A stretch of DNA of 64,000 nucleotides from Sediminivirga luteola (GTDB lineage: Bacteria; Actinomycetota; Actinomycetes; Actinomycetales; Brevibacteriaceae): NCBI RefSeq assembly GCF_014639315.1, contig NZ_BMFY01000004.1, forward strand, positions 62,001-126,000, given 5' to 3'. Below the pieces are notes generated by a model. The model did no database searches and was not told the DNA's origin. It saw nothing but the letters and a program-made list of their open reading frames with translations. Made by a program: the position numbers and the translations under genes. This document shows, piece by piece, positions 1-64,000 of this stretch. Position 1 is the stretch's first letter. Every line of letters starts with the position of its first letter.

Positions 1-142
1 CGTCAAAGTGCGCGGGGTGGCTCTCCTGAGTGGCGCCGGTGGCGCGGGCGAAGTCCCTGATGGATTCCGCCGAGACCTCGAACTCCTCCGGATGTTCGAA
101 GACCCTGCCCTCGAACTCCGCGTTGACCGGGCTGCCTGGCAT
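1..142 (-). CDS. HadA-like MaoC N-terminal dehydratase (partial)
   Basis: The gene begins at an ATG at 142-140 and runs off the left edge, so only about 47 N-terminal residues are visible. The start follows a good ribosome binding site (AGGAAAGGTG). The visible protein, MPGSPVNAEFEGRVF..., followed by an FEVSAESIRDFARATG-like segment, matches the start of the UPF0336/HadA family, the N-terminal hot-dog half of (3R)-hydroxyacyl-ACP dehydratases of fatty acid synthesis. In actinobacteria this gene often sits near murB, which may lie just outside the window. The family assignment rests on a short segment. Confidence 0.65.
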   Translation of the reverse strand, partial: MPGSPVNAEFEGRVFEHPEEFEVSAESIRDFARATGATQESHPAHFD

Positions 143-367
143 CTGTCACCTTTCCTCGGCGTGGCGGTACGTACGGCGCCTCGGCGTCCTCCCCTCGCGA
201 GGGGGCCGATTGCAGGCGCATCAATGACACGGACCTCGATTATTGCGCATCACCGGCACCGGCGCCGCATCCGCCGGTGATGGCATCGGGTTCCGCGGAT
301 GCAGGACCCCGGTTTCTCTCAGCACCCCGGCATGGCGTTCCCGCGGCTGTGATGAGAACCTTGAAGA
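143..367. promoter_or_regulatory. Divergent intergenic region with a 9-bp inverted repeat
   Basis: This 225-base gap separates the dehydratase gene (minus) from the alarmone synthetase gene (plus) and must carry both promoters. An inverted repeat CATCACCGG (248-256) / CCGGTGATG (274-282) could be an operator or a small hairpin. No further element is recognisable. Confidence 0.35.
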
Positions 368-1207
368 GTGACGGAAACCATCGACCCACCTGAACGTGAC
401 CTGCTGCCGGAGCTCGATGGCGTGCCCGCGGCCGCACATGTGCTCGAGGGTCTCGACCACGAAGCCGTGCGCGCACTGCTGGCGCACATCTCCGATCTGG
501 ACAGCGGTCCCGGTAGTTCCATCAGCCCGAGCCTGACCTCGCCGGACGCGCAGGAGCTCTTCCGGACGCTGCTGGAACTGCGGATGCTCGGCAAGTTCGG
601 CATCGACGAGATCCTCACCAAGATCAATGTGCTCCGCGAGGAGTTCGAACTCACCCGCGAGCACAGCCCGATCGAGCATGTGAACTCCCGGCTGAAATCT
701 CCCCGGAGCATTCTGGAGAAGGTCGTCCGGCGAGGCGTGACACCGAGCCGCGAGGACATCCGCCAGTACATTCACGACATCGCGGGGGTGCGGATCACCT
801 GCGCGTTCGCCACGGACGTCTACCAGCTCGCCGAGATCCTCACCGGCCAGCCGGATATCCGCGTGGTGGAGGTCAAGGACTACATCGCCGACCCGAAGCC
901 GAACGGCTACCAGAGCCTGCACCTCATCGTGGAGGTGCCGGTGTTCCTGTCGCAGCGGACCGAGCACACGCTGGTGGAAGTGCAGATCCGTACCATCGCG
1001 ATGGATTTCTGGGCCAGCCTGGAGCACAAGATCTACTACAAGTACGACCGCGAGGTGCCCCAGCACCTGCTGGACGAGCTGCGTGACGCCGCGCGGGTGG
1101 CCAGCGAGCTGGACGAGCGGATGGCGCGGTTGCGGGACGAGGTCAACGGACTGGCCCTCACCGAGGATCCGCGGGACACGGACGGCCCAGCCCCGCGCGG
1201 CACCTGA
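368..1207 (+). CDS. Small alarmone synthetase, GTP pyrophosphokinase (RelA/SpoT domain)
   Basis: This 279-residue protein makes the stringent-response alarmone (p)ppGpp by transferring pyrophosphate from ATP to GTP or GDP. The RelA/SpoT synthetase domain occupies about residues 70-230: RLKSPRSILEKVVRR, a DIAGVRITC segment, YIADPKPNGYQSLH and VEVQIRT are the family's nucleotide-binding and catalytic motifs. There is no HD hydrolase, TGS or ACT domain, so it is a stand-alone synthetase of the RelP/RelQ/RelS type rather than the long Rel. The start is a GTG. The tail after residue 245 is acidic and of low complexity. It stands alone and converges on rraA. Confidence 0.88.
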   Translation: MTETIDPPERDLLPELDGVPAAAHVLEGLDHEAVRALLAHISDLDSGPGSSISPSLTSPDAQELFRTLLELRMLGKFGIDEILTKINVLREEFELTREHSPIEHVNSRLKSPRSILEKVVRRGVTPSREDIRQYIHDIAGVRITCAFATDVYQLAEILTGQPDIRVVEVKDYIADPKPNGYQSLHLIVEVPVFLSQRTEHTLVEVQIRTIAMDFWASLEHKIYYKYDREVPQHLLDELRDAARVASELDERMARLRDEVNGLALTEDPRDTDGPAPRGT

Positions 1208-1230
1208 GCATCGGGCGCACCGCGCTCCGG

Positions 1231-1710
1231 TCAGGTGCGTTCGACGAGGATGCCGTCCTCATCGGCCCACAGGTGCGCGCCCGGTGTGATCCGCACGCCA
1301 CCGAACTCGACGGGCACGTCCACCTCGCCGATACCCTCCTTGGCGCTCTTGCGGGGGTTGGAGCCGAGCGCTTTCACCCCCAGATCGAGGCCCGCGAGCG
1401 CACGGCGGTCCCGGACCGCGCCGTTGATGACGACCCCGGCCCAGCCGTTCTGCACGGCAGAGGCGGCGATCAGATCGCCCATGAGCGCCGTCTCCAGCGA
1501 ACCGGCTCCGTCGATGATCAGGACCGCGCCGTCACCGGGAGTGGCCAGGATCTGCTTGACGAGGGCGTTGTCCTGGAAACAGCGGATGGTGCGAACCGGG
1601 CCGTCGAATGCTCGGCGCCCGCCCAGGTCGAGGAACTGCAGGGACACGGAGGCGAGCGCTTCGCCGCGCTCGTCGTACAGGTCTGCGGTCGCGATGCTGG
1701 TAGTGCTCAT
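1231..1710 (-). CDS. rraA: RraA family protein (RNase E regulator / HMG aldolase-like)
   Basis: This 159-residue protein has the full RraA fold: [10 protein letters not shown] at the start, a [12 protein letters not shown] segment, the [13 protein letters not shown] loop, and GAVRDRRAL, which carries the conserved Arg-Asp of the 4-hydroxy-4-methyl-2-oxoglutarate aldolase active site. Family members either inhibit RNase E or act as metal-dependent aldolases or oxaloacetate decarboxylases. Which role applies cannot be told here. A TAGCGT hexamer lies seven bases before the ATG, suggesting a leaderless transcript. Confidence 0.85.
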
Positions 1711-1886
1711 AGACTTGACGCTACACCGTCATCGGCGGGCACCAACAGAGACTGGCAGGCGCCGTCCGGCACTGGCATCGGCCGGCGCCGGCGAACCTTG
1801 TGCGGAGATCTGCAGTGGCCGCCGGTGTCGTCAAGGACAGCCGGTGCCGTCGGGGACCGGCAGGCATCGGCGCTGAAAGGGAGAGC

Positions 1887-2558
1887 ATGAGCCGCACGCA
1901 TACGGCGAGGCTGGACGCCCCGGCCATCGTCGACGCGGCCCACACCCTGCTGCGCAGCTACGGGCTGGGCGATCTGTCCATGCGGCGCGTGGCGAAAGAA
2001 CTCGGCGTGCAGCCCGGGGCGCTGTACTGGCACATCGCCAGCAAACAGGACCTCATCGCCCACCTGGCCGTGCGGATCCTCGCCCCGCTGGCACAGGTCT
2101 CGGGGACTCCCGCTCAGCATCTGCGCGCGCTGCATGAGACTGTGGTCTCCGTGCGGGACGGCGCTGAGACGGTCACCGCCGCCTGGTCTTCCAGGCCCGA
2201 GCTGCTCCCCCACCACGGGCTGCTGCGCGCTCTGCGCAAGCGCGGGGAGAGCGAGACACGGGCGCAGCTGATCGCCGAGACCGGCAGCCACTATGTCCTC
2301 GGCTTCACCCAGGGGCTCCAGACCCGTCTGGCCCTGGCGGAGGCCGACCCCGCCGCCCGCGTCGACGCCGATGAGTGGCGGGCGCGGCTGAGCGAGGGGA
2401 TCGCGCTGATCACTGGCCAGGACCCCGCCGGCCGCGACCCGAGCGCTCGCGGCGCCGTCGGCACCGGACCCCTCGACCGCAGCCCCGTCAAACAGGACTC
2501 TCTCGACCAAGACCGTAGGGATCAGGCCCGCAGCGCTCAGGACCCCATCGACCCATGA
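1887..2558 (+). CDS. TetR family transcriptional regulator
   Basis: The 223-residue protein starts at an ATG preceded by GAAAGGGAGAG. The N-terminal TetR helix-turn-helix is clear (residues about 10-55, with LSMRRVAKELGVQPGALYWH). The middle has a TetR_C-like ligand-binding helical domain. The last 45 residues are a proline- and aspartate-rich low-complexity tail (QDPAGRDPSARGAVG...), unusual for the family. The stop codon overlaps an upstream ATG of the following reading frame. The SDR dehydrogenase 70 bases downstream is the likely co-transcribed partner and possibly the regulated target. Confidence 0.85.
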   Translation: MSRTHTARLDAPAIVDAAHTLLRSYGLGDLSMRRVAKELGVQPGALYWHIASKQDLIAHLAVRILAPLAQVSGTPAQHLRALHETVVSVRDGAETVTAAWSSRPELLPHHGLLRALRKRGESETRAQLIAETGSHYVLGFTQGLQTRLALAEADPAARVDADEWRARLSEGIALITGQDPAGRDPSARGAVGTGPLDRSPVKQDSLDQDRRDQARSAQDPIDP

Positions 2559-2629
2559 CCGGTGATGACGGCGCGGCTCAGCACGGCAGGGGCACGCCAC
2601 CGTTCACCGGCGAACGAAGGAGGCACACC

Positions 2630-3661
2630 ATGACCCAGCAGCCGAGCAGCGGTAGCGGGGCTGAAGCGACATCCAGTACGAGGCCCGGCACAGAGTCCCA
2701 GACCGGTGCAGCGGCCGAGACAGCGCAACCGGTCCCCGGCGTGCAGCCCGGCGAGGTGATCGGAGTCCGGCCCGGCGAGTTCGCTGGCAGGACCATGGTC
2801 TTGTCCGGGGGAAGCCGCGGCATCGGCCTGGCCATCGCCCTCGGCTGGGCACGCGGTGGTGGCAACGTCGTGTTCCTGTCCAAGACGGACGCGCCCGATC
2901 CCCGGCTTCCCGGCACGGTGCATACCGCCCAGGCGGCGATCCGCGCGGCCGGCGGGAAGGCCGTGGGCGTCGTCGGGGACCTGCGGCGGGACGATGACGT
3001 CGAGCGGCTGGTGGACACCGCCGTGCGTGAGTTCGGTGGCATCGAGGTGTGCGTGAACAACGCCAGCGTGCTGAATCTGGCCGGCACCGCGGACCTGAGC
3101 CTCAAGCGCTACGACCTGATGCAGGACGTCAATGCCCGGGGCACTTTCGCGCTGACCAAGGCGTGCCTGCCGGCGCTCACCGAATCGGGACGCGGCCACG
3201 TCATCACGCTGTCCCCGCCGCTGAACCTCGATCCGCGGTGGCTGGCGCCGCACACGGCCTACGCCCTGGCCAAGTACGGGATGACGCTGCTCACACTCGG
3301 TTTCGCGCAGGACTTCCGGGACCGCGGCATCGCGGCGGACTGCCTGTGGCCGGCCACCACCATCAAGACCGCGGCCGTGGGGAACCTGCTCGGCGGGGAG
3401 GAGCTGATGCGGGCTTCCCGTGACCCCGCCATTGTCGCCGATGCAGTCCTGACCCTGCTGCGTTCAGGGTCCGACGCCGGCCCGGGTAGCGGCCGCGACG
3501 GCAGCCCTGGCGCGGACACGGCTGGGAACGAGGCCACGGTCGAGGCGAGCGGTACCGGGCGGACGCTGCTGGATGAGGACGTGCTGGCCGAGGCGGGCAT
3601 CGACGATCTGACGCCCTACGGAGGTGAAGGCCCCTTCCAGCGGGACTTCTTCCTGGACTGA
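2630..3661 (+). CDS. SDR family oxidoreductase (HSDL2-like)
   Basis: The start at 2630 is chosen because it follows a strong GAAGGAGG site. An earlier in-frame ATG at 2555 overlaps the tetR stop but lacks such a site. The 343-residue protein has a low-complexity N-terminus, then a Rossmann fold with GGSRGIGLAIA (NADP loop), NNAS, and the catalytic YALAKYG (Tyr-x3-Lys). The layout and the DFRDRGIAADCLWPATTI segment resemble HSDL2-type hydroxysteroid-dehydrogenase-like proteins. An inserted Gly/Ser/Asp-rich stretch near residues 270-300 is atypical. The substrate is unknown. It is probably controlled by the TetR protein upstream. Confidence 0.82.
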   Translation: MTQQPSSGSGAEATSSTRPGTESQTGAAAETAQPVPGVQPGEVIGVRPGEFAGRTMVLSGGSRGIGLAIALGWARGGGNVVFLSKTDAPDPRLPGTVHTAQAAIRAAGGKAVGVVGDLRRDDDVERLVDTAVREFGGIEVCVNNASVLNLAGTADLSLKRYDLMQDVNARGTFALTKACLPALTESGRGHVITLSPPLNLDPRWLAPHTAYALAKYGMTLLTLGFAQDFRDRGIAADCLWPATTIKTAAVGNLLGGEELMRASRDPAIVADAVLTLLRSGSDAGPGSGRDGSPGADTAGNEATVEASGTGRTLLDEDVLAEAGIDDLTPYGGEGPFQRDFFLD

Positions 3662-3678
3662 ACCGCTGCCCGGAGCGT

Positions 3679-4857
3679 TCAGGACCAGGCGACGACGACG
3701 CGTGCCGCCTGCGCGGGCACGGCAAGGTCGATTCCGGTGATCTCACGAAAACGCCGCAACCGGTTCACGATCGTGTTGCGATGGCAGTACAGCGCCGTTG
3801 CCGTCGCGCTCACGCTGCCATTGCCCAGGAAGCAGGCGACCGTCTCCCGGAGCCGTTCGACCTCATCGGGCCGCAGCCCCGCCAGCCGGTCATCCAGCAG
3901 GGCACCCAGCTCCACTCCAGTCGCGTCCATACGCATGCGGGCCAGGCGAGGCCAGTCCCCGTCCACCGTGGCCGGCCCCTTCCCGCGGGCCGCGGCGAGC
4001 TCAGCGAGGCCAGAAGCGATCCGGGCGGCAGCGGCAAGGCCGGCCAGCCCTTCGTCCGTGCGTGCCACACCGCAGGAGACCGCGTCCAGCCGCGCCATAG
4101 GGTCCACCCCGACCGCCGGTACTGACGTGACGCTCCCGGGATCAGGCCAGAACAGATACGTGCGATTCTCCGCGTCATGCAGGAACACGCGGTGCTCCAC
4201 CCCGGTCACATTGGCTACGGCCCGGAGACCGGCGACCTCACGTCCAGTCGCCGCCGCGACGACGTACGGCGCATCAGCCGGTACGTCGAATGCCGTCGCG
4301 AACCGCTCCCGGGTCTCCCCCAGCCGTCCCTGAGCGCCGAACAACGCGGCGATGAACTCCTGCCGTACCCCGGCCTGCTCCTGAGCCATGGCGATCCGCG
4401 TCTCCACGTAGCTGGACCGGGTGGCCTCGGCATAGTCGTCCACCACCCGCCAGACCTCTTCGGCGCGGGCAGCCAGCAGCGTGGCGTCCTCGGGCCGGGA
4501 GACTCGCAGCAGCGTCGACCAGATCACCGGGAAATCCAGCCTGACCGCGGACATCAGGGAATCCGCCGCCAGTCCCTGCCGGGCGCGGCGGGTTCCCAGA
4601 TCGTGCCCGAAACGCAGCATCCCCGGGTAGTGCTGCGGGCCAGACAGCGCGTCGATGATGAGGCCGATGGAGTCGCCCGCCGTCTGGCGCAGATCCTGGA
4701 GGCTCACCGCCTGATCGGCATAACCGGGGATCTGCTGCACCCGCTCGACGAACTCCTCGCACATCTCCGGCAGGACGGCTTTCAACGCGGTGACAAGCTC
4801 AATCCAGCGCAGATGGCGGTACCGCCCTGAACCGCCGGAATGACCGGGAATGTGCAT
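3679..4857 (-). CDS. PucR family transcriptional regulator
   Basis: This 392-residue regulator ends in the PucR/CdaR helix-turn-helix (ETVACFLGNGSVSATATAL, then YCHRNTIVNRLRRFREITG), preceded by a GGDEF-like middle domain. PucR regulators commonly activate purine, ureide or aromatic catabolism. It is transcribed divergently from the M20 ureido-hydrolase at 5022, its probable target. The ATG at 4857 was chosen over an upstream in-frame start at 4917 because TATACT lies exactly six bases before it, the spacing of a leaderless actinobacterial mRNA. Confidence 0.85.
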   Translation of the reverse strand: MHIPGHSGGSGRYRHLRWIELVTALKAVLPEMCEEFVERVQQIPGYADQAVSLQDLRQTAGDSIGLIIDALSGPQHYPGMLRFGHDLGTRRARQGLAADSLMSAVRLDFPVIWSTLLRVSRPEDATLLAARAEEVWRVVDDYAEATRSSYVETRIAMAQEQAGVRQEFIAALFGAQGRLGETRERFATAFDVPADAPYVVAAATGREVAGLRAVANVTGVEHRVFLHDAENRTYLFWPDPGSVTSVPAVGVDPMARLDAVSCGVARTDEGLAGLAAAARIASGLAELAAARGKGPATVDGDWPRLARMRMDATGVELGALLDDRLAGLRPDEVERLRETVACFLGNGSVSATATALYCHRNTIVNRLRRFREITGIDLAVPAQAARVVVAWS

Positions 4858-5021
4858 CCGCACAGTATAGCGAGCACGATGCGCTACCCCTGGCCATCGG
4901 CGCAGACCACCCGCCAATGCAACGATGATGAGGAGAACATCCGCGCCGGCCGCCGTGCATACCCTTGCAGGTCAGGTACAGCGGTCAGCGGCATCCGCAT
5001 CTACGGTCTGAGGAGAGACGC
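4858..5021. promoter_or_regulatory. Divergent promoter region, pucR / M20 hydrolase
   Basis: The 164-base gap carries TATACT (about 4864-4869, minus strand) six bases from the regulator start and an AGGAGAG ribosome binding site at 5011-5017 for the hydrolase. PucR-family activators usually bind such shared intergenic regions. No clear operator repeat was found by eye. Confidence 0.5.
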
Positions 5022-6320
5022 ATGACGACCCAGAACCCTACTCCGCTTCCCGAGCCGGACCCGAGCGCGTTCACCGGGGACGACGCCCGGTTCATCGCCG
5101 ATTTCGCGACCCTGTGCACCTTCGGCGCCACGCCCGGCGGCGGGGTGGAGCGGCAGGCCGGCTCGGCAGCGGACGGCGAGCAGCGGCACTGGTTCGCGGG
5201 TCTACTGCGCGACGCCGGGTTCGAGGTGGTGTTCGACCGGATCGGGAACCAGTTCGGCCTGCTGGAACTGGTGCCCGGCGCCCCCTATGTGGTGGTCGGC
5301 TCCCATATGGATTCCCAGCCGACGGCGGGGCGCTACGACGGAGCTTACGGGGTGCTGGCGGCCGCGCACGCGGCGTTCCGGCTCGCCGAAGTGTACCGTT
5401 CGGACGCGGCAGCCGGCCGGCAACCGAAGTACAACATCGCGGTGGTCAACTGGTTCAACGAGGAGGGCTCGCGGTTCCAGCCGTCCATGATGGGCAGCTC
5501 CGTCTACACCGGGAAGCTGGACCTGGAGACAGCGCTGGCCACTACGGACGCCCAGGGGGTGAGCGTGCGTGAAGCACTGGAGAGCGTCGGCTGCCTGGGC
5601 GAGGGCGATGGGCCGCGGGCGGCGTTCGCGGCGGAGATCCACATCGAGCAGGGCCGCAGCATGGAACGCGACGGCATCACCATCGGCGTGGTGGATTCCA
5701 ACTGGGCCGCCAACAAGTACGAGTTCATCGTGCACGGCGAGCAATCCCACACCGGCTCGACGATCATCGAGGACCGCAAGGACGCGCTGCTGGGGGCGTC
5801 GATGCTGGTGCTCACCGCCCGGGAGATCGCCGACCGCTTTCCCGGTGCGCTGCACACCTCCGTGGGGCACCTGAACGTGTACCCGAACTCTCCCGTGGTG
5901 GTCGCCTCCCGGGTGAATCTGCTGCTGGATCTGCGCTCGGCGGACGAGGAGATCCTGGCCGAGGCCGATGCGCTGCTGCACCAGCGGGTGAGCGAGATCG
6001 AGCAGGCCGCGAAGGTGCGGATCGAGCGGCGGACGGGGCATTCCTGGCCGGTGACGCCGTATCAGATCGAGGGCGTGGAGCTGGCGGAGAAGGCTGCGGC
6101 GGACCTGGGACTCAGCCACGGACGGGTGAAGACGCTCGCCGGGCACGATTCGACGAACATGAAGGACCTGGTGCCGACGGTCATGCTGTTCGTGCCCTCT
6201 GCCGAGGGCATCTCCCACAACGAGCACGAGTACACCCGCGACGAGGACCTCGTGGCGGGGCTGCACATGCTCACCGAGGTGCTTGGCAAGCTCGTGGAAG
6301 GCGCGCTGGACGAGAGCTGA
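5022..6320 (+). CDS. M20 family Zn hydrolase (allantoate / N-carbamoyl amino acid amidohydrolase type)
   Basis: The 432-residue enzyme carries the M20/AmaB metal-site motifs in order: VVVGSHMDSQPTAGRYDGAYG (His and Asp ligands), WFNEEGSRFQPSMMGS (catalytic Glu and Glu ligand), HIEQG, and AGHDSTNMK near the C-terminus. This pattern separates the allantoate amidohydrolase, ureidoglycolate hydrolase and N-carbamoyl-L-amino-acid hydrolase group from ordinary M20 peptidases. It would release ammonia and CO2 from carbamoylated substrates in the cytoplasm. The neighbouring PucR regulator supports a role in ureide or pyrimidine nitrogen scavenging. The exact substrate cannot be fixed from sequence. 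Confidence 0.85.
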   Translation: MTTQNPTPLPEPDPSAFTGDDARFIADFATLCTFGATPGGGVERQAGSAADGEQRHWFAGLLRDAGFEVVFDRIGNQFGLLELVPGAPYVVVGSHMDSQPTAGRYDGAYGVLAAAHAAFRLAEVYRSDAAAGRQPKYNIAVVNWFNEEGSRFQPSMMGSSVYTGKLDLETALATTDAQGVSVREALESVGCLGEGDGPRAAFAAEIHIEQGRSMERDGITIGVVDSNWAANKYEFIVHGEQSHTGSTIIEDRKDALLGASMLVLTAREIADRFPGALHTSVGHLNVYPNSPVVVASRVNLLLDLRSADEEILAEADALLHQRVSEIEQAAKVRIERRTGHSWPVTPYQIEGVELAEKAAADLGLSHGRVKTLAGHDSTNMKDLVPTVMLFVPSAEGISHNEHEYTRDEDLVAGLHMLTEVLGKLVEGALDES

Positions 6321-6471
6321 CCGGCGGCCGGTCGCGGGAGCCGGCACATCTCTGCTCTCGGCTGGGACCCATGCGCGAGGTCAGGTAGCCTCCGGCCCTG
6401 GCGTCCCTGGTCAAAAGTTCGTGCGCACGTGCCGGCAGCGGAAGCACCCTGTCCACCTCCGGACCACCAGT

Positions 6472-6490
6472 GGTACAGTTTTCTGTACAG
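6472..6490. promoter_or_regulatory. YefM-type operator with paired TGTACA-like cores
   Basis: Just upstream of yefM is GTACAG-TTTT-CTGTAC (6473-6488), a perfect 6-bp inverted repeat. It contains the cores GGTACA (6472-6477) and TGTACA (6484-6489), whose centres are 12 bp apart. The E. coli yefM-yoeB operator is built from a long and a short palindrome with TGTACA cores at the same spacing, so autoregulation by YefM-YoeB is likely here. Confidence 0.75.
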
Positions 6491-6521
6491 ACAGGGTGCC
6501 AGTCGCGTAAGGAGGCAAGTC

Positions 6522-6779
6522 ATGAGGACGATGAGCTACACGGAATCGCGCGCCCGGTACGCAGAGGTGCTGGATTCCGTGACGGAGAACCGCGAAGAAG
6601 TAGTGATCACCCGGGCGGGACATGAGCCAGTCGTCATCATGTCCCTGGACGATTACGAGTCTCTGCGCGAAACCGCGTATCTGATGCGCTCGCCCGCGAA
6701 CGCACGCCGCTTGCTCGACGCTATGGAGCGGCTCGAAAACGGTGCGGGTGAGGAACACGAGTTGCTCGACGCCGACTGA
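6522..6779 (+). CDS. yefM: YefM antitoxin (Phd/YefM family)
   Basis: The 85-residue antitoxin starts at an ATG after a strong AAGGAGG site. The Phd/YefM fold is clear: SYTESRARYAEVLDSV, ITRAGHEPVVIMSLDDYESL, then the toxin-binding C-terminus beginning LMRSPANARRLLDAMERLE. It binds and neutralises YoeB and with it represses the operon through the TGTACA-type operator. The toxin gene starts two bases after its stop codon, so the pair is translationally coupled. A close paralogue at 9261 has lost its toxin. Confidence 0.95.
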   Translation: MRTMSYTESRARYAEVLDSVTENREEVVITRAGHEPVVIMSLDDYESLRETAYLMRSPANARRLLDAMERLENGAGEEHELLDAD

Positions 6780-6780
6780 T

Positions 6781-7041
6781 ATGCGGCTCGTGTGGGACAA
6801 GAATGCCTGGGACGATTATCTGTGGTGGCAGACACAAGATCGTAAGGTACTCCGGCGCATCAACACGCTGATCGCGGACATCATGCGCAATGGCAACAGG
6901 GGCATCGGCAAGCCCGAGCCACTCAAGCACGACTTCGCCGGGTACTGGTCTCGGCGCATCACCGATGAGCACCGGCTGGTCTACAAGGCGGCCGCCGGAG
7001 AGGTGCGCATCGCCGCCTGCCGTTACCACTACGGCCGCTGA
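6781..7041 (+). CDS. yoeB: YoeB toxin (RelE superfamily mRNA interferase)
   Basis: The 86-residue toxin is a ribosome-dependent mRNA endonuclease. It starts MRLVWDKNAWDDYLWW, typical of YoeB, and keeps every catalytic residue at canonical numbering: Glu46, Arg65, His83 and Tyr84 in the terminal RYHYGR. It is therefore expected to be active and dependent on YefM upstream for control. No frameshift or truncation is seen. Confidence 0.95.
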   Translation: MRLVWDKNAWDDYLWWQTQDRKVLRRINTLIADIMRNGNRGIGKPEPLKHDFAGYWSRRITDEHRLVYKAAAGEVRIAACRYHYGR

Positions 7042-7106
7042 ACGCTGTTGGCAGGCCTCTTCGAGATGCCCGGCACGCTTGCGGAAGCCTCGCGGGAGGC
7101 TTGAAC

Positions 7107-7175
7107 TCAGCAGTCGGGGACATCGGGGGTCTGCACCGGAAGCCGGCACCGGACGGTGAGTTCTCCGGCGACGAA
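7107..7175 (-). pseudogene. Remnant of the 3' end of nagZ
   Basis: Directly downstream of yoeB the minus strand encodes VAGELTVRCRLPVQTPDVPDC followed by a stop. This closely matches the C-terminus of the intact nagZ at 9536-11194 (VAGELTARGRLPAQIPGADD, then APDC and a stop). The flanking DNA TCGCGGGAGGCTTGA is shared too. Nothing recognisable as nagZ lies further upstream of this fragment, so it is a leftover of a duplication. Confidence 0.85.
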
Positions 7176-7301
7176 GGGCGAAGGCAAGGCCGCACACGAC
7201 GCTACCGCAGACACATCAGGGGCCGACCTCGTCAACGCACCTGGTCCCCGGCCGGGGAACTCCCGCCGGGGACCAGGTGGATCGACGTTCACGTCTCGTC
7301 G
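7176..7301. other. Intergenic, no gene seen
   Basis: The stretch between the nagZ remnant and the membrane-protein stop shows no supportable gene. It contains a repeated GGGGACCAGGTG-like motif in opposite orientations (around 7240 and 7265) that could fold into a hairpin and serve as a terminator. Confidence 0.3.
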
Positions 7302-7775
7302 CTAACGACGCGCAGGCCGAGGTCCGCTGTACACGCGGCTCGCGACCAGGAGAATCAAGGGCGCGAGCGGAACTGCGATCAGGTGTCCAGGCACGAGGAG
7401 CAACAAGACCACGTAGCTCAGCGGGATCACGGGTGAAAAGACCGCGAAGACCACGGGGTAGAGACAGAGCCACAACGTCACCCCAACGGCCTGGCGCGCG
7501 AAGGGACGGCGCGCGAACGGCCATAGCCTACGCGCGAGCGCGTCAATCAGCGGAGCACCCAGTGCGGCGACGACTGAAGTCAGAAGGACGAACGGGACAT
7601 CGCCTTCGGCGAAGAACGGTCGCGTCGTGTGGAAGAGCCTGGCTATCACTGCCCCCGCCATCGCGACCACACCCGAGACGATGAGAATCATCCACCACGG
7701 GAGCGGGTCAGCCGACGCCGGCTTGTCGCCCACAGGGCTGCGATCAGTTTCCGGCAGTTCCGCGAAGCCACTCAT
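7302..7775 (-). CDS. Small integral membrane protein, unknown function
   Basis: The 157-residue protein has about four hydrophobic segments (WWMILIVSGVVAMAGAVIA, VPFVLLTSVVAALGAPLI, AVGVTLWLCLYPVVFAVF, VVLLLLVPGHLIAVPLAPLI). The ATG at 7775 lies inside the end of the upstream secreted-protein gene, which stops at 7744, so the two overlap by 32 bases in different frames and are probably coupled. An in-frame GTG at 7781 is an alternative start. No family is recognised. Its tight link to the secreted protein suggests a joint role, such as an immunity or anchoring partner, but that is inference. Confidence 0.65.
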   Translation of the reverse strand: MSGFAELPETDRSPVGDKPASADPLPWWMILIVSGVVAMAGAVIARLFHTTRPFFAEGDVPFVLLTSVVAALGAPLIDALARRLWPFARRPFARQAVGVTLWLCLYPVVFAVFSPVIPLSYVVLLLLVPGHLIAVPLAPLILLVASRVYSGPRPARR

Positions 7776-9075
7776 ACCCACATGACCCTAGCAAGCATTG
7801 GTAAGAATCGAGTTCAGACTGGCCGACCCACTGCCACTCACCGCTCAGACCCGTAGCTTGAACTCGACCAGCCGCAACTTCATGGTTAGGAACCTGGTAA
7901 TGCTGCGAGTTCACTTCCACCATACCGTTCGAATAGAGTCGAAACGTTGCATAGTAAGTAATGGCGCCCGCAACGCAGAACGGGTTTCCAACAATATGCT
8001 CCACCTGGACCTGAGCAAAACTTCCACCGATCTGAACAGAGTGAGGATCAATTCCATCCAAGGGCGCGGTCCGACGGTCGACGGGGCGGCCTTCCTCTAG
8101 AGCGACGGTCTCACCCATTCCTCTCATAACATCCACCCGCTGGCTATCCCAATGCGCCTGGATGTGAACTGCCGTTCGGAAGCTATCCTCCCGGACAGGA
8201 TCCCCGTCAGGAAGCTGGAATCCACGGTCATCGCCCCCATGAATACCATAACCTTCACACCCGAGGCTCTGAATTCCATTAAGGACAATCTGAGCACTTG
8301 GAGCAAAAGTCCGATACGAGCTGGCTGTGCCAGGCTGTTCATTAGCAGCATACGACTGCACCTCCTCAGCAGAGCCTCCCGTAGTTGAGGGAACAGAGAG
8401 CAGCCGGACGGAATCGGCCTCGGCCTCAGAAGTAAATACCTGGTATGCCACTTCTGCATCCGCCATACCATGATCGTCATAGAATGACGTTCCCTCGACC
8501 CGCTCCTTAGCACGCCCTTGACGGGCGACCTCGCGCGCCGCGTCGTCATCCCGCCACACAAGAAGCGCCGAGCCCTCCGCGATGGCGACCCGCGCAAACG
8601 TAGGCTCGAGATCCTCAGTCACGGGATAGTCAACTGCCTCAAAACTGAGAGTGTCCTGCGCCAGCCCCTCGCCATCCCAGACAGGCCGATCACCCGGCTC
8701 TTGCCCATTTAGCTCCCGTGCCGCTCCAGCACGGCTTGACACCGGCGCCAAAATTCCTTGAGCTGTCACCTCTCGACCGCCAGAGTCCACGCCGCGATAA
8801 TTCACCACCCCGTCTCCCTCTTCAAGCCGTTGAAGAGAAACCTCCTCGCCACTCGGATACTCTACAATGATATCTTCATTGGCAAAGTAAGCTTCAAATT
8901 CACCATCAGTGTTAGCAGAAGCCGGGAAGGCAGAGATAAGAAATAGAACACATGAAGCGGAAATTGCGCATGTCGCGCCTTTGTAAAACACTAAAATCGC
9001 ACCATTGACTCGGGGACTGGTCACTAAAACCGTCGGGGGAAGCAACGATTTCGAGCAAGCCCAGATGTTCATCAA
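7744..9075 (-). CDS. Secreted protein with a DUF3238-like C-terminal domain
   Basis: The 443-residue product has a signal peptide (hydrophobic core ISASCVLFLISAF, cleavage near PASA-N, residues 30-54). A GTG at 8991 would give a better-shaped signal peptide than the ATG at 9075. The C-terminal third (about 255-420) resembles DUF3238: HGGDDRGF, then AHWDSQRVDVMRGMGET, then HYQVPNHE, compared from memory with the family's EGDNR and FPAHE positions. The middle is Glu/Ala rich. Base composition is visibly lower in GC than the flanks, with poor third-position GC, a sign of transfer. It overlaps the membrane-protein gene. Confidence 0.6.
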   Translation of the reverse strand: MMNIWACSKSLLPPTVLVTSPRVNGAILVFYKGATCAISASCVLFLISAFPASANTDGEFEAYFANEDIIVEYPSGEEVSLQRLEEGDGVVNYRGVDSGGREVTAQGILAPVSSRAGAARELNGQEPGDRPVWDGEGLAQDTLSFEAVDYPVTEDLEPTFARVAIAEGSALLVWRDDDAAREVARQGRAKERVEGTSFYDDHGMADAEVAYQVFTSEAEADSVRLLSVPSTTGGSAEEVQSYAANEQPGTASSYRTFAPSAQIVLNGIQSLGCEGYGIHGGDDRGFQLPDGDPVREDSFRTAVHIQAHWDSQRVDVMRGMGETVALEEGRPVDRRTAPLDGIDPHSVQIGGSFAQVQVEHIVGNPFCVAGAITYYATFRLYSNGMVEVNSQHYQVPNHEVAAGRVQATGLSGEWQWVGQSELDSYQCLLGSCGYEWLRGTAGN

Positions 9076-9099
9076 TCGAGAGTCAAGGGTTTTACGTCA

Positions 9100-9200
9100 A
9101 CCGGGTGGGGCGGTGAAGTAGCAGAGCCAGGTGGTTCCGCAGAGCCACTCATACCCATATGAACCCAAGGTCAGGTTCCACAGAGGCCAAGAGTTTCTGC
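9100..9200 (-). pseudogene. Remnant of a second secreted-protein / membrane-protein junction
   Basis: On the minus strand one frame reads LTLGSYGYEWLCGTT, matching the end of the intact secreted protein (LLGSCGYEWLRGTAGN). The overlapping frame reads MSGSAEPP, matching the start of the intact membrane protein (MSGFAELP). So the overlap region of that gene pair exists twice, here without the rest of either gene. It lies immediately before the orphan yefM. Confidence 0.65.
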
Positions 9201-9260
9201 TATTGCCTGCGCTACGACCGGCTCCCGGCGACGAGCCCTGAGCACCCGCGCGCGCGAACG

Positions 9261-9533
9261 ATGAACGCAAACGCGAACCGAGCGTCGAGATCGCCGGAAT
9301 CGCGTGCCCGGTATGCCGAGGTGTTGAGTTCGGTGACGGAGAACCACGACGAAGTGGTGGTGACACGGGCAGGACAGAGGCCGGTCGTCATCGTGTCCCT
9401 GGACGAGTACGAGTCCCTGCGCGAGACCGTTCATCTGATGCGCTCGCCCGCAAACGCGCACCGTCTGCTCGATGCGATAGAACGACTCGAAGACAGCAGC
9501 GCCAGCAGGGAGCACACTTCGCGGGAGGCTTGA
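9261..9533 (+). CDS. Orphan YefM antitoxin with rebuilt C-terminus
   Basis: The 90-residue protein is a close paralogue of YefM at 6522: ESRARYAEVLSSVTENHDE, VVVTRAGQRPVVIVSLDEYE and HLMRSPANAHRLLDAIERLE are nearly the same. It has no toxin downstream. Its last residues (HTSREA) and stop are read from the same DNA (TCGCGGGAGGCTTGA) that follows yoeB in the first copy, so yoeB appears to have been deleted and the reading frame closed by former spacer. No TGTACA operator precedes it, and no good ribosome binding site is visible. It could still neutralise YoeB in trans. Confidence 0.85.
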   Translation: MNANANRASRSPESRARYAEVLSSVTENHDEVVVTRAGQRPVVIVSLDEYESLRETVHLMRSPANAHRLLDAIERLEDSSASREHTSREA

Positions 9534-9535
9534 GC

Positions 9536-11194
9536 TCAGCAGTCCGGGGCGTCGTCGGCACCGGGGATCTGAGCCGGAAGCCGGCCCCGGGCGGTGAGTT
9601 CTCCGGCGACATAGGCGGCGACCGCGTCGAGCGCCTCGGGTCCGTCGTGATAGACGGCGAGCTTGGCCGCGGCGTCACTCTGCTCGAGGATCCACGGGGC
9701 TCCCAGCGACACCGCGAACGCCGCATCGCCCGCGCCGATGCTGCCCCTCCCCAGGACGACGGCCTCCGCTGCGGTATCCGTGACCTGCACCCCGCGCTCG
9801 CCCAGCGCCCCGGCCAGCCACTCCCGTACACCCGCATCGGCGCCCTGGAGCCGGACCTCCTCAGGCGGTTCTTCCAGCCGGCACTGCCCGGCGACGACGG
9901 TGAGGGACCGCTCGGCCAGTAGCGTCCGCAGCTCCCCGGGCGAAGCCTCCGCAAGGCCCGGATCGCCGCCCAGCGCGGGCAACTCCGCAATCGAATCGGC
10001 CTCCCCGGCACGAGCGGTCCACAGCTGCAGTGCCACCACGCGTTCAGCGGCCGTCTGCAGCCGGTCCGCGTCCAGGTCTCCGCTTTCCAGGGCCGACAGC
10101 ACGGCCCGGTGCGCCGCCACCGGGTCCGGCGGCATGAGCGCCAGATCCGCGCCCGCGTTCAGAGCCCGCACCGTCTCCTGGCCCGCCTCGGGAGCAGCCT
10201 GCCGGGCAGCGGCCATGTCCAGCGCGTCCGTGACGAGCACCCCGTCGTAGCCAAACTCCTCCCGCAGCAGCCGGTAGGCGCGCGGCGCCATCGACGCCGG
10301 CACGCCGTCAGTCTCCGCGAAGGCGATGTGGCCCACCATGACGCTGGCGACCCCCGCTTCGATAGCGGCCGCGAACGGAGGGAACTCACGCTCGCGAAGT
10401 TCCTCCATCCCGGCGCCGAGCTCACCGGCCTCATGATGCGTGTCCACCGTGAGCGCACCGTGCCCGGGGAAATGCTTGGCGCTGGCGGCCAGCCCCGCGC
10501 CCTGCTGCCCGCGCACCGCGGCGGCTGCGATCCGTGCCGCCAGCCCGGGATCGTCCGAGGCGGCCCGCACGCCGATGGTGATGTCCCGCGCGCCGATGGT
10601 GACATCGGCGGTCGGCGCGAAGTTCATGGTGAAGCCGAGACCCCTCAGCTCCGCGGCCTGCGCGTGGATGCTGGCGGCCGTCAGCGCCTCGTCGCCCGCG
10701 GCGCCGTGCGCCATCAGCGGCGGCATCGTCGCCGCCGCGCCGCCGAGGCGTTCGACCGGGCCGCCTTCCTGGTCGACGCTGATGAGCACCGGGGCCTCCC
10801 TGTCCTCGCCGGCGGCGGCGAGGCCGGCGGTGACGGCGCGGACGTCATCGGCGTCCGGGCTGCCCGGCAGCGCCGCGGACATCACGATCGCCCCGGCGAG
10901 ATGGTGGGAACGGATCAGCTCGGCGACATAGCCGGAGTCCGCTCCGGCGGTGGCGACGATGACGCTGCCCGCCAGTTCCTCATCGTCCATCCCGGCGACG
11001 ATCTCCTGGGCTCGTTCCCGGTCCTCTCCGCTCGGCCCCGGTGGCAGCTCGGCCTCCTGCACGTCGCTGTCCTCGCGCCCGGCGGCGTCGCCGGGCGGGG
11101 AGGGCTGGGCGGCCCGCTGTCCCGGGGGCATCGAGCCGCCCAGCAGAACGGCCAGGACGAGCGCGCCGAGCAGGACCAGCAGGCGGGAACGCAT
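9536..11194 (-). CDS. nagZ: Beta-N-acetylhexosaminidase, glycoside hydrolase family 3
   Basis: The 552-residue protein begins with a signal peptide or anchor (LLVLLGALVLAVLLGG) and so probably acts outside the membrane, releasing GlcNAc from muropeptides or glycans. The GH3 NagZ signature is intact: VDQEGGPVERL (140-150), KHFPGHG (240-246), the DTHH loop (251-254) that supplies the NagZ general acid His, and VTDALDM with nucleophile Asp323. The C-terminal part (about 420-552) is an extra GH3_C-like domain. TACGAT lies six bases before the ATG, so the mRNA may be leaderless. It converges on the orphan yefM, two bases apart. Confidence 0.9.
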   Translation of the reverse strand: MRSRLLVLLGALVLAVLLGGSMPPGQRAAQPSPPGDAAGREDSDVQEAELPPGPSGEDRERAQEIVAGMDDEELAGSVIVATAGADSGYVAELIRSHHLAGAIVMSAALPGSPDADDVRAVTAGLAAAGEDREAPVLISVDQEGGPVERLGGAAATMPPLMAHGAAGDEALTAASIHAQAAELRGLGFTMNFAPTADVTIGARDITIGVRAASDDPGLAARIAAAAVRGQQGAGLAASAKHFPGHGALTVDTHHEAGELGAGMEELREREFPPFAAAIEAGVASVMVGHIAFAETDGVPASMAPRAYRLLREEFGYDGVLVTDALDMAAARQAAPEAGQETVRALNAGADLALMPPDPVAAHRAVLSALESGDLDADRLQTAAERVVALQLWTARAGEADSIAELPALGGDPGLAEASPGELRTLLAERSLTVVAGQCRLEEPPEEVRLQGADAGVREWLAGALGERGVQVTDTAAEAVVLGRGSIGAGDAAFAVSLGAPWILEQSDAAAKLAVYHDGPEALDAVAAYVAGELTARGRLPAQIPGADDAPDC

Positions 11195-11237
11195 GCGCCC
11201 ATCGTAGAACGGCGCAGCATGGGCGGTCCGGTGCCTG

Positions 11238-11281
11238 GCATACTGTCCTGGACCGGGAAGCATGCTGTCCTGGACCGGGAA
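11238..11281. repeat. Tandem 22-bp direct repeat, two copies
   Basis: Two adjacent 22-bp units (11238-11259 and 11260-11281) differ at one base and share the core CTGTCCTGGACCGGGAA. They lie between the divergent nagZ and YbdK-type ligase genes, about 45 bases before the ligase start, so they may overlap its promoter. Confidence 0.85.
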
Positions 11282-11326
11282 CGCCCTTCCGCGGCCCCTT
11301 TTACGCCCATCGAGACGAGGAGCGCC

Positions 11327-12481
11327 ATGGCCATCGAGTTCGCCCCTTCGGCCCGCTCCACCATGGGCGTGGAGTGGGAACTCGCGCTGATCGACCGGGC
11401 CTCCGGTGATCTGATGCCCGTCGCGGAGCATGTGCTCCAGGCGGTGTGCGGGCAGGGACAGCAGGAGCATCCGCGCATCAAGCAGGAAATGATGACCAAT
11501 ATGGTCGAGGTCATCACCGGGGTGTGCCGGACGGCGGCGGAGGCCCGGGCGGACCTGACCGCCTCGGTCACGGAGCTGCGGCAGGCGACCGATCCGCTCG
11601 ATCTGGAACTGCTCAGCGCCGGCACGCATCCTTTCGCGCAGTGGGCGGAGCAGCGGGTCACGCCGAAGCCGCGCTACGCCGAGCTGATCAACCGCACCCA
11701 GTGGTGGGGCCGGCACATGATGATCTTCGGCGTGCACGTGCACGTCGGCGTCGATCACCGGGACAAGGTGCTGCCCATCCTGAACTCCCTGCTGCGGTAC
11801 TTCCCTCATCTGCAGGCACTCTCGGCCTCCTCACCGTACTGGGGCGGCGCGGACACCGCCTACGCCTCGAACCGGGCGATGATGTTCCGCCAGCTCCCCA
11901 CCGCGGGACTGCCGTACCAGTTCCGCCGCTGGGAAGAGCTGGAGCATTACACCGCGGACATGCTCACCACCGGCGTCATCGATGAGTTCAACGAGATCCG
12001 CTGGGATCTGCGGCCGGCGCCGCATCTTGGCACCATCGAGATGCGGGTGTGCGACGGGGTGCCGACGCTGGACGAGATCATCTCGCTGGCGGCGTTCACG
12101 CAGTGCCTGGTGGACGACCTCAACGAACGGTTGAGCGCCGGGGAGGACCTTCCGACCATCCCGGACTGGTTCGTCACGGAGAACAAGTGGCGGGCCGCGC
12201 GGTATGGCATGGAGGCCATCATCATCACCGACGACGCCGGCAATGAGCGGCTGGTCACGGAGGATCTGGCGGATGAGCTGGAGCGACTCCAGCCGGTGGC
12301 GGAGCGGCTGGACTGCCTGGACGAGCTGGCCGGGGTGTGGGACATCGTGAAAGCCGGCGCCTCGTATCAGCGCCAGCGTGCCGTGGCGATGCGCCACGGC
12401 GGGAACCTGCGCGCCGTGGTCGATTCCCTGGTCGCGGAGATGAAGGCGGACCGGCCGCTACCGGACTTCAGCCGCAGCTGA
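11327..12481 (+). CDS. Carboxylate-amine ligase, YbdK type (glutamate-cysteine ligase family 2)
   Basis: The 384-residue protein starts at an ATG after GACGAGG. It carries the GCS2 fold: STMGVEWELALID (metal/ATP-binding Glu), a RYAELINRTQWWGRHM segment, FGVHVHVGV, SASSPYWGGADTAYASNRA, and LGTIEMRVCDG. Members ligate glutamate to cysteine weakly in E. coli (YbdK). In actinobacteria related proteins contribute to low-molecular-weight thiol or amide synthesis. The true acceptor is not evident. It is a single gene with a repeat-containing promoter region. Confidence 0.85.
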   Translation: MAIEFAPSARSTMGVEWELALIDRASGDLMPVAEHVLQAVCGQGQQEHPRIKQEMMTNMVEVITGVCRTAAEARADLTASVTELRQATDPLDLELLSAGTHPFAQWAEQRVTPKPRYAELINRTQWWGRHMMIFGVHVHVGVDHRDKVLPILNSLLRYFPHLQALSASSPYWGGADTAYASNRAMMFRQLPTAGLPYQFRRWEELEHYTADMLTTGVIDEFNEIRWDLRPAPHLGTIEMRVCDGVPTLDEIISLAAFTQCLVDDLNERLSAGEDLPTIPDWFVTENKWRAARYGMEAIIITDDAGNERLVTEDLADELERLQPVAERLDCLDELAGVWDIVKAGASYQRQRAVAMRHGGNLRAVVDSLVAEMKADRPLPDFSRS

Positions 12482-12536
12482 CCCGGCACCGCCGAGGGGT
12501 GCCCGGAACCATCGAGGCGGCACCGCCGGTGCGCGC

Positions 12537-13133
12537 CTATCGGGCGAGCTCGGCTTCCAGGCGGGCGCGGTGCTCGGGCCAGGCGGCGGCGAAACCGGGA
12601 TGCAGCGGATAGTCAGTGACCTCGCCCAACGGCACCCAGCGCAGTTCCACGCTCTCGGGGTCGTTGACGTACTCGTCCAGTCGCTCCCGGGCGACCGCCA
12701 GGACCGTGGTGTAGCTCCACACGTCCTTGTCCAGCACATGCGTGCCGATGATGCGGACGTCGGCGCCGTCCAGGCGGGGCACGCCGGCCTCCTCGTGGCA
12801 TTCGCGCAGCGCGCCGGTGACCGCGTCCTCACCCACGTCGAGCGCACCGCCGGGGATGCCCCAGGTGCCGCCGTGGGCCGACCACGCCACCCGGTGCTGC
12901 AGCAGCACGCCACGGCCGGGATCGCAGATGAGCATGCCGGCCGCGCCCAGACGGCCCCAGTACCTGCTGCCGTCTGGCGCCTCTACCCAGCCGTCGCCGG
13001 CACGGCGGTGCAGGCGCACCTCGGGAGGCGGGCCTGCCGCACCGGACGTTCCGGACACGGATTCCCGGTCGCGACGCGGCTCCCCGGCGGGCGTCCCCGG
13101 TTCCGGTGTCACGGCGGGCTCAGACAAGGACAT
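12537..13133 (-). CDS. Nudix hydrolase
   Basis: This 198-residue protein contains a complete Nudix box at about residues 96-118 ([20 protein letters not shown], then AGV), matching G-x5-E-x7-R-E-x2-E-E-x-G. It would hydrolyse a nucleoside diphosphate linked to another group. The first 40 residues are a Pro/Glu/Arg-rich extension. Its ATG lies inside the end of tsaD (14-base overlap), so it is probably the last gene of the alr-tsa operon and translationally coupled. The substrate is unknown. Confidence 0.88.
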
Positions 13134-14358
13134 CCTCCACGTCCAGCGAGGAGATCGCGCCGAAGTCCTGCGCCGAGGGACTCTGGCCGCGACGGACCAG
13201 CTCCGCGCCGAGAGCGGCGATCATCGCGCCGTTGTCCGTGCACAACGGCAATGGCGGCACCCGCAGCGCGATGCCGGCCTCCTCGCAGCGTTCGGCCAGC
13301 AGCTCCCGCAGCCGGCGGTTGGCTGCGACTCCGCCGCCGAGCAGCAACCGGGGGATGCCCAGGTCGCGGCAGGCCAGCACCGCTTTGGCGGTGAGGACGT
13401 CCACCACGGCTTCCTCGAAGGAGGCGGCCACATCGGCCAGCCGCAGCTCCTCGCCATCCCGTTCGGCCTGCTCAAGGCGGCGGGCCACGGCCGTCTTCAG
13501 CCCGGAGAAGGAGAAGTTGTACCGGTGGCCGCGTTCCGGCCTCAGATCGTCCGCCCGGGAAAGGCCGCGCGGGAACCTCAGCGCATCGCGCCGGCCCGGC
13601 TGGCCGTCGTCGGAGTACGTCCCCATCGCCGCGGCAGAGATGCTCGGGCCGCCCGGGTAGGGCAGGCCCAGCAGGCGCGCGGTCTTGTCGAAGGCTTCCC
13701 CGGCGGCGTCGTCGATGGTCGCGCCGAGCAGTTCCACGTCCTGGGCGACATCTCGCAGGACCAGGATCTCCGTATGCCCTCCCGAGACCAGCAGCGCCAC
13801 GGTGGGTTCGGCGTCGAGCGTGCAGGCCTCGTCCAGGAGGTCCACCGCGACGTGCGCCACGAGGTGGTTCACTCCGTAGACCGGCACGTTCAACCCCTGG
13901 GCGAGGGACTTGGCGGCTGCCACGCCCACCATCAGCGCCCCGGACAGGCCGGGCCCGGCGGTGACGGCGATGCCGTCCAGGTCCCGCAGGCTCACGCCCG
14001 CCTCGCCGAGGGCTCGCTGGACGGTGGGGGCGAAGGCCTCCAGATGCGCCCGGGAGGCGACCTCCGGGACGACGCCGCCATAGCGGACGTGTTCGTCCAT
14101 GCTGCTGGCGACGGCATTGGCCAGCAAGGTGCGTCCGCGCACGATGCCCACACCGGTCTCATCGCATGACGTCTCCACCCCGAGGATGAGCGGCCCTGCC
14201 CCGTTCGGGGCGGCACCGAGCGCGGGCACGGCGCTGTTCCCGGCGGCGCGGTGCACCGGCTCGGTCCTTTTCGTGGCGGCGTCCTGTGCCGGCGCGCCGG
14301 ATGCAGAGGAACCCGGCCGTGGTATGGGGCTGGCCGCCGTGCCGGTCACTGCGCTCAT
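13120..14358 (-). CDS. tsaD: tRNA N6-threonylcarbamoyladenosine transferase TsaD
   Basis: TsaD (Kae1/Gcp) transfers threonylcarbamoyl from TC-AMP to A37 of ANN-decoding tRNAs with TsaB and TsaE. The core shows [42 protein letters not shown], the metal-binding [22 protein letters not shown], and [14 protein letters not shown]. The 412-residue product has a roughly 55-residue Ala/Pro-rich N-terminal extension not usual in the family. The start ATG overlaps the SRPBCC stop by four bases (ATGA), indicating coupled translation. Confidence 0.95.
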
Positions 14359-14882
14359 AGGCCGTGCTCCTGGGCAAAGCGGGCCGCCAGCTGACGGTAC
14401 TGGTCCTCGAGCCGCTCCATATGGCTCTCCGGATCCTCTGGCAGCGCGATCCGCTCGGCGTAGGCCTCGAAGCGGTCCGCGAAGTACTCCAGGACGGGCC
14501 CAGCCTCGGCGATCTCCTGCACGTCCAGGCCGTCGTCCGAGGGGACGAAGGTCATGGTGAAGACGATGACGTCGTCGTTCACCGTGGCGCCCAGCCGCCA
14601 GCTGGCGGAGAAGTCGATCTCGCCCTCCGGGCCGGCCTGGCCACCGAACTCGATCAGCACGGCCTGGCCGGGTTCGCACGCCACCACCAGCCCGTACCCG
14701 GCGTCGCCGAAGTCCAGGAGCCCTGCATCCTCATCGAGCCAGATCCACGGCGCGAACCACTGCTCCGTGGCCCGCGGCCCGGTCAGCTGGGCCCACGCCT
14801 GCTCCGGGCTCAGGGCCGGCCGGCGCTCGATGATCAGATCGACGCCGCCTTCCCACAGTTGCAGGCGCGGTGCGGTGTTCAT
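14355..14882 (-). CDS. SRPBCC / AHSA1-like domain protein
   Basis: The 175-residue protein has the START/SRPBCC pattern: [34 protein letters not shown], a beta-rich middle ending [13 protein letters not shown], and a long C-terminal helix. Such proteins bind small hydrophobic ligands or act as Hsp90-activator-like factors. It sits between rimI and tsaD with 12-base spacing on one side and a four-base overlap on the other, so it is fully embedded in the tRNA-modification operon. Its function there is unknown. Confidence 0.75.
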
Positions 14883-14894
14883 ACCGGGAGCCTA

Positions 14895-15374
14895 TCAACG
14901 TGCACGGACATCGAGCCGCATGAGTACGGCGGTGACGTCATCGGCGTAATATCCGCGCCTGCGGCCCAGCACGGTGAAGCCCAGGCTCTCGTACAGGCGC
15001 CGGGCCGGTACCGCGTCCTCGCGGACCTCCAGCATGAGACGGGTGGCACCTTGACCGGCGGCAGCGTCGATGAGGGTGCTCATCAGCGACCTGCCCACGC
15101 CGCGTCCCTGCACGGCGGCATCCACGCCCACAGTCTGCACGTCCGCGTCCGGGCCGGAGACCGCCAGGCCCGCGAAGCCGCGGACCCGGCCGGCGTCCTC
15201 GGCGACCCAGTAGGACCGGCCGGCGGTGGTCAGCTCGGCCCAGAACAGCTCGGGGGCCCAGGCATCGGCGGCGAACAGCTCCCGGTCCAGTCTCACGACC
15301 TCGTCGACGTGCCACCAGCGCATGGGCTGAATGCGCGGCGTATGGTCCGGCGGAACGGCGGGAGCGGGGGGCAT
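14895..15374 (-). CDS. rimI: Ribosomal protein S18-alanine N-acetyltransferase
   Basis: The 159-residue GNAT protein has the acetyl-CoA loop VQGRGVGRSLM, followed by LMLEVREDAVPARRLYESLG and FTVLGRRRGYYADD, the RimI signature. RimI acetylates the N-terminal alanine of S18. Its position between tsaB and tsaD is standard in actinobacteria. The start shares one base with the tsaB stop. Confidence 0.92.
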   Translation of the reverse strand: MPPAPAVPPDHTPRIQPMRWWHVDEVVRLDRELFAADAWAPELFWAELTTAGRSYWVAEDAGRVRGFAGLAVSGPDADVQTVGVDAAVQGRGVGRSLMSTLIDAAAGQGATRLMLEVREDAVPARRLYESLGFTVLGRRRGYYADDVTAVLMRLDVRAR

Positions 15375-16057
15375 CAGCGCAGGCGCCGCGTCCTGGCGGG
15401 CTGCTCGGCGGCATCGGGGCGACGCAGATACTCCGGTCGCGGTGGCAGGAGATCCTGGCCGGCGGCCAGCCGTAGAACGGCGACGGCGCCGAGATCCTCT
15501 GCGCGGGGGTCCAGCAGGGATTCCTCTGGGAAGCCGGGGGCTCCGAGGACGTCCGGATACAGCGCGAACCCCCTGCCGGCGCGCACCTCACCGGGCATGA
15601 GCGTGGCAGCCATCGCGGCGGGAGCGGACACCTCCGGTCCCTCGATCCGAAGCGGCGCGCCGGCAGCGTCCATGCCGCGGTAACGGGACCAGTAGACCTC
15701 TTTGCGGCGGGCGTCGGTGGCAACGGTGACGAGCGCCTCCGCATCGCCGGCCCGGGCCAGCGCTGCATGGGCCAGAGCATCGGCGCTGTGCACTCCCCCG
15801 ACCGGCACGTCCAGCGCCAGACCGAGCCCGATGGCGGCGGCGATGCCCACCCGCAGACCGGTGAACGGCCCGGGCCCGATGCCCGCGACGATGCGGCGGA
15901 TCTTCTCGCGGTGCCCGCCCAGCAGTTCCTCCAGAGCGGGGGTCAGCAACTCGGCGTGCCGTCGCGCAGCCGGCTCATGCCAGGCGGCGACGGTCGTCCC
16001 GTCGTCGGCGAGGAGGGCCGCAGAAGCAGCGGCGGAAGTGTCGATGGCGAGCAGCAC
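15374..16057 (-). CDS. tsaB: tRNA threonylcarbamoyladenosine biosynthesis protein TsaB
   Basis: The 227-residue TsaB is the non-catalytic ASKHA partner of TsaD. Visible signatures are LLAIDTSAAASAALL at the start, RHAELLTPALEELL, and GIGPGPFTGLRVGIAAA. It begins with GTG, and TACACT lies exactly six bases upstream, implying its own leaderless promoter despite the operon. This agrees with the 134-base gap that separates it from tsaE. Confidence 0.93.
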   Translation of the reverse strand: MLLAIDTSAAASAALLADDGTTVAAWHEPAARRHAELLTPALEELLGGHREKIRRIVAGIGPGPFTGLRVGIAAAIGLGLALDVPVGGVHSADALAHAALARAGDAEALVTVATDARRKEVYWSRYRGMDAAGAPLRIEGPEVSAPAAMAATLMPGEVRAGRGFALYPDVLGAPGFPEESLLDPRAEDLGAVAVLRLAAGQDLLPPRPEYLRRPDAAEQPARTRRLR

Positions 16058-16191
16058 CGCTCCAGTGTACCGAGGGTCCTGACGGGAGACCCGGGCGCAT
16101 CTCAGAGCACTAGTAGCCGACGAAGAACGCCGTCAATCGCAATTAATCCGAGAGGATCCAGTGTTCCGACCTTCCGAACCAGACGCCTCAT
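16058..16191. promoter_or_regulatory. Gap between tsaE and tsaB with an internal promoter
   Basis: This 134-base stretch is AT-richer than its neighbours and interrupts an otherwise overlapping operon. It holds the TACACT hexamer just upstream of the tsaB GTG on the minus strand. No gene is visible. Confidence 0.45.
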
Positions 16192-16923
16192 CTAGGTATG
16201 CGGCGAAAATCCGGCGAGGGCTGCGGCCAGGGCTTCTCGCCGGGCCGCCCAGGCATCCCCAACGGCGCGAACGGTGAGCAGGCGCGGCTCGTCCAGGACA
16301 TCCGTCAAGCCGTGCTCACCGGGTGCGGCCTCGGGTTCCGCCGCATCGGCGCGATCGGTGCCGTCCTTCTCCAGTGCGATCCCGCCGGCCGGCCGCACGC
16401 CCGTGCCGCGGACGCAGGGATCGCCGGAGCCGGCGGCATCAGCGGAGCGCCGATCTTCCTGCCGGACGGGCTCCTCAGCCTCCCGCAGCGCCTCGCGGTC
16501 GATGACGACCTCAAGCCGGGAGGCCGCCAGCTGCTCAGCTTTCCCCTCGCCCCATTCGACCACCACGACCGCACCGCTCAGCTGCGAATCGAGATCCAGA
16601 TCGTCCAGCTCCTCCGGCCCCGAGAGGCGGTAGGCGTCCACGTGCACCAGACCCGGGCCGTCTGCGCGAGGACGGTGTTCCCGGGCGACGATGAACGTCG
16701 GTGAGGTGACCCGGCCGCGCACGCCCAACCCCTCGGCCAGGCCCTGGGTGAAGGTCGTCTTCCCGGCTCCGAGCCCGCCGGTGAGGATCAGCAGATCACC
16801 GGCACGCAGCAATCCGGCCAGTCGCAGCGCGCAGGACCGCATGGCCGCGGCATCGGCGATCTCCACGCGCAGCGGATCATCCGCCGCGGCTGCGGCCCGT
16901 TCCCCTCCGGCGTTCACGTCCAC
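16192..16923 (-). CDS. tsaE: tRNA threonylcarbamoyladenosine ATPase TsaE
   Basis: TsaE is the ATPase that drives the TsaBD complex. The Walker A motif GGLGAGKTT is at 49-57, VTSPTFIV follows, and HVDAYRLSG and VVVVEWGEG form the later conserved blocks. At 243 residues it is longer than usual (about 150) because of an inserted charged segment around residues 150-205 (EEPVRQEDRRSADAAGSGDP onward). The start overlaps the alr stop by 10 bases. Confidence 0.92.
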   Translation of the reverse strand: MDVNAGGERAAAAADDPLRVEIADAAAMRSCALRLAGLLRAGDLLILTGGLGAGKTTFTQGLAEGLGVRGRVTSPTFIVAREHRPRADGPGLVHVDAYRLSGPEELDDLDLDSQLSGAVVVVEWGEGKAEQLAASRLEVVIDREALREAEEPVRQEDRRSADAAGSGDPCVRGTGVRPAGGIALEKDGTDRADAAEPEAAPGEHGLTDVLDEPRLLTVRAVGDAWAARREALAAALAGFSPHT

Positions 16924-18065
16924 TCCCGGCGCAGCCGTGCCGCCAGCTGGGTGACCACTTCGTAGTTGATGGTGCCGGCCCAGCGGGCCCAGTCATCGGC
17001 GCCGGGGTCGCCCTCCTCAGCGCCGATGAGGGTGACCGGCTCACCCAGCCGCACGGGCGCATCGCCGACGTCCACGACGAACTGGTCCATCGCGATCCGC
17101 CCGGCCACCGGGTGACGCCGGCCGCCGATGCTCACCTCTGCCTGCCCGGAGGCGGTGCGGAGGATGCCGTCACCGTAGCCGCCGGGCACGAGCGCGAAGG
17201 TGGTCTCCTCGGGCGCACGATAGCTCAGGCCGTAGGAAGCGCCGTGCCCGGCGGGCACGCGCTTGAGGTTGACCACCGCGGAGTGCAGTTCGAGCGCCGG
17301 CCGCAAGCCCAGATCCTGGGCACTGCGTCCCTCCAGCGGCGAGAGCCCGTAGAGCGAGAGGCCGGGACGGATGGCGTCGAAGGCGGCCGAGGGGCGCGTC
17401 AGCGCGGCCGGGGAGTTCGCCAGGTGCGCCACGGCGTCCTGCGCGCCGGGGAGCTCGCGGATCTGCGCGAGCACCTCGCGGAACAGATCCTCCTGAGCGT
17501 CGTTGGCCTCGTCGTCCGGCCAGTCGGCGTTCGCCAGGTGGCTGAACACGCCGGTCAGCGCCAGTTCCGGCGCCTCCACGATCACCCGGGCCGCCGGGAC
17601 CGCTTCTGTCAGGACGAAGCCGTTACGGCCCAGACCGGTGTCCAGCTTCAGATGCACCCGAGCTTGCCGGCCGGTGGCACGGGCCGCCAGGCGCACCTGC
17701 TCCAGAGCGTGGCCGGTGGAGACGCCGAGTTCGATGTCCTGCGCCACCGCGTCCTTCAGCTCAGCGCCGGGACCGTAGAGCCACGCCATCAGCGGGGCGT
17801 CGAGTCCCGCGCCGCGCAGTTCCAGTGCCTCTTCGACGGTGGCGACGCCGATCCGCCAGGCGCCGGCCTGAGCGAAAGTCCGGGCAGCTTCCAGCATGCC
17901 GTGCCCGTAGGCGTTGGCCTTCACGACGGCGATCACGCGGCCCGAGGGCGACTGCTCCCGCAGCCGGCTCAGATTGTGTTCCAGGGCAGCCCGGGAGACC
18001 CGGGCGTGGAGGGGCGTCACGGCTGGCGTCGGTGCGGGGACATCGGGCTTGCTCGGGACAGTCAC
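16914..18065 (-). CDS. alr: Alanine racemase
   Basis: The 383-residue PLP enzyme supplies D-alanine for peptidoglycan. Lys49 in AVVKANAYGHG binds PLP, and GASYGLSYRAPEE carries the second catalytic Tyr. RPGLSLYG and GRIAMDQFVVDVG are also conserved. It starts at GTG with TAGGCT six bases upstream, a leaderless arrangement. It heads the alr-tsaE-tsaB-rimI-SRPBCC-tsaD-Nudix operon. Confidence 0.95.
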   Translation of the reverse strand: MTVPSKPDVPAPTPAVTPLHARVSRAALEHNLSRLREQSPSGRVIAVVKANAYGHGMLEAARTFAQAGAWRIGVATVEEALELRGAGLDAPLMAWLYGPGAELKDAVAQDIELGVSTGHALEQVRLAARATGRQARVHLKLDTGLGRNGFVLTEAVPAARVIVEAPELALTGVFSHLANADWPDDEANDAQEDLFREVLAQIRELPGAQDAVAHLANSPAALTRPSAAFDAIRPGLSLYGLSPLEGRSAQDLGLRPALELHSAVVNLKRVPAGHGASYGLSYRAPEETTFALVPGGYGDGILRTASGQAEVSIGGRRHPVAGRIAMDQFVVDVGDAPVRLGEPVTLIGAEEGDPGADDWARWAGTINYEVVTQLAARLRREWT

Positions 18066-18154
18066 AGATCAAGCCTAATGCGTCGCCGGGCGATGCCATG
18101 CGACCCCTCAGGGGTGGCCCTCACGTCACGCGGACATCTTATTTCCGGGGCCGC

Positions 18155-18190
18155 GCACTGATTCCCGGGGAGCTCACGCGGAATTAGTGC
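18155..18190. repeat. Dispersed palindromic element, copy 1
   Basis: An 11-bp inverted repeat GCACTGATTCC / GGAATTAGTGC with a 14-base loop lies upstream of alr. Nearly the same 36-bp sequence occurs at 58581-58616. It may be a small dispersed intergenic repeat or a protein-binding site. Confidence 0.8.
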
Positions 18191-18340
18191 ACCGCCGGGG
18201 ACGTAACTCGACCGCGCCTGGCCTCGGTGGCCACCGCCCGAGCCGCTTGCCTGCCCGGCAGCCGGATTCACTCCAGGATGAGACGCGCCTTTGAGGCGCG
18301 TCATCGGCACGCATCCTTATCCGAAACGCAGAACCCACGA
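18191..18340. other. Intergenic, no gene seen
   Basis: Between the palindromic element and the vapC remnant I see no supportable coding sequence or RNA gene. Confidence 0.3.
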
Positions 18341-18526
18341 CACCAGTTGTGGGTCGATGACGTTGCTTATGCCAGCGTCCGCTTCGACGGGGTCATGGGG
18401 CACCGCCAGGTCACCGATGCCTACCTCGCTCAACTGGCCCGGAGTCACAGCGGCCGGCTTGCCACGTTCGACGGTGGTCTCGCCGCACTCCACGACGATG
18501 TCTCCACATTGGTCCCGACCGGATGA
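18341..18526 (+). pseudogene. C-terminal remnant of a VapC PIN-domain toxin
   Basis: The plus strand encodes HQLWVDDVAYASVRFDGVMG, then HRQVTDAYLAQLARSHSGRL and ATFDGGLAALHDDVSTLVP before a stop. This is the C-terminal half of a VapC ribonuclease, with TDAYL and ATFDGGL carrying the third and fourth acidic PIN residues. The N-terminal half with the first Asp is missing and no start codon or antitoxin is present. Confidence 0.75.
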
Positions 18527-18615
18527 GGAACGAATAGCCCGTCGGCGGACTCCGTCTCCAGCCGAACGCTCCGAGCCGGCGACTCAAGCGAGCAGGCACT
18601 CGGGAGTCCCGCCGG

Positions 18616-19548
18616 CTATGCCTCAGCCTCGCCGCCGACCGCCGCAGCAACGGCGTCCGCGAGTGCCAGGCGCCGCTCAGCGGTTTCCGGACGGGGATCG
18701 TCGAGCGCGCACACCACGACCCGTCCGGCGCCGACGGCGACGGTGAGCAGCGTGTCCTGGTGCGCCATCACCAGATCGCGCACCCGCCGCGTCCAGTCCG
18801 GAGCGGACTCGGCACTGGCACCGGCTGCGCGTGCCCCGGCCTCGGCACCGTAGCCCTCTTCAGGGTTCCCCGCAGCCCCACCCCCTACGGCGCCGGAACT
18901 GTTTTCCTGGCGGTGCCCGTCGTCGGCCGTCCTGGCGGCGTCCCATCCTTCGCGCGCACCGTCCACCCACGCCGGTGGCCCGAGCAGCGGATCGATGGTG
19001 GCCCGGTTGGTCACCGCGAATCGTCCCGGTCCGGTGCGAGCCGGGACGGAGACGACCTCCCGGTAGGCGGTTCCCCGCGTGGAACCGGGCACGGCACGCA
19101 GTTTCCACGTCTCGATCCGCGACTGACCCGCCGGGCCCTCTCGCCACAAGCGCAGCATCGCCCGGTCGGCGCGCCAGCCTCTGGGCAGGGCCAGGGCGAC
19201 TTCGTCCTGGTCTGGGGCGCCGTTCGGCGCCGTCTCCCATCCGTGCTGCGCAGCCCACGCCGCGCGGACGGGTGCCAGCCGGTGCAGGCGTGCCGTGCCG
19301 CCCCAGTGCCGTTGCACTGTCAGGAACGCGAGCACGGCGACCACGATGATGACCGTGAAGATCGCCAGCTGCGCGAGCCGCGGCAGAGGCGCCAGCACCG
19401 GGGCGAGCCCGACCAGCGCGACCAGGGTCAGCACCGGAACGAGAAGGACAGCACCCTGCGACCAGAGCCAGGGGAAACGGGGCACATCACCGTGACCCTG
19501 GCCAGGCGCCGCCGTGCCCCGCCTATGCTCCCGGCTGTCCCGGTTCAT
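18616..19548 (-). CDS. Membrane protein of unknown function
   Basis: The 310-residue protein has two transmembrane helices near the N-terminus (VLLVPVLTLVALVGLAPVLA and LAIFTVIIVVAVLAFLTV) and a long soluble domain. Residues about 215-265 form a Gly/Ala/Glu-rich linker. The C-terminal domain (TLLTVAVGAGRVVVCALDD) may be a small alpha/beta module. No family is recognised. It follows nnr by 80 bases on the same strand, so it may be the tail of the glmS-acpS-nnr transcript. Confidence 0.65.
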   Translation of the reverse strand: MNRDSREHRRGTAAPGQGHGDVPRFPWLWSQGAVLLVPVLTLVALVGLAPVLAPLPRLAQLAIFTVIIVVAVLAFLTVQRHWGGTARLHRLAPVRAAWAAQHGWETAPNGAPDQDEVALALPRGWRADRAMLRLWREGPAGQSRIETWKLRAVPGSTRGTAYREVVSVPARTGPGRFAVTNRATIDPLLGPPAWVDGAREGWDAARTADDGHRQENSSGAVGGGAAGNPEEGYGAEAGARAAGASAESAPDWTRRVRDLVMAHQDTLLTVAVGAGRVVVCALDDPRPETAERRLALADAVAAAVGGEAEA

Positions 19549-19627
19549 CTCGCTCTGCTGCCTTTCCAGTTTCCAGCCGTCTTCCGGCCGTTCCGGTGCC
19601 CGCGGATCCTCCGGCCACTGCGCACCA

Positions 19628-21304
19628 TCATGCGCCGAGCAATCCGCTCAGCGTATCCCGCACAGCCCAAGCGAGGTCGCGAGCGCGCACCGGTCCTGGC
19701 CGCCGATGGCCTGCCTCATGCCCGAGCTGCGGTCCCTGCCGGAGCTCCCTTCCGCGCCGGGGACTCCCGCCGTCCGGATGGTGGTGCCAGGCGGAGAGGC
19801 CGTGGATTTCGGCGGCCGCTGCGGCCAGCTCAGCCATGCGGGGCAGATCCTCGTGCGAGGCGCCTTCCAGGAAGCCCGCTGCCAGCGCCGCGCCGATGAT
19901 GCCCGTGAGCACGTCTCCGCTGCCGGCCGTGGCCAGCCAGGGGGTTCCGGCGGACTGCGCGAACACGGGCCCGGAAGGCACGGCGACGAGCGTCACCGCG
20001 CCTTTGAGCAGCACCACAGCGGCGGTCAGCTCCGCGGCGCGGCGGGCGTACCGCACCGGCGCCGCTTCGATCTCCTCGCGTGCCGCGGGCTCCCCCAGCC
20101 GCCCGAGCAGCCGGGACAGCTCGCCGGCGTGAGGCGTCAGCACGGCGGGGAACGCCAGCGGTCCGTCGAGCAGATCCAGGGCGGCGGCGTCCAGTACCGC
20201 CGGCGGCACCCGGCTGCCGGGGCGGGCAGAGCCGTCCTGGGCGGTGCTGCCCGCGGCATCGGCGGCGATCTGGTGCATGATCGCCTGCATCCGCTCCGGT
20301 TCCGGGGCTCCCGGTCCCAGCGCCCATGCCTGGACACGGCCCTCCCCCGGCACGGTCTCGGGGCATGCCTGCAGCACCGCGGTGCGGGCGGGCTCGGCGG
20401 TGAGCACCCTGAGCATCCCGACACCGGTGGACAGCGCCGCGGTCGCGGTGAGAATCGCGGCGCCGGGATATTCGGCGGAGCCGGCAAGCAGACCCAGCAC
20501 CCCGCGACTGTACTTGTGCGCCGTCTGCGCCGGCGTGGGCCATACGCCGGCCAGGTCCGCCGGTTCCAGGCTCAGCACGTCAGGTGCCGTATCGATCTCC
20601 ACGCCGATGTCCGCCACCTCGACGCGGCCTGCCGCCACCCGGCCCGGGGGCAGCAGCAGGCCGGCTTTCTCCTCCGCGAAGGTGACCGTCACATCGGCGG
20701 CGATGTACTCCGGCAGGCCATCGGCGGCGTCACTGCGGGTCGTCCCGTCGGTCCCGTCCACCCCGGAGGGAATGTCAACGGCGATCACCCGCTGTGTGCC
20801 TGGCCGCGGTCCGCGCCGGCGCGCAGTCCCTTCCGGCCCGCGCCGGTGCCCGGCCGGCACGTCCGCGGCAGGCGTGTTCCGACCGGGCTCCCGCTGACCG
20901 CGGGCCTCGCGCCAGTGAGCGACCGCCGAGGCCAGCGCCGCCGGCAGCCCCGGCCGGGCTCCGGTGCCGAAGACCCCGTCCACGACCAGCTCGGCATCCG
21001 CCAGGCGCCGGCCCAGGGCGGGAGCGTCCGCCGCGTCCAGTGCCAGCGCGTCCACGAGCTCCACGCCCACGCCGGCACGGGCCAGGTGCCCGGCGGCAAT
21101 CCGTGCGTCCCCGCCGTTGTTGCCGGGACCGGCCAGCACCACGGCGCGCCGGCCGTAAGCGCCTCCGGCGTGCTCACGAAGCTCCCGCAGGCACACCTGT
21201 GCCAGGGCATAGGCGGCGCGGGCCATCAACGTCTCGCCCAGGCCCCGGTCCAGCAGCGGGCGCTCGGCGGCGCGGACGTCAGCGGCTGTATAGCCTCTGC
21301 GCAT
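19628..21304 (-). CDS. nnr: Bifunctional NAD(P)HX epimerase / dehydratase
   Basis: This 558-residue enzyme repairs hydrated NAD(P)H. The N-terminal epimerase (YjeF_N) shows LAGPGNNGGDARIAAGHLAR and VDIPSGVDGTDG. The C-terminal ADP-dependent dehydratase shows KYSRGVLGLLAGSAEYPGAA, LTPHAGELSRLLG and the ATP-site ATAGSGDVLTGIIG. A Pro/Arg/Gly-rich insert at about 130-170 interrupts the epimerase domain. The start follows GGAAGGAGG. Confidence 0.93.
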   Translation of the reverse strand: MRRGYTAADVRAAERPLLDRGLGETLMARAAYALAQVCLRELREHAGGAYGRRAVVLAGPGNNGGDARIAAGHLARAGVGVELVDALALDAADAPALGRRLADAELVVDGVFGTGARPGLPAALASAVAHWREARGQREPGRNTPAADVPAGHRRGPEGTARRRGPRPGTQRVIAVDIPSGVDGTDGTTRSDAADGLPEYIAADVTVTFAEEKAGLLLPPGRVAAGRVEVADIGVEIDTAPDVLSLEPADLAGVWPTPAQTAHKYSRGVLGLLAGSAEYPGAAILTATAALSTGVGMLRVLTAEPARTAVLQACPETVPGEGRVQAWALGPGAPEPERMQAIMHQIAADAAGSTAQDGSARPGSRVPPAVLDAAALDLLDGPLAFPAVLTPHAGELSRLLGRLGEPAAREEIEAAPVRYARRAAELTAAVVLLKGAVTLVAVPSGPVFAQSAGTPWLATAGSGDVLTGIIGAALAAGFLEGASHEDLPRMAELAAAAAEIHGLSAWHHHPDGGSPRRGRELRQGPQLGHEAGHRRPGPVRARDLAWAVRDTLSGLLGA

Positions 21305-21515
21305 GCAGTGGCCTCCTTCCGGCAGTCAAGGACCGGCGGATGCCAGCCGGTCATCCCTTACGTGCGCGCATCCCTCCGGGGAGAGTGCCTTCCGCAGGCG
21401 CATCCGCAACGGAATCATCCTTGCCGGAACCACGCCGGGCAGGCAAGCATTCACCCTGCACCCGCTTCGGCAGGCCAGCGCTCACCCCTCGGCGAGCACC
21501 TCATCGGGCAAGCGC
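21305..21515. other. Intergenic between acpS and nnr
   Basis: The 211-base gap holds the nnr ribosome binding site (GGAAGGAGG on the minus strand near 21312-21320) and a small hairpin CCGGCGGATGCCAGCCGG (about 21332-21349). No gene is supportable. Confidence 0.35.
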
Positions 21516-21887
21516 CTACCCTTCAGCGATCACATAGGCGATGGCCAGCGCGGCGTCGTGGCTGAGCGAGAGGTGCATCCGCCGGCCGCCCAGCTCCCGC
21601 AGACGCTCGGCGACGGCGCCGCTGAGCCGCAGAGCCGGCTCGCCGTGCTCACCGGTGACCACTTCGACCTCCCGCCAGGGCAGCGTCCTGGGATAGACGA
21701 GCGCCTTGGCCGCCGCCTCCTTCGCGGCGAACCTCGCCGCCAGGGACTCCACGGTGCGCGGCGTCCCGGACGGTGTGGTCCGCTCAGCGGGGGTCAGCAG
21801 GCGGTCCAGCAGCTCGGGGGTGCGCTCGATCCGCTCCCGGAACCGGCGCACATCGGCCACGTCCACGCCGACGCCGATGATGTTCAT
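21516..21887 (-). CDS. acpS: Holo-[acyl-carrier-protein] synthase
   Basis: The 123-residue AcpS attaches 4'-phosphopantetheine to acyl carrier protein. Motifs are IIGVGVDVADVRRF (Mg-binding Asp9), ARFAAKEAAAKAL (catalytic Glu and Lys), and LSLSHDAALAIAYVI. It begins 16 bases after the glmS stop on the same strand, so both are probably in one operon. Confidence 0.95.
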   Translation of the reverse strand: MNIIGVGVDVADVRRFRERIERTPELLDRLLTPAERTTPSGTPRTVESLAARFAAKEAAAKALVYPRTLPWREVEVVTGEHGEPALRLSGAVAERLRELGGRRMHLSLSHDAALAIAYVIAEG

Positions 21888-21903
21888 ACCGCCGGTACCG
21901 CGC

Positions 21904-23784
21904 TCACTCCACCGTGACGGACTTGGCGAGGTTGCGCGGCTGGTCCACGTCCAGGCCCTTGCTGGTGGCCAGCGCCATCGCGAAAATCTGCAGCGGCACG
22001 GTGGTCAGCAGCGGCGCCAGCAGGGTCGGGCTCTGGGGCACGTAGATGACCTCGGAGGCGTACTCCCGGACCGCCTCGTCGCCCTCCTCGGCGATCACGA
22101 GGGTGTTGGCGCCGCGGGCGCGGACCTCCTGGATATTGGAGATGACCTTGGCGTGGAGGGAGTCCCGGCCGCGCTTGGAGGGCACGATGATGAACACCAG
22201 CTGGCCCTCCTCGATCAGCGCGATGGGCCCGTGCTTGAGCTCTCCGGCGGCGAAGCCCTCCGCGTGGATGTAGGCGAGTTCCTTGAGTTTGAGGGCGCCC
22301 TCCAAGGCCACCGGGAACCCGACGTGGCGGCCCAGGAACAGCACCGAGCCGGCCTCGGAGTACCGCAGCGCGAGGTCCTGCACCTGGCCCTTGGTCTGCT
22401 CCAGGATCTGGCTGAGCTTGGCGGGGATCTGGTGCAGCTCGTCCAGGATGGCGCGCACCTCGTCGGCGAACTTGTTGCCGCGCAGCTGCGCCAGGTAGAG
22501 GCCCAGCAGGTAGCAGGCGGTGATCTGCGCCAGGAACGCCTTGGTGGAGGCGACGGCGATCTCCGGGCCGGCGTGGGTGTACAGCGCCGCATCGGATTCA
22601 CGCGGGATGGTGGAGCCGTTGGTATTGCAGATCGCGATGACCTTGGCGCCCTGCTCGCGGGCGTGCCGGACGGCCATGATGGTGTCCATCGTCTCGCCGG
22701 ACTGGGAGACGGCCACCACGAGGGTCTTCTCGTTCACCACGGGATCGCGGTAGCGGAACTCGTGCGCCAGCTCCACCTCGGTGGGGATGCGGCACCAGTG
22801 CTCGATGGCGTAACGGGCGACCTGCCCGGCGTAGGAGGCGGTGCCGCAGGCGATCACCACGATCTTGTCGATCGACTTCAGCACGGACTCGTCGATGTTC
22901 ATCTCGTCCAGGACGAGCCGGCCCTCGGCGTCGGTGCGGCCCAGCAGGGTGTCGGCGACGGCCTGCGGCTGGTCGTGGATCTCCTTCTCCATGAAGGAGT
23001 CATAGCCGCCCTTTTCCGCGGCGGCGGCGTCCCAGTCCACGTGGAACGGCTTGCCCTGGACGGGGTTGCCCTGCAGATCCACGATGGCGACGCTGTCCGG
23101 GGTGATCGTGACGACCTCGTCCTGCCCGATCTCCAGGGCCTCGCGGGTGTGCTCGATGAACGCCGCGACGTCCGAGCCGAGGAAGTTCACGCCCTCGCCC
23201 AGGCCGATCACCAGCGGTGAGTTGCGGCGGGCGCCGACGACGGTGTCGGGGAAGTCGACGTGCACGGCCAGCAAGGTGAAGGCGCCTTCCAGGTCCTGCG
23301 CAGTCAGGCGCATCGCCTCGGTCAGGTCACCGCTCTGGCGGAGCTTGCCTGCCAGCCAGTGGGCCGCCACCTCGGTGTCGGTCTCGGAGTGGAACTCCAC
23401 GCCCTCGTCCAGGAGCTGCTGCTTCAGCTGGGCGTAGTTCTCGATGATGCCGTTGTGGATGAGCGCGAGCTTGCCGTCATCGGCCAGGTGCGGGTGGGCG
23501 TTGTTGTCGGTCGGGCCGCCGTGGGTCGCCCAGCGGGTGTGCCCGATGCCGGTGTGCGCCTCCGGCAGTGGCGTGGCTTCCAGGTCTGCCAGCAGATTGC
23601 CGAGCTTCCCCGCGCGCTTGGCCGCGTGCACGCCCTCGCTGCCGTTGACCAGGGCCACGCCGGCGGAGTCGTATCCGCGGTATTCCATGCGCCGCAGACC
23701 GGCGAGGATGACATCGATGGCGGGAGCAGGCTCAGACGCGCCCGGAGCGGCCGGGGCGGAGACGTATCCGACGATTCCACACAT
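21904..23784 (-). CDS. glmS: Glutamine-fructose-6-phosphate aminotransferase (isomerizing)
   Basis: The 626-residue GlmS makes glucosamine-6-phosphate for peptidoglycan. It has the N-terminal Cys2 nucleophile (MCGIVGYVS), the glutaminase motifs YRGYDSAG and HTRWATHG, two SIS domains (CGTASYAGQVARYAIE, SQSGETMDT, LFLGRHVGFPVALEGALKLK) and the terminal KSVTVE. TAGAAT lies seven bases before the ATG, so a leaderless mRNA is likely. No glmS ribozyme is visible upstream. Confidence 0.97.
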   Translation of the reverse strand: MCGIVGYVSAPAAPGASEPAPAIDVILAGLRRMEYRGYDSAGVALVNGSEGVHAAKRAGKLGNLLADLEATPLPEAHTGIGHTRWATHGGPTDNNAHPHLADDGKLALIHNGIIENYAQLKQQLLDEGVEFHSETDTEVAAHWLAGKLRQSGDLTEAMRLTAQDLEGAFTLLAVHVDFPDTVVGARRNSPLVIGLGEGVNFLGSDVAAFIEHTREALEIGQDEVVTITPDSVAIVDLQGNPVQGKPFHVDWDAAAAEKGGYDSFMEKEIHDQPQAVADTLLGRTDAEGRLVLDEMNIDESVLKSIDKIVVIACGTASYAGQVARYAIEHWCRIPTEVELAHEFRYRDPVVNEKTLVVAVSQSGETMDTIMAVRHAREQGAKVIAICNTNGSTIPRESDAALYTHAGPEIAVASTKAFLAQITACYLLGLYLAQLRGNKFADEVRAILDELHQIPAKLSQILEQTKGQVQDLALRYSEAGSVLFLGRHVGFPVALEGALKLKELAYIHAEGFAAGELKHGPIALIEEGQLVFIIVPSKRGRDSLHAKVISNIQEVRARGANTLVIAEEGDEAVREYASEVIYVPQSPTLLAPLLTTVPLQIFAMALATSKGLDVDQPRNLAKSVTVE

Positions 23785-23909
23785 GGCAGCGATTCTAGCC
23801 CGCCGCCGATGTGCATTCCCTGCACGACGGCTTCACCGGCAATGCGGAGCACGAGGTTAGTCCGGTACGTGGGGCGGCGTTGGGGCGCGCAGAGGCACAA
23901 AGCCCCTCG

Positions 23910-24000
23910 CAGAAGACACGATCATCGTGCCAGAACAACACCTCAATGCCGAAACACCACCGTCTACGGTGTTGTTCTGTCACCACCGTGTTGTTTTGCG
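23910..24000. repeat. Hairpin-forming dispersed repeat, copy 1
   Basis: A roughly 90-bp element contains a perfect inverted repeat CAGAACAACA (23931-23940) / TGTTGTTCTG (23970-23979), with a nested CCGAAACACCACC...CTACGGTGT hairpin. A clearly related element is at 55050-55140. It lies between glmS and vapC. Function is unknown. Confidence 0.75.
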
Positions 24001-24125
24001 CCCCTGGCACAGCGGTGCGGTTCTGGCAGGGCGGTCATCAACGGTTCGACGCGCCAAAGCGCCTGCCCGAACGGAACTGGGCCGCCGTGGGGACCGGAGC
24101 GCCCACTGCCGTGTCCGAAAGGACG

Positions 24126-24533
24126 TCAGGCGAGCGGCACTGTCCTCACATCCAGCCCTTCGATGCCTTCGAAGTCACCCGGATTACAGGTGTACAGCGG
24201 AATGCCCCGAGACAAGGCGGCCGCGGCGATCAGCGCATCGTAAGCGCGCGCCGCAGTCTTACGGCCGGACGCCCGCAGCGAGGCGGCGACGCTACCGAAC
24301 GCCCGCGCCGCATCCGCATCGAAGGGGACGACCGGGAAGTCCGCTTCAGCCTGCTGCAGATGTCTCTGACGTGCTGCGCGCTGGTCCGCGCGGGCCGCCA
24401 CGAGGGGCCCGACGGAGAGCTCGGCCAATGTGATGGAGCTGATCATCGCTTCGGCCGGAAGAGTACCTGGATCGCGTACGTCGCCAAGAGCAATGACGGT
24501 GGACGTATCGAGAATCCCCCGGGCGTCGTTCAT
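24126..24533 (-). CDS. vapC: VapC toxin, PIN-domain ribonuclease
   Basis: The 135-residue PIN protein keeps all four acidic metal-site residues: Asp9 (ILDTSTVI), Glu39 (ITLAELSVG), Asp99 (AYDALIAA) and Asp120 (GDFEGI). It should be an active VapC RNase, often cutting initiator or other tRNA. Its start overlaps the antitoxin stop by four bases, the usual vapBC arrangement. Confidence 0.93.
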   Translation of the reverse strand: MNDARGILDTSTVIALGDVRDPGTLPAEAMISSITLAELSVGPLVAARADQRAARQRHLQQAEADFPVVPFDADAARAFGSVAASLRASGRKTAARAYDALIAAAALSRGIPLYTCNPGDFEGIEGLDVRTVPLA

Positions 24534-24766
24534 AACGCGGCGTCCAGGAACTCATCCAGATCACGCCGGAGTTCGCTCGCATCGATGCGCGGCAACGCGC
24601 GACGCCGGGCGATGAGCTCCTCAGGGCGAGGACTCCTCCGTGGAACGGGACTCAAGACGGCCACGCTCTCACCGTCCCGGGTGACCAGCACCGATTCACC
24701 GCGCCCCACTCGCTCCAGGACCCGGCCGCCATGATTGCGAAGATCGCGGACCGTGACATGTTCCAT
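24530..24766 (-). CDS. vapB: VapB-type antitoxin (Phd/YefM family)
   Basis: The 78-residue antitoxin begins MEHVTVRDLRNHGGRVLERV, a Phd/YefM-like DNA-binding fold with LVTRDGESVAVL, and ends in a charged toxin-binding tail (RRDLDEFLDAAL). It neutralises VapC and would autoregulate through the palindromes at 24765-24791, which begin at its own start codon. Confidence 0.9.
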   Translation of the reverse strand: MEHVTVRDLRNHGGRVLERVGRGESVLVTRDGESVAVLSPVPRRSPRPEELIARRRALPRIDASELRRDLDEFLDAAL

Positions 24767-24791
24767 ACCATGATGGTATCACCGGTGATAC
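24765..24791. promoter_or_regulatory. vapBC operator: overlapping palindromes
   Basis: ATACCA-TGA-TGGTAT (24765-24779) overlaps a perfect 16-bp palindrome GTATCACCGGTGATAC (24776-24791). Both abut the vapB start codon on the minus strand, where autoregulatory binding would block initiation. Confidence 0.75.
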
Positions 24792-24894
24792 GCCGACGTG
24801 CAGCATCTTTTCCGGCTCCGGCCGCCTCCACGGCAGCGACCCCTTGGCTGCGCAGAGCGATGTACGGCCGGATGCCGGCTTCAGCCCGCCGCGG

Positions 24895-24970
24895 CTGGGT
24901 CAGGCCGTCGGGACTGGTTCAGGCCGCCGCGGCTGGTTCAGGCCGCCACCGCTGGTTCAAGCCGCCACGG
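24895..24970. repeat. 19-bp tandem repeat, four units
   Basis: Four 19-bp units based on CTGGTTCAGGCCGCCGCGG start at 24895, 24914, 24933 and 24952. The last overlaps the 3' end of the isomerase-like gene. The array could be a length-variable locus. On the minus strand it encodes repeats beyond the stop codon, so it is not coding. Confidence 0.85.
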
Positions 24971-25742
24971 CGGAGAAGGCGGCGCGGAACCGCTCCAGCG
25001 CGTGCACCGGATCATCGGACGCCCACGCCTCCAGGGCGATGACGCCCGAGTACCCGGCATCGGCGAGCGCGGCGGCGATGTTCGGGTAGTTGATCTCCCC
25101 GGTGCCGGGCTCCTGGCGGCCGGGGACATCGGCGACCTGGATCTCACCCACCCAGGGCAGCAGTTCGCGGGTGCGTTCGATCAGGTTCCCCTCGTCGATC
25201 TGGGCGTGGTAGAGGTCGAAGTTCAGCCGCAGTGCGGGGCTATCCACCGCCTGCACCAATCGCACCGTGTCCTCCGAGCGGGCGAAGGGGGTGCCGGGGT
25301 GGTCCACGCGGGTGTTGAGGTTCTCGATGGTGAAGACCCGGCCGGCCTCCTCCCCCAGCGCCGCCAGGCGGCGGAGCGTGTCCACCGCGCGGAGCCAGTC
25401 CGATCCGCTCGTGGTCCATCGCGGGCTGACCGGTATCCCGTCCCCGTCCAGGCCGGTGCCGTGGATGTTCAGCCGGGGGCAGTCCAGTTGCGCGGCTGCG
25501 GCCAGGGAACGCTGCGCGGTCTGCAGGAACGCCTCGGCGCCGTCCGGATCGACCAGATCCCCGGAGATGTACCCCGTCATGGAGGAGAACGCGGCACCGG
25601 TGGCACGCAGCTCGCCGAGGTCCTTGGTCGTCCAGTCCCAGATCTCGACCTGGAAGCCCAGGTCGTGGATCCGGGTCACGCGCTCGGCGAAGGGCAGGTC
25701 GAGGAACAGCATCTCGGCGTTGGCCGCCAGCACGGCGCTCAT
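24957..25742 (-). CDS. Hydroxypyruvate isomerase-like TIM-barrel protein
   Basis: The 261-residue protein has the xylose-isomerase-like TIM barrel of the Hyi/IolE/IolI group: LFLDLPFAERVTRIHDLGF, FTIENLNTRVDHPG (metal Glu), LNFDLYHAQIDEGNL (Asp/His), GEIQVADVPGRQEPG and ALEAWASDDPVHAL (final Glu). It would interconvert or dehydrate a small hydroxy-keto or inosose compound. It overlaps the oxidoreductase gene by four bases and forms an operon with it. Confidence 0.85.
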   Translation of the reverse strand: MSAVLAANAEMLFLDLPFAERVTRIHDLGFQVEIWDWTTKDLGELRATGAAFSSMTGYISGDLVDPDGAEAFLQTAQRSLAAAAQLDCPRLNIHGTGLDGDGIPVSPRWTTSGSDWLRAVDTLRRLAALGEEAGRVFTIENLNTRVDHPGTPFARSEDTVRLVQAVDSPALRLNFDLYHAQIDEGNLIERTRELLPWVGEIQVADVPGRQEPGTGEINYPNIAAALADAGYSGVIALEAWASDDPVHALERFRAAFSAVAA

Positions 25743-26944
25743 CGGGCACCATCCGTCTCCGCCGGGCCACCCGGGACGATAGCGCCTTCCGAATCCAGCC
25801 GCACCGGGCCGCCGCGAGTGACGGACTCGATGCAGGCCAGCGCCACCGCAAGTGCCGCGCGGGCGTCATGACCGGTCGGACCGGCGGCCTCCCCGCTGCG
25901 CACGGCCTCCGCGAAGGCCACGAGTTCTGCCGTGTAGGCGTCGTGGAAGAGGTCGATGTTCTGCCGGGTCGTCTCGCTGCGCTGCCCATCCGCCGCGTAG
26001 TGGCGCATGGCCGTGGCACGGACATGGCCGGCGGTGACCATGCCGCCGGAGCCGAAGAACTCGCCGCGCACGTCATAGCCGTAGACGGCGGAGAAGCTGG
26101 CCTCGGCGGTGGCGAGCGCGCCGTTGTCGTAGCGGATGGTGACGACGGCGGTGTCCAGCAGCCCGTGGGGCTTGTAGTCCGGGGCCACCAGGGCATCGGC
26201 GAACGCGGAGACCTCCACCGGCCGCGCTCCCGGATTGAACCACGCCAGCGTGTCGAAGTCGTGGATGAGGGTCTCCAGGAAGATCACCCACGGCTTCACC
26301 GCCGAGGGGTCGGCCAGGCCGGGGTCGCGGGTGAGGGACCGCATCAGCTGCGGGACGCCGATACCGCCACCCTCGACGACACGATGGGCCGCGGCGAAGT
26401 CCGCGCTGAATCGCCGGTTGAAGCCGACCTGCAGGGGCACGCCGGCCCGGGCCGCTGCGGCGACGGCACGGTCGGCATCGGCGAGGGTGAGGGCCATGGG
26501 CTTCTCCACGAAGACGGCCTTGCCGGCTTCCGCCGCGGCAACCACGAGGTCCGTGTGGGTGAAGGCCGGGGAGGCGATCACGACGCCGTCCACCGCCGGA
26601 TCTGCCAGGATCTCGTGCGCGTCGGTATGAGCGGTGGCGCCGAACGGCGCGGCGATGCACTCGGCGGCACCGGGGCGGGGGTCGGCGACCGCTGTGAGGA
26701 CGGCGCCGGGAATACGCGTGGCGATGGTCTCGGCGTGGAAGGTGCCGATCCAGCCCGCGCCGATGAGGCCCAGCCGGACCGGGCGGGCCGGTGAGCGTCC
26801 TGCGGGGCTCGCGGACGCCGAGGACGCCGGGCCTGCCACAGCCGATGCGACCGCCTGGTCCGCTGTGACCGATGCGGCTGCCGGGGCTGCGGCGGAGGCG
26901 GCCGCCGGGCCGCTAGCTGCGCCTGGGTGGGGTGTCGGGGTCAT
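25739..26944 (-). CDS. Gfo/Idh/MocA family dehydrogenase (inositol 2-dehydrogenase-like)
   Basis: The ATG at 26944 follows GGACGAAGGAG, giving 401 residues. After a 55-residue Ala/Pro-rich leader comes the NAD fold: RLGLIGAGWIGTFHAETIA, then VFVEKPMALT (catalytic Lys-Pro), GFNRRFSADF and HDFDTLAWF with the conserved Asp/His. This fits IolG-like dehydrogenases of inositol or related polyols. It is followed by a Hyi/IolE-like isomerase and preceded by a LacI regulator on the same strand, consistent with a small polyol-catabolic unit. Confidence 0.87.
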   Translation of the reverse strand: MTPTPHPGAASGPAAASAAAPAAASVTADQAVASAVAGPASSASASPAGRSPARPVRLGLIGAGWIGTFHAETIATRIPGAVLTAVADPRPGAAECIAAPFGATAHTDAHEILADPAVDGVVIASPAFTHTDLVVAAAEAGKAVFVEKPMALTLADADRAVAAAARAGVPLQVGFNRRFSADFAAAHRVVEGGGIGVPQLMRSLTRDPGLADPSAVKPWVIFLETLIHDFDTLAWFNPGARPVEVSAFADALVAPDYKPHGLLDTAVVTIRYDNGALATAEASFSAVYGYDVRGEFFGSGGMVTAGHVRATAMRHYAADGQRSETTRQNIDLFHDAYTAELVAFAEAVRSGEAAGPTGHDARAALAVALACIESVTRGGPVRLDSEGAIVPGGPAETDGAR

Positions 26945-27277
26945 GAGGCTCCTTCGTCCGGGCGGTAACGCCCGGCAGTTCCGTCGTCGTTGACAGGCAC
27001 GTCGAATTGGCACGTGCTAGTTTAGCTGCGCACTTGCAGCGCGTTATTCACGAGTGAGGGTATCAGCAGATACTAGAACGTGCTAGTTTCTATCCGAGAT
27101 CACGGGAGTTGCTGCTCGGCCTGGGTTGTGCCATGAGTGTCATCGTGACTCAGGCTCACATGCGCGTCCCGGTCATCGTGGCTCAGACCCACGGGCGCCG
27201 TCACGATCGTCGTGGTCCAAGGAACCCGGTCCACGGAATCCGTTCCTCTCGGAGGCCTGCGGTATGAGGCGCCTCGG
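26945..27277. promoter_or_regulatory. Promoter/operator region of the dehydrogenase operon
   Basis: This 333-base region holds ACGTGCTAGTTT twice (27012-27023 and 27078-27089), the second within CTAG-AACGTG-CTAG. It also has a half-palindromic GCTGCGCACTTGCAGC (27025-27040). These are plausible binding sites for the LacI regulator encoded just upstream. A separate imperfect direct repeat GTCATCGTGACTCAGG / GTCATCGTGGCTCAGA lies near 27138-27186. No gene is seen. Confidence 0.55.
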
Positions 27278-28435
27278 TCATTGCTCCGGTCCGCGGCGAG
27301 GCGGCCCGGTGCTGCCCCGGACCACCAGATGCGCCGGAACGAGATGGCCCGGCGGCCCTGGCGCGTGCCCAGCAACCGCCCTGACGGACCCGCCGTCGCG
27401 GGATTCATCGGGCATCGGCCCCTCGGCGGCGCCTCCGGACGGCCCGGCCGCCGCGTCTTCGGCGGCCTCGATCCGGCGGTGGACGGCCTCGACCGCGAGC
27501 GCGGCCATCCGCTCCGGGTCCGGGTGCACGCTGGTGAGGTCCACGAACGGCAGCCGGGCGACCGTGCTGTCGTCGAACCCGATCACGGAAACGTCCTCCG
27601 GGACGCGGAGCCCGCCGCGCACGAAGGTCTCCAGCACGCCGAACGCGCAGCGGTCGTTCACGCAGACCACCGCCGTCGGCCTGTCCGTGCGGGCGAGGAG
27701 CCGCTGGGCCGCCGCGTACCCGCCTTCCTCCGTCAGCGGGCTGGGAACGACCTCGGCGTCGCCTGTCCGTCCATGCCGGTCCATGGCGTCCTGGTATCCC
27801 GCCAACCGTTCGGCGGCATTGGGTCCCTCGTCCGGGCCGATGTACGCGATCCGCCGATGCCCCAGCCCCACCAGGTGGCCGACCGCCTGGGCGATCCCGG
27901 CGGCATTGTCCACCCGGATCCGGTCGTAGGGCTCACCGCGGGCGGGGGACGCCTCCAGTCCGCCGAGCAGGACCGTGGGGATCCCCGCCGGCAGTCCCGC
28001 GATGGTGCCGGCACCGGCCTCGGCGGCGAGCACGATGAGTCCCTCGATGCGCTGTCTCATCAGTTCACCGAGTGCCACCTCCTGCGAACGCGTGCGGCCC
28101 ATGGTGCTGAGCACCAGGCGGTATCCCAGCCGGCCGGCCTGCTCGTAGAGCGCATCGACCAGGTCCACCTCAAAGGGCTGCCGCATGGTGAACAGGACTC
28201 CCAGCTGCCCGCTCCTGCTGCGGCGCAGCAGCCGCGCGGACTCGTCCGGGTGGTAGCCGAGCTCGCGGGCAGCATCCAGCACCCGCCGGCGCGTGCTGTC
28301 ACTGGCACCGTCGGCGTCGCGCAGCACGATGGAGACCAGCTGACGGGAAACGCCCACCCGATCGGCGATGTCCTGCATGGTGGGGCGACGCTGCCGAGGA
28401 CGCGGCGGTACTGCTGCACTCATGCGGTCCATCAT
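27278..28435 (-). CDS. LacI family transcriptional regulator
   Basis: The LacI helix-turn-helix is at the N-terminus (TMQDIADRVGVSRQLVSIVL, then a hinge with LGYHPDESARLL), followed by a periplasmic-binding-protein-like sensor with GQLGVLFTMRQ, RIAYIGPDEGPNAAERLAGY and VSVIGFDDSTVARL. Starts at 28435, 28432 or 28423 are all possible, and none has a strong ribosome site. The product is about 385 residues with a Gly/Pro-rich C-terminal tail. It probably controls the downstream dehydrogenase-isomerase operon. Confidence 0.88.
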   Translation of the reverse strand: MMDRMSAAVPPRPRQRRPTMQDIADRVGVSRQLVSIVLRDADGASDSTRRRVLDAARELGYHPDESARLLRRSRSGQLGVLFTMRQPFEVDLVDALYEQAGRLGYRLVLSTMGRTRSQEVALGELMRQRIEGLIVLAAEAGAGTIAGLPAGIPTVLLGGLEASPARGEPYDRIRVDNAAGIAQAVGHLVGLGHRRIAYIGPDEGPNAAERLAGYQDAMDRHGRTGDAEVVPSPLTEEGGYAAAQRLLARTDRPTAVVCVNDRCAFGVLETFVRGGLRVPEDVSVIGFDDSTVARLPFVDLTSVHPDPERMAALAVEAVHRRIEAAEDAAAGPSGGAAEGPMPDESRDGGSVRAVAGHAPGPPGHLVPAHLVVRGSTGPPRRGPEQ

Positions 28436-28652
28436 GTCCGGCGGCGAGGTGCTTTGACCAGGCGCTCTGACCGTGGCGGTGCACGTGGCACGGTCGTGCC
28501 CGGCGTTACGCCCGCGCTCTGGCAGCCCGGTCGTGATCCTTGTTATGCGCCGCGCCGCTGCTGGCGGCTCACCGCCGGCACGCACGCCCTGAGGGAACGG
28601 GTCGGCGGGGCGGCGCCTGACCGCGCCACCGCCGGCGTGCAGAATAGTGGGC

Positions 28653-29681
28653 ATGCCGAATCCTGATCTCGACCGGGAACGCAGCCTCGCCGGGCTCTCC
28701 CCGCGCCGCGCCGCCGCCGAGGACGCCAGCTCGCCGTTCTGGGAGTTCGACCGGGATTCGTGGTCAAAGCTCGCCAGCTCCATGCCGCTTCCGCTCACTG
28801 ACGCGGACCTGGAGCGCATCCGCGGCCTGGGCGAGCGGATCGACCTGCAGGAAGTGGAGACCATCTACCTGTCGCTGTCCCGGCTGCTGAACCTGCACGT
28901 GGCCGCCCGGGGCCAGATGCACCGCATGACGCGGAAGTTCTTCGAGCCGCTGGAGGAGAACGAGGTCGTCCCGGTGCCGGACCGCACGCCGTTCGTCATC
29001 GGCGTGGCCGGCTCGGTGGCGGTGGGCAAGTCCACGACGGCACGGGTGCTGCGGGAGCTGCTCTCCCGCTGGCCGGACACCCCCCGGGTGGAACTGCTCA
29101 CCACGGACGGCTTCCTGTACCCCAATGCGGAACTCGCGCGGCGCGGCATCTCCGACCGCAAGGGCTTCCCGGAGTCCTATGACCGGCGGGCGCTGCTACG
29201 GTTCGTCTCCGCGGTGAAGTCCGGGGCGCAGGAGGTGCGCGCGCCGGTCTATTCGCATCTGACCTACGACATCGTCCCCGGCGCGGAGGTCGTCGTGCGC
29301 AGCCCCGATGTGCTCATCGTAGAGGGCCTCAATGTGCTGCAGCCGGCCCGGCCCCGCTCGGACGGGCGGTTCGGCGTCTCCGTGAGCGACTACTTCGACT
29401 TCTCCATCTACGTGGACGCGCGCACCAGCGACATCCGGGACTGGTACATCGACCGGTTCATGAAGCTCAAGACCGGCGCCTTCGCCAATCCGGAGTCGTA
29501 CTTCCACCGGTACTCCAAGCTGAACGAGGACGAGGCGCGTACGCTCGCCGGCGAGATCTGGGACAACATCAACGGCCCGAACCTGCGGGAGAACGTGCTG
29601 CCCTCACGCGGCCGCGCGGACCTCATCCTGCGCAAATCCGCGGATCACGCCACCCGCCGCATCATGCTGCGCAAGCTCTAG
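28653..29681 (+). CDS. coaA: Pantothenate kinase, type I
   Basis: The 342-residue CoaA catalyses the first step of coenzyme A synthesis. The P-loop GSVAVGKST is at 120-128. [56 protein letters not shown] and [11 protein letters not shown] are type I signatures. An in-frame GTG lies six bases upstream as an alternative start. In many actinobacteria coaA sits between glmM and glmS. Here both neighbours are displaced. Confidence 0.95.
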
Positions 29682-29692
29682 CCGCGTCCGCC

Positions 29693-30364
29693 TCAGGCCT
29701 GGGCGGTCACGAACCGCGCGACCGCCGCGAGGACCTGCTCGTCGACGCCGTGGCCCAGCGCTTCGGACCGTTCTTCGGTGAGGGCCGTATGCCCGGCCAT
29801 CCATTGCCTGATGCGTTCCTCGTCGGCTTCCGTGAACAGCGGGTCCATCGCGCCGTGCCCCCACAGCGCGGGCACCTGCCGCGCGGCCAGCGCCTCATCC
29901 CCCGGCATCGGCGCCGGGAAGGGCGCACCGGAGAGCTGGACCACCCAGTCGAGGGCCAGCGGGTTGCGCCGCAGCAGGTGCAGGGCGAGCATGGCGCCCT
30001 GGGAGAAGCCGATGGCGCCGATGACGCGGCCGGGAACGCTCTGCCGCCACGCCTCGACCGCGGTGGCGGACTCGTCGAGCATGCCGATGTCCGACGGGTC
30101 GATGGGTGGCGGGGCCAGCCATGCGTAACCGGCACCGGAGGCGAAGATCCCCCGCAGCGAGGCGTAGACGAACCGTCCGGGCAGCGAGGGCGTCAGGCCG
30201 AGCAGATCGTCCTCGTTGCTGCCCAGACCGTGGAGCAGCAGCACGATCCGGCTGTCCTGTCCGGGCGGATGCGGGAACCAGCGCACCGCGGCCGGGTCGA
30301 TCCCGGCCGGGCCGGTGCCCAGTCGCGTCACGGGCGGGAAACCGTAGGGGTTCGGAGTGCTCAT
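29693..30364 (-). CDS. Alpha/beta hydrolase, phospholipase/carboxylesterase family
   Basis: The 223-residue enzyme has the esterase triad setting: VLLLHGLGSNEDDLLGL (oxyanion region), the nucleophile elbow GFSQGAMLALHLL, ALWGHGAMDPLFTEAD (Asp) and a C-terminal ALGHGVDEQ (His). It belongs to the YpfH/PLP-carboxylesterase group and probably hydrolyses short acyl esters in the cytoplasm. TAGGCT lies eight bases before the ATG. Confidence 0.88.
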   Translation of the reverse strand: MSTPNPYGFPPVTRLGTGPAGIDPAAVRWFPHPPGQDSRIVLLLHGLGSNEDDLLGLTPSLPGRFVYASLRGIFASGAGYAWLAPPPIDPSDIGMLDESATAVEAWRQSVPGRVIGAIGFSQGAMLALHLLRRNPLALDWVVQLSGAPFPAPMPGDEALAARQVPALWGHGAMDPLFTEADEERIRQWMAGHTALTEERSEALGHGVDEQVLAAVARFVTAQA

Positions 30365-30454
30365 ACCCGATGAGCCTACTCAAGGCCCGCTGTGCCGTGC
30401 TCGCGTCACGGCGACCGGCATGCGAGAGAACGCCGTGCTCCCTGGCAGCTTGAT

Positions 30455-31642
30455 CTACCCTGCCCGGGACGGCAAGGCGCCTGCCGCGTCCCGCCAGCGC
30501 AGCGCCAGGTGCAGCTCAGCGAGCTGCCGGGCGTCCAGCGGATTCGCGCCGGTGAGTTCCTCGATCCGGCGTATCCGGTAGGCGATGGTGTTCACGTGGA
30601 CGAACAGTGCCCGGGCGGCGGCCGACTGCGACAAACCGTGATCCAGCAGCGCCCGGAGGGTTTCCACCAGGTGCCGATGCCCGTCCAAGGGTTTCAACCG
30701 CCTGGCGATCCGGTCAGCCAGCCTCGGCCGGTCCGCGAGCAGCACCTCCACCAGGACATCCTGATACCGGGTCACCGGGGCCAGTGCGAAGTTCACGCTG
30801 GCCTGCGCCGCCGCACGCGCCTCGCTGATCGACTGCGCCGCCTGCCCGAGCTCCGCGGCGATCTCGCCGATACCGGCCACCCACCCGCCGTCGGCGTCCA
30901 CCAGCCCCGGTGCGGCAGACAGCTGCGCGGCCGCGTCGACCTCCTCGCTGCGCGGGGACATCAGCAGGACGCTCATACCGTGCACATCGCCCACCAGGAC
31001 GGGCGCGGTCGAGTGTGGCCTCAGCGCCTCCCGGAGCCGACGCCGCAACCGCTGCAGTTCCACCGCGTCCAGGTTCGGCGCGGCGATGGCCACCGCAAGC
31101 TGCGGATGCCGCGGGTCCAGCCCGAGGTCCCGGGCGTCCGCTTCCAGCTCCGACAGCGGGCGGCCGAGGGAGAGCTGCTGGAGGAACTGGTCCTCGCGCC
31201 GGCGACGCGCATCCTCGATGGTCGCCGATGTCTCCCGGTAGGAGTTGATCATGTGGTCGGTGAGGAGATCGAAACTGCTGATCACCAGATCGACGTGCGC
31301 ACTACGGACTTCGCCCGGCCAGTCCGCTGAACGCGCCATCACATCCATCAGGATGGTCCGCTCGGTGGAACGATAAGCCTGCGCGACGGATTCCAGCGGT
31401 ACCCCGAGGGCCGCGCGTCGCGCCCCCAGGTGCCGCGCTTCGCCGAGTTCGTCGAAGGTCGGCGGGCTTCCCCGCCGTGCCACGCGGATCGCCAGGCGGA
31501 CGTTCTCCCGCACCGAGGGCGCGAGCTCGTCCAGCTGCATGCGGTCCGCCGAATACCCCGGATAGCGATTCCAGATGGACTCCACCGCCTGCGCGGCCAG
31601 GGCATCCTCGTCCGGCTCATAGGGCGATATTTGTGAGGTCAT
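30455..31642 (-). CDS. PucR/CdaR-type transcriptional regulator
   Basis: The 395-residue protein ends in the PucR HTH (LLDHGLSQSAAARALFVHVN, then TIAYRIRRIEELTGANP), with a GGDEF-like middle (VAVAIAAPNLDAVELQRLRR) and an N-terminal helical domain. TACTCT lies six bases before the ATG at 31642, implying a leaderless mRNA. It is divergent from the catabolic operon starting at 31714, 71 bases away, which it probably activates. Confidence 0.87.
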   Translation of the reverse strand: MTSQISPYEPDEDALAAQAVESIWNRYPGYSADRMQLDELAPSVRENVRLAIRVARRGSPPTFDELGEARHLGARRAALGVPLESVAQAYRSTERTILMDVMARSADWPGEVRSAHVDLVISSFDLLTDHMINSYRETSATIEDARRRREDQFLQQLSLGRPLSELEADARDLGLDPRHPQLAVAIAAPNLDAVELQRLRRRLREALRPHSTAPVLVGDVHGMSVLLMSPRSEEVDAAAQLSAAPGLVDADGGWVAGIGEIAAELGQAAQSISEARAAAQASVNFALAPVTRYQDVLVEVLLADRPRLADRIARRLKPLDGHRHLVETLRALLDHGLSQSAAARALFVHVNTIAYRIRRIEELTGANPLDARQLAELHLALRWRDAAGALPSRAG

Positions 31643-31713
31643 CACAATAGAGTAGCCCGATGATCGGAAAAGCTCCGGTGTTTCTTGGGTTGATTCCCTG
31701 AGACAGTGGAGTC

Positions 31714-33177
31714 ATGACAGCCGAGGAAGGCGCCGACACCGTCGTCGCGCACCAGACGGCCCACCAGGCCGGACCCGACGTCGACGTCGTGGTCGCCGGC
31801 GGCGGCATGGCCGGATTGACCGCAGCCGCCACCGCGGCCAGCCACGGGGCCACGGTCCTGTTAGCGGAGGCCGGTGAGAAGCCCGGCGGCGCGGCATGGT
31901 GGTCGAACGGGCTCTTCTGGACCGCACGCGACCTGCAGACCTACCGCCGGCACATCCCCGACGGGAACCCGGTCATCGCGGAACGGATCATCGCCGGCAT
32001 GGATGATGCCCTGGAACAGATCCGCGCGCTCGGGGTGCCCATCTCCGCGCACCGGACCGACCCGGTGATGGCCATAGGTGCCGGTCATGCCATCGACATC
32101 CGCGCGCTGATCCAGGAACAGGAAGCACGCCTGCGCCGGCACGGCGGCCGCATCGTCACCGGTGCGCGAGTGACCGGCGCCGCGTTACGGGAGGGAGCCG
32201 TGGACGTGCGCATCTCCTCAGGTGGATCCGAGCAGCGCGTGCGGTCCTGGGCACTGGTTCTGGCCACCGGAGGCCATCCCAGCAGCTGGCCGGCTTCCAG
32301 CGACCTCGCCGACCAGCCTGTCCCCGGCGTGGCCCGCCGGTGCCTGCTGCACAGCCGCGGGGACGGACTGAGAGCGGGGCGCGAGCTTGGCGCCGACACG
32401 GCAGGTCCCCCTGAAGGCGTTTACGGCCATCTGGTCCCGGCGCCATTGGCGGAGGACTGGACACCGGCGTCGTTCGTCCGGCTCTCGCAGTACTACTCCG
32501 ACGCTGCCGTGGCTCTGGACCTCCGGGGACGCCGCTTCGCAGACGAAACCCTCGGTGACGAAGTCCTCAATCAGGCACTGCTGGACCACACCGAGACCGC
32601 GCGGGCCTCCGGCGACGCCGACGCGGGCACCACCACGCCGCCCTTGGCCGTGTTGCTCTTCGACGACCGGGTACGGCGCAGCCGGGCAACCGAGGAGTCC
32701 TATCCCGGGCTGGGTCCCCTGGACCGTTTCGCCGCCGCGGTCGATGCTGGAGGCGCCAATCTCACCGCCGAGGACGTCCCCGGCCTCGTGTACGGCCTGG
32801 CCGCCCTCGGTGTGGACACCGGAACGGCGAGGACCACCGTGGAGCGCTACCGGGAGGCGATCGCATCCCGGAGCGGCATTGCAGACGGCGTGCCCGTCAC
32901 TGCCGAGGCCGACCCGTTGACCGAGGCGCCCTTCCATGCACTTCTCGTTCAGCCCTCGGTGACCATGACCTTCCACGGTGTCCGGACGGACGAGCGCTTC
33001 CGTGTCCTCGACCGCGGCGGGCGGCCCGTCCCCGGGGTCTTCGCCGCCGGTGCCGACGCAGGCGGCCTCCAAGGACGGCGGTATGCCGGCGGATTGGCTC
33101 CCTCTTTCATAGGAGGGCGCACAGCAGGTCTGGAAGCCGCCCGGCTCGCCGCCTCAGCACAGGGGACGCGACGATGA
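31714..33177 (+). CDS. FAD-dependent dehydrogenase, fumarate reductase/ketosteroid dehydrogenase superfamily
   Basis: The 487-residue flavoprotein has the dinucleotide motif DVVVAGGGMAGLTAAATAAS, PGGAAWWSNGLFW, and a C-terminal FAD segment GVFAAGADAGGLQGRRYAGG. The superfamily holds fumarate reductases and 3-ketosteroid and cyclic-ketone dehydrogenases. The start follows GTGGAG. It overlaps the next, similar flavoprotein by four bases, so the two are likely made together and may act on successive C-C desaturations. The substrate is unknown. Confidence 0.85.
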   Translation: MTAEEGADTVVAHQTAHQAGPDVDVVVAGGGMAGLTAAATAASHGATVLLAEAGEKPGGAAWWSNGLFWTARDLQTYRRHIPDGNPVIAERIIAGMDDALEQIRALGVPISAHRTDPVMAIGAGHAIDIRALIQEQEARLRRHGGRIVTGARVTGAALREGAVDVRISSGGSEQRVRSWALVLATGGHPSSWPASSDLADQPVPGVARRCLLHSRGDGLRAGRELGADTAGPPEGVYGHLVPAPLAEDWTPASFVRLSQYYSDAAVALDLRGRRFADETLGDEVLNQALLDHTETARASGDADAGTTTPPLAVLLFDDRVRRSRATEESYPGLGPLDRFAAAVDAGGANLTAEDVPGLVYGLAALGVDTGTARTTVERYREAIASRSGIADGVPVTAEADPLTEAPFHALLVQPSVTMTFHGVRTDERFRVLDRGGRPVPGVFAAGADAGGLQGRRYAGGLAPSFIGGRTAGLEAARLAASAQGTRR

Positions 33178-34736
33178 GCGCCGTACACGACACCGCCGAC
33201 GTCGTCGTCATCGGAGGCGGCGGAGCCGGGCTCACCGCCGCAGCTCATGCCGCCGCCGAGGGCGCCAGCGTAATCGTCCTGGAGAAAGCACCTCACCCGG
33301 GCGGCAGCACGGGGCTATCGGTCGGCTCGTTCTCCGCGGCACGGACGACATACCAGCGCCGCGCCGGAGTAGAGGACACGGTGGCGGACTTCATCGCGGA
33401 CATGGCGACGGCCAACGGAGACCTGGAATCCCGCGAGAACACCGAGTTGCGCGAACTGCTCGCCCGCGACTCCGGACCGGCATTCGAATGGCTCGCCGCC
33501 TTGGGCATCGGTTTCCTTGGTCCCACTCCCGAGCCGCCGTTCCGTCTGCCGCGGATGCACAATGTCATGCCCCACTCCGGGGTGTACATCACGGCGCTGC
33601 TGCGTGAATGCCGACGACGCGGGGTGCAGATCGTCCTGAACGCTCGGGTCGATGCGCTCCTCACCGGTGAGGAGGGAGAGGTCCTGGGCGCCCGTGCCTC
33701 AGGCCGGCGCTATAGCGCCCGTCGGGGAGTCATCCTCGCCACCGGCGACTACTCAGCCGCCGCGGACCTGAAAGCCCGGTTCGTGCACCCCGATGCCGCC
33801 GCGGTACCGCCGATCAACACCGCAGCCACCGGAGACGGCCATCGGCTCGGTACCGCCGCCGGCGGCCAGCTCACGCAGATGGACCGGCTCGCCGAGGGGC
33901 TTCGCTTCACCCCGCTACCGCGTTCGGGGCTGGTCGCGCGGCTACCCGCATCACGGGCGACGAGCGGACTCCTGGCGTGGGGCGCCCGGCAGGCACCGCG
34001 AGTCACCGCCCGGGTCGCCCGCGGAGCGCTCACCAGCTGGATGGCGCCCAGCGCCGCGATGATCGACCACGGTGCGATCCTGGTGAGCCGGCACGGCCGC
34101 AGACTGGCCGACGAGAGCGTCGAGAGCGCCCAGGCACGCGCGACGGCACGTAGTGGAGGGCCTGCGTACTTGGTGTTCGATCACGCGGTGGCCCAGCTGT
34201 TCTCCGGGTGGCCGCACCCGGTCTCCACCTTTCCCGGCGTGGCTTACGCCTATGTGCCCGACTACCGCCGGTTGCGACCGGACGTGTACCACGAGGCGCC
34301 CAGCCTCCACGGCCTGGCCGCACGCATCGGCGCCGAGGCGGACGTCCTCGGTGACACGGTCCAGCGCTGGAACAGTGCTGTCGCCGGCGGCCAGGACCTC
34401 GAGTTCGGACGCAAGCCGCCCCGGCGCGGCATCGACCAGCCCCCGTACTACGCGCTGGGTCCGCTGCACCCCTTCGTCACCCTGGCCGACGGCGGCCTCA
34501 CGGTGGATCCGGACCTGCGGGTGCTACGTCCGGACGGCTCCGCGATCCCGGGCCTGCGGGCGGCGGGATCCGCCGGACAGGGCGGTCTTCAACTCGTCAA
34601 CCACGGCCTGCACATCGCCTGGGCCGTGGTCTCCGGCCGGCGCGCCGGAACACTGAGCGCACGTGACCCCGCCCGCGATGCGCCGCTGCCCTTGACCGAA
34701 CCGCCGTCAGCGCTGCCGCAATCGCCGAACAGCTGA
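33174..34736 (+). CDS. FAD-binding oxidoreductase, fumarate reductase/ketosteroid dehydrogenase superfamily
   Basis: The 520-residue protein opens with DVVVIGGGGAGLTAAAHAAA and PGGSTGLSVGSFSA and ends with the superfamily C-terminus GLRAAGSAGQGGLQLVNHGL. Residues around MHNVMPHSGVYITALL and the ADESVESA segment line the usual active-site region. It is homologous to, but clearly different from, the flavoprotein encoded upstream. The second gene of the PucR-linked catabolic operon. Confidence 0.85.
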   Translation: MSAVHDTADVVVIGGGGAGLTAAAHAAAEGASVIVLEKAPHPGGSTGLSVGSFSAARTTYQRRAGVEDTVADFIADMATANGDLESRENTELRELLARDSGPAFEWLAALGIGFLGPTPEPPFRLPRMHNVMPHSGVYITALLRECRRRGVQIVLNARVDALLTGEEGEVLGARASGRRYSARRGVILATGDYSAAADLKARFVHPDAAAVPPINTAATGDGHRLGTAAGGQLTQMDRLAEGLRFTPLPRSGLVARLPASRATSGLLAWGARQAPRVTARVARGALTSWMAPSAAMIDHGAILVSRHGRRLADESVESAQARATARSGGPAYLVFDHAVAQLFSGWPHPVSTFPGVAYAYVPDYRRLRPDVYHEAPSLHGLAARIGAEADVLGDTVQRWNSAVAGGQDLEFGRKPPRRGIDQPPYYALGPLHPFVTLADGGLTVDPDLRVLRPDGSAIPGLRAAGSAGQGGLQLVNHGLHIAWAVVSGRRAGTLSARDPARDAPLPLTEPPSALPQSPNS

Positions 34737-34767
34737 GAAAGCCCTACCTCATCACCTAAGGAGCACA

Positions 34768-35784
34768 ATGCAGAACGTCACTGAGCTGATGGACCGGCTC
34801 ACCGCCCCGAGCGACGCCCTCATCGAGGATATGGCCCGCCTGGACGGCGATCTCATCGTCTTGGGCGTCGGCGGCAAGGTCGGGCCGACCCTCGCGATCC
34901 GCGCCGCACGCGCGGTTCAGGCCGCCGGGACCGGGGCCACCGTGTACGGTGCCGCGAGGTTCAGCGACCGCAGCGTCGCCGACACCCTGGAACGCGCCGG
35001 TGTCGTCCCGGTGACGGCGGACCTCACCGACGACGCGCAGATTGACGGCTTGCCCGACGCCAGGAACGTCGTGTTCATGGCCGGTCACAAGTTCGGCACC
35101 ACCGGAAACGAGCACCACACCTGGATGATGAATTCGTACCTCCCGGGACGCATCGCCCAACGGTATCCAGCTGCGCGGACGGTGGCGTTCTCCACCCTTC
35201 TGATCTACCCGATGGCGCCGGTCGTCGAAGGCGGATCGAGGGAAAGCGACCCGCCGGGACCTCACGGCGAATACGCGGCCTCCTGCGTGGGCCGCGAACG
35301 CGTCTACGAGCACTTCGCCCGCGAGAACGGCACCCCGCTGGCGCTGTTCCGCCTCGGCTATGCGATCGAGACCCGTTACGGCGTCCTCGCCGAGATCGCC
35401 CAGGCGGTGAAGGACGGCACCCCCATCGACCTCTCGATGGGGCACGCCAGCGTGATCTGGCAGGGCGACGCAGCCGAGTACGCCCTGCGCTCGCTGCATC
35501 TGGCCGATACGCCACCCGTGGCGATCAACGCGACGGGACCTGAGCTGGTCTCCGTGCGCTGGCTGGCTCACCGCTTCGCCGAGCGGCTGGGACGCGAACC
35601 GGTGTTCGCCGGAGTCGAACAGCCCACCAGCTACGTGCTGGACGGCTCCGCGGCACACGAGGCTTTCGGCTATCCGCACACCACCCTGCCGCAGATGATC
35701 GACTGGGTGGCCGACTGGGTCGCCGCCGATGCCGGTTCGATCGGCAAGCCCACCAAGTTCCAGGAGCGCGGCGGGAAGTTCTGA
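34768..35784 (+). CDS. NAD-dependent epimerase/dehydratase (extended SDR)
   Basis: The 338-residue protein has the extended-SDR nucleotide loop LIVLGVGGKVGPTLAIRAAR, NVVFMAGHKFGTTG, FSTLLIYP and a late RFGFP-like region. The expected Tyr-x3-Lys appears as YAASC, so the catalytic lysine is missing. It may bind NAD without classical epimerase chemistry. The start follows AAGGAG. It is the third gene of the catabolic cluster, 31 bases after the second flavoprotein. Confidence 0.78.
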   Translation: MQNVTELMDRLTAPSDALIEDMARLDGDLIVLGVGGKVGPTLAIRAARAVQAAGTGATVYGAARFSDRSVADTLERAGVVPVTADLTDDAQIDGLPDARNVVFMAGHKFGTTGNEHHTWMMNSYLPGRIAQRYPAARTVAFSTLLIYPMAPVVEGGSRESDPPGPHGEYAASCVGRERVYEHFARENGTPLALFRLGYAIETRYGVLAEIAQAVKDGTPIDLSMGHASVIWQGDAAEYALRSLHLADTPPVAINATGPELVSVRWLAHRFAERLGREPVFAGVEQPTSYVLDGSAAHEAFGYPHTTLPQMIDWVADWVAADAGSIGKPTKFQERGGKF

Positions 35785-35865
35785 CCCCCGCGTCCCCAGT
35801 TCACCGGTACGAACGCACCCTGCGGCGTCCGGCATGAAGTCCCGCGTCTCAAGGAGGAGCGCATC

Positions 35866-37137
35866 ATGACTCAGGAGAAATCCGCCAGCCCGCCACCGGC
35901 AGCCGAGGCCGGGATCGAATCGCCGCGCGGTTTCGGGCGGCTGCTCAAGCGGTCCGGGCCGGCGTTCCTCGCCGGCGGACTGAACATCGGCTCGGCAACC
36001 GTCACCAACAGCGTGCTGCTGGCCTCGGCAACCGGGTTCGTCTTCGGCTGGGTGTTCATCCCGGCGGTCCTGGCCACCTATGCCGCCACGCTGGTCTGCG
36101 TGCGGATCACGGCCGTGGCGCAGCGCGATCCCATCGACGCGATCCGCACCTTCGTCAACCCCGCCGTCGGCGTCATCAACGGCGTCGCGATCATCCTGGT
36201 GAACCTGGTGTTCTTCGCTGTGAACGCCGTGCTGGCCGGCGCCGCCCTGAACGCGTTGATCCCCGCCGTCCCCACGCGGCTGTGGGCCGGCATCGCGATC
36301 GTCATCACGGCTGTCCTGGCTCTGCTGCCGGGCCGCATCGGCGTGGTGTCCTCGATGCTCAAGTGGCTGATCATCGGACTCGCCTTGGCATATCTGGCCT
36401 CGCTGTTCGTCGTGCCGGTGGATTGGCTGGGCTTCCTCCAGCACACCTTCACGCCCACCCTCCCGACGTCACAGGCCGAAGTGCTGCTCTTCACCGCCGT
36501 GCTCGGGTCGGCCCTGGCCATCAATGTTCCCGTCGCCCAGGCCTATGCCAGTCGCGCCAGCGGCTACGGCCCGGCCACGCTGCGCCTCGCGCGCTTCGAG
36601 ACCGGGGCCGCGAATCTCATCCTGTTCTTCGTCCAGATCGCGGTGCTCGCCGTTGTCGCTTCGACGCTGTTCCCCCAGGGGCTGGAAGTGACCTCGGCCC
36701 TGGCGGCGGCATCCGCGCTGGAGCCCATCGCCGGCCCCTTCGCCACCGCGCTGTTCGCTCTGGGCCTGCTGGGCGCGTGCATCTCCACCCTCATCGTCCA
36801 GACGCAAGTGACGGGCTACGTCACCGCTGATCTGCTGGGGTGGGACCGGGACCTCGGGTCGCGGCGCTTCAAGATCGTCCAGGTGGTCATGCTGGGCGCT
36901 GGACTGCTCATCCCGCTGCTGAACCTCGACCCGTTCTCGTGGACACCCTGGGGCGCCGCGTTCAACTCGACCTTCATGCCGATCGGCATCGCCACCTGGT
37001 GGTACCTGGCGAACAAGACATCCATCATGGGGCGGTACCGCGCCGGCGTGGGCCTGAACATCCTGATCGGCGTCGCCATGCTGATCGCCACCACCGCGGC
37101 GCTCAGGTTCTGGTACGTCACGCTGTTCGGCGGCTGA
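35866..37137 (+). CDS. Nramp-like membrane transporter lacking metal-site motifs
   Basis: The 423-residue protein has about eleven transmembrane helices and opens like Nramp carriers (FGRLLKRSGPAFLAGGLNIG, then SATVTNSVLL). The Nramp metal-binding motifs DPGN (helix 1) and MPH (helix 6) are absent: helix 1 reads NIGSAT and helix 6 reads INVPVAQAYAS. It is therefore probably an APC-fold carrier for an organic compound, perhaps the substrate of this cluster. The start follows AAGGAGGAG. Confidence 0.75.
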   Translation: MTQEKSASPPPAAEAGIESPRGFGRLLKRSGPAFLAGGLNIGSATVTNSVLLASATGFVFGWVFIPAVLATYAATLVCVRITAVAQRDPIDAIRTFVNPAVGVINGVAIILVNLVFFAVNAVLAGAALNALIPAVPTRLWAGIAIVITAVLALLPGRIGVVSSMLKWLIIGLALAYLASLFVVPVDWLGFLQHTFTPTLPTSQAEVLLFTAVLGSALAINVPVAQAYASRASGYGPATLRLARFETGAANLILFFVQIAVLAVVASTLFPQGLEVTSALAAASALEPIAGPFATALFALGLLGACISTLIVQTQVTGYVTADLLGWDRDLGSRRFKIVQVVMLGAGLLIPLLNLDPFSWTPWGAAFNSTFMPIGIATWWYLANKTSIMGRYRAGVGLNILIGVAMLIATTAALRFWYVTLFGG

Positions 37138-37224
37138 GGCGAGCCCGCCCCACCCGCTCTCCCCGGTCCTGCGCCCACCCCTCTCTCCCTGTTCCTGTCA
37201 GTCCCGTCCCATCGAAGGAGCCCT

Positions 37225-38073
37225 ATGCGCATCGCGAACCTGCACGGCCGTCTCGTCCTCCTGACCACCTCCGGTGCACTGGATGTGCATGAGGCCAGCG
37301 AAGGCCGTTTTCCCAGCGACCCTCAGGAGGTCTATACCGACTGGGAGGCGTTCCGCTCGTGGGCACGAAATCAAGACCCCGCTCCCCCGGCCGAGACGTC
37401 CCCGGAGGAATACGGTCTTCCCGTCCCGGCGCCGCGGCAGATCTTCGCCATCGGGCTGAACTACATCGACCACGCGATGGAGTCGGGAGTGGAGCCGCCG
37501 GAGGTGCCGCCGGTGTTCACCAAGTTCGCCTCCAGCCTGACCGGGCCGTCTGGTGAGATCGTGCTGCCGGGCGAGACGGTGGACTGGGAGGTCGAGCTGG
37601 TCGCGGTGATCGGCCGCGGCGGGCGTGGGATTCCCGCCGGGCAGGCATGGGAGCACATCGCCGGGCTGGCGGTGGGGCAGGACCTCTCCGAGCGGACCGT
37701 GCAGCTGCGCCCGCCGTCCCCGCAGTTCAGCCTGGGCAAGTCCTATGCGGGCTTCGGTCCGGTCGGGCCGGTCGTGGTGAGCCCGGACGAGTTCGCCGAT
37801 CCCGACGACCTCGAGGTCGTATGCCGGGTCAACGGCGAGGTCGTGCAGCACGCACGGACGTCGTCGATGATCTTCAGCATTCCCCAGCTCGTGGAGCACC
37901 TGTCCGGGGTGGCCGAGCTGCTGCCGGGGGACATCATCTTTACCGGCACACCGGCGGGCGTGGGCCTGGGTTGCACGCCTCCGTCGTACCTGCGTGCCGG
38001 GGACGTGCTCGAGACACGGATCGCCGGGATCGGTACGATGCGGCACACCATGGTGCGAGGCGCAGCGGGATGA
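37225..38073 (+). CDS. Fumarylacetoacetate hydrolase family protein
   Basis: The 282-residue protein has the FAH fold: QIFAIGLNYIDHAMESG, the metal ligands in VDWEVELVAVIGRGGRGI, GQDLSERTVQ, KSYAGFGPVGPVVV, and DIIFTGTPAGVGLGCTPP. Members hydrolyse or decarboxylate acylpyruvate-type 1,3-dicarbonyls at the end of ring-catabolic pathways. The start follows GAAGGAG. Presence here argues that the cluster degrades a ring compound to an acylpyruvate. Confidence 0.9.
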   Translation: MRIANLHGRLVLLTTSGALDVHEASEGRFPSDPQEVYTDWEAFRSWARNQDPAPPAETSPEEYGLPVPAPRQIFAIGLNYIDHAMESGVEPPEVPPVFTKFASSLTGPSGEIVLPGETVDWEVELVAVIGRGGRGIPAGQAWEHIAGLAVGQDLSERTVQLRPPSPQFSLGKSYAGFGPVGPVVVSPDEFADPDDLEVVCRVNGEVVQHARTSSMIFSIPQLVEHLSGVAELLPGDIIFTGTPAGVGLGCTPPSYLRAGDVLETRIAGIGTMRHTMVRGAAG

Positions 38074-38783
38074 CCCACCTGCCGAACGCCTGGGACAACG
38101 GCCGCGACCCCGGACTGGCCGGTGCCGGGATGATGGTCTACGCGATGGACATCGCTGCCGAGGACGTCGCACTCTTCGAGCAGTGGTACACGCACGAGCA
38201 TCTGCCCGAACGCGTGGGAATCCCCGGGTTCCGGCGCGGTCGCCGCTACACCCGGCAACCCGGTTCTTCCGGTCAGGAGCACCTGACGATCTACGAGACC
38301 GCGGATGCCACAGTGTTCGCCTCGCAACCGTACCTGGACCGGCTCGATGCGCCGACGCCGCTCACGCAGCAGGTGGTGCCGAGGTTCGTCAACGGACGGC
38401 GGGTCGTCGTCGAGGTGGTCTACTCACACGGGGGGATCGCCGGCCGGGAACTGACCCTCGCGCGCTTCTCCCCCGCTTCCGAGGCCACCACCGGGGCTGC
38501 GGAGGTCTGGAATGGCACGGTGAGGGACGCGCTGCGGGACGATCCTGGGATCTTGGGCATCCACATCGCGCGGCCGGATCCGGCGGCGACCCAGGCCAAG
38601 GCCGCCACATCCGAGGGCCGGGGCGCATCGGAGGCGGCTCCGGAGGACGCCTGGCTGCTGCTCGTCGAGGGAACCGCGGGGACCACAGCGGCGGCGCAGC
38701 GCTTGACCGCGAGTCCGGCAGTCGAGGCGGTCACCGAGATCAGCACCTACGACCTGCTCATGACGCTGCTGCCGCAGAGCTGA
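38070..38783 (+). CDS. Dimeric alpha/beta-barrel protein (EthD/DUF4286-like)
   Basis: The 237-residue protein starts with an ATGA overlap on the FAH gene. Its first half, MMVYAMDIAAEDVALFEQWY, THEHLPERVGIPGFRRGRRY and then LTIYETADATVFASQPYLD, is the ferredoxin-like dimeric barrel seen in EthD and DUF4286 proteins, which often bind small ring compounds or act as monooxygenases or cyclases. A second similar half follows after residue 115. The exact role is unknown. It is the last gene of the catabolic operon. Confidence 0.7.
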   Translation: MTHLPNAWDNGRDPGLAGAGMMVYAMDIAAEDVALFEQWYTHEHLPERVGIPGFRRGRRYTRQPGSSGQEHLTIYETADATVFASQPYLDRLDAPTPLTQQVVPRFVNGRRVVVEVVYSHGGIAGRELTLARFSPASEATTGAAEVWNGTVRDALRDDPGILGIHIARPDPAATQAKAATSEGRGASEAAPEDAWLLLVEGTAGTTAAAQRLTASPAVEAVTEISTYDLLMTLLPQS

Positions 38784-38864
38784 CCGCCCCGTATGGGGGG
38801 AAGTCCCTGGTGCGCGGGGCCTGCGTCCGATGAGCGGGGCCGGGCCGCCGCGTATCGTGGGGTC
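38784..38864 (+). promoter_or_regulatory. Promoter region before corC-like gene
   Basis: TATCGT (38852-38857) lies near the end of this short gap, six bases ahead of an ATG at 38865 that opens a ten-codon leader frame rather than the main gene. Confidence 0.5.
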
Positions 38865-38897
38865 ATGGACGTCGTTCTCCCGGGGCCACGGCGATGA
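38865..38897 (+). CDS. Ten-residue leader peptide upstream of corC-like gene
   Basis: The frame [10 protein letters not shown] starts exactly six bases after the TATCGT hexamer, so a leaderless transcript would begin at its ATG. Its TGA overlaps the ATG of the following gene (ATGA at 38894-38897), so ribosomes finishing it could re-initiate directly. Evidence is positional only. Confidence 0.5.
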   Translation: MDVVLPGPRR

Positions 38898-40189
38898 TCG
38901 AGCATCTTCTCGTCAACGTCCTCCTGGTCGTGCTGTTCGTGCTGATCGGCGGGGTGTTCGCCGCCACCGAGATGGCGCTGGTGACGCTCCGGGACAGCCA
39001 GGTCGATGCGCTCGCCACGCGCGGCAAGCGCGGGTCGAAGGTCGCGACGCTGGCGCGCAGCCCCAATACGTTCCTCTCGGCGGTGCAGATCGGCGTGACC
39101 GTCGCCGGGTTCTTCTCCGCCGCCTATGGCGCCTCGTCGATCGCGCCGTCGGTCGCGCCGGTCCTGATGCGGGCAGGTGTGCCGGAGACCGTGGCGGGCA
39201 CCGCCGCGACCATCGTGCTGACCCTGCTGATCGCGTATCTGTCCCTGGTGCTGGGTGAACTCGTGCCCAAGCGGCTGGCGATCCAGCGCAATGCCGCGTT
39301 CGCCTACGCCGTGGCGCCCGTCCTTGGCGGGTTCGCCACGCTGATGCGGCCGGTGATCTGGCTGCTGTCCGTCTCCACCGACGCCGTGGTGCGGCTGCTC
39401 GGTGGCGACCCGGACACCAAGGCGCAGGGCATGACGCACGACGAGCTCCGCTCCATCGTCTCCACCCACGAGGGGCTGCCGGAGGACGAGCGGCGGATGC
39501 TCGGCGATGTGCTGACCATCCGCGACCGGCAGCTCTCGGAGGTGATGACTCCGCGGCCAGATGTGATCGCGCTGGAAAGCGGGCAGAGCATCGCCCAGGC
39601 GCTCGCCCAGGTCGAGGGCATGCCGTATTCGCGCTATCCGGTGACCGAGGCCTCCATCGACGACATCATCGGCTTCGTCCACGTCCGGGACCTGCTGGAA
39701 CAGGCCATCGCCGATGATTCCCGGCCGTTGTCGTCGGCGGTACGCGACCTCCCGTACTTCCCGGCCTCCGCCCGGGTGCTCCCGACGTTGACGGCGATGC
39801 GGGCGGCCAACCGGCACATCGCGGTCGTCATCGACGAGTACGGCGGCACCGACGGCATCGTCACGATGGAGGATCTGATCGAGGAGGTCGTCGGGGAGAT
39901 CTTCGACGAGTACGACACGGAGGTCCAGCCGCACACCACCGCGGAAGGCGACGATATCGTCGACGCCCGGCTCAACCTGCAGGACTTCGCCGAGGCCACC
40001 GGCATCGAGCTCGAACGCGGCACCTACGACACCGTGGCCGGTTACGTGACGGCACGGCTAGGACGGCTCGCCCGGGTCGGTGACGCCGTGGACGTCGGCG
40101 AGGCCACCTTGAAGGTCACCACCGTCGACCACCGCCGCATCGCCGAGGTCGCCGTCATCCGGCACGGCGGGCCGCAGACCACCACGTAG
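38894..40189 (+). CDS. CNNM/CorC family hemolysin-like transporter
   Basis: The 431-residue protein has an N-terminal DUF21/CNNM domain with four hydrophobic segments ([55 protein letters not shown], and a fourth near 150-170). Two CBS repeats follow ([13 protein letters not shown] and [20 protein letters not shown]), then a CorC_HlyC domain. Such proteins are linked to Mg/Co efflux or Mg homeostasis. Translation may be coupled to a ten-codon leader. Confidence 0.92.
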
Positions 40190-40274
40190 GACCGGCCCCG
40201 GACCATCGGCTGGAGAATCGTCGTGCTAGTTGTGGGCAGACAGTGTGGTGCCGCATGAAGCTACGCTGTGCTGC

Positions 40275-40541
40275 ATGGATACGATCACGCATCGTGACCT
40301 TAGCGACCGCTGCGTTGAGGTGCTGCGACGGGTCGAAGCAGGAGAATCGCTGCAGGTGACCGACAACAACCGCCCGGTGGCCAGGATTGCACCGGTCGGT
40401 GGGACTGTTCTTCACGATCTCATCGCTCGCGGTCAGGCGAGGCCCGCGCGCTCAGGCCTGGCCGCATTGCGCTCGCTCCGGCGGGCTCAGGCGGACCGCA
40501 CGACCGCCACGATCATCGAGGACGCCCGCGGCCAGTGGTGA
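40275..40541 (+). CDS. Phd/YefM family antitoxin, toxin lost
   Basis: The 88-residue protein begins MDTITHRDLSDRCVEVLRRV, then LQVTDNNRPVARIAPV, a Phd/YefM DNA-binding fold, with a basic toxin-binding tail (LAALRSLRRAQADRTTATII). TACGCT lies seven bases before the ATG. A VapC frame begins at the overlapping GTGA but is broken at once, so this antitoxin is orphaned. Confidence 0.88.
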   Translation: MDTITHRDLSDRCVEVLRRVEAGESLQVTDNNRPVARIAPVGGTVLHDLIARGQARPARSGLAALRSLRRAQADRTTATIIEDARGQW

Positions 40542-40600
40542 CCACCGTATAGCTCGACACGGAGTCCGCGCTACACGGGTTGCCGGGATCCGGGTGAACG
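40538..40600 (+). pseudogene. VapC toxin remnant with early nonsense codon
   Basis: The frame starting at the GTG that overlaps the antitoxin stop reads MTTV-stop-LDTESALHG. Intact VapC proteins commonly begin MTTVYLDTSAL, so a Tyr codon has apparently become TAG (40550-40552). PIN homology ends within about 15 codons as unrelated DNA begins. Confidence 0.7.
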
Positions 40601-40628
40601 CACCCACGTAGCGCCGAACGCGCCAGAC

Positions 40629-40682
40629 TCAGCGGACAATGTCCACCAAGCCCAGGCGGGCGGCACGGATCAGCACCTGCAT
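40629..40682 (-). pseudogene. Remnant of the 3' end of a NarL-type response regulator
   Basis: The minus strand encodes MQVLIRAARLGLVDIVR and a stop, nearly the same as the last residues of the intact regulator at 46486-47145 (VQVLIHAARLGLVDIVR). The upstream part of that gene is absent. It indicates that a second regulator gene once lay here or that its 3' end was copied. Confidence 0.85.
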
Positions 40683-40685
40683 CCG

Positions 40686-40855
40686 ACTGCGCTCCGCAAG
40701 AGGAGCAAGCGCTCCCTGCGGCTCGTACGCACGTAGCCGGACACTGCTCCGCACTCAATAGACGAAAGTCGATCAGCAAAGATACTTTCGTCGATGCGCG
40801 GCCCTCGACCGAGTCGTAACCTGGGCGCAGAGGCGAAGCCGGACAGCGACAGATC
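40686..40855. repeat. Duplicated regulatory segment, copy A
   Basis: About 170 bp are nearly identical to 42661-42830 (constant offset 1975, only a handful of mismatches). The segment contains a long inverted repeat of the cluster's operator family, so it is a duplicated promoter/operator block rather than coding DNA. Confidence 0.9.
40755..40798. promoter_or_regulatory. Operator-like inverted repeat, site 1
   Basis: GACGAAAGT (40761-40769) and ACTTTCGTC (40784-40792) form a perfect 9-bp inverted repeat around a 14-base spacer. The right arm extends to ACTTTCGTCGATGCG, the sequence shared by four sites in this cluster. It precedes the frameshifted secreted-peptide gene. Confidence 0.75.
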
Positions 40856-40982
40856 ACCGGCATTATTGCGGCTGAAAGTGCTGTATTCAACGAACAAGCT
40901 CAGCATGATGACTCTGCACGCGACTCCTGCGACCCTCTCATTCAAGTGACACCAAACTGCAAAGGAACAGGACTCATCAAAG

Positions 40983-41283
40983 GTGCAGCATCTACGACTG
41001 GCGGTGATTCTCCTCGGGCTCCGCAGCGCTCGGTGCAGCCGCCCCGGTACTTACTGCGGCACCTGCCCTGACTGTTGACGAACCCACGTCAGGCAGGTCT
41101 TGCAACAGTCAGGTGGCGATTTCTTCTAGTACCAAAAGCAAAACAACTCACAGCATGAACAACGAAGAAATGGCGCAAGCTTTACAGGCGGGCGATATTC
41201 AACAACCCGCCGCCTCGATTCCCGTCGAAGTCGCTATCAGGTCACAATCTGGTCGCGATCCCCGGGTAACGAGCCGCAACTAA
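40983..41283 (+). pseudogene. Frameshifted gene for a secreted peptide
   Basis: The GTG frame reads MQHLRLAVILLG. Near 41013-41019 the frame must shift by one base to continue as SGSAALGAAAPVLTAAPALT, completing a signal peptide, and then to about 70 residues with one Cys (TSGRSCNSQVAIS...) up to a TAA at 41281. No family is recognised. Either the gene is broken by a one-base change or the match is fortuitous. Confidence 0.45.
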
Positions 41284-41346
41284 CTCCTCAGGCCGCATTT
41301 TGGGGCGATCGCACCTACACGACCATAGAGAGAATGTGAGATCAAT

Positions 41347-42144
41347 ATGAAGAGATTCGCACTGGCCGCTGCGGGGTGCTCACTCGCACTCCTCGGCGCC
41401 ACTCCAGCTCAAGCCGCGGCTCCGGTCGGGGAATCCATCGACTACTCCATAAGCGTAGACGAGGTCGAATCGTTCCTTCTCGAACAGGGCGTCGAGCAGG
41501 ACGTCGTGGATGACCTTGTCGAATCCGTCGAGGACGGCGACCCCATTGGAAGCCTCGCTGGGCTCGATCCTATCGATGAGACTACTACACGTAAAAACGA
41601 TCTCGTCATCACCACGGAAACCTTCGAGGATGGCTCGGTTGAAGTCACGACCTTAGAGCAACCAATCCTCGAAGAAAACGACGATTCAGCCGAGCCCCCT
41701 GCACCTTCAGTCGCAAATAAACACGACCACTGGGCAGTCGGTGCGAGCTTTTCTCCGGCTAACCACCCTGGCGCGTTCGAAGCAAGTACAGTCGGCAGCA
41801 TCAAGGATTGCAAGGTCTCCAGCGGCAGTGGGTTCAAGTCCTACAAAAACTGTGTAGTTCAGCGGAACTCCGCCACTGCAAACATATCATTCCGCGCCTC
41901 TTACACAATAGTAAACAAGGGCAATGACTACATCTCCACGATCGGGCAGGCAGGGCACCGCTGCTTCGCCGCATCTTGCAGCAACGTGAAATCCCGCATC
42001 ATCAAGAAGAACGAGTCGAGCACCGGGAAGGCAGTCGCGCGCGCGTCGATGGATGTTACCCTGGCGGGTGGCATCGCATCCAGGAGCTTCTGGGTACAGC
42101 TGGAAGTAGGCGGCAACAAGGCCGTCGCGAGGAATGGTGGGTGA
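41347..42144 (+). CDS. Secreted protein of unknown function with four cysteines
   Basis: The 265-residue protein has a classic signal peptide (MKRFALAAAGCSLALLGATP, AQAAA). A strongly acidic propeptide-like part covers residues 25-120 (DEVESFLLEQGVEQDVVDDL...). A basic C-terminal domain (125-265) has Cys155, Cys169, Cys206 and Cys211, suitable for two disulfides, and several Lys/Arg. GC content is visibly below the neighbours. Its stop overlaps the start of a small membrane protein, as in bacteriocin/immunity pairs, but no family is recognised. Confidence 0.8.
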   Translation: MKRFALAAAGCSLALLGATPAQAAAPVGESIDYSISVDEVESFLLEQGVEQDVVDDLVESVEDGDPIGSLAGLDPIDETTTRKNDLVITTETFEDGSVEVTTLEQPILEENDDSAEPPAPSVANKHDHWAVGASFSPANHPGAFEASTVGSIKDCKVSSGSGFKSYKNCVVQRNSATANISFRASYTIVNKGNDYISTIGQAGHRCFAASCSNVKSRIIKKNESSTGKAVARASMDVTLAGGIASRSFWVQLEVGGNKAVARNGG

Positions 42145-42401
42145 CTGTGCGTAAAGTTCACGCCAGCGAAATATCCGACAGCGACCCGGGCTTCCCTCCA
42201 ATTGCGGACATCGCCTTTTGGGGGATGGGCTTTATCGCAATTGTTTTGATGATTGCGATGATTGCCGTTGTTGTAAAGTCAGGGGCTTCGCCGCTTGAAA
42301 AGATTCTACTAACGGCACTCGTCCTCCTCGCTCCTGTTTTGGGAAGTATCATTGCCGCTGCTATACTGATATCGCGAAGGGGATCGAGAACGCTTACCTA
42401 A
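42141..42401 (+). CDS. Small membrane protein, putative immunity partner
   Basis: The GTG at 42141 overlaps the preceding stop (GTGA). A second GTG two codons later is possible. The 86-residue product has two helices (IAFWGMGFIAIVLMIAMIAV and ILLTALVLLAPVLGSIIAAA) and a basic end (SRRGSRTLT). The second helix recalls the PLDc_N two-helix module found in some immunity proteins. The coupling to a secreted protein suggests protection of the producer, which is inference. Lower GC than the flanks. Confidence 0.7.
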   Translation: MTVRKVHASEISDSDPGFPPIADIAFWGMGFIAIVLMIAMIAVVVKSGASPLEKILLTALVLLAPVLGSIIAAAILISRRGSRTLT

Positions 42402-42484
42402 GGCGAACTCCGCCAAGATGCGTCGGTTAGCAAAGAAACGCATCAGCCAAGCTAAATTCTTCAATCCCACTGAGGAATAGAGAA
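42402..42484. other. Short spacer before terminator
   Basis: No gene is seen. This is the trailer of the secreted-protein operon. Confidence 0.3.
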
Positions 42485-42531
42485 GGTAGCAGTACCCACT
42501 AACGCTGGCCTGGTGGGTACTGCTACCTTTT
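42485..42531 (+). terminator. Strong intrinsic terminator
   Basis: A perfect 15-bp stem GGTAGCAGTACCCAC (42485-42499) / GTGGGTACTGCTACC (42513-42527) with a 13-base loop is followed by TTTT. It closes the secreted protein and membrane protein operon and insulates the next promoter. Confidence 0.92.
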
Positions 42532-42660
42532 GCTCCTCGCACAACCTGAGCCGGAGCCGGCAACATCGCCACGTCCACCCAGGTGACAACCCAACTGACT
42601 ACCTTTCCTCAGGCTTGGTGCCCAAAAACCGGGGTCAAGGCCCATAGGACGCACGTCACG

Positions 42661-42830
42661 CCTGCGTTCCGTAAGAGGAGCATGCGCTCCCCGCGACTCG
42701 TACGCACGTAGCCGGACACTGCTCCGCACTCAATAGACGAAAGTCGATCAGCAAAGATACTTTCGTCGATGCGCGGCCCTCGACCGAGTCCTAACCTGGG
42801 CGCAGAGGCGAAGCCGGACAACGACAGATC
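42661..42830. repeat. Duplicated regulatory segment, copy B
   Basis: Nearly identical to 40686-40855 over about 170 bp. It lies upstream of the lipoprotein-adaptor-ABC operon and includes operator-like site 2. Confidence 0.9.
42730..42773. promoter_or_regulatory. Operator-like inverted repeat, site 2
   Basis: GACGAAAGT (42736-42744) and ACTTTCGTC (42759-42767) with a 14-base spacer. The right arm continues as in the other sites to ACTTTCGTCGATGCG. The downstream gene starts about 190 bases later, leaving room for a leader. Confidence 0.75.
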
Positions 42831-42965
42831 GTCCGCGCCATCGCGGCCGGAAGCGACTCCAACTGGAAGAGCTGTATCAAACGATCACGAGCGGCGCGAC
42901 AGCTTTTCAGTGACCCCTGCAGCCTTCTGATTTCAGTGACACCCGCTCCTGACCCTGGAGATTCC

Positions 42966-43550
42966 ATGGCTCCTCCGTTTCTCGCGTTCGCACCTCCGGC
43001 ACCTGCCCTCGCAGTGTCCGGGATACTGCTGCTCGGCCTTTCCGCGTGCACCGCGGAGGGGACCATCGCGGGCGACTGGACCGAACCGGAATGGATGGTG
43101 AACCAGGCCGCCGACCGGGAGAACTTCGTCCTCGAACTCCAGGCATGCATGGACGGGCTCGGCTGGGACAGAGAGGTCGACGAATACGGTGGTTCTCCCG
43201 ACCCGTTCTTCGACACTGAAGAAATGAGTCGATTCGATTCCGACAAGGACGCCTGCCTCATTCAGATGGGAATCGATCTCGAAGCGGTCAGATCTGGTCC
43301 CACAGTTGAGTCCCTCAGCACTCGGTACGCGCAGGAACTCGACGTTCGCGAATGCCTGATCGCACAGGGTATCGAGATGGAATCCGAACCCCCGTCGGAA
43401 GACGAGTTCATCGAAGAAGGGCTCTCCTCCGATGACAGCGGCGAGGCCTGGTGGGCCTACGGCGACCCCGCAGTGATCGCAGCAGGCCCGGAACGGAACG
43501 CGGAACTCCTCACCGTGTGCCCCGAGCCCTGGGTGTTCGGCGCGGAATGA
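42966..43550 (+). CDS. Lipoprotein of unknown function
   Basis: The ATG at 42966 follows CTGGAG and gives 194 residues. An earlier in-frame GTG at 42936 is less likely. A lipoprotein signal ends at LLLGLSAC with Cys28 as the lipidated residue. The mature part is acidic and has four more cysteines in repeated contexts (QACMDGLG, DACLIQMG, RECLIAQG, TVCPEPW). No family is recognised. The stop overlaps the next start (ATGA), so it is coupled to the adaptor and transporter genes. Confidence 0.82.
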   Translation: MAPPFLAFAPPAPALAVSGILLLGLSACTAEGTIAGDWTEPEWMVNQAADRENFVLELQACMDGLGWDREVDEYGGSPDPFFDTEEMSRFDSDKDACLIQMGIDLEAVRSGPTVESLSTRYAQELDVRECLIAQGIEMESEPPSEDEFIEEGLSSDDSGEAWWAYGDPAVIAAGPERNAELLTVCPEPWVFGAE

Positions 43551-44686
43551 AGAACAGCAGCCCGGTGCCCGGCACTGACCGTTTCCGCACCGTTCTGCGG
43601 CTAGCCGGCGGCATAGGGGTGGTTGTGCTGGCTGTGGGCGCGGGTGTTGCCGCCGGATGGGCCGCTTTCGCGCCACCGCGTGTGGAGATGAACCTCGTCG
43701 ACGCCCCCGTCTACACGGTGATCGAGGACGAGGTCGGCCGCTCGACCACGTATACCGCGACCGCCCAGTGGTCGGGCACCCCCATCGCGGCCGGTGCCGC
43801 CGAAGGCACTGTCACCTCCGTCGATGTCCCCGCCGATGGGTCCGTGGATGCCGGCGACGTGATCTATACAGTCGGGCTCCGGCCCGTGATAGTCGGAGAA
43901 GGCGCCGTCCCGTCCTTCCGTGACCTCTCGGAGGACGACGAGGGCCCGGATGTCGCCCAGCTGCAAGGAGTTCTGGCAGCGGCAGGATACTTTCGCGTCG
44001 CCCCCGACGGGGAGTTCGGACCACTCACCGTGGCCGCGGTGAAAGCCTGGCAGAAAGGTCTCGGAATCGAAGCCGATGGAATCGTCCGGGCAGGCGACAT
44101 CGTTTATGTACCGGCGCTGCCCGCACGCATGACCGTGACCGACGACATCGTCCCCGGTGCCGTTCTCACCCCGGGCGTCGTCACCGCATCCGTGCTGGCA
44201 GAAGCCCCCGAGGTGGAACTCGCCATCGGTGACGGTGCGACACCGCCACCCCTGGACACACCCGTGATCATCGAGGCAGGACCCGGCACCGAGTGGAGGG
44301 GAACCGTCACCGAGTACCGCATGGACCCGGAGCTGGCCCAGCCTGAAGCCGCAATCGTCAAAGGTCCCGATGACACAGCTGTATGCGGCGACACATGTGA
44401 CACGGTGCCCGTCAACGGCGCGTCCTACACCGCACGCGTGCAACTCGTGGAAGCCCGCACGGGTCCCGTCGTGCCGCTCTCGGCGATCGGCACCGGCCCG
44501 GACGGTGGCTCCTTCGTGCTCATGGCCGATGAGTCAGAGCGTGCTGTCGAGGTCCTCGTGGTCGATGGGTCCCGCGCAGTGGTGAACGGCGTGGAGGCAG
44601 GCGACGAGGTGCGCCTGTTCGCCACCGGCCCGGCTACGGAGACCGGTTCGGGCGAACCGGCTGAGACCCCCGCCGATGACGGCTGA
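43547..44686 (+). CDS. MacA/HlyD-like adaptor with peptidoglycan-binding domain
   Basis: The 379-residue protein has one N-terminal membrane helix (LAGGIGVVVLAVGAGVAAGW) and an extracellular part. It contains biotinyl-lipoyl-like segments (GTVTSVDVPADGSVDAGDVI), a PG_binding_1 domain (about 130-190: GPDVAQLQGVLAAAGYFRVA and GEFGPLTVAAVKAWQKGLGI), and a late barrel ending VPLSAIGTGPDGGSFVLM. Such adaptors pair with MacB-type ABC transporters in actinobacteria. The stop overlaps the ATPase gene by 11 bases. Confidence 0.85.
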   Translation: MKNSSPVPGTDRFRTVLRLAGGIGVVVLAVGAGVAAGWAAFAPPRVEMNLVDAPVYTVIEDEVGRSTTYTATAQWSGTPIAAGAAEGTVTSVDVPADGSVDAGDVIYTVGLRPVIVGEGAVPSFRDLSEDDEGPDVAQLQGVLAAAGYFRVAPDGEFGPLTVAAVKAWQKGLGIEADGIVRAGDIVYVPALPARMTVTDDIVPGAVLTPGVVTASVLAEAPEVELAIGDGATPPPLDTPVIIEAGPGTEWRGTVTEYRMDPELAQPEAAIVKGPDDTAVCGDTCDTVPVNGASYTARVQLVEARTGPVVPLSAIGTGPDGGSFVLMADESERAVEVLVVDGSRAVVNGVEAGDEVRLFATGPATETGSGEPAETPADDG

Positions 44687-45380
44687 TCCCGCGGGAGCCG
44701 GTCTGCTGGCAGAATCGCTCACCTTCTCCTACCGACGTGGCGCGGACGTGGTCCTGGACGCTATCACCCATGCCTTCCCGTCCGGTGGGCTCACCGTGGT
44801 GACCGGGCCTTCAGGAATCGGGAAGTCGACCCTCCTCTACGTTCTCGCCCAGCTATTGCGGCCGGTGTCCGGCAAGGTGCTGTGGAACGGGACCGACCTC
44901 ACTGCTCGTTCCGACCGGGACCGGTCGAGATGGCGGGCTTCCACGGCATCCTTCGTGTTCCAGGACGCCATGCTGGACTTGTCCCGGACGGTGCTGGACA
45001 ACGTATGCGAAGGCGCCGTGTATGCGGGCCTTCCCCGCGCCGAGGCACGTGAGCGGGGTATGGATCTGCTGGCTCGTTTCGGTGTGGACCACCGCGCCAG
45101 GCACCGGCCCGGCGAGATATCCGGGGGTCAGGCGCAACGCGTGGGCCTGTGCCGTGCACTCCTCACGGAACCGCGTGTGGTCTTCGGCGATGAACCCACC
45201 GGCAATCTGGATCATGATTCCCGCGACCTCGTCTGGGAGGCCCTCATGGACCATGCCGCCGCAGGTGCCGCGGTCGTCGTCGCCACCCACGACGAGACGC
45301 TGGCAGCGGCCGCGGATCATCGTCTGGTACTCAATCCGGCGACCGCCGCGGTACCGCGCGGCAAAGAGGACGCGCCATGA
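44676..45380 (+). CDS. ABC transporter ATP-binding protein (LolD/MacB type)
   Basis: The 234-residue ATPase has Walker A GPSGIGKST (44-52), the SGGQ signature (149-152, ISGGQAQRVGLCRALL), Walker B VVFGDEPTGNLD (168-179) and the switch His in VVVATHDE. The DEPTGNLD form is typical of the LolD/MacB/FtsE class that works with FtsX-type permeases. It overlaps both neighbours. Confidence 0.93.
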   Translation: MTADPAGAGLLAESLTFSYRRGADVVLDAITHAFPSGGLTVVTGPSGIGKSTLLYVLAQLLRPVSGKVLWNGTDLTARSDRDRSRWRASTASFVFQDAMLDLSRTVLDNVCEGAVYAGLPRAEARERGMDLLARFGVDHRARHRPGEISGGQAQRVGLCRALLTEPRVVFGDEPTGNLDHDSRDLVWEALMDHAAAGAAVVVATHDETLAAAADHRLVLNPATAAVPRGKEDAP

Positions 45381-46474
45381 AGGCGTTGTTCGCCGAGGCG
45401 CTGCGGAGCACCCTGGCCCGTCCTGTGAGCACCGGCATCTGCGGCCTCGTCGTGGCTGCCGTATGCCTGTTGTCGTTCCTCGTCATGGGCAGGACTGCGG
45501 CCACGGAAGCACAGATCGCCCGGACATTCGACTCTGCCGGGACCCGATCCCTCGTCGTCACGGACCAGACCGGGAACGCCGCGATCGCGGATTCTGCCGT
45601 TGCGGTGATCGGTGCGCTGGAGGGTGTGGACAACGTATTCGGAGTAGGACCGGCAGTGACAGTCTGGAATCCGGTAACAGGCCCGGTGACTGGGCAGGTG
45701 ACGAGTTCCCGGCCTCTGATCGGCGGGCTCCCGGAATCCGCGGTCATCACGTCAGGTCGGGCACCCGAGCGTCCGTCCGAGGCCGTCATCGGGCACGAAC
45801 ACCTGGCGGACCTGTCGATGGACGTACCCTCGGGCACTGTGATCGGCGAGGGGACGAGCCTGGCGATCGTGGGGACGTTCTCCGCCGAGGGACCCTTGTC
45901 GGAGCTGGAGTCCACGGTGCTCCATATCCCCGCGGAGGGTGCGGTCGCGCCACTTCGGTACCTCTACGTGGAAACAGCCGAAGACGTGGATGTTCTGGCC
46001 TTGGCTGACACCGTCGAAGCAGCCGTGCCGGCCGCCGTCCCAGCGGACCTCGATGTGAGCGTTCCAGCGGCAGCGATCACCCTGCGGGACACCGTCACCG
46101 GTTCGCTGGGTGCGTCGTCCCGCCATCTCATGATGCTGATTCTTGGCGGCGGCACCATCCTCGTGGCCCTCACGATGATCGCTGCGGTCTCGGCCAGGCG
46201 GCGTGACTTCGGGCGACTGCGCGCACTGGGTGCCACGCGGTTGAACATCCTCGCCCACGTGCTGGTGCAGGCGCTGGTGGCGGGCGTCACGGGTCTGGTT
46301 GCCGGTGGAGCCGCGGGACTGATGCTTGCCTGGATGCTCTCTGGCGGCCTGCCGTCCCTGCGGTTCGCCCTGGGATTATCGGGGCTGATCCTTTACTCCG
46401 CGATCCTCGGTGCCCTGCCACCGGGGATCCTCGCGGCACTACGCGACCCGGTCCGGATCCTCCGGGTTCCCTGA
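45377..46474 (+). CDS. FtsX-like ABC transporter permease (MacB type)
   Basis: The 365-residue permease has the MacB layout: one helix near the N-terminus (TGICGLVVAAVCLLSFLV), a large extracellular domain, and three C-terminal helices (LMMLILGGGTILVALTMIAA, VLVQALVAGVTGLVAGGAAG, LSGLILYSAILGALPPGILA). The RRRDFGRLRALGATR motif after the second helix is the FtsX coupling signature. It would drive mechanotransmission or export of a substrate, possibly the cluster's peptide or an attacking antimicrobial. It converges on the response regulator gene. Confidence 0.9.
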   Translation: MKALFAEALRSTLARPVSTGICGLVVAAVCLLSFLVMGRTAATEAQIARTFDSAGTRSLVVTDQTGNAAIADSAVAVIGALEGVDNVFGVGPAVTVWNPVTGPVTGQVTSSRPLIGGLPESAVITSGRAPERPSEAVIGHEHLADLSMDVPSGTVIGEGTSLAIVGTFSAEGPLSELESTVLHIPAEGAVAPLRYLYVETAEDVDVLALADTVEAAVPAAVPADLDVSVPAAAITLRDTVTGSLGASSRHLMMLILGGGTILVALTMIAAVSARRRDFGRLRALGATRLNILAHVLVQALVAGVTGLVAGGAAGLMLAWMLSGGLPSLRFALGLSGLILYSAILGALPPGILAALRDPVRILRVP

Positions 46475-46485
46475 GGCGGGAAAAG

Positions 46486-47145
46486 TCAGCGGACGATATC
46501 CACCAAGCCGAGGCGGGCGGCGTGGATCAGCACCTGGACCCGGTCCCGCACCTGCCACTTGGCCATGATCTTGCCCAGATTGGCCTTCACGGTGGCCTCC
46601 GCCAGGCCCAGGTCGGCGCCGATCTCCGCGTTCGACTTCCCTTGAGCGAGCAGGTCGACGATGGCCTGCTCACGGTCGTTGAGCCGCTCGTGCGCGGCCA
46701 CTCGCGTCATCACGCGCTTCCGCGAAGTAGCGCGGACCGCTTCGATGAGGTCCCGTGCCACCCCGCGGGAGAACGCCCCGGCACCGGCGTGGATGTCACG
46801 GACCCCGTCGACGAACTCCTCGGGCTCGGCGTCCTTGACCAGGTAGCCGGATGCACCGGCCCGCAGGGCCGGCACCAGGTACTGCTCCGATGAGAAGGTC
46901 GTTACCGCGAGCACGCGGGTCTCCGGGAACTCTTCGGTGATCTGGCGCGTCGCCTCCACGCCGTCCATCACCGGCATCTGCATGTCCATGAGTACGACAT
47001 CGGGCCGCAGAGTGCGCACCTGGGTGAGTGCCACGGCGCCGTCGCCGGCCTCCCCCACGACCGTCATGTCGTCGGCCCGGTCGACGAAGATGCGCATCGC
47101 CTCACGCATGAGCGGCTGATCGTCCGCCACCAGCACTTTGATCAT
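46486..47145 (-). CDS. NarL/LuxR-family response regulator
   Basis: The 219-residue regulator has a receiver domain (VLVADDQPLMREAMRIF, phospho-acceptor Asp54 in VVLMDMQMPVMDG, Lys in GYLVKDAEPEEF) and a C-terminal LuxR HTH (LNDREQAIVDLLAQGKSNAE, then IGADLGLAEATVKANLGKIM). TAGGAT lies six bases before the ATG, so the mRNA is probably leaderless. Operator-like site 3 begins about 30 bases upstream and would overlap its -35 region. It is divergent from the peptide and kinase genes. Confidence 0.95.
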   Translation of the reverse strand: MIKVLVADDQPLMREAMRIFVDRADDMTVVGEAGDGAVALTQVRTLRPDVVLMDMQMPVMDGVEATRQITEEFPETRVLAVTTFSSEQYLVPALRAGASGYLVKDAEPEEFVDGVRDIHAGAGAFSRGVARDLIEAVRATSRKRVMTRVAAHERLNDREQAIVDLLAQGKSNAEIGADLGLAEATVKANLGKIMAKWQVRDRVQVLIHAARLGLVDIVR

Positions 47146-47175
47146 GCTCGCATCCTATGCAGGGCCGCTTGCGAA

Positions 47176-47219
47176 GTCGTATCCAAAGGTCTATCGAAGC
47201 GTAGACCTTCGTCGATGCA
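47176..47219. promoter_or_regulatory. Operator-like inverted repeat, site 3
   Basis: AAGGTCTA (47186-47193) and TAGACCTT (47202-47209) are a perfect 8-bp inverted repeat. In register with sites 1 and 2 (14-base spacer), the right arm reads ACCTTCGTCGATGCA. It sits between the divergent regulator gene and the small peptide gene and could control both. Confidence 0.75.
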
Positions 47220-47298
47220 TTGTCGCGTCCTGAGCCGCACCGTCGTCTTCGGAGCACGCATTCGCGCGCCCCGTACAGACGATCAAGGAGGGCTTCTC

Positions 47299-47508
47299 AT
47301 GGCTCGCACGTTCGCAGGAAAACGTCGTAGTCGATTGCGCGCGGCTGTAGCACTGGGGGCGGTCGCTCTCACCGTCGGCCTAGCCAACAGTGCGGCGCCT
47401 TCTGTCGCCCACTCTGCAGCAGCGCCGGGCACCGCCGGCGTGGCGCAGAGTTCCCAAGAACTCGTGGTTCCCTTAAGCCTCTGGTGCAGAGTGACCCGGC
47501 TCTGCTGA
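47299..47508 (+). CDS. Small secreted peptide precursor (candidate pheromone or bacteriocin)
   Basis: The 69-residue product starts at an ATG after AAGGAGG. It has a basic n-region (MARTFAGKRRSRLR), a hydrophobic core (AAVALGAVALTVGLA) and a signal-cleavage zone near VAHSAAA. The mature peptide would be about 28 residues (APGTAGVAQSSQELVVPLS, then LWCRVTRLC), ending with Cys63-x5-Cys69, so a C-terminal disulfide ring is possible. It directly precedes the sensor kinase gene on the same strand, as signal-peptide genes often do. No known family is recognised. Confidence 0.8.
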   Translation: MARTFAGKRRSRLRAAVALGAVALTVGLANSAAPSVAHSAAAPGTAGVAQSSQELVVPLSLWCRVTRLC

Positions 47509-47569
47509 CCCTCACCCCGGCATCGTTTCAGGCGCACCACCGTCGCTCGTTGGAGCAATAATTGCTGGC

Positions 47570-48733
47570 ATGACACTCGTCAACCGCAGAGCGCCCGTCC
47601 CGAGGTTTTTCTCCACCACTTCGTTCTCCACTCGGGGCCGGGTGCTCTTCGGAAGCGTCGCCGGGTTCGCGTTCGTAGTCGAGCTAACGGCGACGCTGCT
47701 GAGAATCGACGGGAGCTCTTTCCTGGGCGTGATCGAGACTGCGGTGATCGCAGCGACTCTCATCGTGACAGCGTGGCAGCCAAGCATGGGCGGCATGCTG
47801 GTAATGCTCGCTGCTTTCTCGGCGTTCTGGTGGACAGATGCTGACGTGTTCAACCTCGCGATAGCTCCGGCTGCCGCGCTCGTCGCGCGTGCAAGTCGCC
47901 TACCCCTGGCCGTGCTGTTCGGAGCAACGGTGGTCGCATGGGCAACAGTCTTGTCCAACACTCAACAACATATGTGGTTCGACGGCGTAGGGGCAGCGAC
48001 TTTGGCCGCGATCGGTGCGGCAGTGGGGGTCGCCTTCCGCATTGCCGCAGCCCGAACCGAGAAACTGCATGACCAGATCGCTGAGCACCAGCAAGAGCGC
48101 CAACGTGCGGTCACCTTCGAGCGCAAGCAGATTGCGCGCGAGCTGCACGACGTCGTCGCCCACGGCCTGACCGTGATCGCCATGCAGGCGCGGGTCCTCG
48201 ACACCGCGCAAGCCCCCGCCGCGCGGGAACGCGCCCAGCTGGCCATCGGGGATGCGTCGCGCCAGGCCCTCGCCGACCTGCGCCGCATGCTCGTGACCCT
48301 GCGGGACGATATGCCGGAAGCCAGCATGGAGCCAGATGAAGCATCGGGCACCCTGGCGCAGCGTATCGACGACTTCGCGCATCGCCTGGAAACAGCTGGG
48401 GCACACGTGGACACGGCGGTCACCGACGGGATAGACCTGCCTCGCTCGAAGGAACTGACGGCGATCCGGGTGGCGCAAGAGGCGACGACGAACATCCTCA
48501 AGCACGCACCCGGCTGCCAGCACGTCACGTTCGAGGTCGCCCATGCTGACGAGGGTGTGGAGATCGTCATCACGAACTCCGCTCCCCCGCCGAACACCGA
48601 ACTGCCGCCGGCATCTGGATTCGGCCTCGTCGGGCTGCGTGAACGGCTCGATCTGTTCAGCGGCACCCTTGAAGCAGGCCCGCACGAGGACGGCTGGCGG
48701 GTGCGGGCCTGGCTGCCCGGAGACGAACGGTGA
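47570..48733 (+). CDS. Sensor histidine kinase (HisKA_3, NarX-type)
   Basis: The 387-residue kinase has about five N-terminal membrane helices without a large extracellular domain. A HisKA_3 motif follows (ERKQIARELHDVVAHGLTVI, phospho-His193), then an HATPase_c domain (AIRVAQEATTNILKHAPG, SGFGLVGLRERLDLFSG). The lack of an extracellular sensor loop fits kinases that sense peptides or membrane stress through their helices. It should phosphorylate the divergent regulator at 46486. It follows the peptide gene by 61 bases. Confidence 0.93.
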   Translation: MTLVNRRAPVPRFFSTTSFSTRGRVLFGSVAGFAFVVELTATLLRIDGSSFLGVIETAVIAATLIVTAWQPSMGGMLVMLAAFSAFWWTDADVFNLAIAPAAALVARASRLPLAVLFGATVVAWATVLSNTQQHMWFDGVGAATLAAIGAAVGVAFRIAAARTEKLHDQIAEHQQERQRAVTFERKQIARELHDVVAHGLTVIAMQARVLDTAQAPAARERAQLAIGDASRQALADLRRMLVTLRDDMPEASMEPDEASGTLAQRIDDFAHRLETAGAHVDTAVTDGIDLPRSKELTAIRVAQEATTNILKHAPGCQHVTFEVAHADEGVEIVITNSAPPPNTELPPASGFGLVGLRERLDLFSGTLEAGPHEDGWRVRAWLPGDER

Positions 48734-48842
48734 GGTGGACGAGCGCGCGGTCTCGGTAACACTTCCCTCGGTGCACGGCGAACGTTCCGGACGGTGCTCG
48801 GATTGATAGAGGACCGCGACAGGGGATGAAACCACAAGACCA
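48734..48842. other. Spacer between kinase and site 4
   Basis: About 110 bases with no supportable gene. Confidence 0.3.
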
Positions 48843-48887
48843 CGTATCGACCAAAGTCTCGAGGATCAGCCGACTTTCGTCGATGCG
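48843..48887. promoter_or_regulatory. Operator-like inverted repeat, site 4
   Basis: CGTATCGACCAAAGT (48843-48857) is the reverse complement, at 13 of 15 positions, of ACTTTCGTCGATGCG (48873-48887), with a 15-base spacer. It lies about 60 bases upstream of the first small membrane-protein gene. Confidence 0.78.
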
Positions 48888-48947
48888 TTAGCGGGACAGA
48901 GCGTGCCAGTGTGAGCCAGGACGTATGCCCTCAGGAACAGAAGGACT

Positions 48948-49106
48948 ATGCATTCAGCATCTGCGATCCTGTGCTCGGTCGTGATCGGAGTCGCGCTCCT
49001 GTGCATCTCGCTCGTCTCAGGATTGACAGTCGCGGAGTCGACCGCGAACGCGGCTCTCGGACTGCTGGCAAGCCTGCTCGCCTTCTCATTCCTGCGCGAC
49101 CGGTAA
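48948..49106 (+). CDS. 52-residue membrane peptide
   Basis: A short gene with start ATG after AGAAGGA encodes MHSASAILCSVVIGVALLCI..., ending LLAFSFLRDR. Two hydrophobic segments fill most of its length. It lies downstream of operator-like site 4 and 36 bases before another small membrane-protein gene. It may be an immunity or accessory component of the peptide system. No family is recognised. Confidence 0.6.
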   Translation: MHSASAILCSVVIGVALLCISLVSGLTVAESTANAALGLLASLLAFSFLRDR

Positions 49107-49142
49107 CCGCACATGCCCAGGACGGTTGAAGGAGCCTTTTCG

Positions 49143-49367
49143 ATGAACAACGACGGCAGACTGGCGATGACCCTCTCGGTGCTCTTCGCCGTATCGCTTG
49201 CCACGTTCGTCCTCACCGGCACGATCTCCGGGTACGAACGCGACGAGAACATCTACGGCAGCGCGGTTCAGACGATCTTCCCCGTGGCGGGCCTCGCAGC
49301 ACTGGTGTCCGGGGTCGCCGCTGTCACGTTCGGCATTCGCGCACTATGGTCCCCGCAGGACCGATAA
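49143..49367 (+). CDS. 74-residue membrane protein
   Basis: The ATG follows GAAGGAG. The protein has two helices (LAMTLSVLFAVSLATFVLTG and FPVAGLAALVSGVAAVTFGI) separated by a polar loop with YERDENIYG. It is probably co-transcribed with the 52-residue membrane peptide gene upstream under site 4. Function is unknown. Its place beside a peptide/kinase locus suggests self-protection or signal handling. Confidence 0.68.
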   Translation: MNNDGRLAMTLSVLFAVSLATFVLTGTISGYERDENIYGSAVQTIFPVAGLAALVSGVAAVTFGIRALWSPQDR

Positions 49368-49435
49368 GCCGGCTGCGACCGTTACGGGCGGGCGCGGCCC
49401 TGCTGCACGCAGCCCGAAGAAGCCTCCCGCGCCGC
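49368..49435. other. Spacer, no gene seen
   Basis: Short gap between the small membrane protein and the converging toxin remnant. Confidence 0.3.
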
Positions 49436-49720
49436 TCACTGCGTCTGCTTTGGGTGCGATGTGTGCACCTGTTCCAGGTAGACCACGTTCCCGTTCACAT
49501 AGAACCAGATTCGCGCATCGCCTTTGAGCGTGGGTTTATGCTGCCACCGCTCATGCTCGCGGCCCGAGCGCAGCACCGTCCCTCATGCCCCTTTGAGCCG
49601 GTAGTTCGTCGGCGTCGTTTCCAAGGGCGTCCTGGTCAGGAAATCCCAGCTGTCGGCAAGAGGACCGCGAATCGTGGCAACAAGATCTCTCCAACCCCTT
49701 CTGGCCCCGGGCCGTGACCC
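49436..49720 (-). pseudogene. RelE-like toxin gene broken by a nonsense codon
   Basis: The minus strand reads GWRDLVATIRGPLADSWDFL, TRTPLETTPTNYRLKGA, then TGA (49583-49585), then GTVLRSGREHERWQHKPTLK and GDARIWFYVNGNVVYLEQVH before its natural stop. The C-terminal RIWFYV...VYLEQVHTSHPKQT pattern is that of small RelE/Gp49-like toxin or toxin-like proteins. The in-frame TGA and the lack of a clear start make it a pseudogene. Confidence 0.72.
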
Positions 49721-49752
49721 ACACCTGAACGCCCCCTGTGCGCCCCGTCACA

Positions 49753-49771
49753 CGATCCTGTACTAGGATCG
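49753..49771. promoter_or_regulatory. Palindrome at the opp operon promoter
   Basis: CGATCCT-GTACT-AGGATCG is a perfect 7-bp inverted repeat. Its right half contains TAGGAT, eight bases before the binding-protein ATG, so a bound repressor would block the likely -10 element. Confidence 0.65.
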
Positions 49772-49777
49772 GGCGCA

Positions 49778-51328
49778 ATGCGAAAGCACCGGCAACGCAG
49801 GAACCGTCTCGCCAGGACGCTCGTCGCGGCGGCCTCGGCGGTTTCGCTGAGCCTGCTCGCCGGCTGCGTGGGCGAGGGCGTGGACCTCGGCCCCGCCTCC
49901 TCCGACCGGCTAGTGCGGGCCGCCATCGGCGGCGCGCCGGATCAGCTCGACCCGCATCAGACCTCCTCGTACTTCTCCTTCCAGGTGCTGGAGAACGTCT
50001 ACGACACCCTCGTCGAACCCGATGAGAACCTTCAGATGCAGCCCGCGCTCGCCGAATCCTGGGACATCAGCGAGGACCAGCTGACCTGGACGTTCCACCT
50101 GCGCGAGGGCGTCACCTTTCACGACGGCAGCGACTTCACCGCCGAGGACGTCGTCTACTCCTACACCCGCATCATCGACGAGGAACTCGCCAACGCCTGG
50201 CGCCTGGCCACCGTCGAGGAGGTCACCGCCACGGGTGAGTACACCGTCGAGATCGGCGTCAGCCAGCCCACCCCGAACCTGCTGACCGCCATCGGCGGCT
50301 TCAAGGGCATGGCCATCGTCAGTGAGGACAACGCCGAAAGCGGTGACATCGCCCAGCATCCCATCGGCACCGGCCCCTTCAGCTTCCGCGACTCCCGCGA
50401 CGGGGACTACATCTGGCTGGAATCCAATCCGGACTACTGGGGCGGCGCACCGGCCGTGGACGGCGTGCAGTTCAGCTACATCTCCGAGCCCACCACCGCC
50501 ATCGCAGCGCTGCGCTCCGGAGAGGTGGACTGGACCGACTCGGTGCCGCCGCAACAGGTCGAAGCGCTCTCCCGCGACCAGGCCATCGCCCTCGACACCC
50601 TGGTGAGCACCGACTACTGGTACCTGGCGATGAACCAGGACCGCGAACCCTGGAGCGACGAACGCGTCCGCCAGGCGGTCGCCTACGCCGTGGACCGAGA
50701 CTCGATCGCCCAGGTGGTCGGCTACGGCACCGCGGTGGTCAATCAGCTCGCCATCCCGGAGACCAGCCCCTGGTACGCGGCCTACGACCGGTACTCCCTC
50801 GACCCCGGCCAGGCGCAAGAACTCATGGACGAGGCCGGCGTCAGCGAGGCCAGCATGGACCTGATGGTCTCCACCGACTACCCGGAGACCGTCACCGCCG
50901 CACAGGTCATCGCGGACAACCTCGCCGCGATCGGCATCGACGTGTCCATCCGCACCCTGGACATGGCCACCTGGCTGGACGACCAGGACCAGGGCGAATT
51001 CGACGCGCTCATCATGGGCTGGCTGGGGAACCTCGACCCGGACGACTACTACTACGCCCAGCACCACAGCGAAGGCCCCTCCAACGCGCAGGGCTACGCC
51101 AACCCGGACGTCGACGAGCTGCTGGACGCCGGCCGGCAGGAACTCGACGAGGACCGTCGCCGGGAGCTCTACGCCGAGGCCGCCACCCTCATCGCCGACG
51201 ATGTCAGCTACCTCTACCTCTACAACCCCTCCGTCATCCAGGCGCACGCCCAGCGGCTGACCGGTTACGAGATGCGCTCGGACCGTGCCGTGCGCTTCCG
51301 CGACGTGAACCTGGAGGAGGACGCATGA
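49778..51328 (+). CDS. Peptide ABC transporter substrate-binding lipoprotein (OppA/DppA family)
   Basis: The 516-residue lipoprotein has a basic start and lipobox LSLLAGC (Cys about 29). It carries the SBP_bac_5 pattern: VRAAIGGAPDQLDPHQTSSY, LAESWDISEDQLTWTFHLRE, GVTFHDGSDFTAEDVVYSYT, PIGTGPFSF, VRQAVAYAVDRDSIAQVVGY and a C-terminal LYLYNPSVIQA segment. It captures peptides or related solutes outside the membrane for the permease genes that follow, overlapping the first by four bases. Confidence 0.93.
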   Translation: MRKHRQRRNRLARTLVAAASAVSLSLLAGCVGEGVDLGPASSDRLVRAAIGGAPDQLDPHQTSSYFSFQVLENVYDTLVEPDENLQMQPALAESWDISEDQLTWTFHLREGVTFHDGSDFTAEDVVYSYTRIIDEELANAWRLATVEEVTATGEYTVEIGVSQPTPNLLTAIGGFKGMAIVSEDNAESGDIAQHPIGTGPFSFRDSRDGDYIWLESNPDYWGGAPAVDGVQFSYISEPTTAIAALRSGEVDWTDSVPPQQVEALSRDQAIALDTLVSTDYWYLAMNQDREPWSDERVRQAVAYAVDRDSIAQVVGYGTAVVNQLAIPETSPWYAAYDRYSLDPGQAQELMDEAGVSEASMDLMVSTDYPETVTAAQVIADNLAAIGIDVSIRTLDMATWLDDQDQGEFDALIMGWLGNLDPDDYYYAQHHSEGPSNAQGYANPDVDELLDAGRQELDEDRRRELYAEAATLIADDVSYLYLYNPSVIQAHAQRLTGYEMRSDRAVRFRDVNLEEDA

Positions 51329-52338
51329 GCGCCGCGCCGCAGAACGCCGCACCGGCTTCGCAGACCGCCTCCTCGAAGGTCCTCTCCTCCCCCGTCCTGC
51401 GGTTCCTGGCCCGCCGGCTGCTTTACACCGCGGTCGTCCTGCTGGGCGTCATGGTGGTGGTGTTCGCCCTCGTGCAGCTCGTTCCCGGCGATCCCATCCG
51501 CATCGCCCTGGGCACCCGCTACACGCCCGAGACCTACGCCGCCCTCCAGGCCGCCTCCGGACTGGACCGGCCACTGCCGGTGCAGTTCTTCTCCTACATC
51601 GGCTCAGCGCTCACGGGCGATCTGGGCGTGAGCTTCCGCAACGGCGCGCCGGTCACGCTGCTCCTGCTCGAACGGCTCCCGGCCACCTTGACGCTGGCGC
51701 TGGGCGGACTCGTCGTGGCGCTGCTGATCGCCATCCCGCTGGGCACCCTCGCGGCCCTGAAGGAGGGCGGCTGGGCCGATGGCGTCGTGCGGGTGCTCAG
51801 CCAGATCGGCGTGAGCGTCCCGGACTTCTGGATGGGCATGCTGCTGATCACGCTGTTCTCCACCGTGCTGGGCTGGCTGCCGTCGGCCGGCTACACCCCG
51901 TTCACGCAGGACCCGGCCGGCTGGCTCTCGCATCTACTGTTGCCGGCCGTCACCGTGGGCCTGGTCTCCGGGGCCATCATGACCCGGTATGTGCGTGCCG
52001 CCGTCCTGGACGTCGCCCATGCCGGCGTCATCCGCACCGCCCGCTCCAAGGGCCTGCGCCGGGCCGTCGTGCTCGGCCGTCACCTGGGACGCAACGCCCT
52101 GGTCCCGGTGCTCACCATCGCCGGCATCCAGCTGGCGACGCTGCTGGGCGGGGTGATCGTGGTGGAGGTGGTCTTCGCCTGGCCGGGGCTGGGCCGGATG
52201 ATGTTCGACGCGGTCTCCTCCCGGGACTACCCCGTCATCCAGGGCGCTGTGCTGCTGATCGCGGTGATCTTCCTGCTCATCAACCTGATCGTCGATCTGC
52301 TCTACGCCATCGTCGACCCGAGGATCCGGCTGGCATGA
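51325..52338 (+). CDS. Peptide ABC transporter permease (OppB/DppB type)
   Basis: The 337-residue protein has six membrane helices and the BPD_transp_1 EAA loop (RTARSKGLRRAVVLGRHLGR). The first helix region TAVVLLGVMVVVFALVQLVP, then GDP, and the QFFSYIGSALTGDLGVSF segment are typical of the DppB class. It forms the membrane channel with the second permease. Confidence 0.93.
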   Translation: MSAAPQNAAPASQTASSKVLSSPVLRFLARRLLYTAVVLLGVMVVVFALVQLVPGDPIRIALGTRYTPETYAALQAASGLDRPLPVQFFSYIGSALTGDLGVSFRNGAPVTLLLLERLPATLTLALGGLVVALLIAIPLGTLAALKEGGWADGVVRVLSQIGVSVPDFWMGMLLITLFSTVLGWLPSAGYTPFTQDPAGWLSHLLLPAVTVGLVSGAIMTRYVRAAVLDVAHAGVIRTARSKGLRRAVVLGRHLGRNALVPVLTIAGIQLATLLGGVIVVEVVFAWPGLGRMMFDAVSSRDYPVIQGAVLLIAVIFLLINLIVDLLYAIVDPRIRLA

Positions 52339-52378
52339 ACGCACACCCGACCACCGCCACAGAACAGGAGGGACGCCG

Positions 52379-53305
52379 ATGAGTCAGCTCGCCCCCGGTG
52401 CCGGCGCCGCCTCCGGGCCCGCGCCTGAGACCGGGACTCCCGGCTCCCGCCGCGCCTCGGCGTGGCGGCTGCTGCTGTCCAGCCCCACCGGCGCGGCCGG
52501 GCTCGTGGTGCTCGCGGTCCTCATCCTGGCCGCCGTGACCGCCAGATGGCTGGCGCCCTACGGGCCCAATGACATCGACGTCCCCAATGCCCTGGCCCCG
52601 CCCAGCGGACGCAACTGGCTCGGCACGGACGAGCTGGGCCGGGACGTGTTCTCCCGGGTGCTGCTGGCGGCTGAAGTCTCCCTGCAGGTGGCGCTCGTGA
52701 GCGTCGCCATCGCCCTCGTGGTGGGCGTGACCTTCGGAGTGATCGCCGGGTATGCCGGCGGCTGGCTGGACCTGGTGGTGATGCGCAGCGCCGATGTCCT
52801 CTTCGCCTTCCCCATCCTGCTGCTGGCCCTGGCCATCGTCGCGATCCAGGGGCCGGCGATCTCCTCGGTGATGATCGCCATCGGCGTCGTCTACACCCCG
52901 ATCTTCGCCCGGGTCGCCAGAGCCAGCACCCTCTCGCTGCGGCAGGAGCCCTACGTCCAGGCCGCCCGCACGATGGGCGTGCCCACCTGGCAGATCCTGC
53001 TGCGGCACATCCTGCCGGGCATCAGCGGGCCGGTGACGGTGCAGACCTCGATCTCCCTGGCGTTCGCGATCCTCTCCGAGGCGGCGCTGTCCTTCTTAGG
53101 TCTGGGCGTGCAGCCGCCCAATCCCTCCTGGGGCCGGATGCTGTTCGACGCGCAGGGCTTCCTCGCCTCCGCCTGGTGGATGGCGGTGTTCCCGGGACTG
53201 GCGATCCTGGTGACGGTGCTGGCGTTCAACCTCGTGGGCGACGCCGTCCGCGATGTGCTCGACCCGCGTCAGCGCAGCATGATCGAGAGCCGGAGGAAGC
53301 GATGA
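52379..53305 (+). CDS. Peptide ABC transporter permease (OppC/DppC type)
   Basis: The 308-residue permease starts after AGGAGGGA. It has the OppC_N region (RLLLSSPTGAAGLVVLAVLI), LGTDELGRDVFSRVL, the EAA loop (YVQAARTMGVPTWQILLRHI) and LSFLGLGVQPPNPSWGRML, all DppC hallmarks. Gene order after the DppB-type permease supports the heterodimeric channel. Confidence 0.93.
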   Translation: MSQLAPGAGAASGPAPETGTPGSRRASAWRLLLSSPTGAAGLVVLAVLILAAVTARWLAPYGPNDIDVPNALAPPSGRNWLGTDELGRDVFSRVLLAAEVSLQVALVSVAIALVVGVTFGVIAGYAGGWLDLVVMRSADVLFAFPILLLALAIVAIQGPAISSVMIAIGVVYTPIFARVARASTLSLRQEPYVQAARTMGVPTWQILLRHILPGISGPVTVQTSISLAFAILSEAALSFLGLGVQPPNPSWGRMLFDAQGFLASAWWMAVFPGLAILVTVLAFNLVGDAVRDVLDPRQRSMIESRRKR

Positions 53306-54978
53306 GCGCGCAAGGCCCCGTGCGGCCAGGCGCGCCCCTGCTGGAGGTCCGCGACCTGCACGTGACTCTGAGCGGGAAGAAGATCATCGACGGCGTGAGC
53401 CTCTCGGTCGAACGCGGCCGGTCGCTCGGCATCGTCGGGGAGTCCGGCTCCGGTAAGTCCGTCACAGTGCTCTCGGCGACGGGCCTGCTGGATGCGCCCC
53501 GCACCGAGATCAGCGGAACGGCCGCCGTGGACGGGAGGCCGGTCATCGGCGCCTCCCCTCAGGCCTTGCGGCAGCTGCACGGGCCCTCGGTCGGTTTCGT
53601 CTTCCAGGACCCCGCCACCAGCCTGAACCCTCTCCTGACCCTGGAACGGCAGCTGACCGAGGGGCCGCAGACCCATCTGGGCCTGACCCGGCGGCAGGCA
53701 CGCAGCCGTGCCCTGGAACTGCTCGATGCCGTGGGCCTGCCGGATCCGGAGTCCCGGCTGGAGGCGTACCCGCATCAGCTCTCCGGCGGGCAGAAGCAGC
53801 GCGTGATGATCGCGGTGGCACTCGCCTGCGATCCGGCGCTGCTGGTGGCGGACGAGCCCACCACGGCACTCGACGTGACCACGCAGGCGCAGATCCTGCA
53901 GCTGGTGAACGACCTCAAGCGGGACCGGGACATGTCGGTGGTGTGGATCAGCCACGACCTGGGCGTGATCGGGCAGATCGCCGATGACGTCGCGGTGCTC
54001 TACCAGGGTCAGGTGGTGGAGCATGCGCCGGTGAAGGACATCTTCGACGCCCCGCAGCACGACTACACCCGGACCCTGCTGGCCGCCCGTCCCCGGCTCG
54101 GCGCCGCCCGGGACCTGGCGGCGGCACCGGCCGGCGACGACGCCCCGCTGCTGCAGATCAGCGATATGACGGTGGACTTCGAGCTGCGCACCAGCACCGG
54201 CAAGAAGACGGTCCGCGCCAACGAGGACGTCACGCTGCATGTGCGCCGTGGTGAGACGCTGGGCATCGTGGGCGAGTCCGGTTCGGGCAAGTCGACGATC
54301 GCCAATGTGCTCACCGGCCTGGTGACGCCGGTCTCCGGTGAGGTGCTGCTGGAGGGTGAGGACATCATCGGCGTGAAGGGACGTACCGCCAGGGAGGTCA
54401 GGCGAAGGATCGCGATGGTCTTCCAGGACCCCTATGCCGCGCTGAACCCCAGGAGGTCGGTGGCGGCATCGCTGGCCGAGGCGCTCGGCGCGGCGGGGTG
54501 GCGCGGGTCCGTCCGGCGTGGCGTTGCCTCCCGTGACGGTAACCGTTCCCGGGAAGGCAGCGCAGCGTCGATGCGGGACCGCGGGGCGGAGCTGCTGGAG
54601 TCGGTGAATCTGGACGGCTCGTTCCTGGACCGGTACCCGCACGAACTCTCCGGCGGCCAGCGGCAGCGGGTGTGCATCGCCCGGGCGCTGGCGCTCGATC
54701 CGGAGGTGCTGATCCTGGACGAGTCCACCGCCTCCCTGGACGTGTCGATCCAGTCGCAGGTGATCGAGTTGCTGCGCCGGCTGCAGGCCGAGCACGGCTT
54801 CGCCTATCTGTTCATCGCGCACGACCTGGCGGTGGTGGAGCAGATGAGCCACCGGATCGCCGTGATGAAGGACGGCCGCGTGGTGGAGGAGAACGAGGCC
54901 ACCGAGCTCTACCGCGCCCCGCGCCAGCAGTACACCAGAGACCTCATCGCCGCCATCCCGCCCGAACGGCCGTCGTGA
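53302..54978 (+). CDS. Fused OppD-OppF dual ABC ATPase
   Basis: The 558-residue protein carries two ABC cassettes in one chain. Each has Walker A GESGSGKS (about 47 and 329), a signature (LSGGQKQRVMIAVALA; LSGGQRQRVCIARALA) and Walker B (LLVADEPTTALD; LILDESTASLD). In most bacteria OppD and OppF are separate. The fusion is common in actinobacterial peptide importers. The start overlaps the upstream permease by four bases. It powers the importer. Confidence 0.95.
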   Translation: MSAQGPVRPGAPLLEVRDLHVTLSGKKIIDGVSLSVERGRSLGIVGESGSGKSVTVLSATGLLDAPRTEISGTAAVDGRPVIGASPQALRQLHGPSVGFVFQDPATSLNPLLTLERQLTEGPQTHLGLTRRQARSRALELLDAVGLPDPESRLEAYPHQLSGGQKQRVMIAVALACDPALLVADEPTTALDVTTQAQILQLVNDLKRDRDMSVVWISHDLGVIGQIADDVAVLYQGQVVEHAPVKDIFDAPQHDYTRTLLAARPRLGAARDLAAAPAGDDAPLLQISDMTVDFELRTSTGKKTVRANEDVTLHVRRGETLGIVGESGSGKSTIANVLTGLVTPVSGEVLLEGEDIIGVKGRTAREVRRRIAMVFQDPYAALNPRRSVAASLAEALGAAGWRGSVRRGVASRDGNRSREGSAASMRDRGAELLESVNLDGSFLDRYPHELSGGQRQRVCIARALALDPEVLILDESTASLDVSIQSQVIELLRRLQAEHGFAYLFIAHDLAVVEQMSHRIAVMKDGRVVEENEATELYRAPRQQYTRDLIAAIPPERPS

Positions 54979-55049
54979 AACCTGGCACCTGTGCCACCGG
55001 TCCCCCAACGCCCCCCGAACACCACCAGTGCGAGGCGCGGCCGATCCGG

Positions 55050-55140
55050 AAAACACGACCGTGTTGTCAGAACAGCATCGTCGTGCCGAAACACCACCAT
55101 CTACGGTGTAGTTCTGGCACTACGGTCGTGTCCTGTGACG
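55050..55140. repeat. Hairpin-forming dispersed repeat, copy 2
   Basis: A roughly 90-bp element with nested inverted repeats: outer ACACGACCGT / ACGGTCGTGT, middle CAGAAC / GTTCTG, inner ACACC...GGTGT. The interior CCGAAACACCACC and CTACGGTGT is shared with the element at 23910-24000. It lies after the ATPase stop, where it might also act as a transcript end. Confidence 0.75.
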
Positions 55141-55217
55141 CCGCTGGTGTGGCGCGGCACTGGGAGCGTACGGCGGTGCTACGCACCAGCGCATGATCGT
55201 CAATGTAGGGTTGCGCC

Positions 55218-55637
55218 ATGATGATTCCCGCGGCCGCCGGCCCCCCGGCCTCACGCGGCGCCGCACGCGACCGCGTCACCCTGCTCGGCGGCGTGTTCCT
55301 CATGGCGCCGACGGCCGCGGATGTCTTCGCGATCTTCTCACCGCTGGAGTGGGTGATCGCCGGCACTCTTCCTGTTGTCCTGCTGGTGGCGGTCCTGGCA
55401 CGGGCGCTCGTCCTGGCGGGAACCGTACTGCTTCTGGTCCGGCGCGGACCGGGGGCGCCTGGGCCGGTGTTGAAAGCAGCTGTGGTGACCGGTGCCCTCG
55501 CGCATCTTGTCTTCACGATCCTGGTGACCCAGTCCGCGAACCCGATCGGTGAAGTCCTGCTGATGATGACGACCGCCGCGTACCTGTTCATCCTCGGTCT
55601 CGTCGTGCTGCTGCGCGGTCTTCTGCCCGCCAGGTGA
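55218..55637 (+). CDS. Four-helix membrane protein, unknown function
   Basis: The 139-residue protein has about four helices (VTLLGGVFLMAPTAADVFAI, WVIAGTLPVVLLVAVLARA, AAVVTGALAHLVFTILVT, MMTTAAYLFILGLVVLLRG). TAGGGT lies exactly six bases before the ATG, giving a leaderless start. No family is recognised and the neighbours do not suggest a role. Confidence 0.65.
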   Translation: MMIPAAAGPPASRGAARDRVTLLGGVFLMAPTAADVFAIFSPLEWVIAGTLPVVLLVAVLARALVLAGTVLLLVRRGPGAPGPVLKAAVVTGALAHLVFTILVTQSANPIGEVLLMMTTAAYLFILGLVVLLRGLLPAR

Positions 55638-55769
55638 CCGGAACGGCAACGGGAGACCGGCGGCTGCGGCGGCCGATCTCATGCCGCGCTACGTTGCGCG
55701 GCATAGTGGCTGTATGGACTTCGAACATTCCGTGGCGTTCAGGCTCAACCGCAGATGACCGCGAGCGCG

Positions 55770-55885
55770 CCCTACACCATTCGCCCGCCCGGGCGTTCTA
55801 CACCCGCAACGGGGTCCGTCCCGATGGCGGGTGGCGCGAGGATCCTGACATCGAAGGACTGGCAGAGATCCGGATGCGCCGCTGA
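55770..55885 (+). pseudogene. C-terminal remnant of a GNAT acetyltransferase
   Basis: The frame ending at 55885 reads HHSPARAFYTRNGVRPDGGW, REDPDIEGLAEIRMRR. This is the typical end of a GNAT protein (Asn/Arg-Ala-Arg-Ala-Phe-Tyr-x2-x-Gly-Phe region and terminal beta strand). The acetyl-CoA loop and all upstream parts are absent. Confidence 0.65.
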
Positions 55886-55935
55886 ACCACTTCGTCAGGC
55901 GCTGGCGGTTCCCTGACAAGCGAAGCCGCAGGCGC

Positions 55936-56235
55936 TCACGAGCGGCGCCGGCGCGGGGCCGGGGCGTCCAGCTGGAAGTCCGGCCAGGGCTGCGGCAGCA
56001 GCTCGTCCATCGAGACGTCCAGAGCCTGGGCGATCGCCATCACGTGATTCAGGCTCGGATTGGCGGGCACACCCGGCGAGGTGGCGCCGCGTTCGAGCCG
56101 CTGCAGCGATGCACGGCTGATGCCGATCGCCGCGGCGACGTCCTCCTGCGAGGCGCCCCGGCGCGCACGCGCTTCGTGGATCGCGCGGCCCAGCCGCTCC
56201 ATGTACTCTGCCCAGTCCTGCTGCGCTGTCGTCAT
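55936..56235 (-). CDS. XRE family transcriptional regulator
   Basis: The 99-residue protein has an HTH_3 domain at about 16-75 (IHEARARRGASQEDVAAAIG, ISRASLQRLERGATSP, ALDVSMDELLP) and a short basic tail. TAGGGT lies six bases before the ATG. A 19-bp tandem copy of this promoter-plus-start block is immediately upstream, which may be its own operator. Confidence 0.85.
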   Translation of the reverse strand: MTTAQQDWAEYMERLGRAIHEARARRGASQEDVAAAIGISRASLQRLERGATSPGVPANPSLNHVMAIAQALDVSMDELLPQPWPDFQLDAPAPRRRRS

Positions 56236-56270
56236 GCAAGCACCCTACCGGCATGCAAGCACCCTACGGC
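56233..56270. repeat. Tandem 19-bp duplication of a leaderless start
   Basis: CATGCAAGCACCCTACCGG (56233-56251) is followed by CATGCAAGCACCCTACGGC (56252-56270). On the minus strand each unit contains TAGGGT-N6-ATG. The upstream ATG is out of frame with the regulator gene. Confidence 0.8.
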
Positions 56271-56436
56271 GCGGCTTCGAGAGCCGACAACACACCGCCC
56301 GGCGAACTGGGGAACGTGGCCACACGCGCCGCGTCCTTGCCATGCCCGAAGAATAGGCGCATCCAGGCACCCAGTTAGGCCTCTCGCGCCCCAGCGTGGC
56401 GTGAGCCGCATCCCGCGCCCGGCACGCCGTGCGCGA
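56271..56436. other. Intergenic, no gene seen
   Basis: No supportable gene between the XRE start region and the end of the PPK2 gene. Confidence 0.3.
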
Positions 56437-57348
56437 TCAGGTCGCCGCGAGCCGGGCCTTCTCCGCCTCGATATCGTAATCGGCGGCCGGCCACTGCGGG
56501 TCGATGTCCTCCAGGGTCTCCAGCAGCAGCGCCTGCACGGCCAGCCGCGCGTACCATCGGCGGTCTGCGGGCACCACGAACCAGGGCGCAGCGGGAGTGG
56601 ACGTCCGGGCGATGGCGACCTCATAGGCGCGTTGGTAGTCGTCCCACAGAAGCCGCTCGTCTACATCCGAGGGATGGTATTTCCAGTGCTTGTCGGGCCG
56701 TTCCAGCCTGTTCTGCAGCCGCTCGCGCTGATGTTCCGGAGAGATGTGCAGCATCACCTTCACAATCCGCGTGCCGCCCGCCGCCAGGCGCTCCTCGAAC
56801 TCCCGGATGGCCCCGTAGCGCCGCTCGATCTCCTCCTCCGGCGCGAGCCGGCGTACCCGCCCGATCAGGACGTCTTCGTAATGCGAGCGATCGAACACGC
56901 CGATGCGCCCCGCCCCCGGGACACGGCGCTCCACGCGCCAGAGGAAATCGTGGGCGAGTTCCTCCTCGGTGGGTGCTTTGAACGCCGCCAGATCGACGCC
57001 CTGGGGATCCACCGCTCCGATCACATGGCGGACGATCCCGCCTTTGCCGGAGGTGTCCATGCCCTGCAACACCAGGAGCACCGCGTCCTCCGCGCCGCCG
57101 CCCTCAGCAGCCGCGTACAGGCGCTCCTGGTAGTCGCCGAGCTGCTCGGCACCGGCGAACAGGTCACGCCGGCCCTCCCTTTTGTTCCCGTCGTATCCGG
57201 GTGTCGACTCCGGATCGATATCGCCCAGCCGCACGTCCTCCCCGACGAGGAGTGAGGCGCGGGCATCGGCGATCCATCGGCGTTGGCTCATGGCGACCAT
57301 GAGGCCATTCTGCCAAGACATCGCGGGTTTGGTGACCCTGGTCACCAT
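56437..57348 (-). CDS. Polyphosphate kinase 2 family protein
   Basis: The ATG at 57348 follows GCGGAGGCACG and gives 303 residues. Longer in-frame extensions exist but lack a ribosome site. The PPK2 domain is clear: VLQGMDTSGKGGIVRHVIGA (Walker A), DFLWRVERRVPGAGRIGVFD (lid and Walker B region), RSHYEDVLIGRV, and VKVMLHISPEHQRERLQNRL. These enzymes transfer phosphate between polyphosphate and AMP, ADP or other nucleotides. The single-domain length fits class I or III PPK2. Confidence 0.9.
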   Translation of the reverse strand: MVTRVTKPAMSWQNGLMVAMSQRRWIADARASLLVGEDVRLGDIDPESTPGYDGNKREGRRDLFAGAEQLGDYQERLYAAAEGGGAEDAVLLVLQGMDTSGKGGIVRHVIGAVDPQGVDLAAFKAPTEEELAHDFLWRVERRVPGAGRIGVFDRSHYEDVLIGRVRRLAPEEEIERRYGAIREFEERLAAGGTRIVKVMLHISPEHQRERLQNRLERPDKHWKYHPSDVDERLLWDDYQRAYEVAIARTSTPAAPWFVVPADRRWYARLAVQALLLETLEDIDPQWPAADYDIEAEKARLAAT

Positions 57349-57351
57349 CGT

Positions 57352-57441
57352 GCCTCCGCGCGCGCCCGGCTGGACCTCCCGTCGCATGGCGAAGCTGATC
57401 AACTTCTTCGCCGCGCCTCCGCGCGCGCCCGGGCTGGACCC
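57352..57441. repeat. Direct repeat at the PPK2 5' end
   Basis: GCCTCCGCGCGCGCCCGG followed by (G)CTGGACC occurs near 57352-57377 and again near 57415-57441, about 64 bases apart. The first copy contains the PPK2 ribosome site. Confidence 0.6.
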
Positions 57442-57644
57442 TGTGACGCGCGGGCGTAGTTCATGCTCGGCTGAGGCGCCGATGCCGCGATGAAGGGCCG
57501 GAGTGCGCATCTGCGCCGGGGTGAGCATCTGCGCCGAGGTGCTGCGGCCTGCTGGTCCCGGCGAAGCGCACACCCCTGGTCCGCGCTCCCGGCCGCCGGT
57601 AACGTGGCAGGCGGATCATCCGGCGGCACAGGGGGTTTCTTCGC

Positions 57645-58472
57645 ATGCGCACGATCGTGATCACCGGCGGTAGCGACGGGATCGGCGCCGCCGCGGCCGA
57701 GCAGCTCGCCGGCCCTGGCGTCCGCCTGGTCCTGGTGGGCCGTTCGCCCGAGAAGACCCGGGCCGTCGCCGGACGGGTCGGCGCCGAGTATCACCTTGCA
57801 GACTTCAGCCGGCTCGACGAGGTCCGCGCGCTGGCAGACGCCCTGTTGGAACAGTACCCGCGCATCGACGTCCTGGCGAACAACGCCGGCGGGATGTTCC
57901 CCGGCCCCGAGCGCACGCAGGACGGCTTCGAGAGGACCTTCCAGGTGAACCATCTGGCCCCGTATCTACTTACCCACCAGCTGATCGACCGGCTGTTGGA
58001 GAGCAACGCGACCGTGGTGAACACCGCCAGCATCGCCGCCCGGCTCTACTCGCGGCTGGACCTGGAGGATCTGGGCGCCTGGGGTTCCTTCACGCCCACC
58101 CGCGCCTACGGGAACGCCAAGCTCGCCAACATCCTCTTCACCAAGGGACTGCACGAGCGCTACCACGCCTCCGGACTGTCCGCGGTGGCGTTCCACCCCG
58201 GTGTCGTGGCGACGAGCTTCGCCGCCGGCGCGGACAACTACTTCCGGTGGCTCTATCACGGGGCGGCAGCACGGTTCCTGACCTCGCCAGCGCAGGGTGG
58301 TGCCACGCTGGCGCATTTCGTCACCGGGCAACCGGGCACCGACTGGGACTCCGGGGAGTTCTACGGCTCGAACCGCAAGCCCGCCCGCACCGACCGCTCC
58401 GCCTACGATCCGTGGGTCATCCACGAGCACTGGGAACGCAGCGCCCGCCTGCTCGGCGTGCGCTGGCCCTAA
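57645..58472 (+). CDS. SDR family oxidoreductase (retinol dehydrogenase-like)
   Basis: The 275-residue SDR has TIVITGGSDGIGAAAAEQLA (NADP loop), VLANNAGGMFPG (NNAG), NTASIAARLYS (catalytic Ser) and the active-site Y-G-N-A-K in RAYGNAKLANILFTKGL. It resembles WWOX/retinol-dehydrogenase-like SDRs. Substrate unknown. It stands alone, divergent from the PPK2 gene. Confidence 0.88.
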   Translation: MRTIVITGGSDGIGAAAAEQLAGPGVRLVLVGRSPEKTRAVAGRVGAEYHLADFSRLDEVRALADALLEQYPRIDVLANNAGGMFPGPERTQDGFERTFQVNHLAPYLLTHQLIDRLLESNATVVNTASIAARLYSRLDLEDLGAWGSFTPTRAYGNAKLANILFTKGLHERYHASGLSAVAFHPGVVATSFAAGADNYFRWLYHGAAARFLTSPAQGGATLAHFVTGQPGTDWDSGEFYGSNRKPARTDRSAYDPWVIHEHWERSARLLGVRWP

Positions 58473-58580
58473 GTCCCGCTGCCCGTCGAGGCAGACCCGC
58501 GACGTCGTGAGCCGCGCCGGGCTCACGGGCATCGTGAGGCCCCGGCACCGCGCGGTGCGCTTGACTGATTCCGGGTGTGC

Positions 58581-58616
58581 GCACTGATTCCCGGTGAGCT
58601 CACGCGGAATTTGTGC
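58581..58616. repeat. Dispersed palindromic element, copy 2
   Basis: GCACTGATTCC (58581-58591) and GGAATTTGTGC (58606-58616) flank a loop that itself contains the palindrome GTGAGCTCAC. Nearly identical to 18155-18190. Confidence 0.8.
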
Positions 58617-58660
58617 ATCACGCCCGAATCAACGCGGGTGCGCCGGGCGGGCGGCAACGC

Positions 58661-60019
58661 TCAGACGCGGGAGAAGCCGAGTTCGCGGCCGACGACATCG
58701 GCCAGGTACTGCGCCTTGTCCCGCGCGATCTCCTCGGTCTCGGCCTCGACCATCACGCGGATGAGCGGCTCGGTGCCGGAGGCCCGCAGCAGCACGCGCC
58801 CGGTCTCCCCCAGCTCGGTCTCCACCTCAGCGACCGCACCGACGATGACCGCCTCGCTCACCCGGTTCTTGTCCACATCGGGCACGTTGATGAGCACCTG
58901 CGGCAGCTTGGCGATCTCCGCGGCCAGATCCGCCAGGGTCCGGCGCGAGTCCACCATCCGCCCGAGCAGGTGCAGCGCCGTCTGCACCCCGTCGCCGGTG
59001 GTGCCGTGGTCCAGCATCAGCAGATGCCCGGACTGCTCGCCCCCGAGCACGTACCCGTGCTCTAGCATCTCCTCTAGCACGTAACGGTCGCCCACCGCGG
59101 TCTGCACCACGTCGATGCCGTAGCGCTGCATCGCCAGGCGCAGTCCAAGATTCGACATCACGGTCGTCACCAGCGTGTTCTTCGCCAGCTTCCCGGACTC
59201 CTTCAGGCCGATCGCGAGGATGCCCATGATCTGGTCCCCGTCGACCAGCCGGCCCTGCGAATCCACCGCCAGGCATCTGTCGGCGTCACCGTCGAAGGCG
59301 ACCCCGGCATCGGCGGCGTGCTCCAGGACCGCGGCCTGCAGGGGCTGGGTGTGAGTGGAGCCGATGCCGTCGTTGATGTTGTGGCCGTTGGGCTCGGCGC
59401 CCATCACGATCACCTCGGCACCGGCCTGCCGCAGCGCCGCCGGGCCCACGATGCTCGCGGCGCCATGGGCGCAGTCCACCACCACGCGCAGACCCGCCAG
59501 CGGCCGGTCACCGCCGAGCTGCGCCACCAGATGCTCGGTGTACTGGTCCGTCGCGGCCGGATAGCGCACCACGCGGCCGACGTCGGCGCCGGTGGGGCGT
59601 TCCCAGTCGGTGCCGATGAGCGCCTCGATCTCGTCCTCGACGTGATCGGGCAGCTTGGTGCCGCCGCGGGCGAAGAACTTGATGCCGTTGTCCGGCATGG
59701 GATTGTGCGAGGCGGAGAGCATCACGCCCAGATCTGCGTCGCTGCGCTGCACCGCGTAGGCCAGGCCTGGCGTGGGGAGCACGCCGGCGTCATGCACCTC
59801 GACCCCGGCGGAGGCCAGGCCCGCGCACACTGCCGCGGCCAGGAAGTCACCCGAGATGCGGGTGTCCCTCCCGACGACCGCCACCGGCCTGCGCCCGCTG
59901 CTGCGGCCGCTGGCGCCGAGCACGCGCGCCGCCGCCACGGAGACGTCCAGCGCCAGTTCGACGGTCACGTCCTTGTTCGCCAGGCCCCGGACGCCGTCCG
60001 TGCCGAAGAGACGGGCCAT
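58661..60019 (-). CDS. glmM: Phosphoglucosamine mutase
   Basis: The 452-residue GlmM interconverts glucosamine-6- and -1-phosphate for UDP-GlcNAc synthesis. It begins [20 protein letters not shown], carries the phosphoserine loop [12 protein letters not shown] (Ser104), the metal loop [11 protein letters not shown] and [13 protein letters not shown], and ends with a phosphate-binding [14 protein letters not shown] domain. An ATG with AGAAAACTT-like leader is used at 60019. It follows rpsI in the order usual for actinobacteria. Confidence 0.96.
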
Positions 60020-60538
60020 ATGAAAGTTCTCCTTCGATCCACACCGCGCACTCCGCGGCGTTCCTCGGCCACCGGACAGCTGGACTGTCCCCGGCACCTT
60101 GTCGGTGCGTGCCGGCGCGCGTCCGGCGGCCCGGTCGTGCAGGAGGGCGTGAATGTCGGTGCCCGGTCCTCACCGGGTCCTCGGCGGCGCCCTCCAGCCC
60201 CGCCGAGTACTGCTGTCCACTCTACGACGGCGCCGTTCCCGGACGGCGGTGCCGCGCGGCCACCCGAAGCGACGGCATTCACCTGCCGAAGGCGGCGCTG
60301 TTCCGGTCACCGGCCTCGCGCGGCCGTCCCCGGCAGCGCAGTGCCGCTCGGCTGCCTCATGCCACCGCTTCGGCAGACGCGACAGCCCGAATCGTCACGG
60401 CCGGGCCGTCACCTCACAAGCCCGGCACCCGTGCCAGCAACGTCCGGCCATCGCGGACCAGGGCTCCCTGCACGCGTCGCCGCACACCGGGACTCTCCCC
60501 ATCACGGGGCGGACGATGGGTCCGGCACCGGAACGCCG
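60020..60538. other. Long intergenic region between rpsI and glmM
   Basis: About 520 bases without a supportable gene. It is GC-rich and contains a small hairpin GGACAG (60074-60079) / CTGTCC (60085-60090). It should hold the glmM promoter, but none is clear by eye. Confidence 0.35.
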
Positions 60539-60566
60539 ATGGCCCCACCGGAACCGATGGGGCCAT
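60539..60566 (-). terminator. Hairpin after the rplM-rpsI operon
   Basis: ATGGCCCCA (60539-60547) / TGGGGCCAT (60558-60566) forms a perfect 9-bp stem with a 10-base loop just after the rpsI stop. No U-run follows on the minus strand, as is common for actinobacterial terminators. Confidence 0.7.
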
Positions 60567-60581
60567 CCGCGTGCGGGAAGA

Positions 60582-61091
60582 TCAGCGCTTGCTGTACTGC
60601 GGCGCCTTACGGGCCTTCTTGAGGCCGGCCTTCTTGCGCTCCTTGGCCCGCGGGTCACGGGTCAGGAAGCCGGCCTTCTTCAGCTCGGCGCGGTTGTTCT
60701 CCTGGTCGATCGCGTTGAGCGAACGCGCCACGCCCAGGCGCACGGCGCCGGCCTGGCCGGAGGGGCCGCCGCCTTCGAGGCGCACATGCACGTCGAAGCG
60801 GCCTTCCAGGTCGAGCAGGCGGAACGGCTCGTTGACCAGCTGCTGGTGCAGCTTGTTCGGGAAGTACGTCTCCAGGTCACGGCCGTTGATGGTCCACTGA
60901 CCGCTGCCGGGCACCAGGCGCACGCGGGCGATGGCCTGCTTGCGGCGGCCCACAGCCTGACCGGGGGCGGTCAGCGACTGACCGCGACCACCGGTCGCGG
61001 CGCCCGCGCCTGCGGGGGTCTCAGTGCTGTAGGAACTCAGGTTCTCGACGTCGTCGACGTCGACCGGGGTGTTGGCGTTGTTCTCAGCCAC
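60582..61091 (-). CDS. rpsI: 30S ribosomal protein S9
   Basis: The 169-residue protein has the usual S9 core from about residue 45: [23 protein letters not shown]-type [17 protein letters not shown], and the terminal [19 protein letters not shown] that reaches the decoding site. The 45-residue acidic/Gly-rich N-terminal extension is typical of actinobacterial S9. It lies 38 bases after rplM on the same strand. Confidence 0.98.
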
Positions 61092-61129
61092 GGTTCTCCT
61101 CTTGGTTTCTCACTCGCCGGGCTAGACGC

Positions 61130-61573
61130 TTACTGGGCGACCTGGCTGATGGTGTACGGCTGGGGGTTCTGGGCACCGTGCGGGTGCTCGGCGCCCGAGT
61201 AGACCTTGAGCTTCTTGATCTGCTGGCGGCCCAGGCGGTTCTTGGGGATCATGCCCCAGACGGCCTTCTCCACGGCGCGCTCCGGGTGCGTGGCCAGCAG
61301 CTCGGCGTAGCTGACGCTCTTGAGGCCGCCCGGGTAGCCGGAGTGGCGGTAGGCCTGCTTCTGCTGCAGCTTGGAGCCGGTCAGCGCGACCTTGTCCGCG
61401 TTGATGACGATCACGAAATCGCCGGAGTCCACGTTCGGCGCGAACGTGGTCTTGTGCTTGCCGCGCAGCAGGCGGGCGACCTGCGAGGCGAGGCGGCCCA
61501 GCACGACATCGGTCGCGTCGACGACGTGCCACTGGCGCTGGATGTCGCCGGGCTTGGGTGTGTACGTGCGCAC
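61130..61573 (-). CDS. rplM: 50S ribosomal protein L13
   Basis: The 147-residue L13 starts at GTG ([20 protein letters not shown]) and includes [49 protein letters not shown] and [16 protein letters not shown]. It leads the rplM-rpsI operon. Confidence 0.98.
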
Positions 61574-61620
61574 AGTCTTCAGCCTTACTTCTCGTTGTTG
61601 ATGACCCGGATCAGCACACT

Positions 61621-61645
61621 AGGCCCCGGAAAATCCTCGGGGCCT
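61621..61645 (-). promoter_or_regulatory. Leader hairpin upstream of rplM
   Basis: AGGCCCCG (61621-61628) / CGGGGCCT (61638-61645) forms a perfect 8-bp stem 48 bases before the rplM start. L13 operons in other phyla have autoregulatory leaders. Whether this hairpin plays that role is unknown. Confidence 0.5.
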
Positions 61646-61839
61646 GAATCGCATCTCCATGAAGTTGTCTTTCGCGCGCCCTTTTCGCCTGAGCCGGTCC
61701 GCTCAGGCTCCACGAGCCTTGAAGCGACGTACCGGCGCGCAGGCAGAGCGCGCAACACCGCACCACTGTACCGGAGGCACGCCCGGCGGCGCAAAGCGCG
61801 CTCACACCGGCCGCCAATGTTGCTCGGTAAGCTTGACGG

Positions 61840-64000
61840 GTGATGGCCCTGCTCCCGCCCGTGCCCGCCGGAAGCCCGGCGGCGCCTCGTCCTGCCGCGA
61901 CGCGGCGACTGTGGCCGTCCCTGCCAGCGTACGCCGGCCGGTTCCTCCTGCTCGCCCTCACCCTGGCCCTCGCGCTCTTCACCCCGCTCCCGGCCGCCGG
62001 GTCGACCCCGGCCGGCGCGGCGGAGACCGCAGCCGGGACCGGCACCGCCGATGACGCCGCGCCCGTGGTCGTCTTCGGCGTGCCGGGACTGTCCGCCTCC
62101 GATGTCTCCGCCGCCGGGACGCCTCATCTGTGGTCGCTGGCGGAGCAGTCGGCGGTCGGCAACCTCGCGGTCCGCGCCGCCGCCTCCACCACCTGCCCGG
62201 GCGACGGATGGATGACGTTCAGCACCGGCCGGCGCGCGCTCCTGGCCCATCCCAGCAGCCCCCGCGGCACCTCGGCGCGCTGTGCCGTGGTCGCCGATCC
62301 CGTCCTGGAGGACGAGACCGACGCACGCGACGACGGCTACCGGGGCGCGGCGACGGCCCGCAACTGGGACCAGCAGCGGGAGGCGAACCTCACCGCCGCC
62401 TACAGCGCCTCCCCCGGCGCGCTCGGCCAGGCGCTCCAGGACGCCGGCGCCTCCGCCACCGCGATCGGCCCCGGCGCCGCGATCGCCCTGGCCGACGAGA
62501 CCGGTGCGATCGACGACTACCGCTCCCCCGGCAGCGCGCTCGGCTCCGGCGAGGACCTCGCCGATCTGACCGTGATCGACGTCGGCGCCATCGGCACCGG
62601 CACCTGGGTCCGGGACGAGGGATTCACCACCGACATCGCCGGCTGGGACGAGGAGCGCACCGGGTACATCGACGATCACGGGGCGCCCGCGCATGAGGTG
62701 CAGGTCCGGGCCGCCGACGAGACGATCGGCCGCTATCTGGAGCAGCTGCCGCCGGAGGCCACCGTCGTGGTGGCCGGGCTGGCCGACTCCGCCACGCCAT
62801 CGCGGCTGCGGTATCTGAGCATCAAAGAGGCTGACGTCGCCAGGGCGCCCGCGACGGGGCTGATCACCTCGCCATCGACCCGCCGCCCGGGTCTGAGCCA
62901 GCTGATCGACCTGGGACCGACGGTCATGACGCTCATGGCGCTGGAGCCCTCGCCCGCGTTCCAGGGCATGCCGGTCACCCAGAGTCGGGACGGGGCCGCC
63001 ACCACGGACGAGCGCCTGGCCCAGCTGCGGCAGGACGCCCTGAGCGCCGCGACCATTCACCGCAGCGTGCAGGCGTTCTCCATCGGCGCGGACATCGCCC
63101 ACTACCTCCTGGCCGCTGCCCTGGGCCTTCTTCTCTGGCGCCGATGGCGGGCCCCGCGGTGGAACTGGCTGGCCGGCTCGGTCCGGCTGGCACGGCGCCT
63201 GGCGTGGCTGGGGCTGGCGATGGCCGCGGTGCTCCCGGGCGTGTTCCTGGCCAGTCTGCTGCCGTGGTCGAAGGCCGCCTCCCCCGTGCTGGGCCTGGGC
63301 GCTGCCGTCGCCGCGGGCACCCTGGTGATGCTCATCCCGGTCCTGGTGGGACCGTGGCGTCATTCCTGGCGCGGACGCGCCGGTGCGCTCGGCGGCGCCA
63401 CCGCGCTGCTGCTGGCCGCCGACATCGCCACCGGCTCGCATCTGCAGTTCAACTCGCTGCTGGGCTACAACTCCATCGTCGCCGGCCGGTTCTACGGCCT
63501 GAGCAATCAGGGCGTGGCGATCTTCATCGCGGCGGCGCTGATGGCGATGGCCGTCCTGGCTAGGTGGCTGATCGAACGCGGACGGCGCCGGCTGGCGCTC
63601 GTGCTGACGGCCACGGCGGGCCTGATCAGCACCGGGGTGCTGGGCAACCCCGCCTGGGGCGCCAAGTTCGGCGGCACCATCGCGACCCTGCTCGGTTTCA
63701 TCGTGCTGGTGCTCATGCTGGCCGGGGTGCGGCTGAACCTCCGGCGCCTGACGCTCATCGGCCTGATCTCCCTGGGCACCCTGGTGGGCATCGCGGGCCT
63801 GGACTACCTGCGCCCGGCCGCCGACCGCTCGCACTTCGGCCTGTTCTTCGGCCAGCTCCTGAACGGCGAACTGCTCGAGGTCCTGCTGCGCAAGCTGCAC
63901 GCGAATCTGTCCATCATCACGATCAACCCCATGATCGCGCTGGTGGTGCCCATCAGCATGATGGCCATCGTGCTGTTCCTCGGCTGGCTGCGCGTCTCCC
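61840..64000 (+). CDS. Large membrane protein with alkaline-phosphatase-like domain (partial)
   Basis: An uninterrupted frame runs from the GTG at 61840 (or the ATG at 61843) off the right edge, more than 715 codons. An N-terminal signal helix (FLLLALTLALALFTPL) precedes an extracellular domain (about 60-400) with VVFGVPGLSASDVSAAGTPH and ASTTCPGDGWMTFSTGR, reminiscent of alkaline-phosphatase-superfamily enzymes. The rest has many membrane helices. TAAGCT lies six bases before the GTG, giving a leaderless start at 61840. Homologues are common uncharacterised actinobacterial membrane proteins. Confidence 0.75.
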   Translation, partial: MMALLPPVPAGSPAAPRPAATRRLWPSLPAYAGRFLLLALTLALALFTPLPAAGSTPAGAAETAAGTGTADDAAPVVVFGVPGLSASDVSAAGTPHLWSLAEQSAVGNLAVRAAASTTCPGDGWMTFSTGRRALLAHPSSPRGTSARCAVVADPVLEDETDARDDGYRGAATARNWDQQREANLTAAYSASPGALGQALQDAGASATAIGPGAAIALADETGAIDDYRSPGSALGSGEDLADLTVIDVGAIGTGTWVRDEGFTTDIAGWDEERTGYIDDHGAPAHEVQVRAADETIGRYLEQLPPEATVVVAGLADSATPSRLRYLSIKEADVARAPATGLITSPSTRRPGLSQLIDLGPTVMTLMALEPSPAFQGMPVTQSRDGAATTDERLAQLRQDALSAATIHRSVQAFSIGADIAHYLLAAALGLLLWRRWRAPRWNWLAGSVRLARRLAWLGLAMAAVLPGVFLASLLPWSKAASPVLGLGAAVAAGTLVMLIPVLVGPWRHSWRGRAGALGGATALLLAADIATGSHLQFNSLLGYNSIVAGRFYGLSNQGVAIFIAAALMAMAVLARWLIERGRRRLALVLTATAGLISTGVLGNPAWGAKFGGTIATLLGFIVLVLMLAGVRLNLRRLTLIGLISLGTLVGIAGLDYLRPAADRSHFGLFFGQLLNGELLEVLLRKLHANLSIITINPMIALVVPISMMAIVLFLGWLRVS

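Follow-up and report, generated by a model that had tools for sequence, protein, structure and literature searches.

A secreted protein with a DUF3238-like domain and its overlapping membrane partner: a possible toxin-immunity pair in Sediminivirga luteola

The locus described here lies in a 64,000-nt stretch of Sediminivirga luteola DNA (contig NZ_BMFY01000004.1, positions 62,001-126,000, forward strand). This whole stretch is called the window, and all coordinates are positions in it. Two overlapping genes on the minus strand, one encoding a predicted secreted protein and the other a predicted membrane protein, form the module under study, with the following features.

7744-8991, minus strand: secreted-protein gene, 415 aa from GTG 8991, with the frame open to TTG 9075 (443 aa)
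8914-8991, minus strand: predicted Sec signal peptide whose last residues, ...FPASA, precede NTDG
8410-8601, minus strand: degenerate fibronectin-III-like (Fn3-like) segment before the C-terminal domain, from a ten-segment alignment (A8)
7747-8349, minus strand: C-terminal DUF3238-like domain, 201 aa
7302-7775, minus strand: predicted four-helix membrane protein of 157 aa (from ATG 7775) or 159 aa (from GTG 7781)
7744-7775, minus strand: overlap of the two genes, 32 bases when ATG 7775 is taken as the start of the membrane gene
7230-7287, minus strand: strong hairpin between the end of the membrane gene, which it closely follows, and the convergent YoeB gene (arms 7230-7255 and 7262-7287)

GTG 8991 appears to be the likeliest start of the secreted-protein gene because the predicted signal peptide then begins there. 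The 443-aa frame contains a single hydrophobic segment (residues 34-52), and the cleavage site was placed by inspection. The secreted protein thus carries the predicted export signal that is expected in polymorphic toxin-immunity systems, namely a hydrophobic N-terminal segment followed by a cleavage-like site. The 32-base overlap of the original prediction was recovered with ATG 7775 as the start of the membrane gene, and extends to 38 bases if GTG 7781 is used. The region around the hairpin (7215-7310) folds at -59.3 kcal/mol (z -5.3). The pair had also been described as low in GC. This applies to the secreted-protein gene (56.0%, against 69.0% for the window) but not to the membrane gene (65.0%), suggesting that the low GC is mainly a property of the former, and the lowest-GC stretch of the window lies near 41297 rather than at the pair. 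That stretch harbors a predicted secreted protein of 265 aa (41347-42144, plus strand) followed by an ORF with two membrane segments ending at 42401 (plus strand), which may represent another secreted/membrane pair belonging to a different family.

Both sides of the module bear partial duplications.

6522-6779 and 6781-7041, plus strand: complete YefM-YoeB toxin-antitoxin pair, flanking and outside the module
7090-7181, no strand assigned: repeat of the 3' terminus of the adjacent nagZ-like GH3 gene, whose native copy lies at 9519-9621
9134-9169, minus strand: junction relic, combining the end of a second secreted-gene copy with the start region of another membrane gene
9295-9533, plus strand (ORF 9159-9533): second YefM-like antitoxin without a toxin gene, also flanking, with the repeat part at 9295-9494

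The recurrence of the junction sequence at about 9100-9200, noticed in the original prediction, was confirmed and narrowed to 9134-9169. Comparison of 7757-7791 with 9134-9169 gave a local score of 45, whereas the best score among 300 simple shuffles of the latter region was 33. Allowing up to three mismatches, the 28-base core of the junction occurs at only these two places in the 3.86-Mb assembly, and no match to it was found in 100 shuffles of the window. Read in the frame of the secreted protein, the relic still resembles by inspection the end of such a protein, suggesting that the module once had a tandem copy, most of which would since have disappeared. The YefM genes share an 82% identical stretch (6541-6740 and 9295-9494), and the N-terminus of the second YefM-like copy departs from the complete copy before 9295. 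Two toxin-antitoxin copies had been reported to flank the module; one is a full YefM-YoeB pair, but the other retains the antitoxin only. The duplicated 3' end of the nagZ-like gene had been missed at that stage. The flanks of 29 other nagZ loci in the family, covering up to 1.5 kb (less at contig ends, e.g. L054), contained neither YefM/YoeB nor the module. The duplicated flanks look like traces of old recombination rather than the boundary of an element.

The C-terminal region had been predicted to resemble DUF3238, with an HMM search proposed as a check. The window protein itself gave no match at all to the Pfam model PF11579, whose gathering score is 21.1 bits, but its relatives did: nine of 14 aligned domains matched PF11579 at E ≤ 0.1 (best 2.1e-9). 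When scanned whole, the relatives L006 (21.8 bits), L088 (24.5 bits) and L090 (34 bits) passed the cut-off, L007, L008, L009, L082 and L084 scored below it, and L003, L004, L086 and L089 had no match. A profile of nine domains retrieved a single structure from the Protein Data Bank, 3C5P (E 4e-13), which we take to be a structure of PF11579 (DUF3238). The AlphaFold model of the domain (pLDDT 82.9, pTM 0.82) matched 3C5P in Foldseek (E 1.2e-10) and in VIA (Z 20.1, rmsd 2.7 Å over 180 aligned residues), with the next entry at Z 6.5; as modelled, the domain has the same fold as 3C5P. The relationship of the domain to DUF3238 is therefore supported by its relatives, by the profile and by the predicted fold. 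The 3C5P entry, released in 2008, is the 197-residue chain of BAS0735, annotated simply as a protein of unknown function. BAS0735 and the window-type domains have G[DN]xR-, NP- and PxxE-type positions in common, whereas the window protein differs from BAS0735 in being predicted to be secreted and in having a long N-terminal region, an Fn3-like segment and a membrane partner. Matches of the domain to Taspase, LacZ domain 5 and galactose mutarotase folds (Z ≤ 6.5) were left uninterpreted. Against a library of viral structures, the domain model gave nothing at E ≤ 0.001.

Outside this domain the secreted protein is less readily classified. In Pfam, NCBIfam and PADLOC it gave only a 12-bit ATP-synthase match, below the cut-off, and its full-length AlphaFold model (mean pLDDT 46.5) was too poor and was discarded. 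The Fn3-like segment was recognized through a profile of ten such segments including that of the window, which matched Fn3 structures (e.g. 3mpc, E 3.1e-5) and found its best matches in DUF3472-domain proteins (E 7.8e-10). The window protein alone had no fn3 match in Pfam; in two relatives, the Pfam fn3 model scored above its cut-off at other positions (L088, residues 36-93; L090, residues 748-814). The relatives share a conserved C-terminal domain but vary in their N-terminal part, and the domain is found behind differing N-terminal parts (in L090 and L099).

Relatives of the secreted protein are patchily distributed. Including the genome of S. luteola itself, they were found in seven of 60 genomes of the family, 12 of 396 of the order, 11 of 394 of the class and four of 396 of the phylum; these genome sets overlap, and the four at phylum level, retrieved with alignment A3, had all been found before. 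The PF11579 model retrieved none of the 396 phylum genomes and none of 14 control genomes, a search that had no positive control. A scan of genome contigs with the single window protein found no relatives, and the same scan with alignment A1 found eight loci. No relatives were detected in viral contigs with alignment A1, nor in phage records with the L082 protein. In plasmid records the window protein retrieved a single match (E 8e-4), and the L016 and L082 proteins retrieved overlapping sets of 16 and 17 records. These plasmids come from Bacillus, Priestia, Metabacillus, Exiguobacterium, Arthrobacter, Nostoc and a Bacillaceae; they include mobilisable ones of 6.4-8.4 kb as well as one 2.9-kb record typed as non-mobilizable. 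In passages of papers on such Bacillus plasmids, rap/phr and mobilisation genes are discussed, and no naming of the DUF3238 gene was noticed there (PMC5243856, PMC6334282, PMC3828314). The module had been proposed to be mobile. The patchy distribution and the plasmid relatives agree with this proposal, but the flanks are unlike an element boundary, and a Pfam scan of nine proteins from the 3.7-11.3 kb stretch of the window revealed no integrase or transposase, so that a mobile element with its own integrase or transposase and defined ends is not seen in that stretch.

To assess whether the membrane gene accompanies the secreted-protein gene elsewhere, 35 distinct loci from Actinomycetota, Bacillota and Nostoc were compiled. 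Loci representing the same place (L001, L002, L010-L015, L017-L023, L030, L092-L095 and L104), near-identical plasmid genes (L083 and L085) and the plasmid matches H4, H6, H7 and H9-H11 were left out. A partner was scored when a same-strand ORF encoding 70-230 aa, with three or more hydrophobic segments, started between -150 and +450 bases from the end of the secreted-protein gene; segments were counted by a crude hydropathy threshold, and the loci are related rather than independent. By this test 22 of the 35 loci have a downstream partner. Applied to controls, it was positive for none of 29 nagZ genes, whose ends were taken from the match rather than from the stop codon, and for one of at most 37 window genes, a few at the edges having been skipped. 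At five Bacillota plasmid loci (L082, L084, L105, L106 and L107) a divergent partner lies upstream instead, as found by a search made after the fact and without a matched control. Counting both arrangements, a small gene of immunity type with at least three predicted membrane segments adjoins the secreted-protein gene at 27 of the 35 loci, and the pair first noticed in the window is thus found to recur in other genomes. The pairing holds at 16 of 17 loci of the order-level set (including an Actinomycetales MAG and an Arthrobacter plasmid), eight of nine Bacillota plasmid loci and three of eight further class loci, and is absent from the one Nostoc locus. This recurrence in different contexts and in two phyla, above the downstream controls, argues against the two genes being hypothetical passengers of no joint function in a recombination-prone spot beside a toxin-antitoxin system. 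Such an origin would fit the atypical GC, the duplicated flanks and the patchy distribution, and we regard it as highly improbable.

Eight loci lack a partner (L028, L087, L091, L096, L097, L099, L101 and L102). The neighbour of L028 scores two segments, and only a 62-aa ORF with two segments is present at the Metabacillus locus L087. Proteins L096, L099 and L102 have the long N-terminal region, and no ORF with at least three segments was found within 450 bases downstream or 900 bases on either side of their genes. The remaining three, L091, L097 and L101, are short DUF3238-like proteins of ~240-255 aa without the long N-terminal region. L097 and L101 share their genomic context, a cytochrome-biogenesis-like membrane gene and an ABC-transporter-like gene (named by inspection), and are possibly a non-toxic form of the domain.

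The partners keep their topology but are far more diverse in sequence than the DUF3238-like domain they accompany. The membrane protein of the window belongs to no Pfam family and matches neither DUF443 nor UPF0715 (PF17094). In 60 genomes of the family, the search for its homologues returned only itself, all other matches being at E 0.01 or worse and taken as noise. Weak matches to Cas8g/Csx17 (11.6 bits) were taken as chance. The membrane neighbours on the Bacillus plasmids L082 and L084 belong to UPF0715, and that of L105 is annotated as such. Three profile comparisons between partner groups found no relation. Across 25 loci, the domains are similar at E < 0.01 in 249 of 300 pairs, and the partners are similar in just eight of those 249. 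For one close pair of loci the partner had a dN/dS ratio of 0.59 and the secreted protein one of 0.18; for a second pair the ratio was 0.22 for the partner against 0.05 for the C-terminal domain. These comparisons indicate that the partners diverge much faster than the domain, although in the second pair the value of the partner is close to the 0.20 obtained for the N-terminal half of its secreted protein, which speaks against especially fast partner evolution.

Partners are also found in the absence of an intact secreted-protein gene. At L005, L029 and L105 the partner frame is open beside an interrupted or truncated secreted-protein gene; these damaged genes could be sequencing or assembly faults, and L005 lies on a contig of 3.97 kb. 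A search of 60 genomes with the A6 partner type revealed an orphan partner (G020, C12:248406-248801), with no DUF3238 domain in the 11.5 kb around it. The occurrence of immunity genes without their toxin gene, a further mark of toxin-immunity systems, is thus represented here by this orphan and by the three loci with damaged secreted-protein genes. The UPF0715 model also finds matches in B. subtilis, whereas the DUF3238 model found none in the 14 control genomes, a weak contrast given that the latter search had no positive control.

These observations bear on what the membrane partner does. The tight pairing and the gene overlap would suit any obligate partner, including an export, anchoring or maturation factor for a secreted protein that works as a non-antibacterial surface enzyme or binding protein. 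Secreted enzymes often carry Fn3 segments, and the presence of the domain in the short partnerless proteins L091, L097 and L101 makes a basic non-toxic activity plausible. A dedicated factor, however, should be conserved together with its client, which is not the pattern seen among the domain-similar pairs, and it would hardly be expected to stay intact beside damaged secreted-protein genes or to occur alone. We therefore consider this explanation unlikely. Since sensing systems likewise combine a secreted protein with a small polytopic membrane protein, a signalling or scavenging pair may be envisaged, in which the partner senses a lineage-specific surface or competition protein or transports its product. 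Yet no regulator or transporter family, nor any family other than UPF0715 in Bacillus, exceeded the cut-off in the Pfam scan, which covered nine of the 27 partners, and no conserved third gene was obvious in the ORF lists looked at, making such a role rather improbable.

The sequence evidence suggests instead, with a probability of about 0.6, that the pair encodes a secreted antibacterial protein and its membrane-bound immunity protein, the four-helix product of 7302-7775 being the candidate for the latter. This reading is based on the rapid divergence of the polytopic partner and on finding it intact next to damaged secreted-protein genes and, in one case, by itself; it gives a putative function to a module whose role had been left open in the original prediction. 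The secreted protein would leave the cell by the Sec route, and its variable N-terminal part and Fn3-like segment, which precede the C-terminal domain in the observed architecture, would present that domain outside the cell. Because the partner is a membrane protein, the domain may act on sensitive neighbours either at the external side of the membrane or on the cell wall, and the four-helix protein, translated from the overlapping frame, would sit in the membrane of the producer and block the domain.

The genomic company of some relatives is consistent with a toxin-immunity function. On a Priestia megaterium plasmid, an LXG polymorphic-toxin gene (L106:4295-6160) is directly next to the DUF3238 gene, and on a Metabacillus plasmid another (L087:1-118) lies 2.8 kb from it. 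A 1175-aa protein of Priestia aryabhattai, annotated as DNRLRE, ends in the DUF3238 domain, and its gene is followed by a four-helix gene; DNRLRE is described in the accessible text of PMC12704120 as a domain of WapA toxins, and the Priestia protein thereby resembles the WapA/DNRLRE/Rhs type. The window protein differs from that type in its length (~415 aa) and has no Pfam match to Rhs or any other family at the cut-off. In classical polymorphic toxins, the C-terminus is the varying part. Here a constant N-terminus with exchanged C-termini is not found; the C-terminus is conserved and the N-terminus varies, and the window protein was therefore not filed among the classical polymorphic toxins. 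The short partnerless proteins L091, L097 and L101, together with BAS0735, suggest that the DUF3238-like domain may have another basic role.

Toxins with membrane immunity are a known kind. As far as the accessible parts of the respective papers describe them, two systems are close to the arrangement proposed here. TspA of Staphylococcus aureus is an exported toxin that acts on the membrane and is neutralised by membrane-bound TsaI (PMC7456083). It resembles the window pair, as interpreted above, in having a polytopic membrane protein encoded beside the toxin, but it follows a type VII route and is paired with a five-helix DUF443 immunity protein, in contrast to the Sec signal and the four-helix, Pfam-less partner of the window; moreover, toxicity has been demonstrated for TspA and is proposed for the window protein. 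In the EsxX/ExiCD system, an extracellular toxin is countered by membrane proteins, which are also encountered as orphans where the toxin gene is absent (PMC12744356), as is one partner here. EsxX differs in being an LXG type VII substrate and glycine-zipper toxin, with two membrane partners plus soluble ones. With regard to UPF0715 (PF17094), the Bacillus plasmid partners are members, whereas the window partner is not matched by the model.

Extended beyond S. luteola, the toxin-immunity reading would make DUF3238 an antibacterial effector fold across Actinomycetota and Bacillota: Sec-secreted, usually on an Fn3-like stalk, encoded on chromosomes and on plasmids of a few kb, and neutralised by fast-evolving four-helix immunity proteins. 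We hold this wider proposal to be an even bet. If true, a role would be found for a domain listed in Pfam as of 'unknown function', and likewise a function for UPF0715, whose model finds matches in B. subtilis, and Sec-secreted proteins would be seen to form such toxin-immunity pairs in two Gram-positive phyla. The main texts in a limited collection of papers contained no mention of DUF3238, UPF0715 or BAS0735, and as far as the searches reach, the DUF3238 domain would be new in such a role. In addition, at L026 a further predicted secreted protein of 227 aa is encoded downstream of the module (L026:2632-3315, plus strand), and loci of this kind may hold several secreted proteins.
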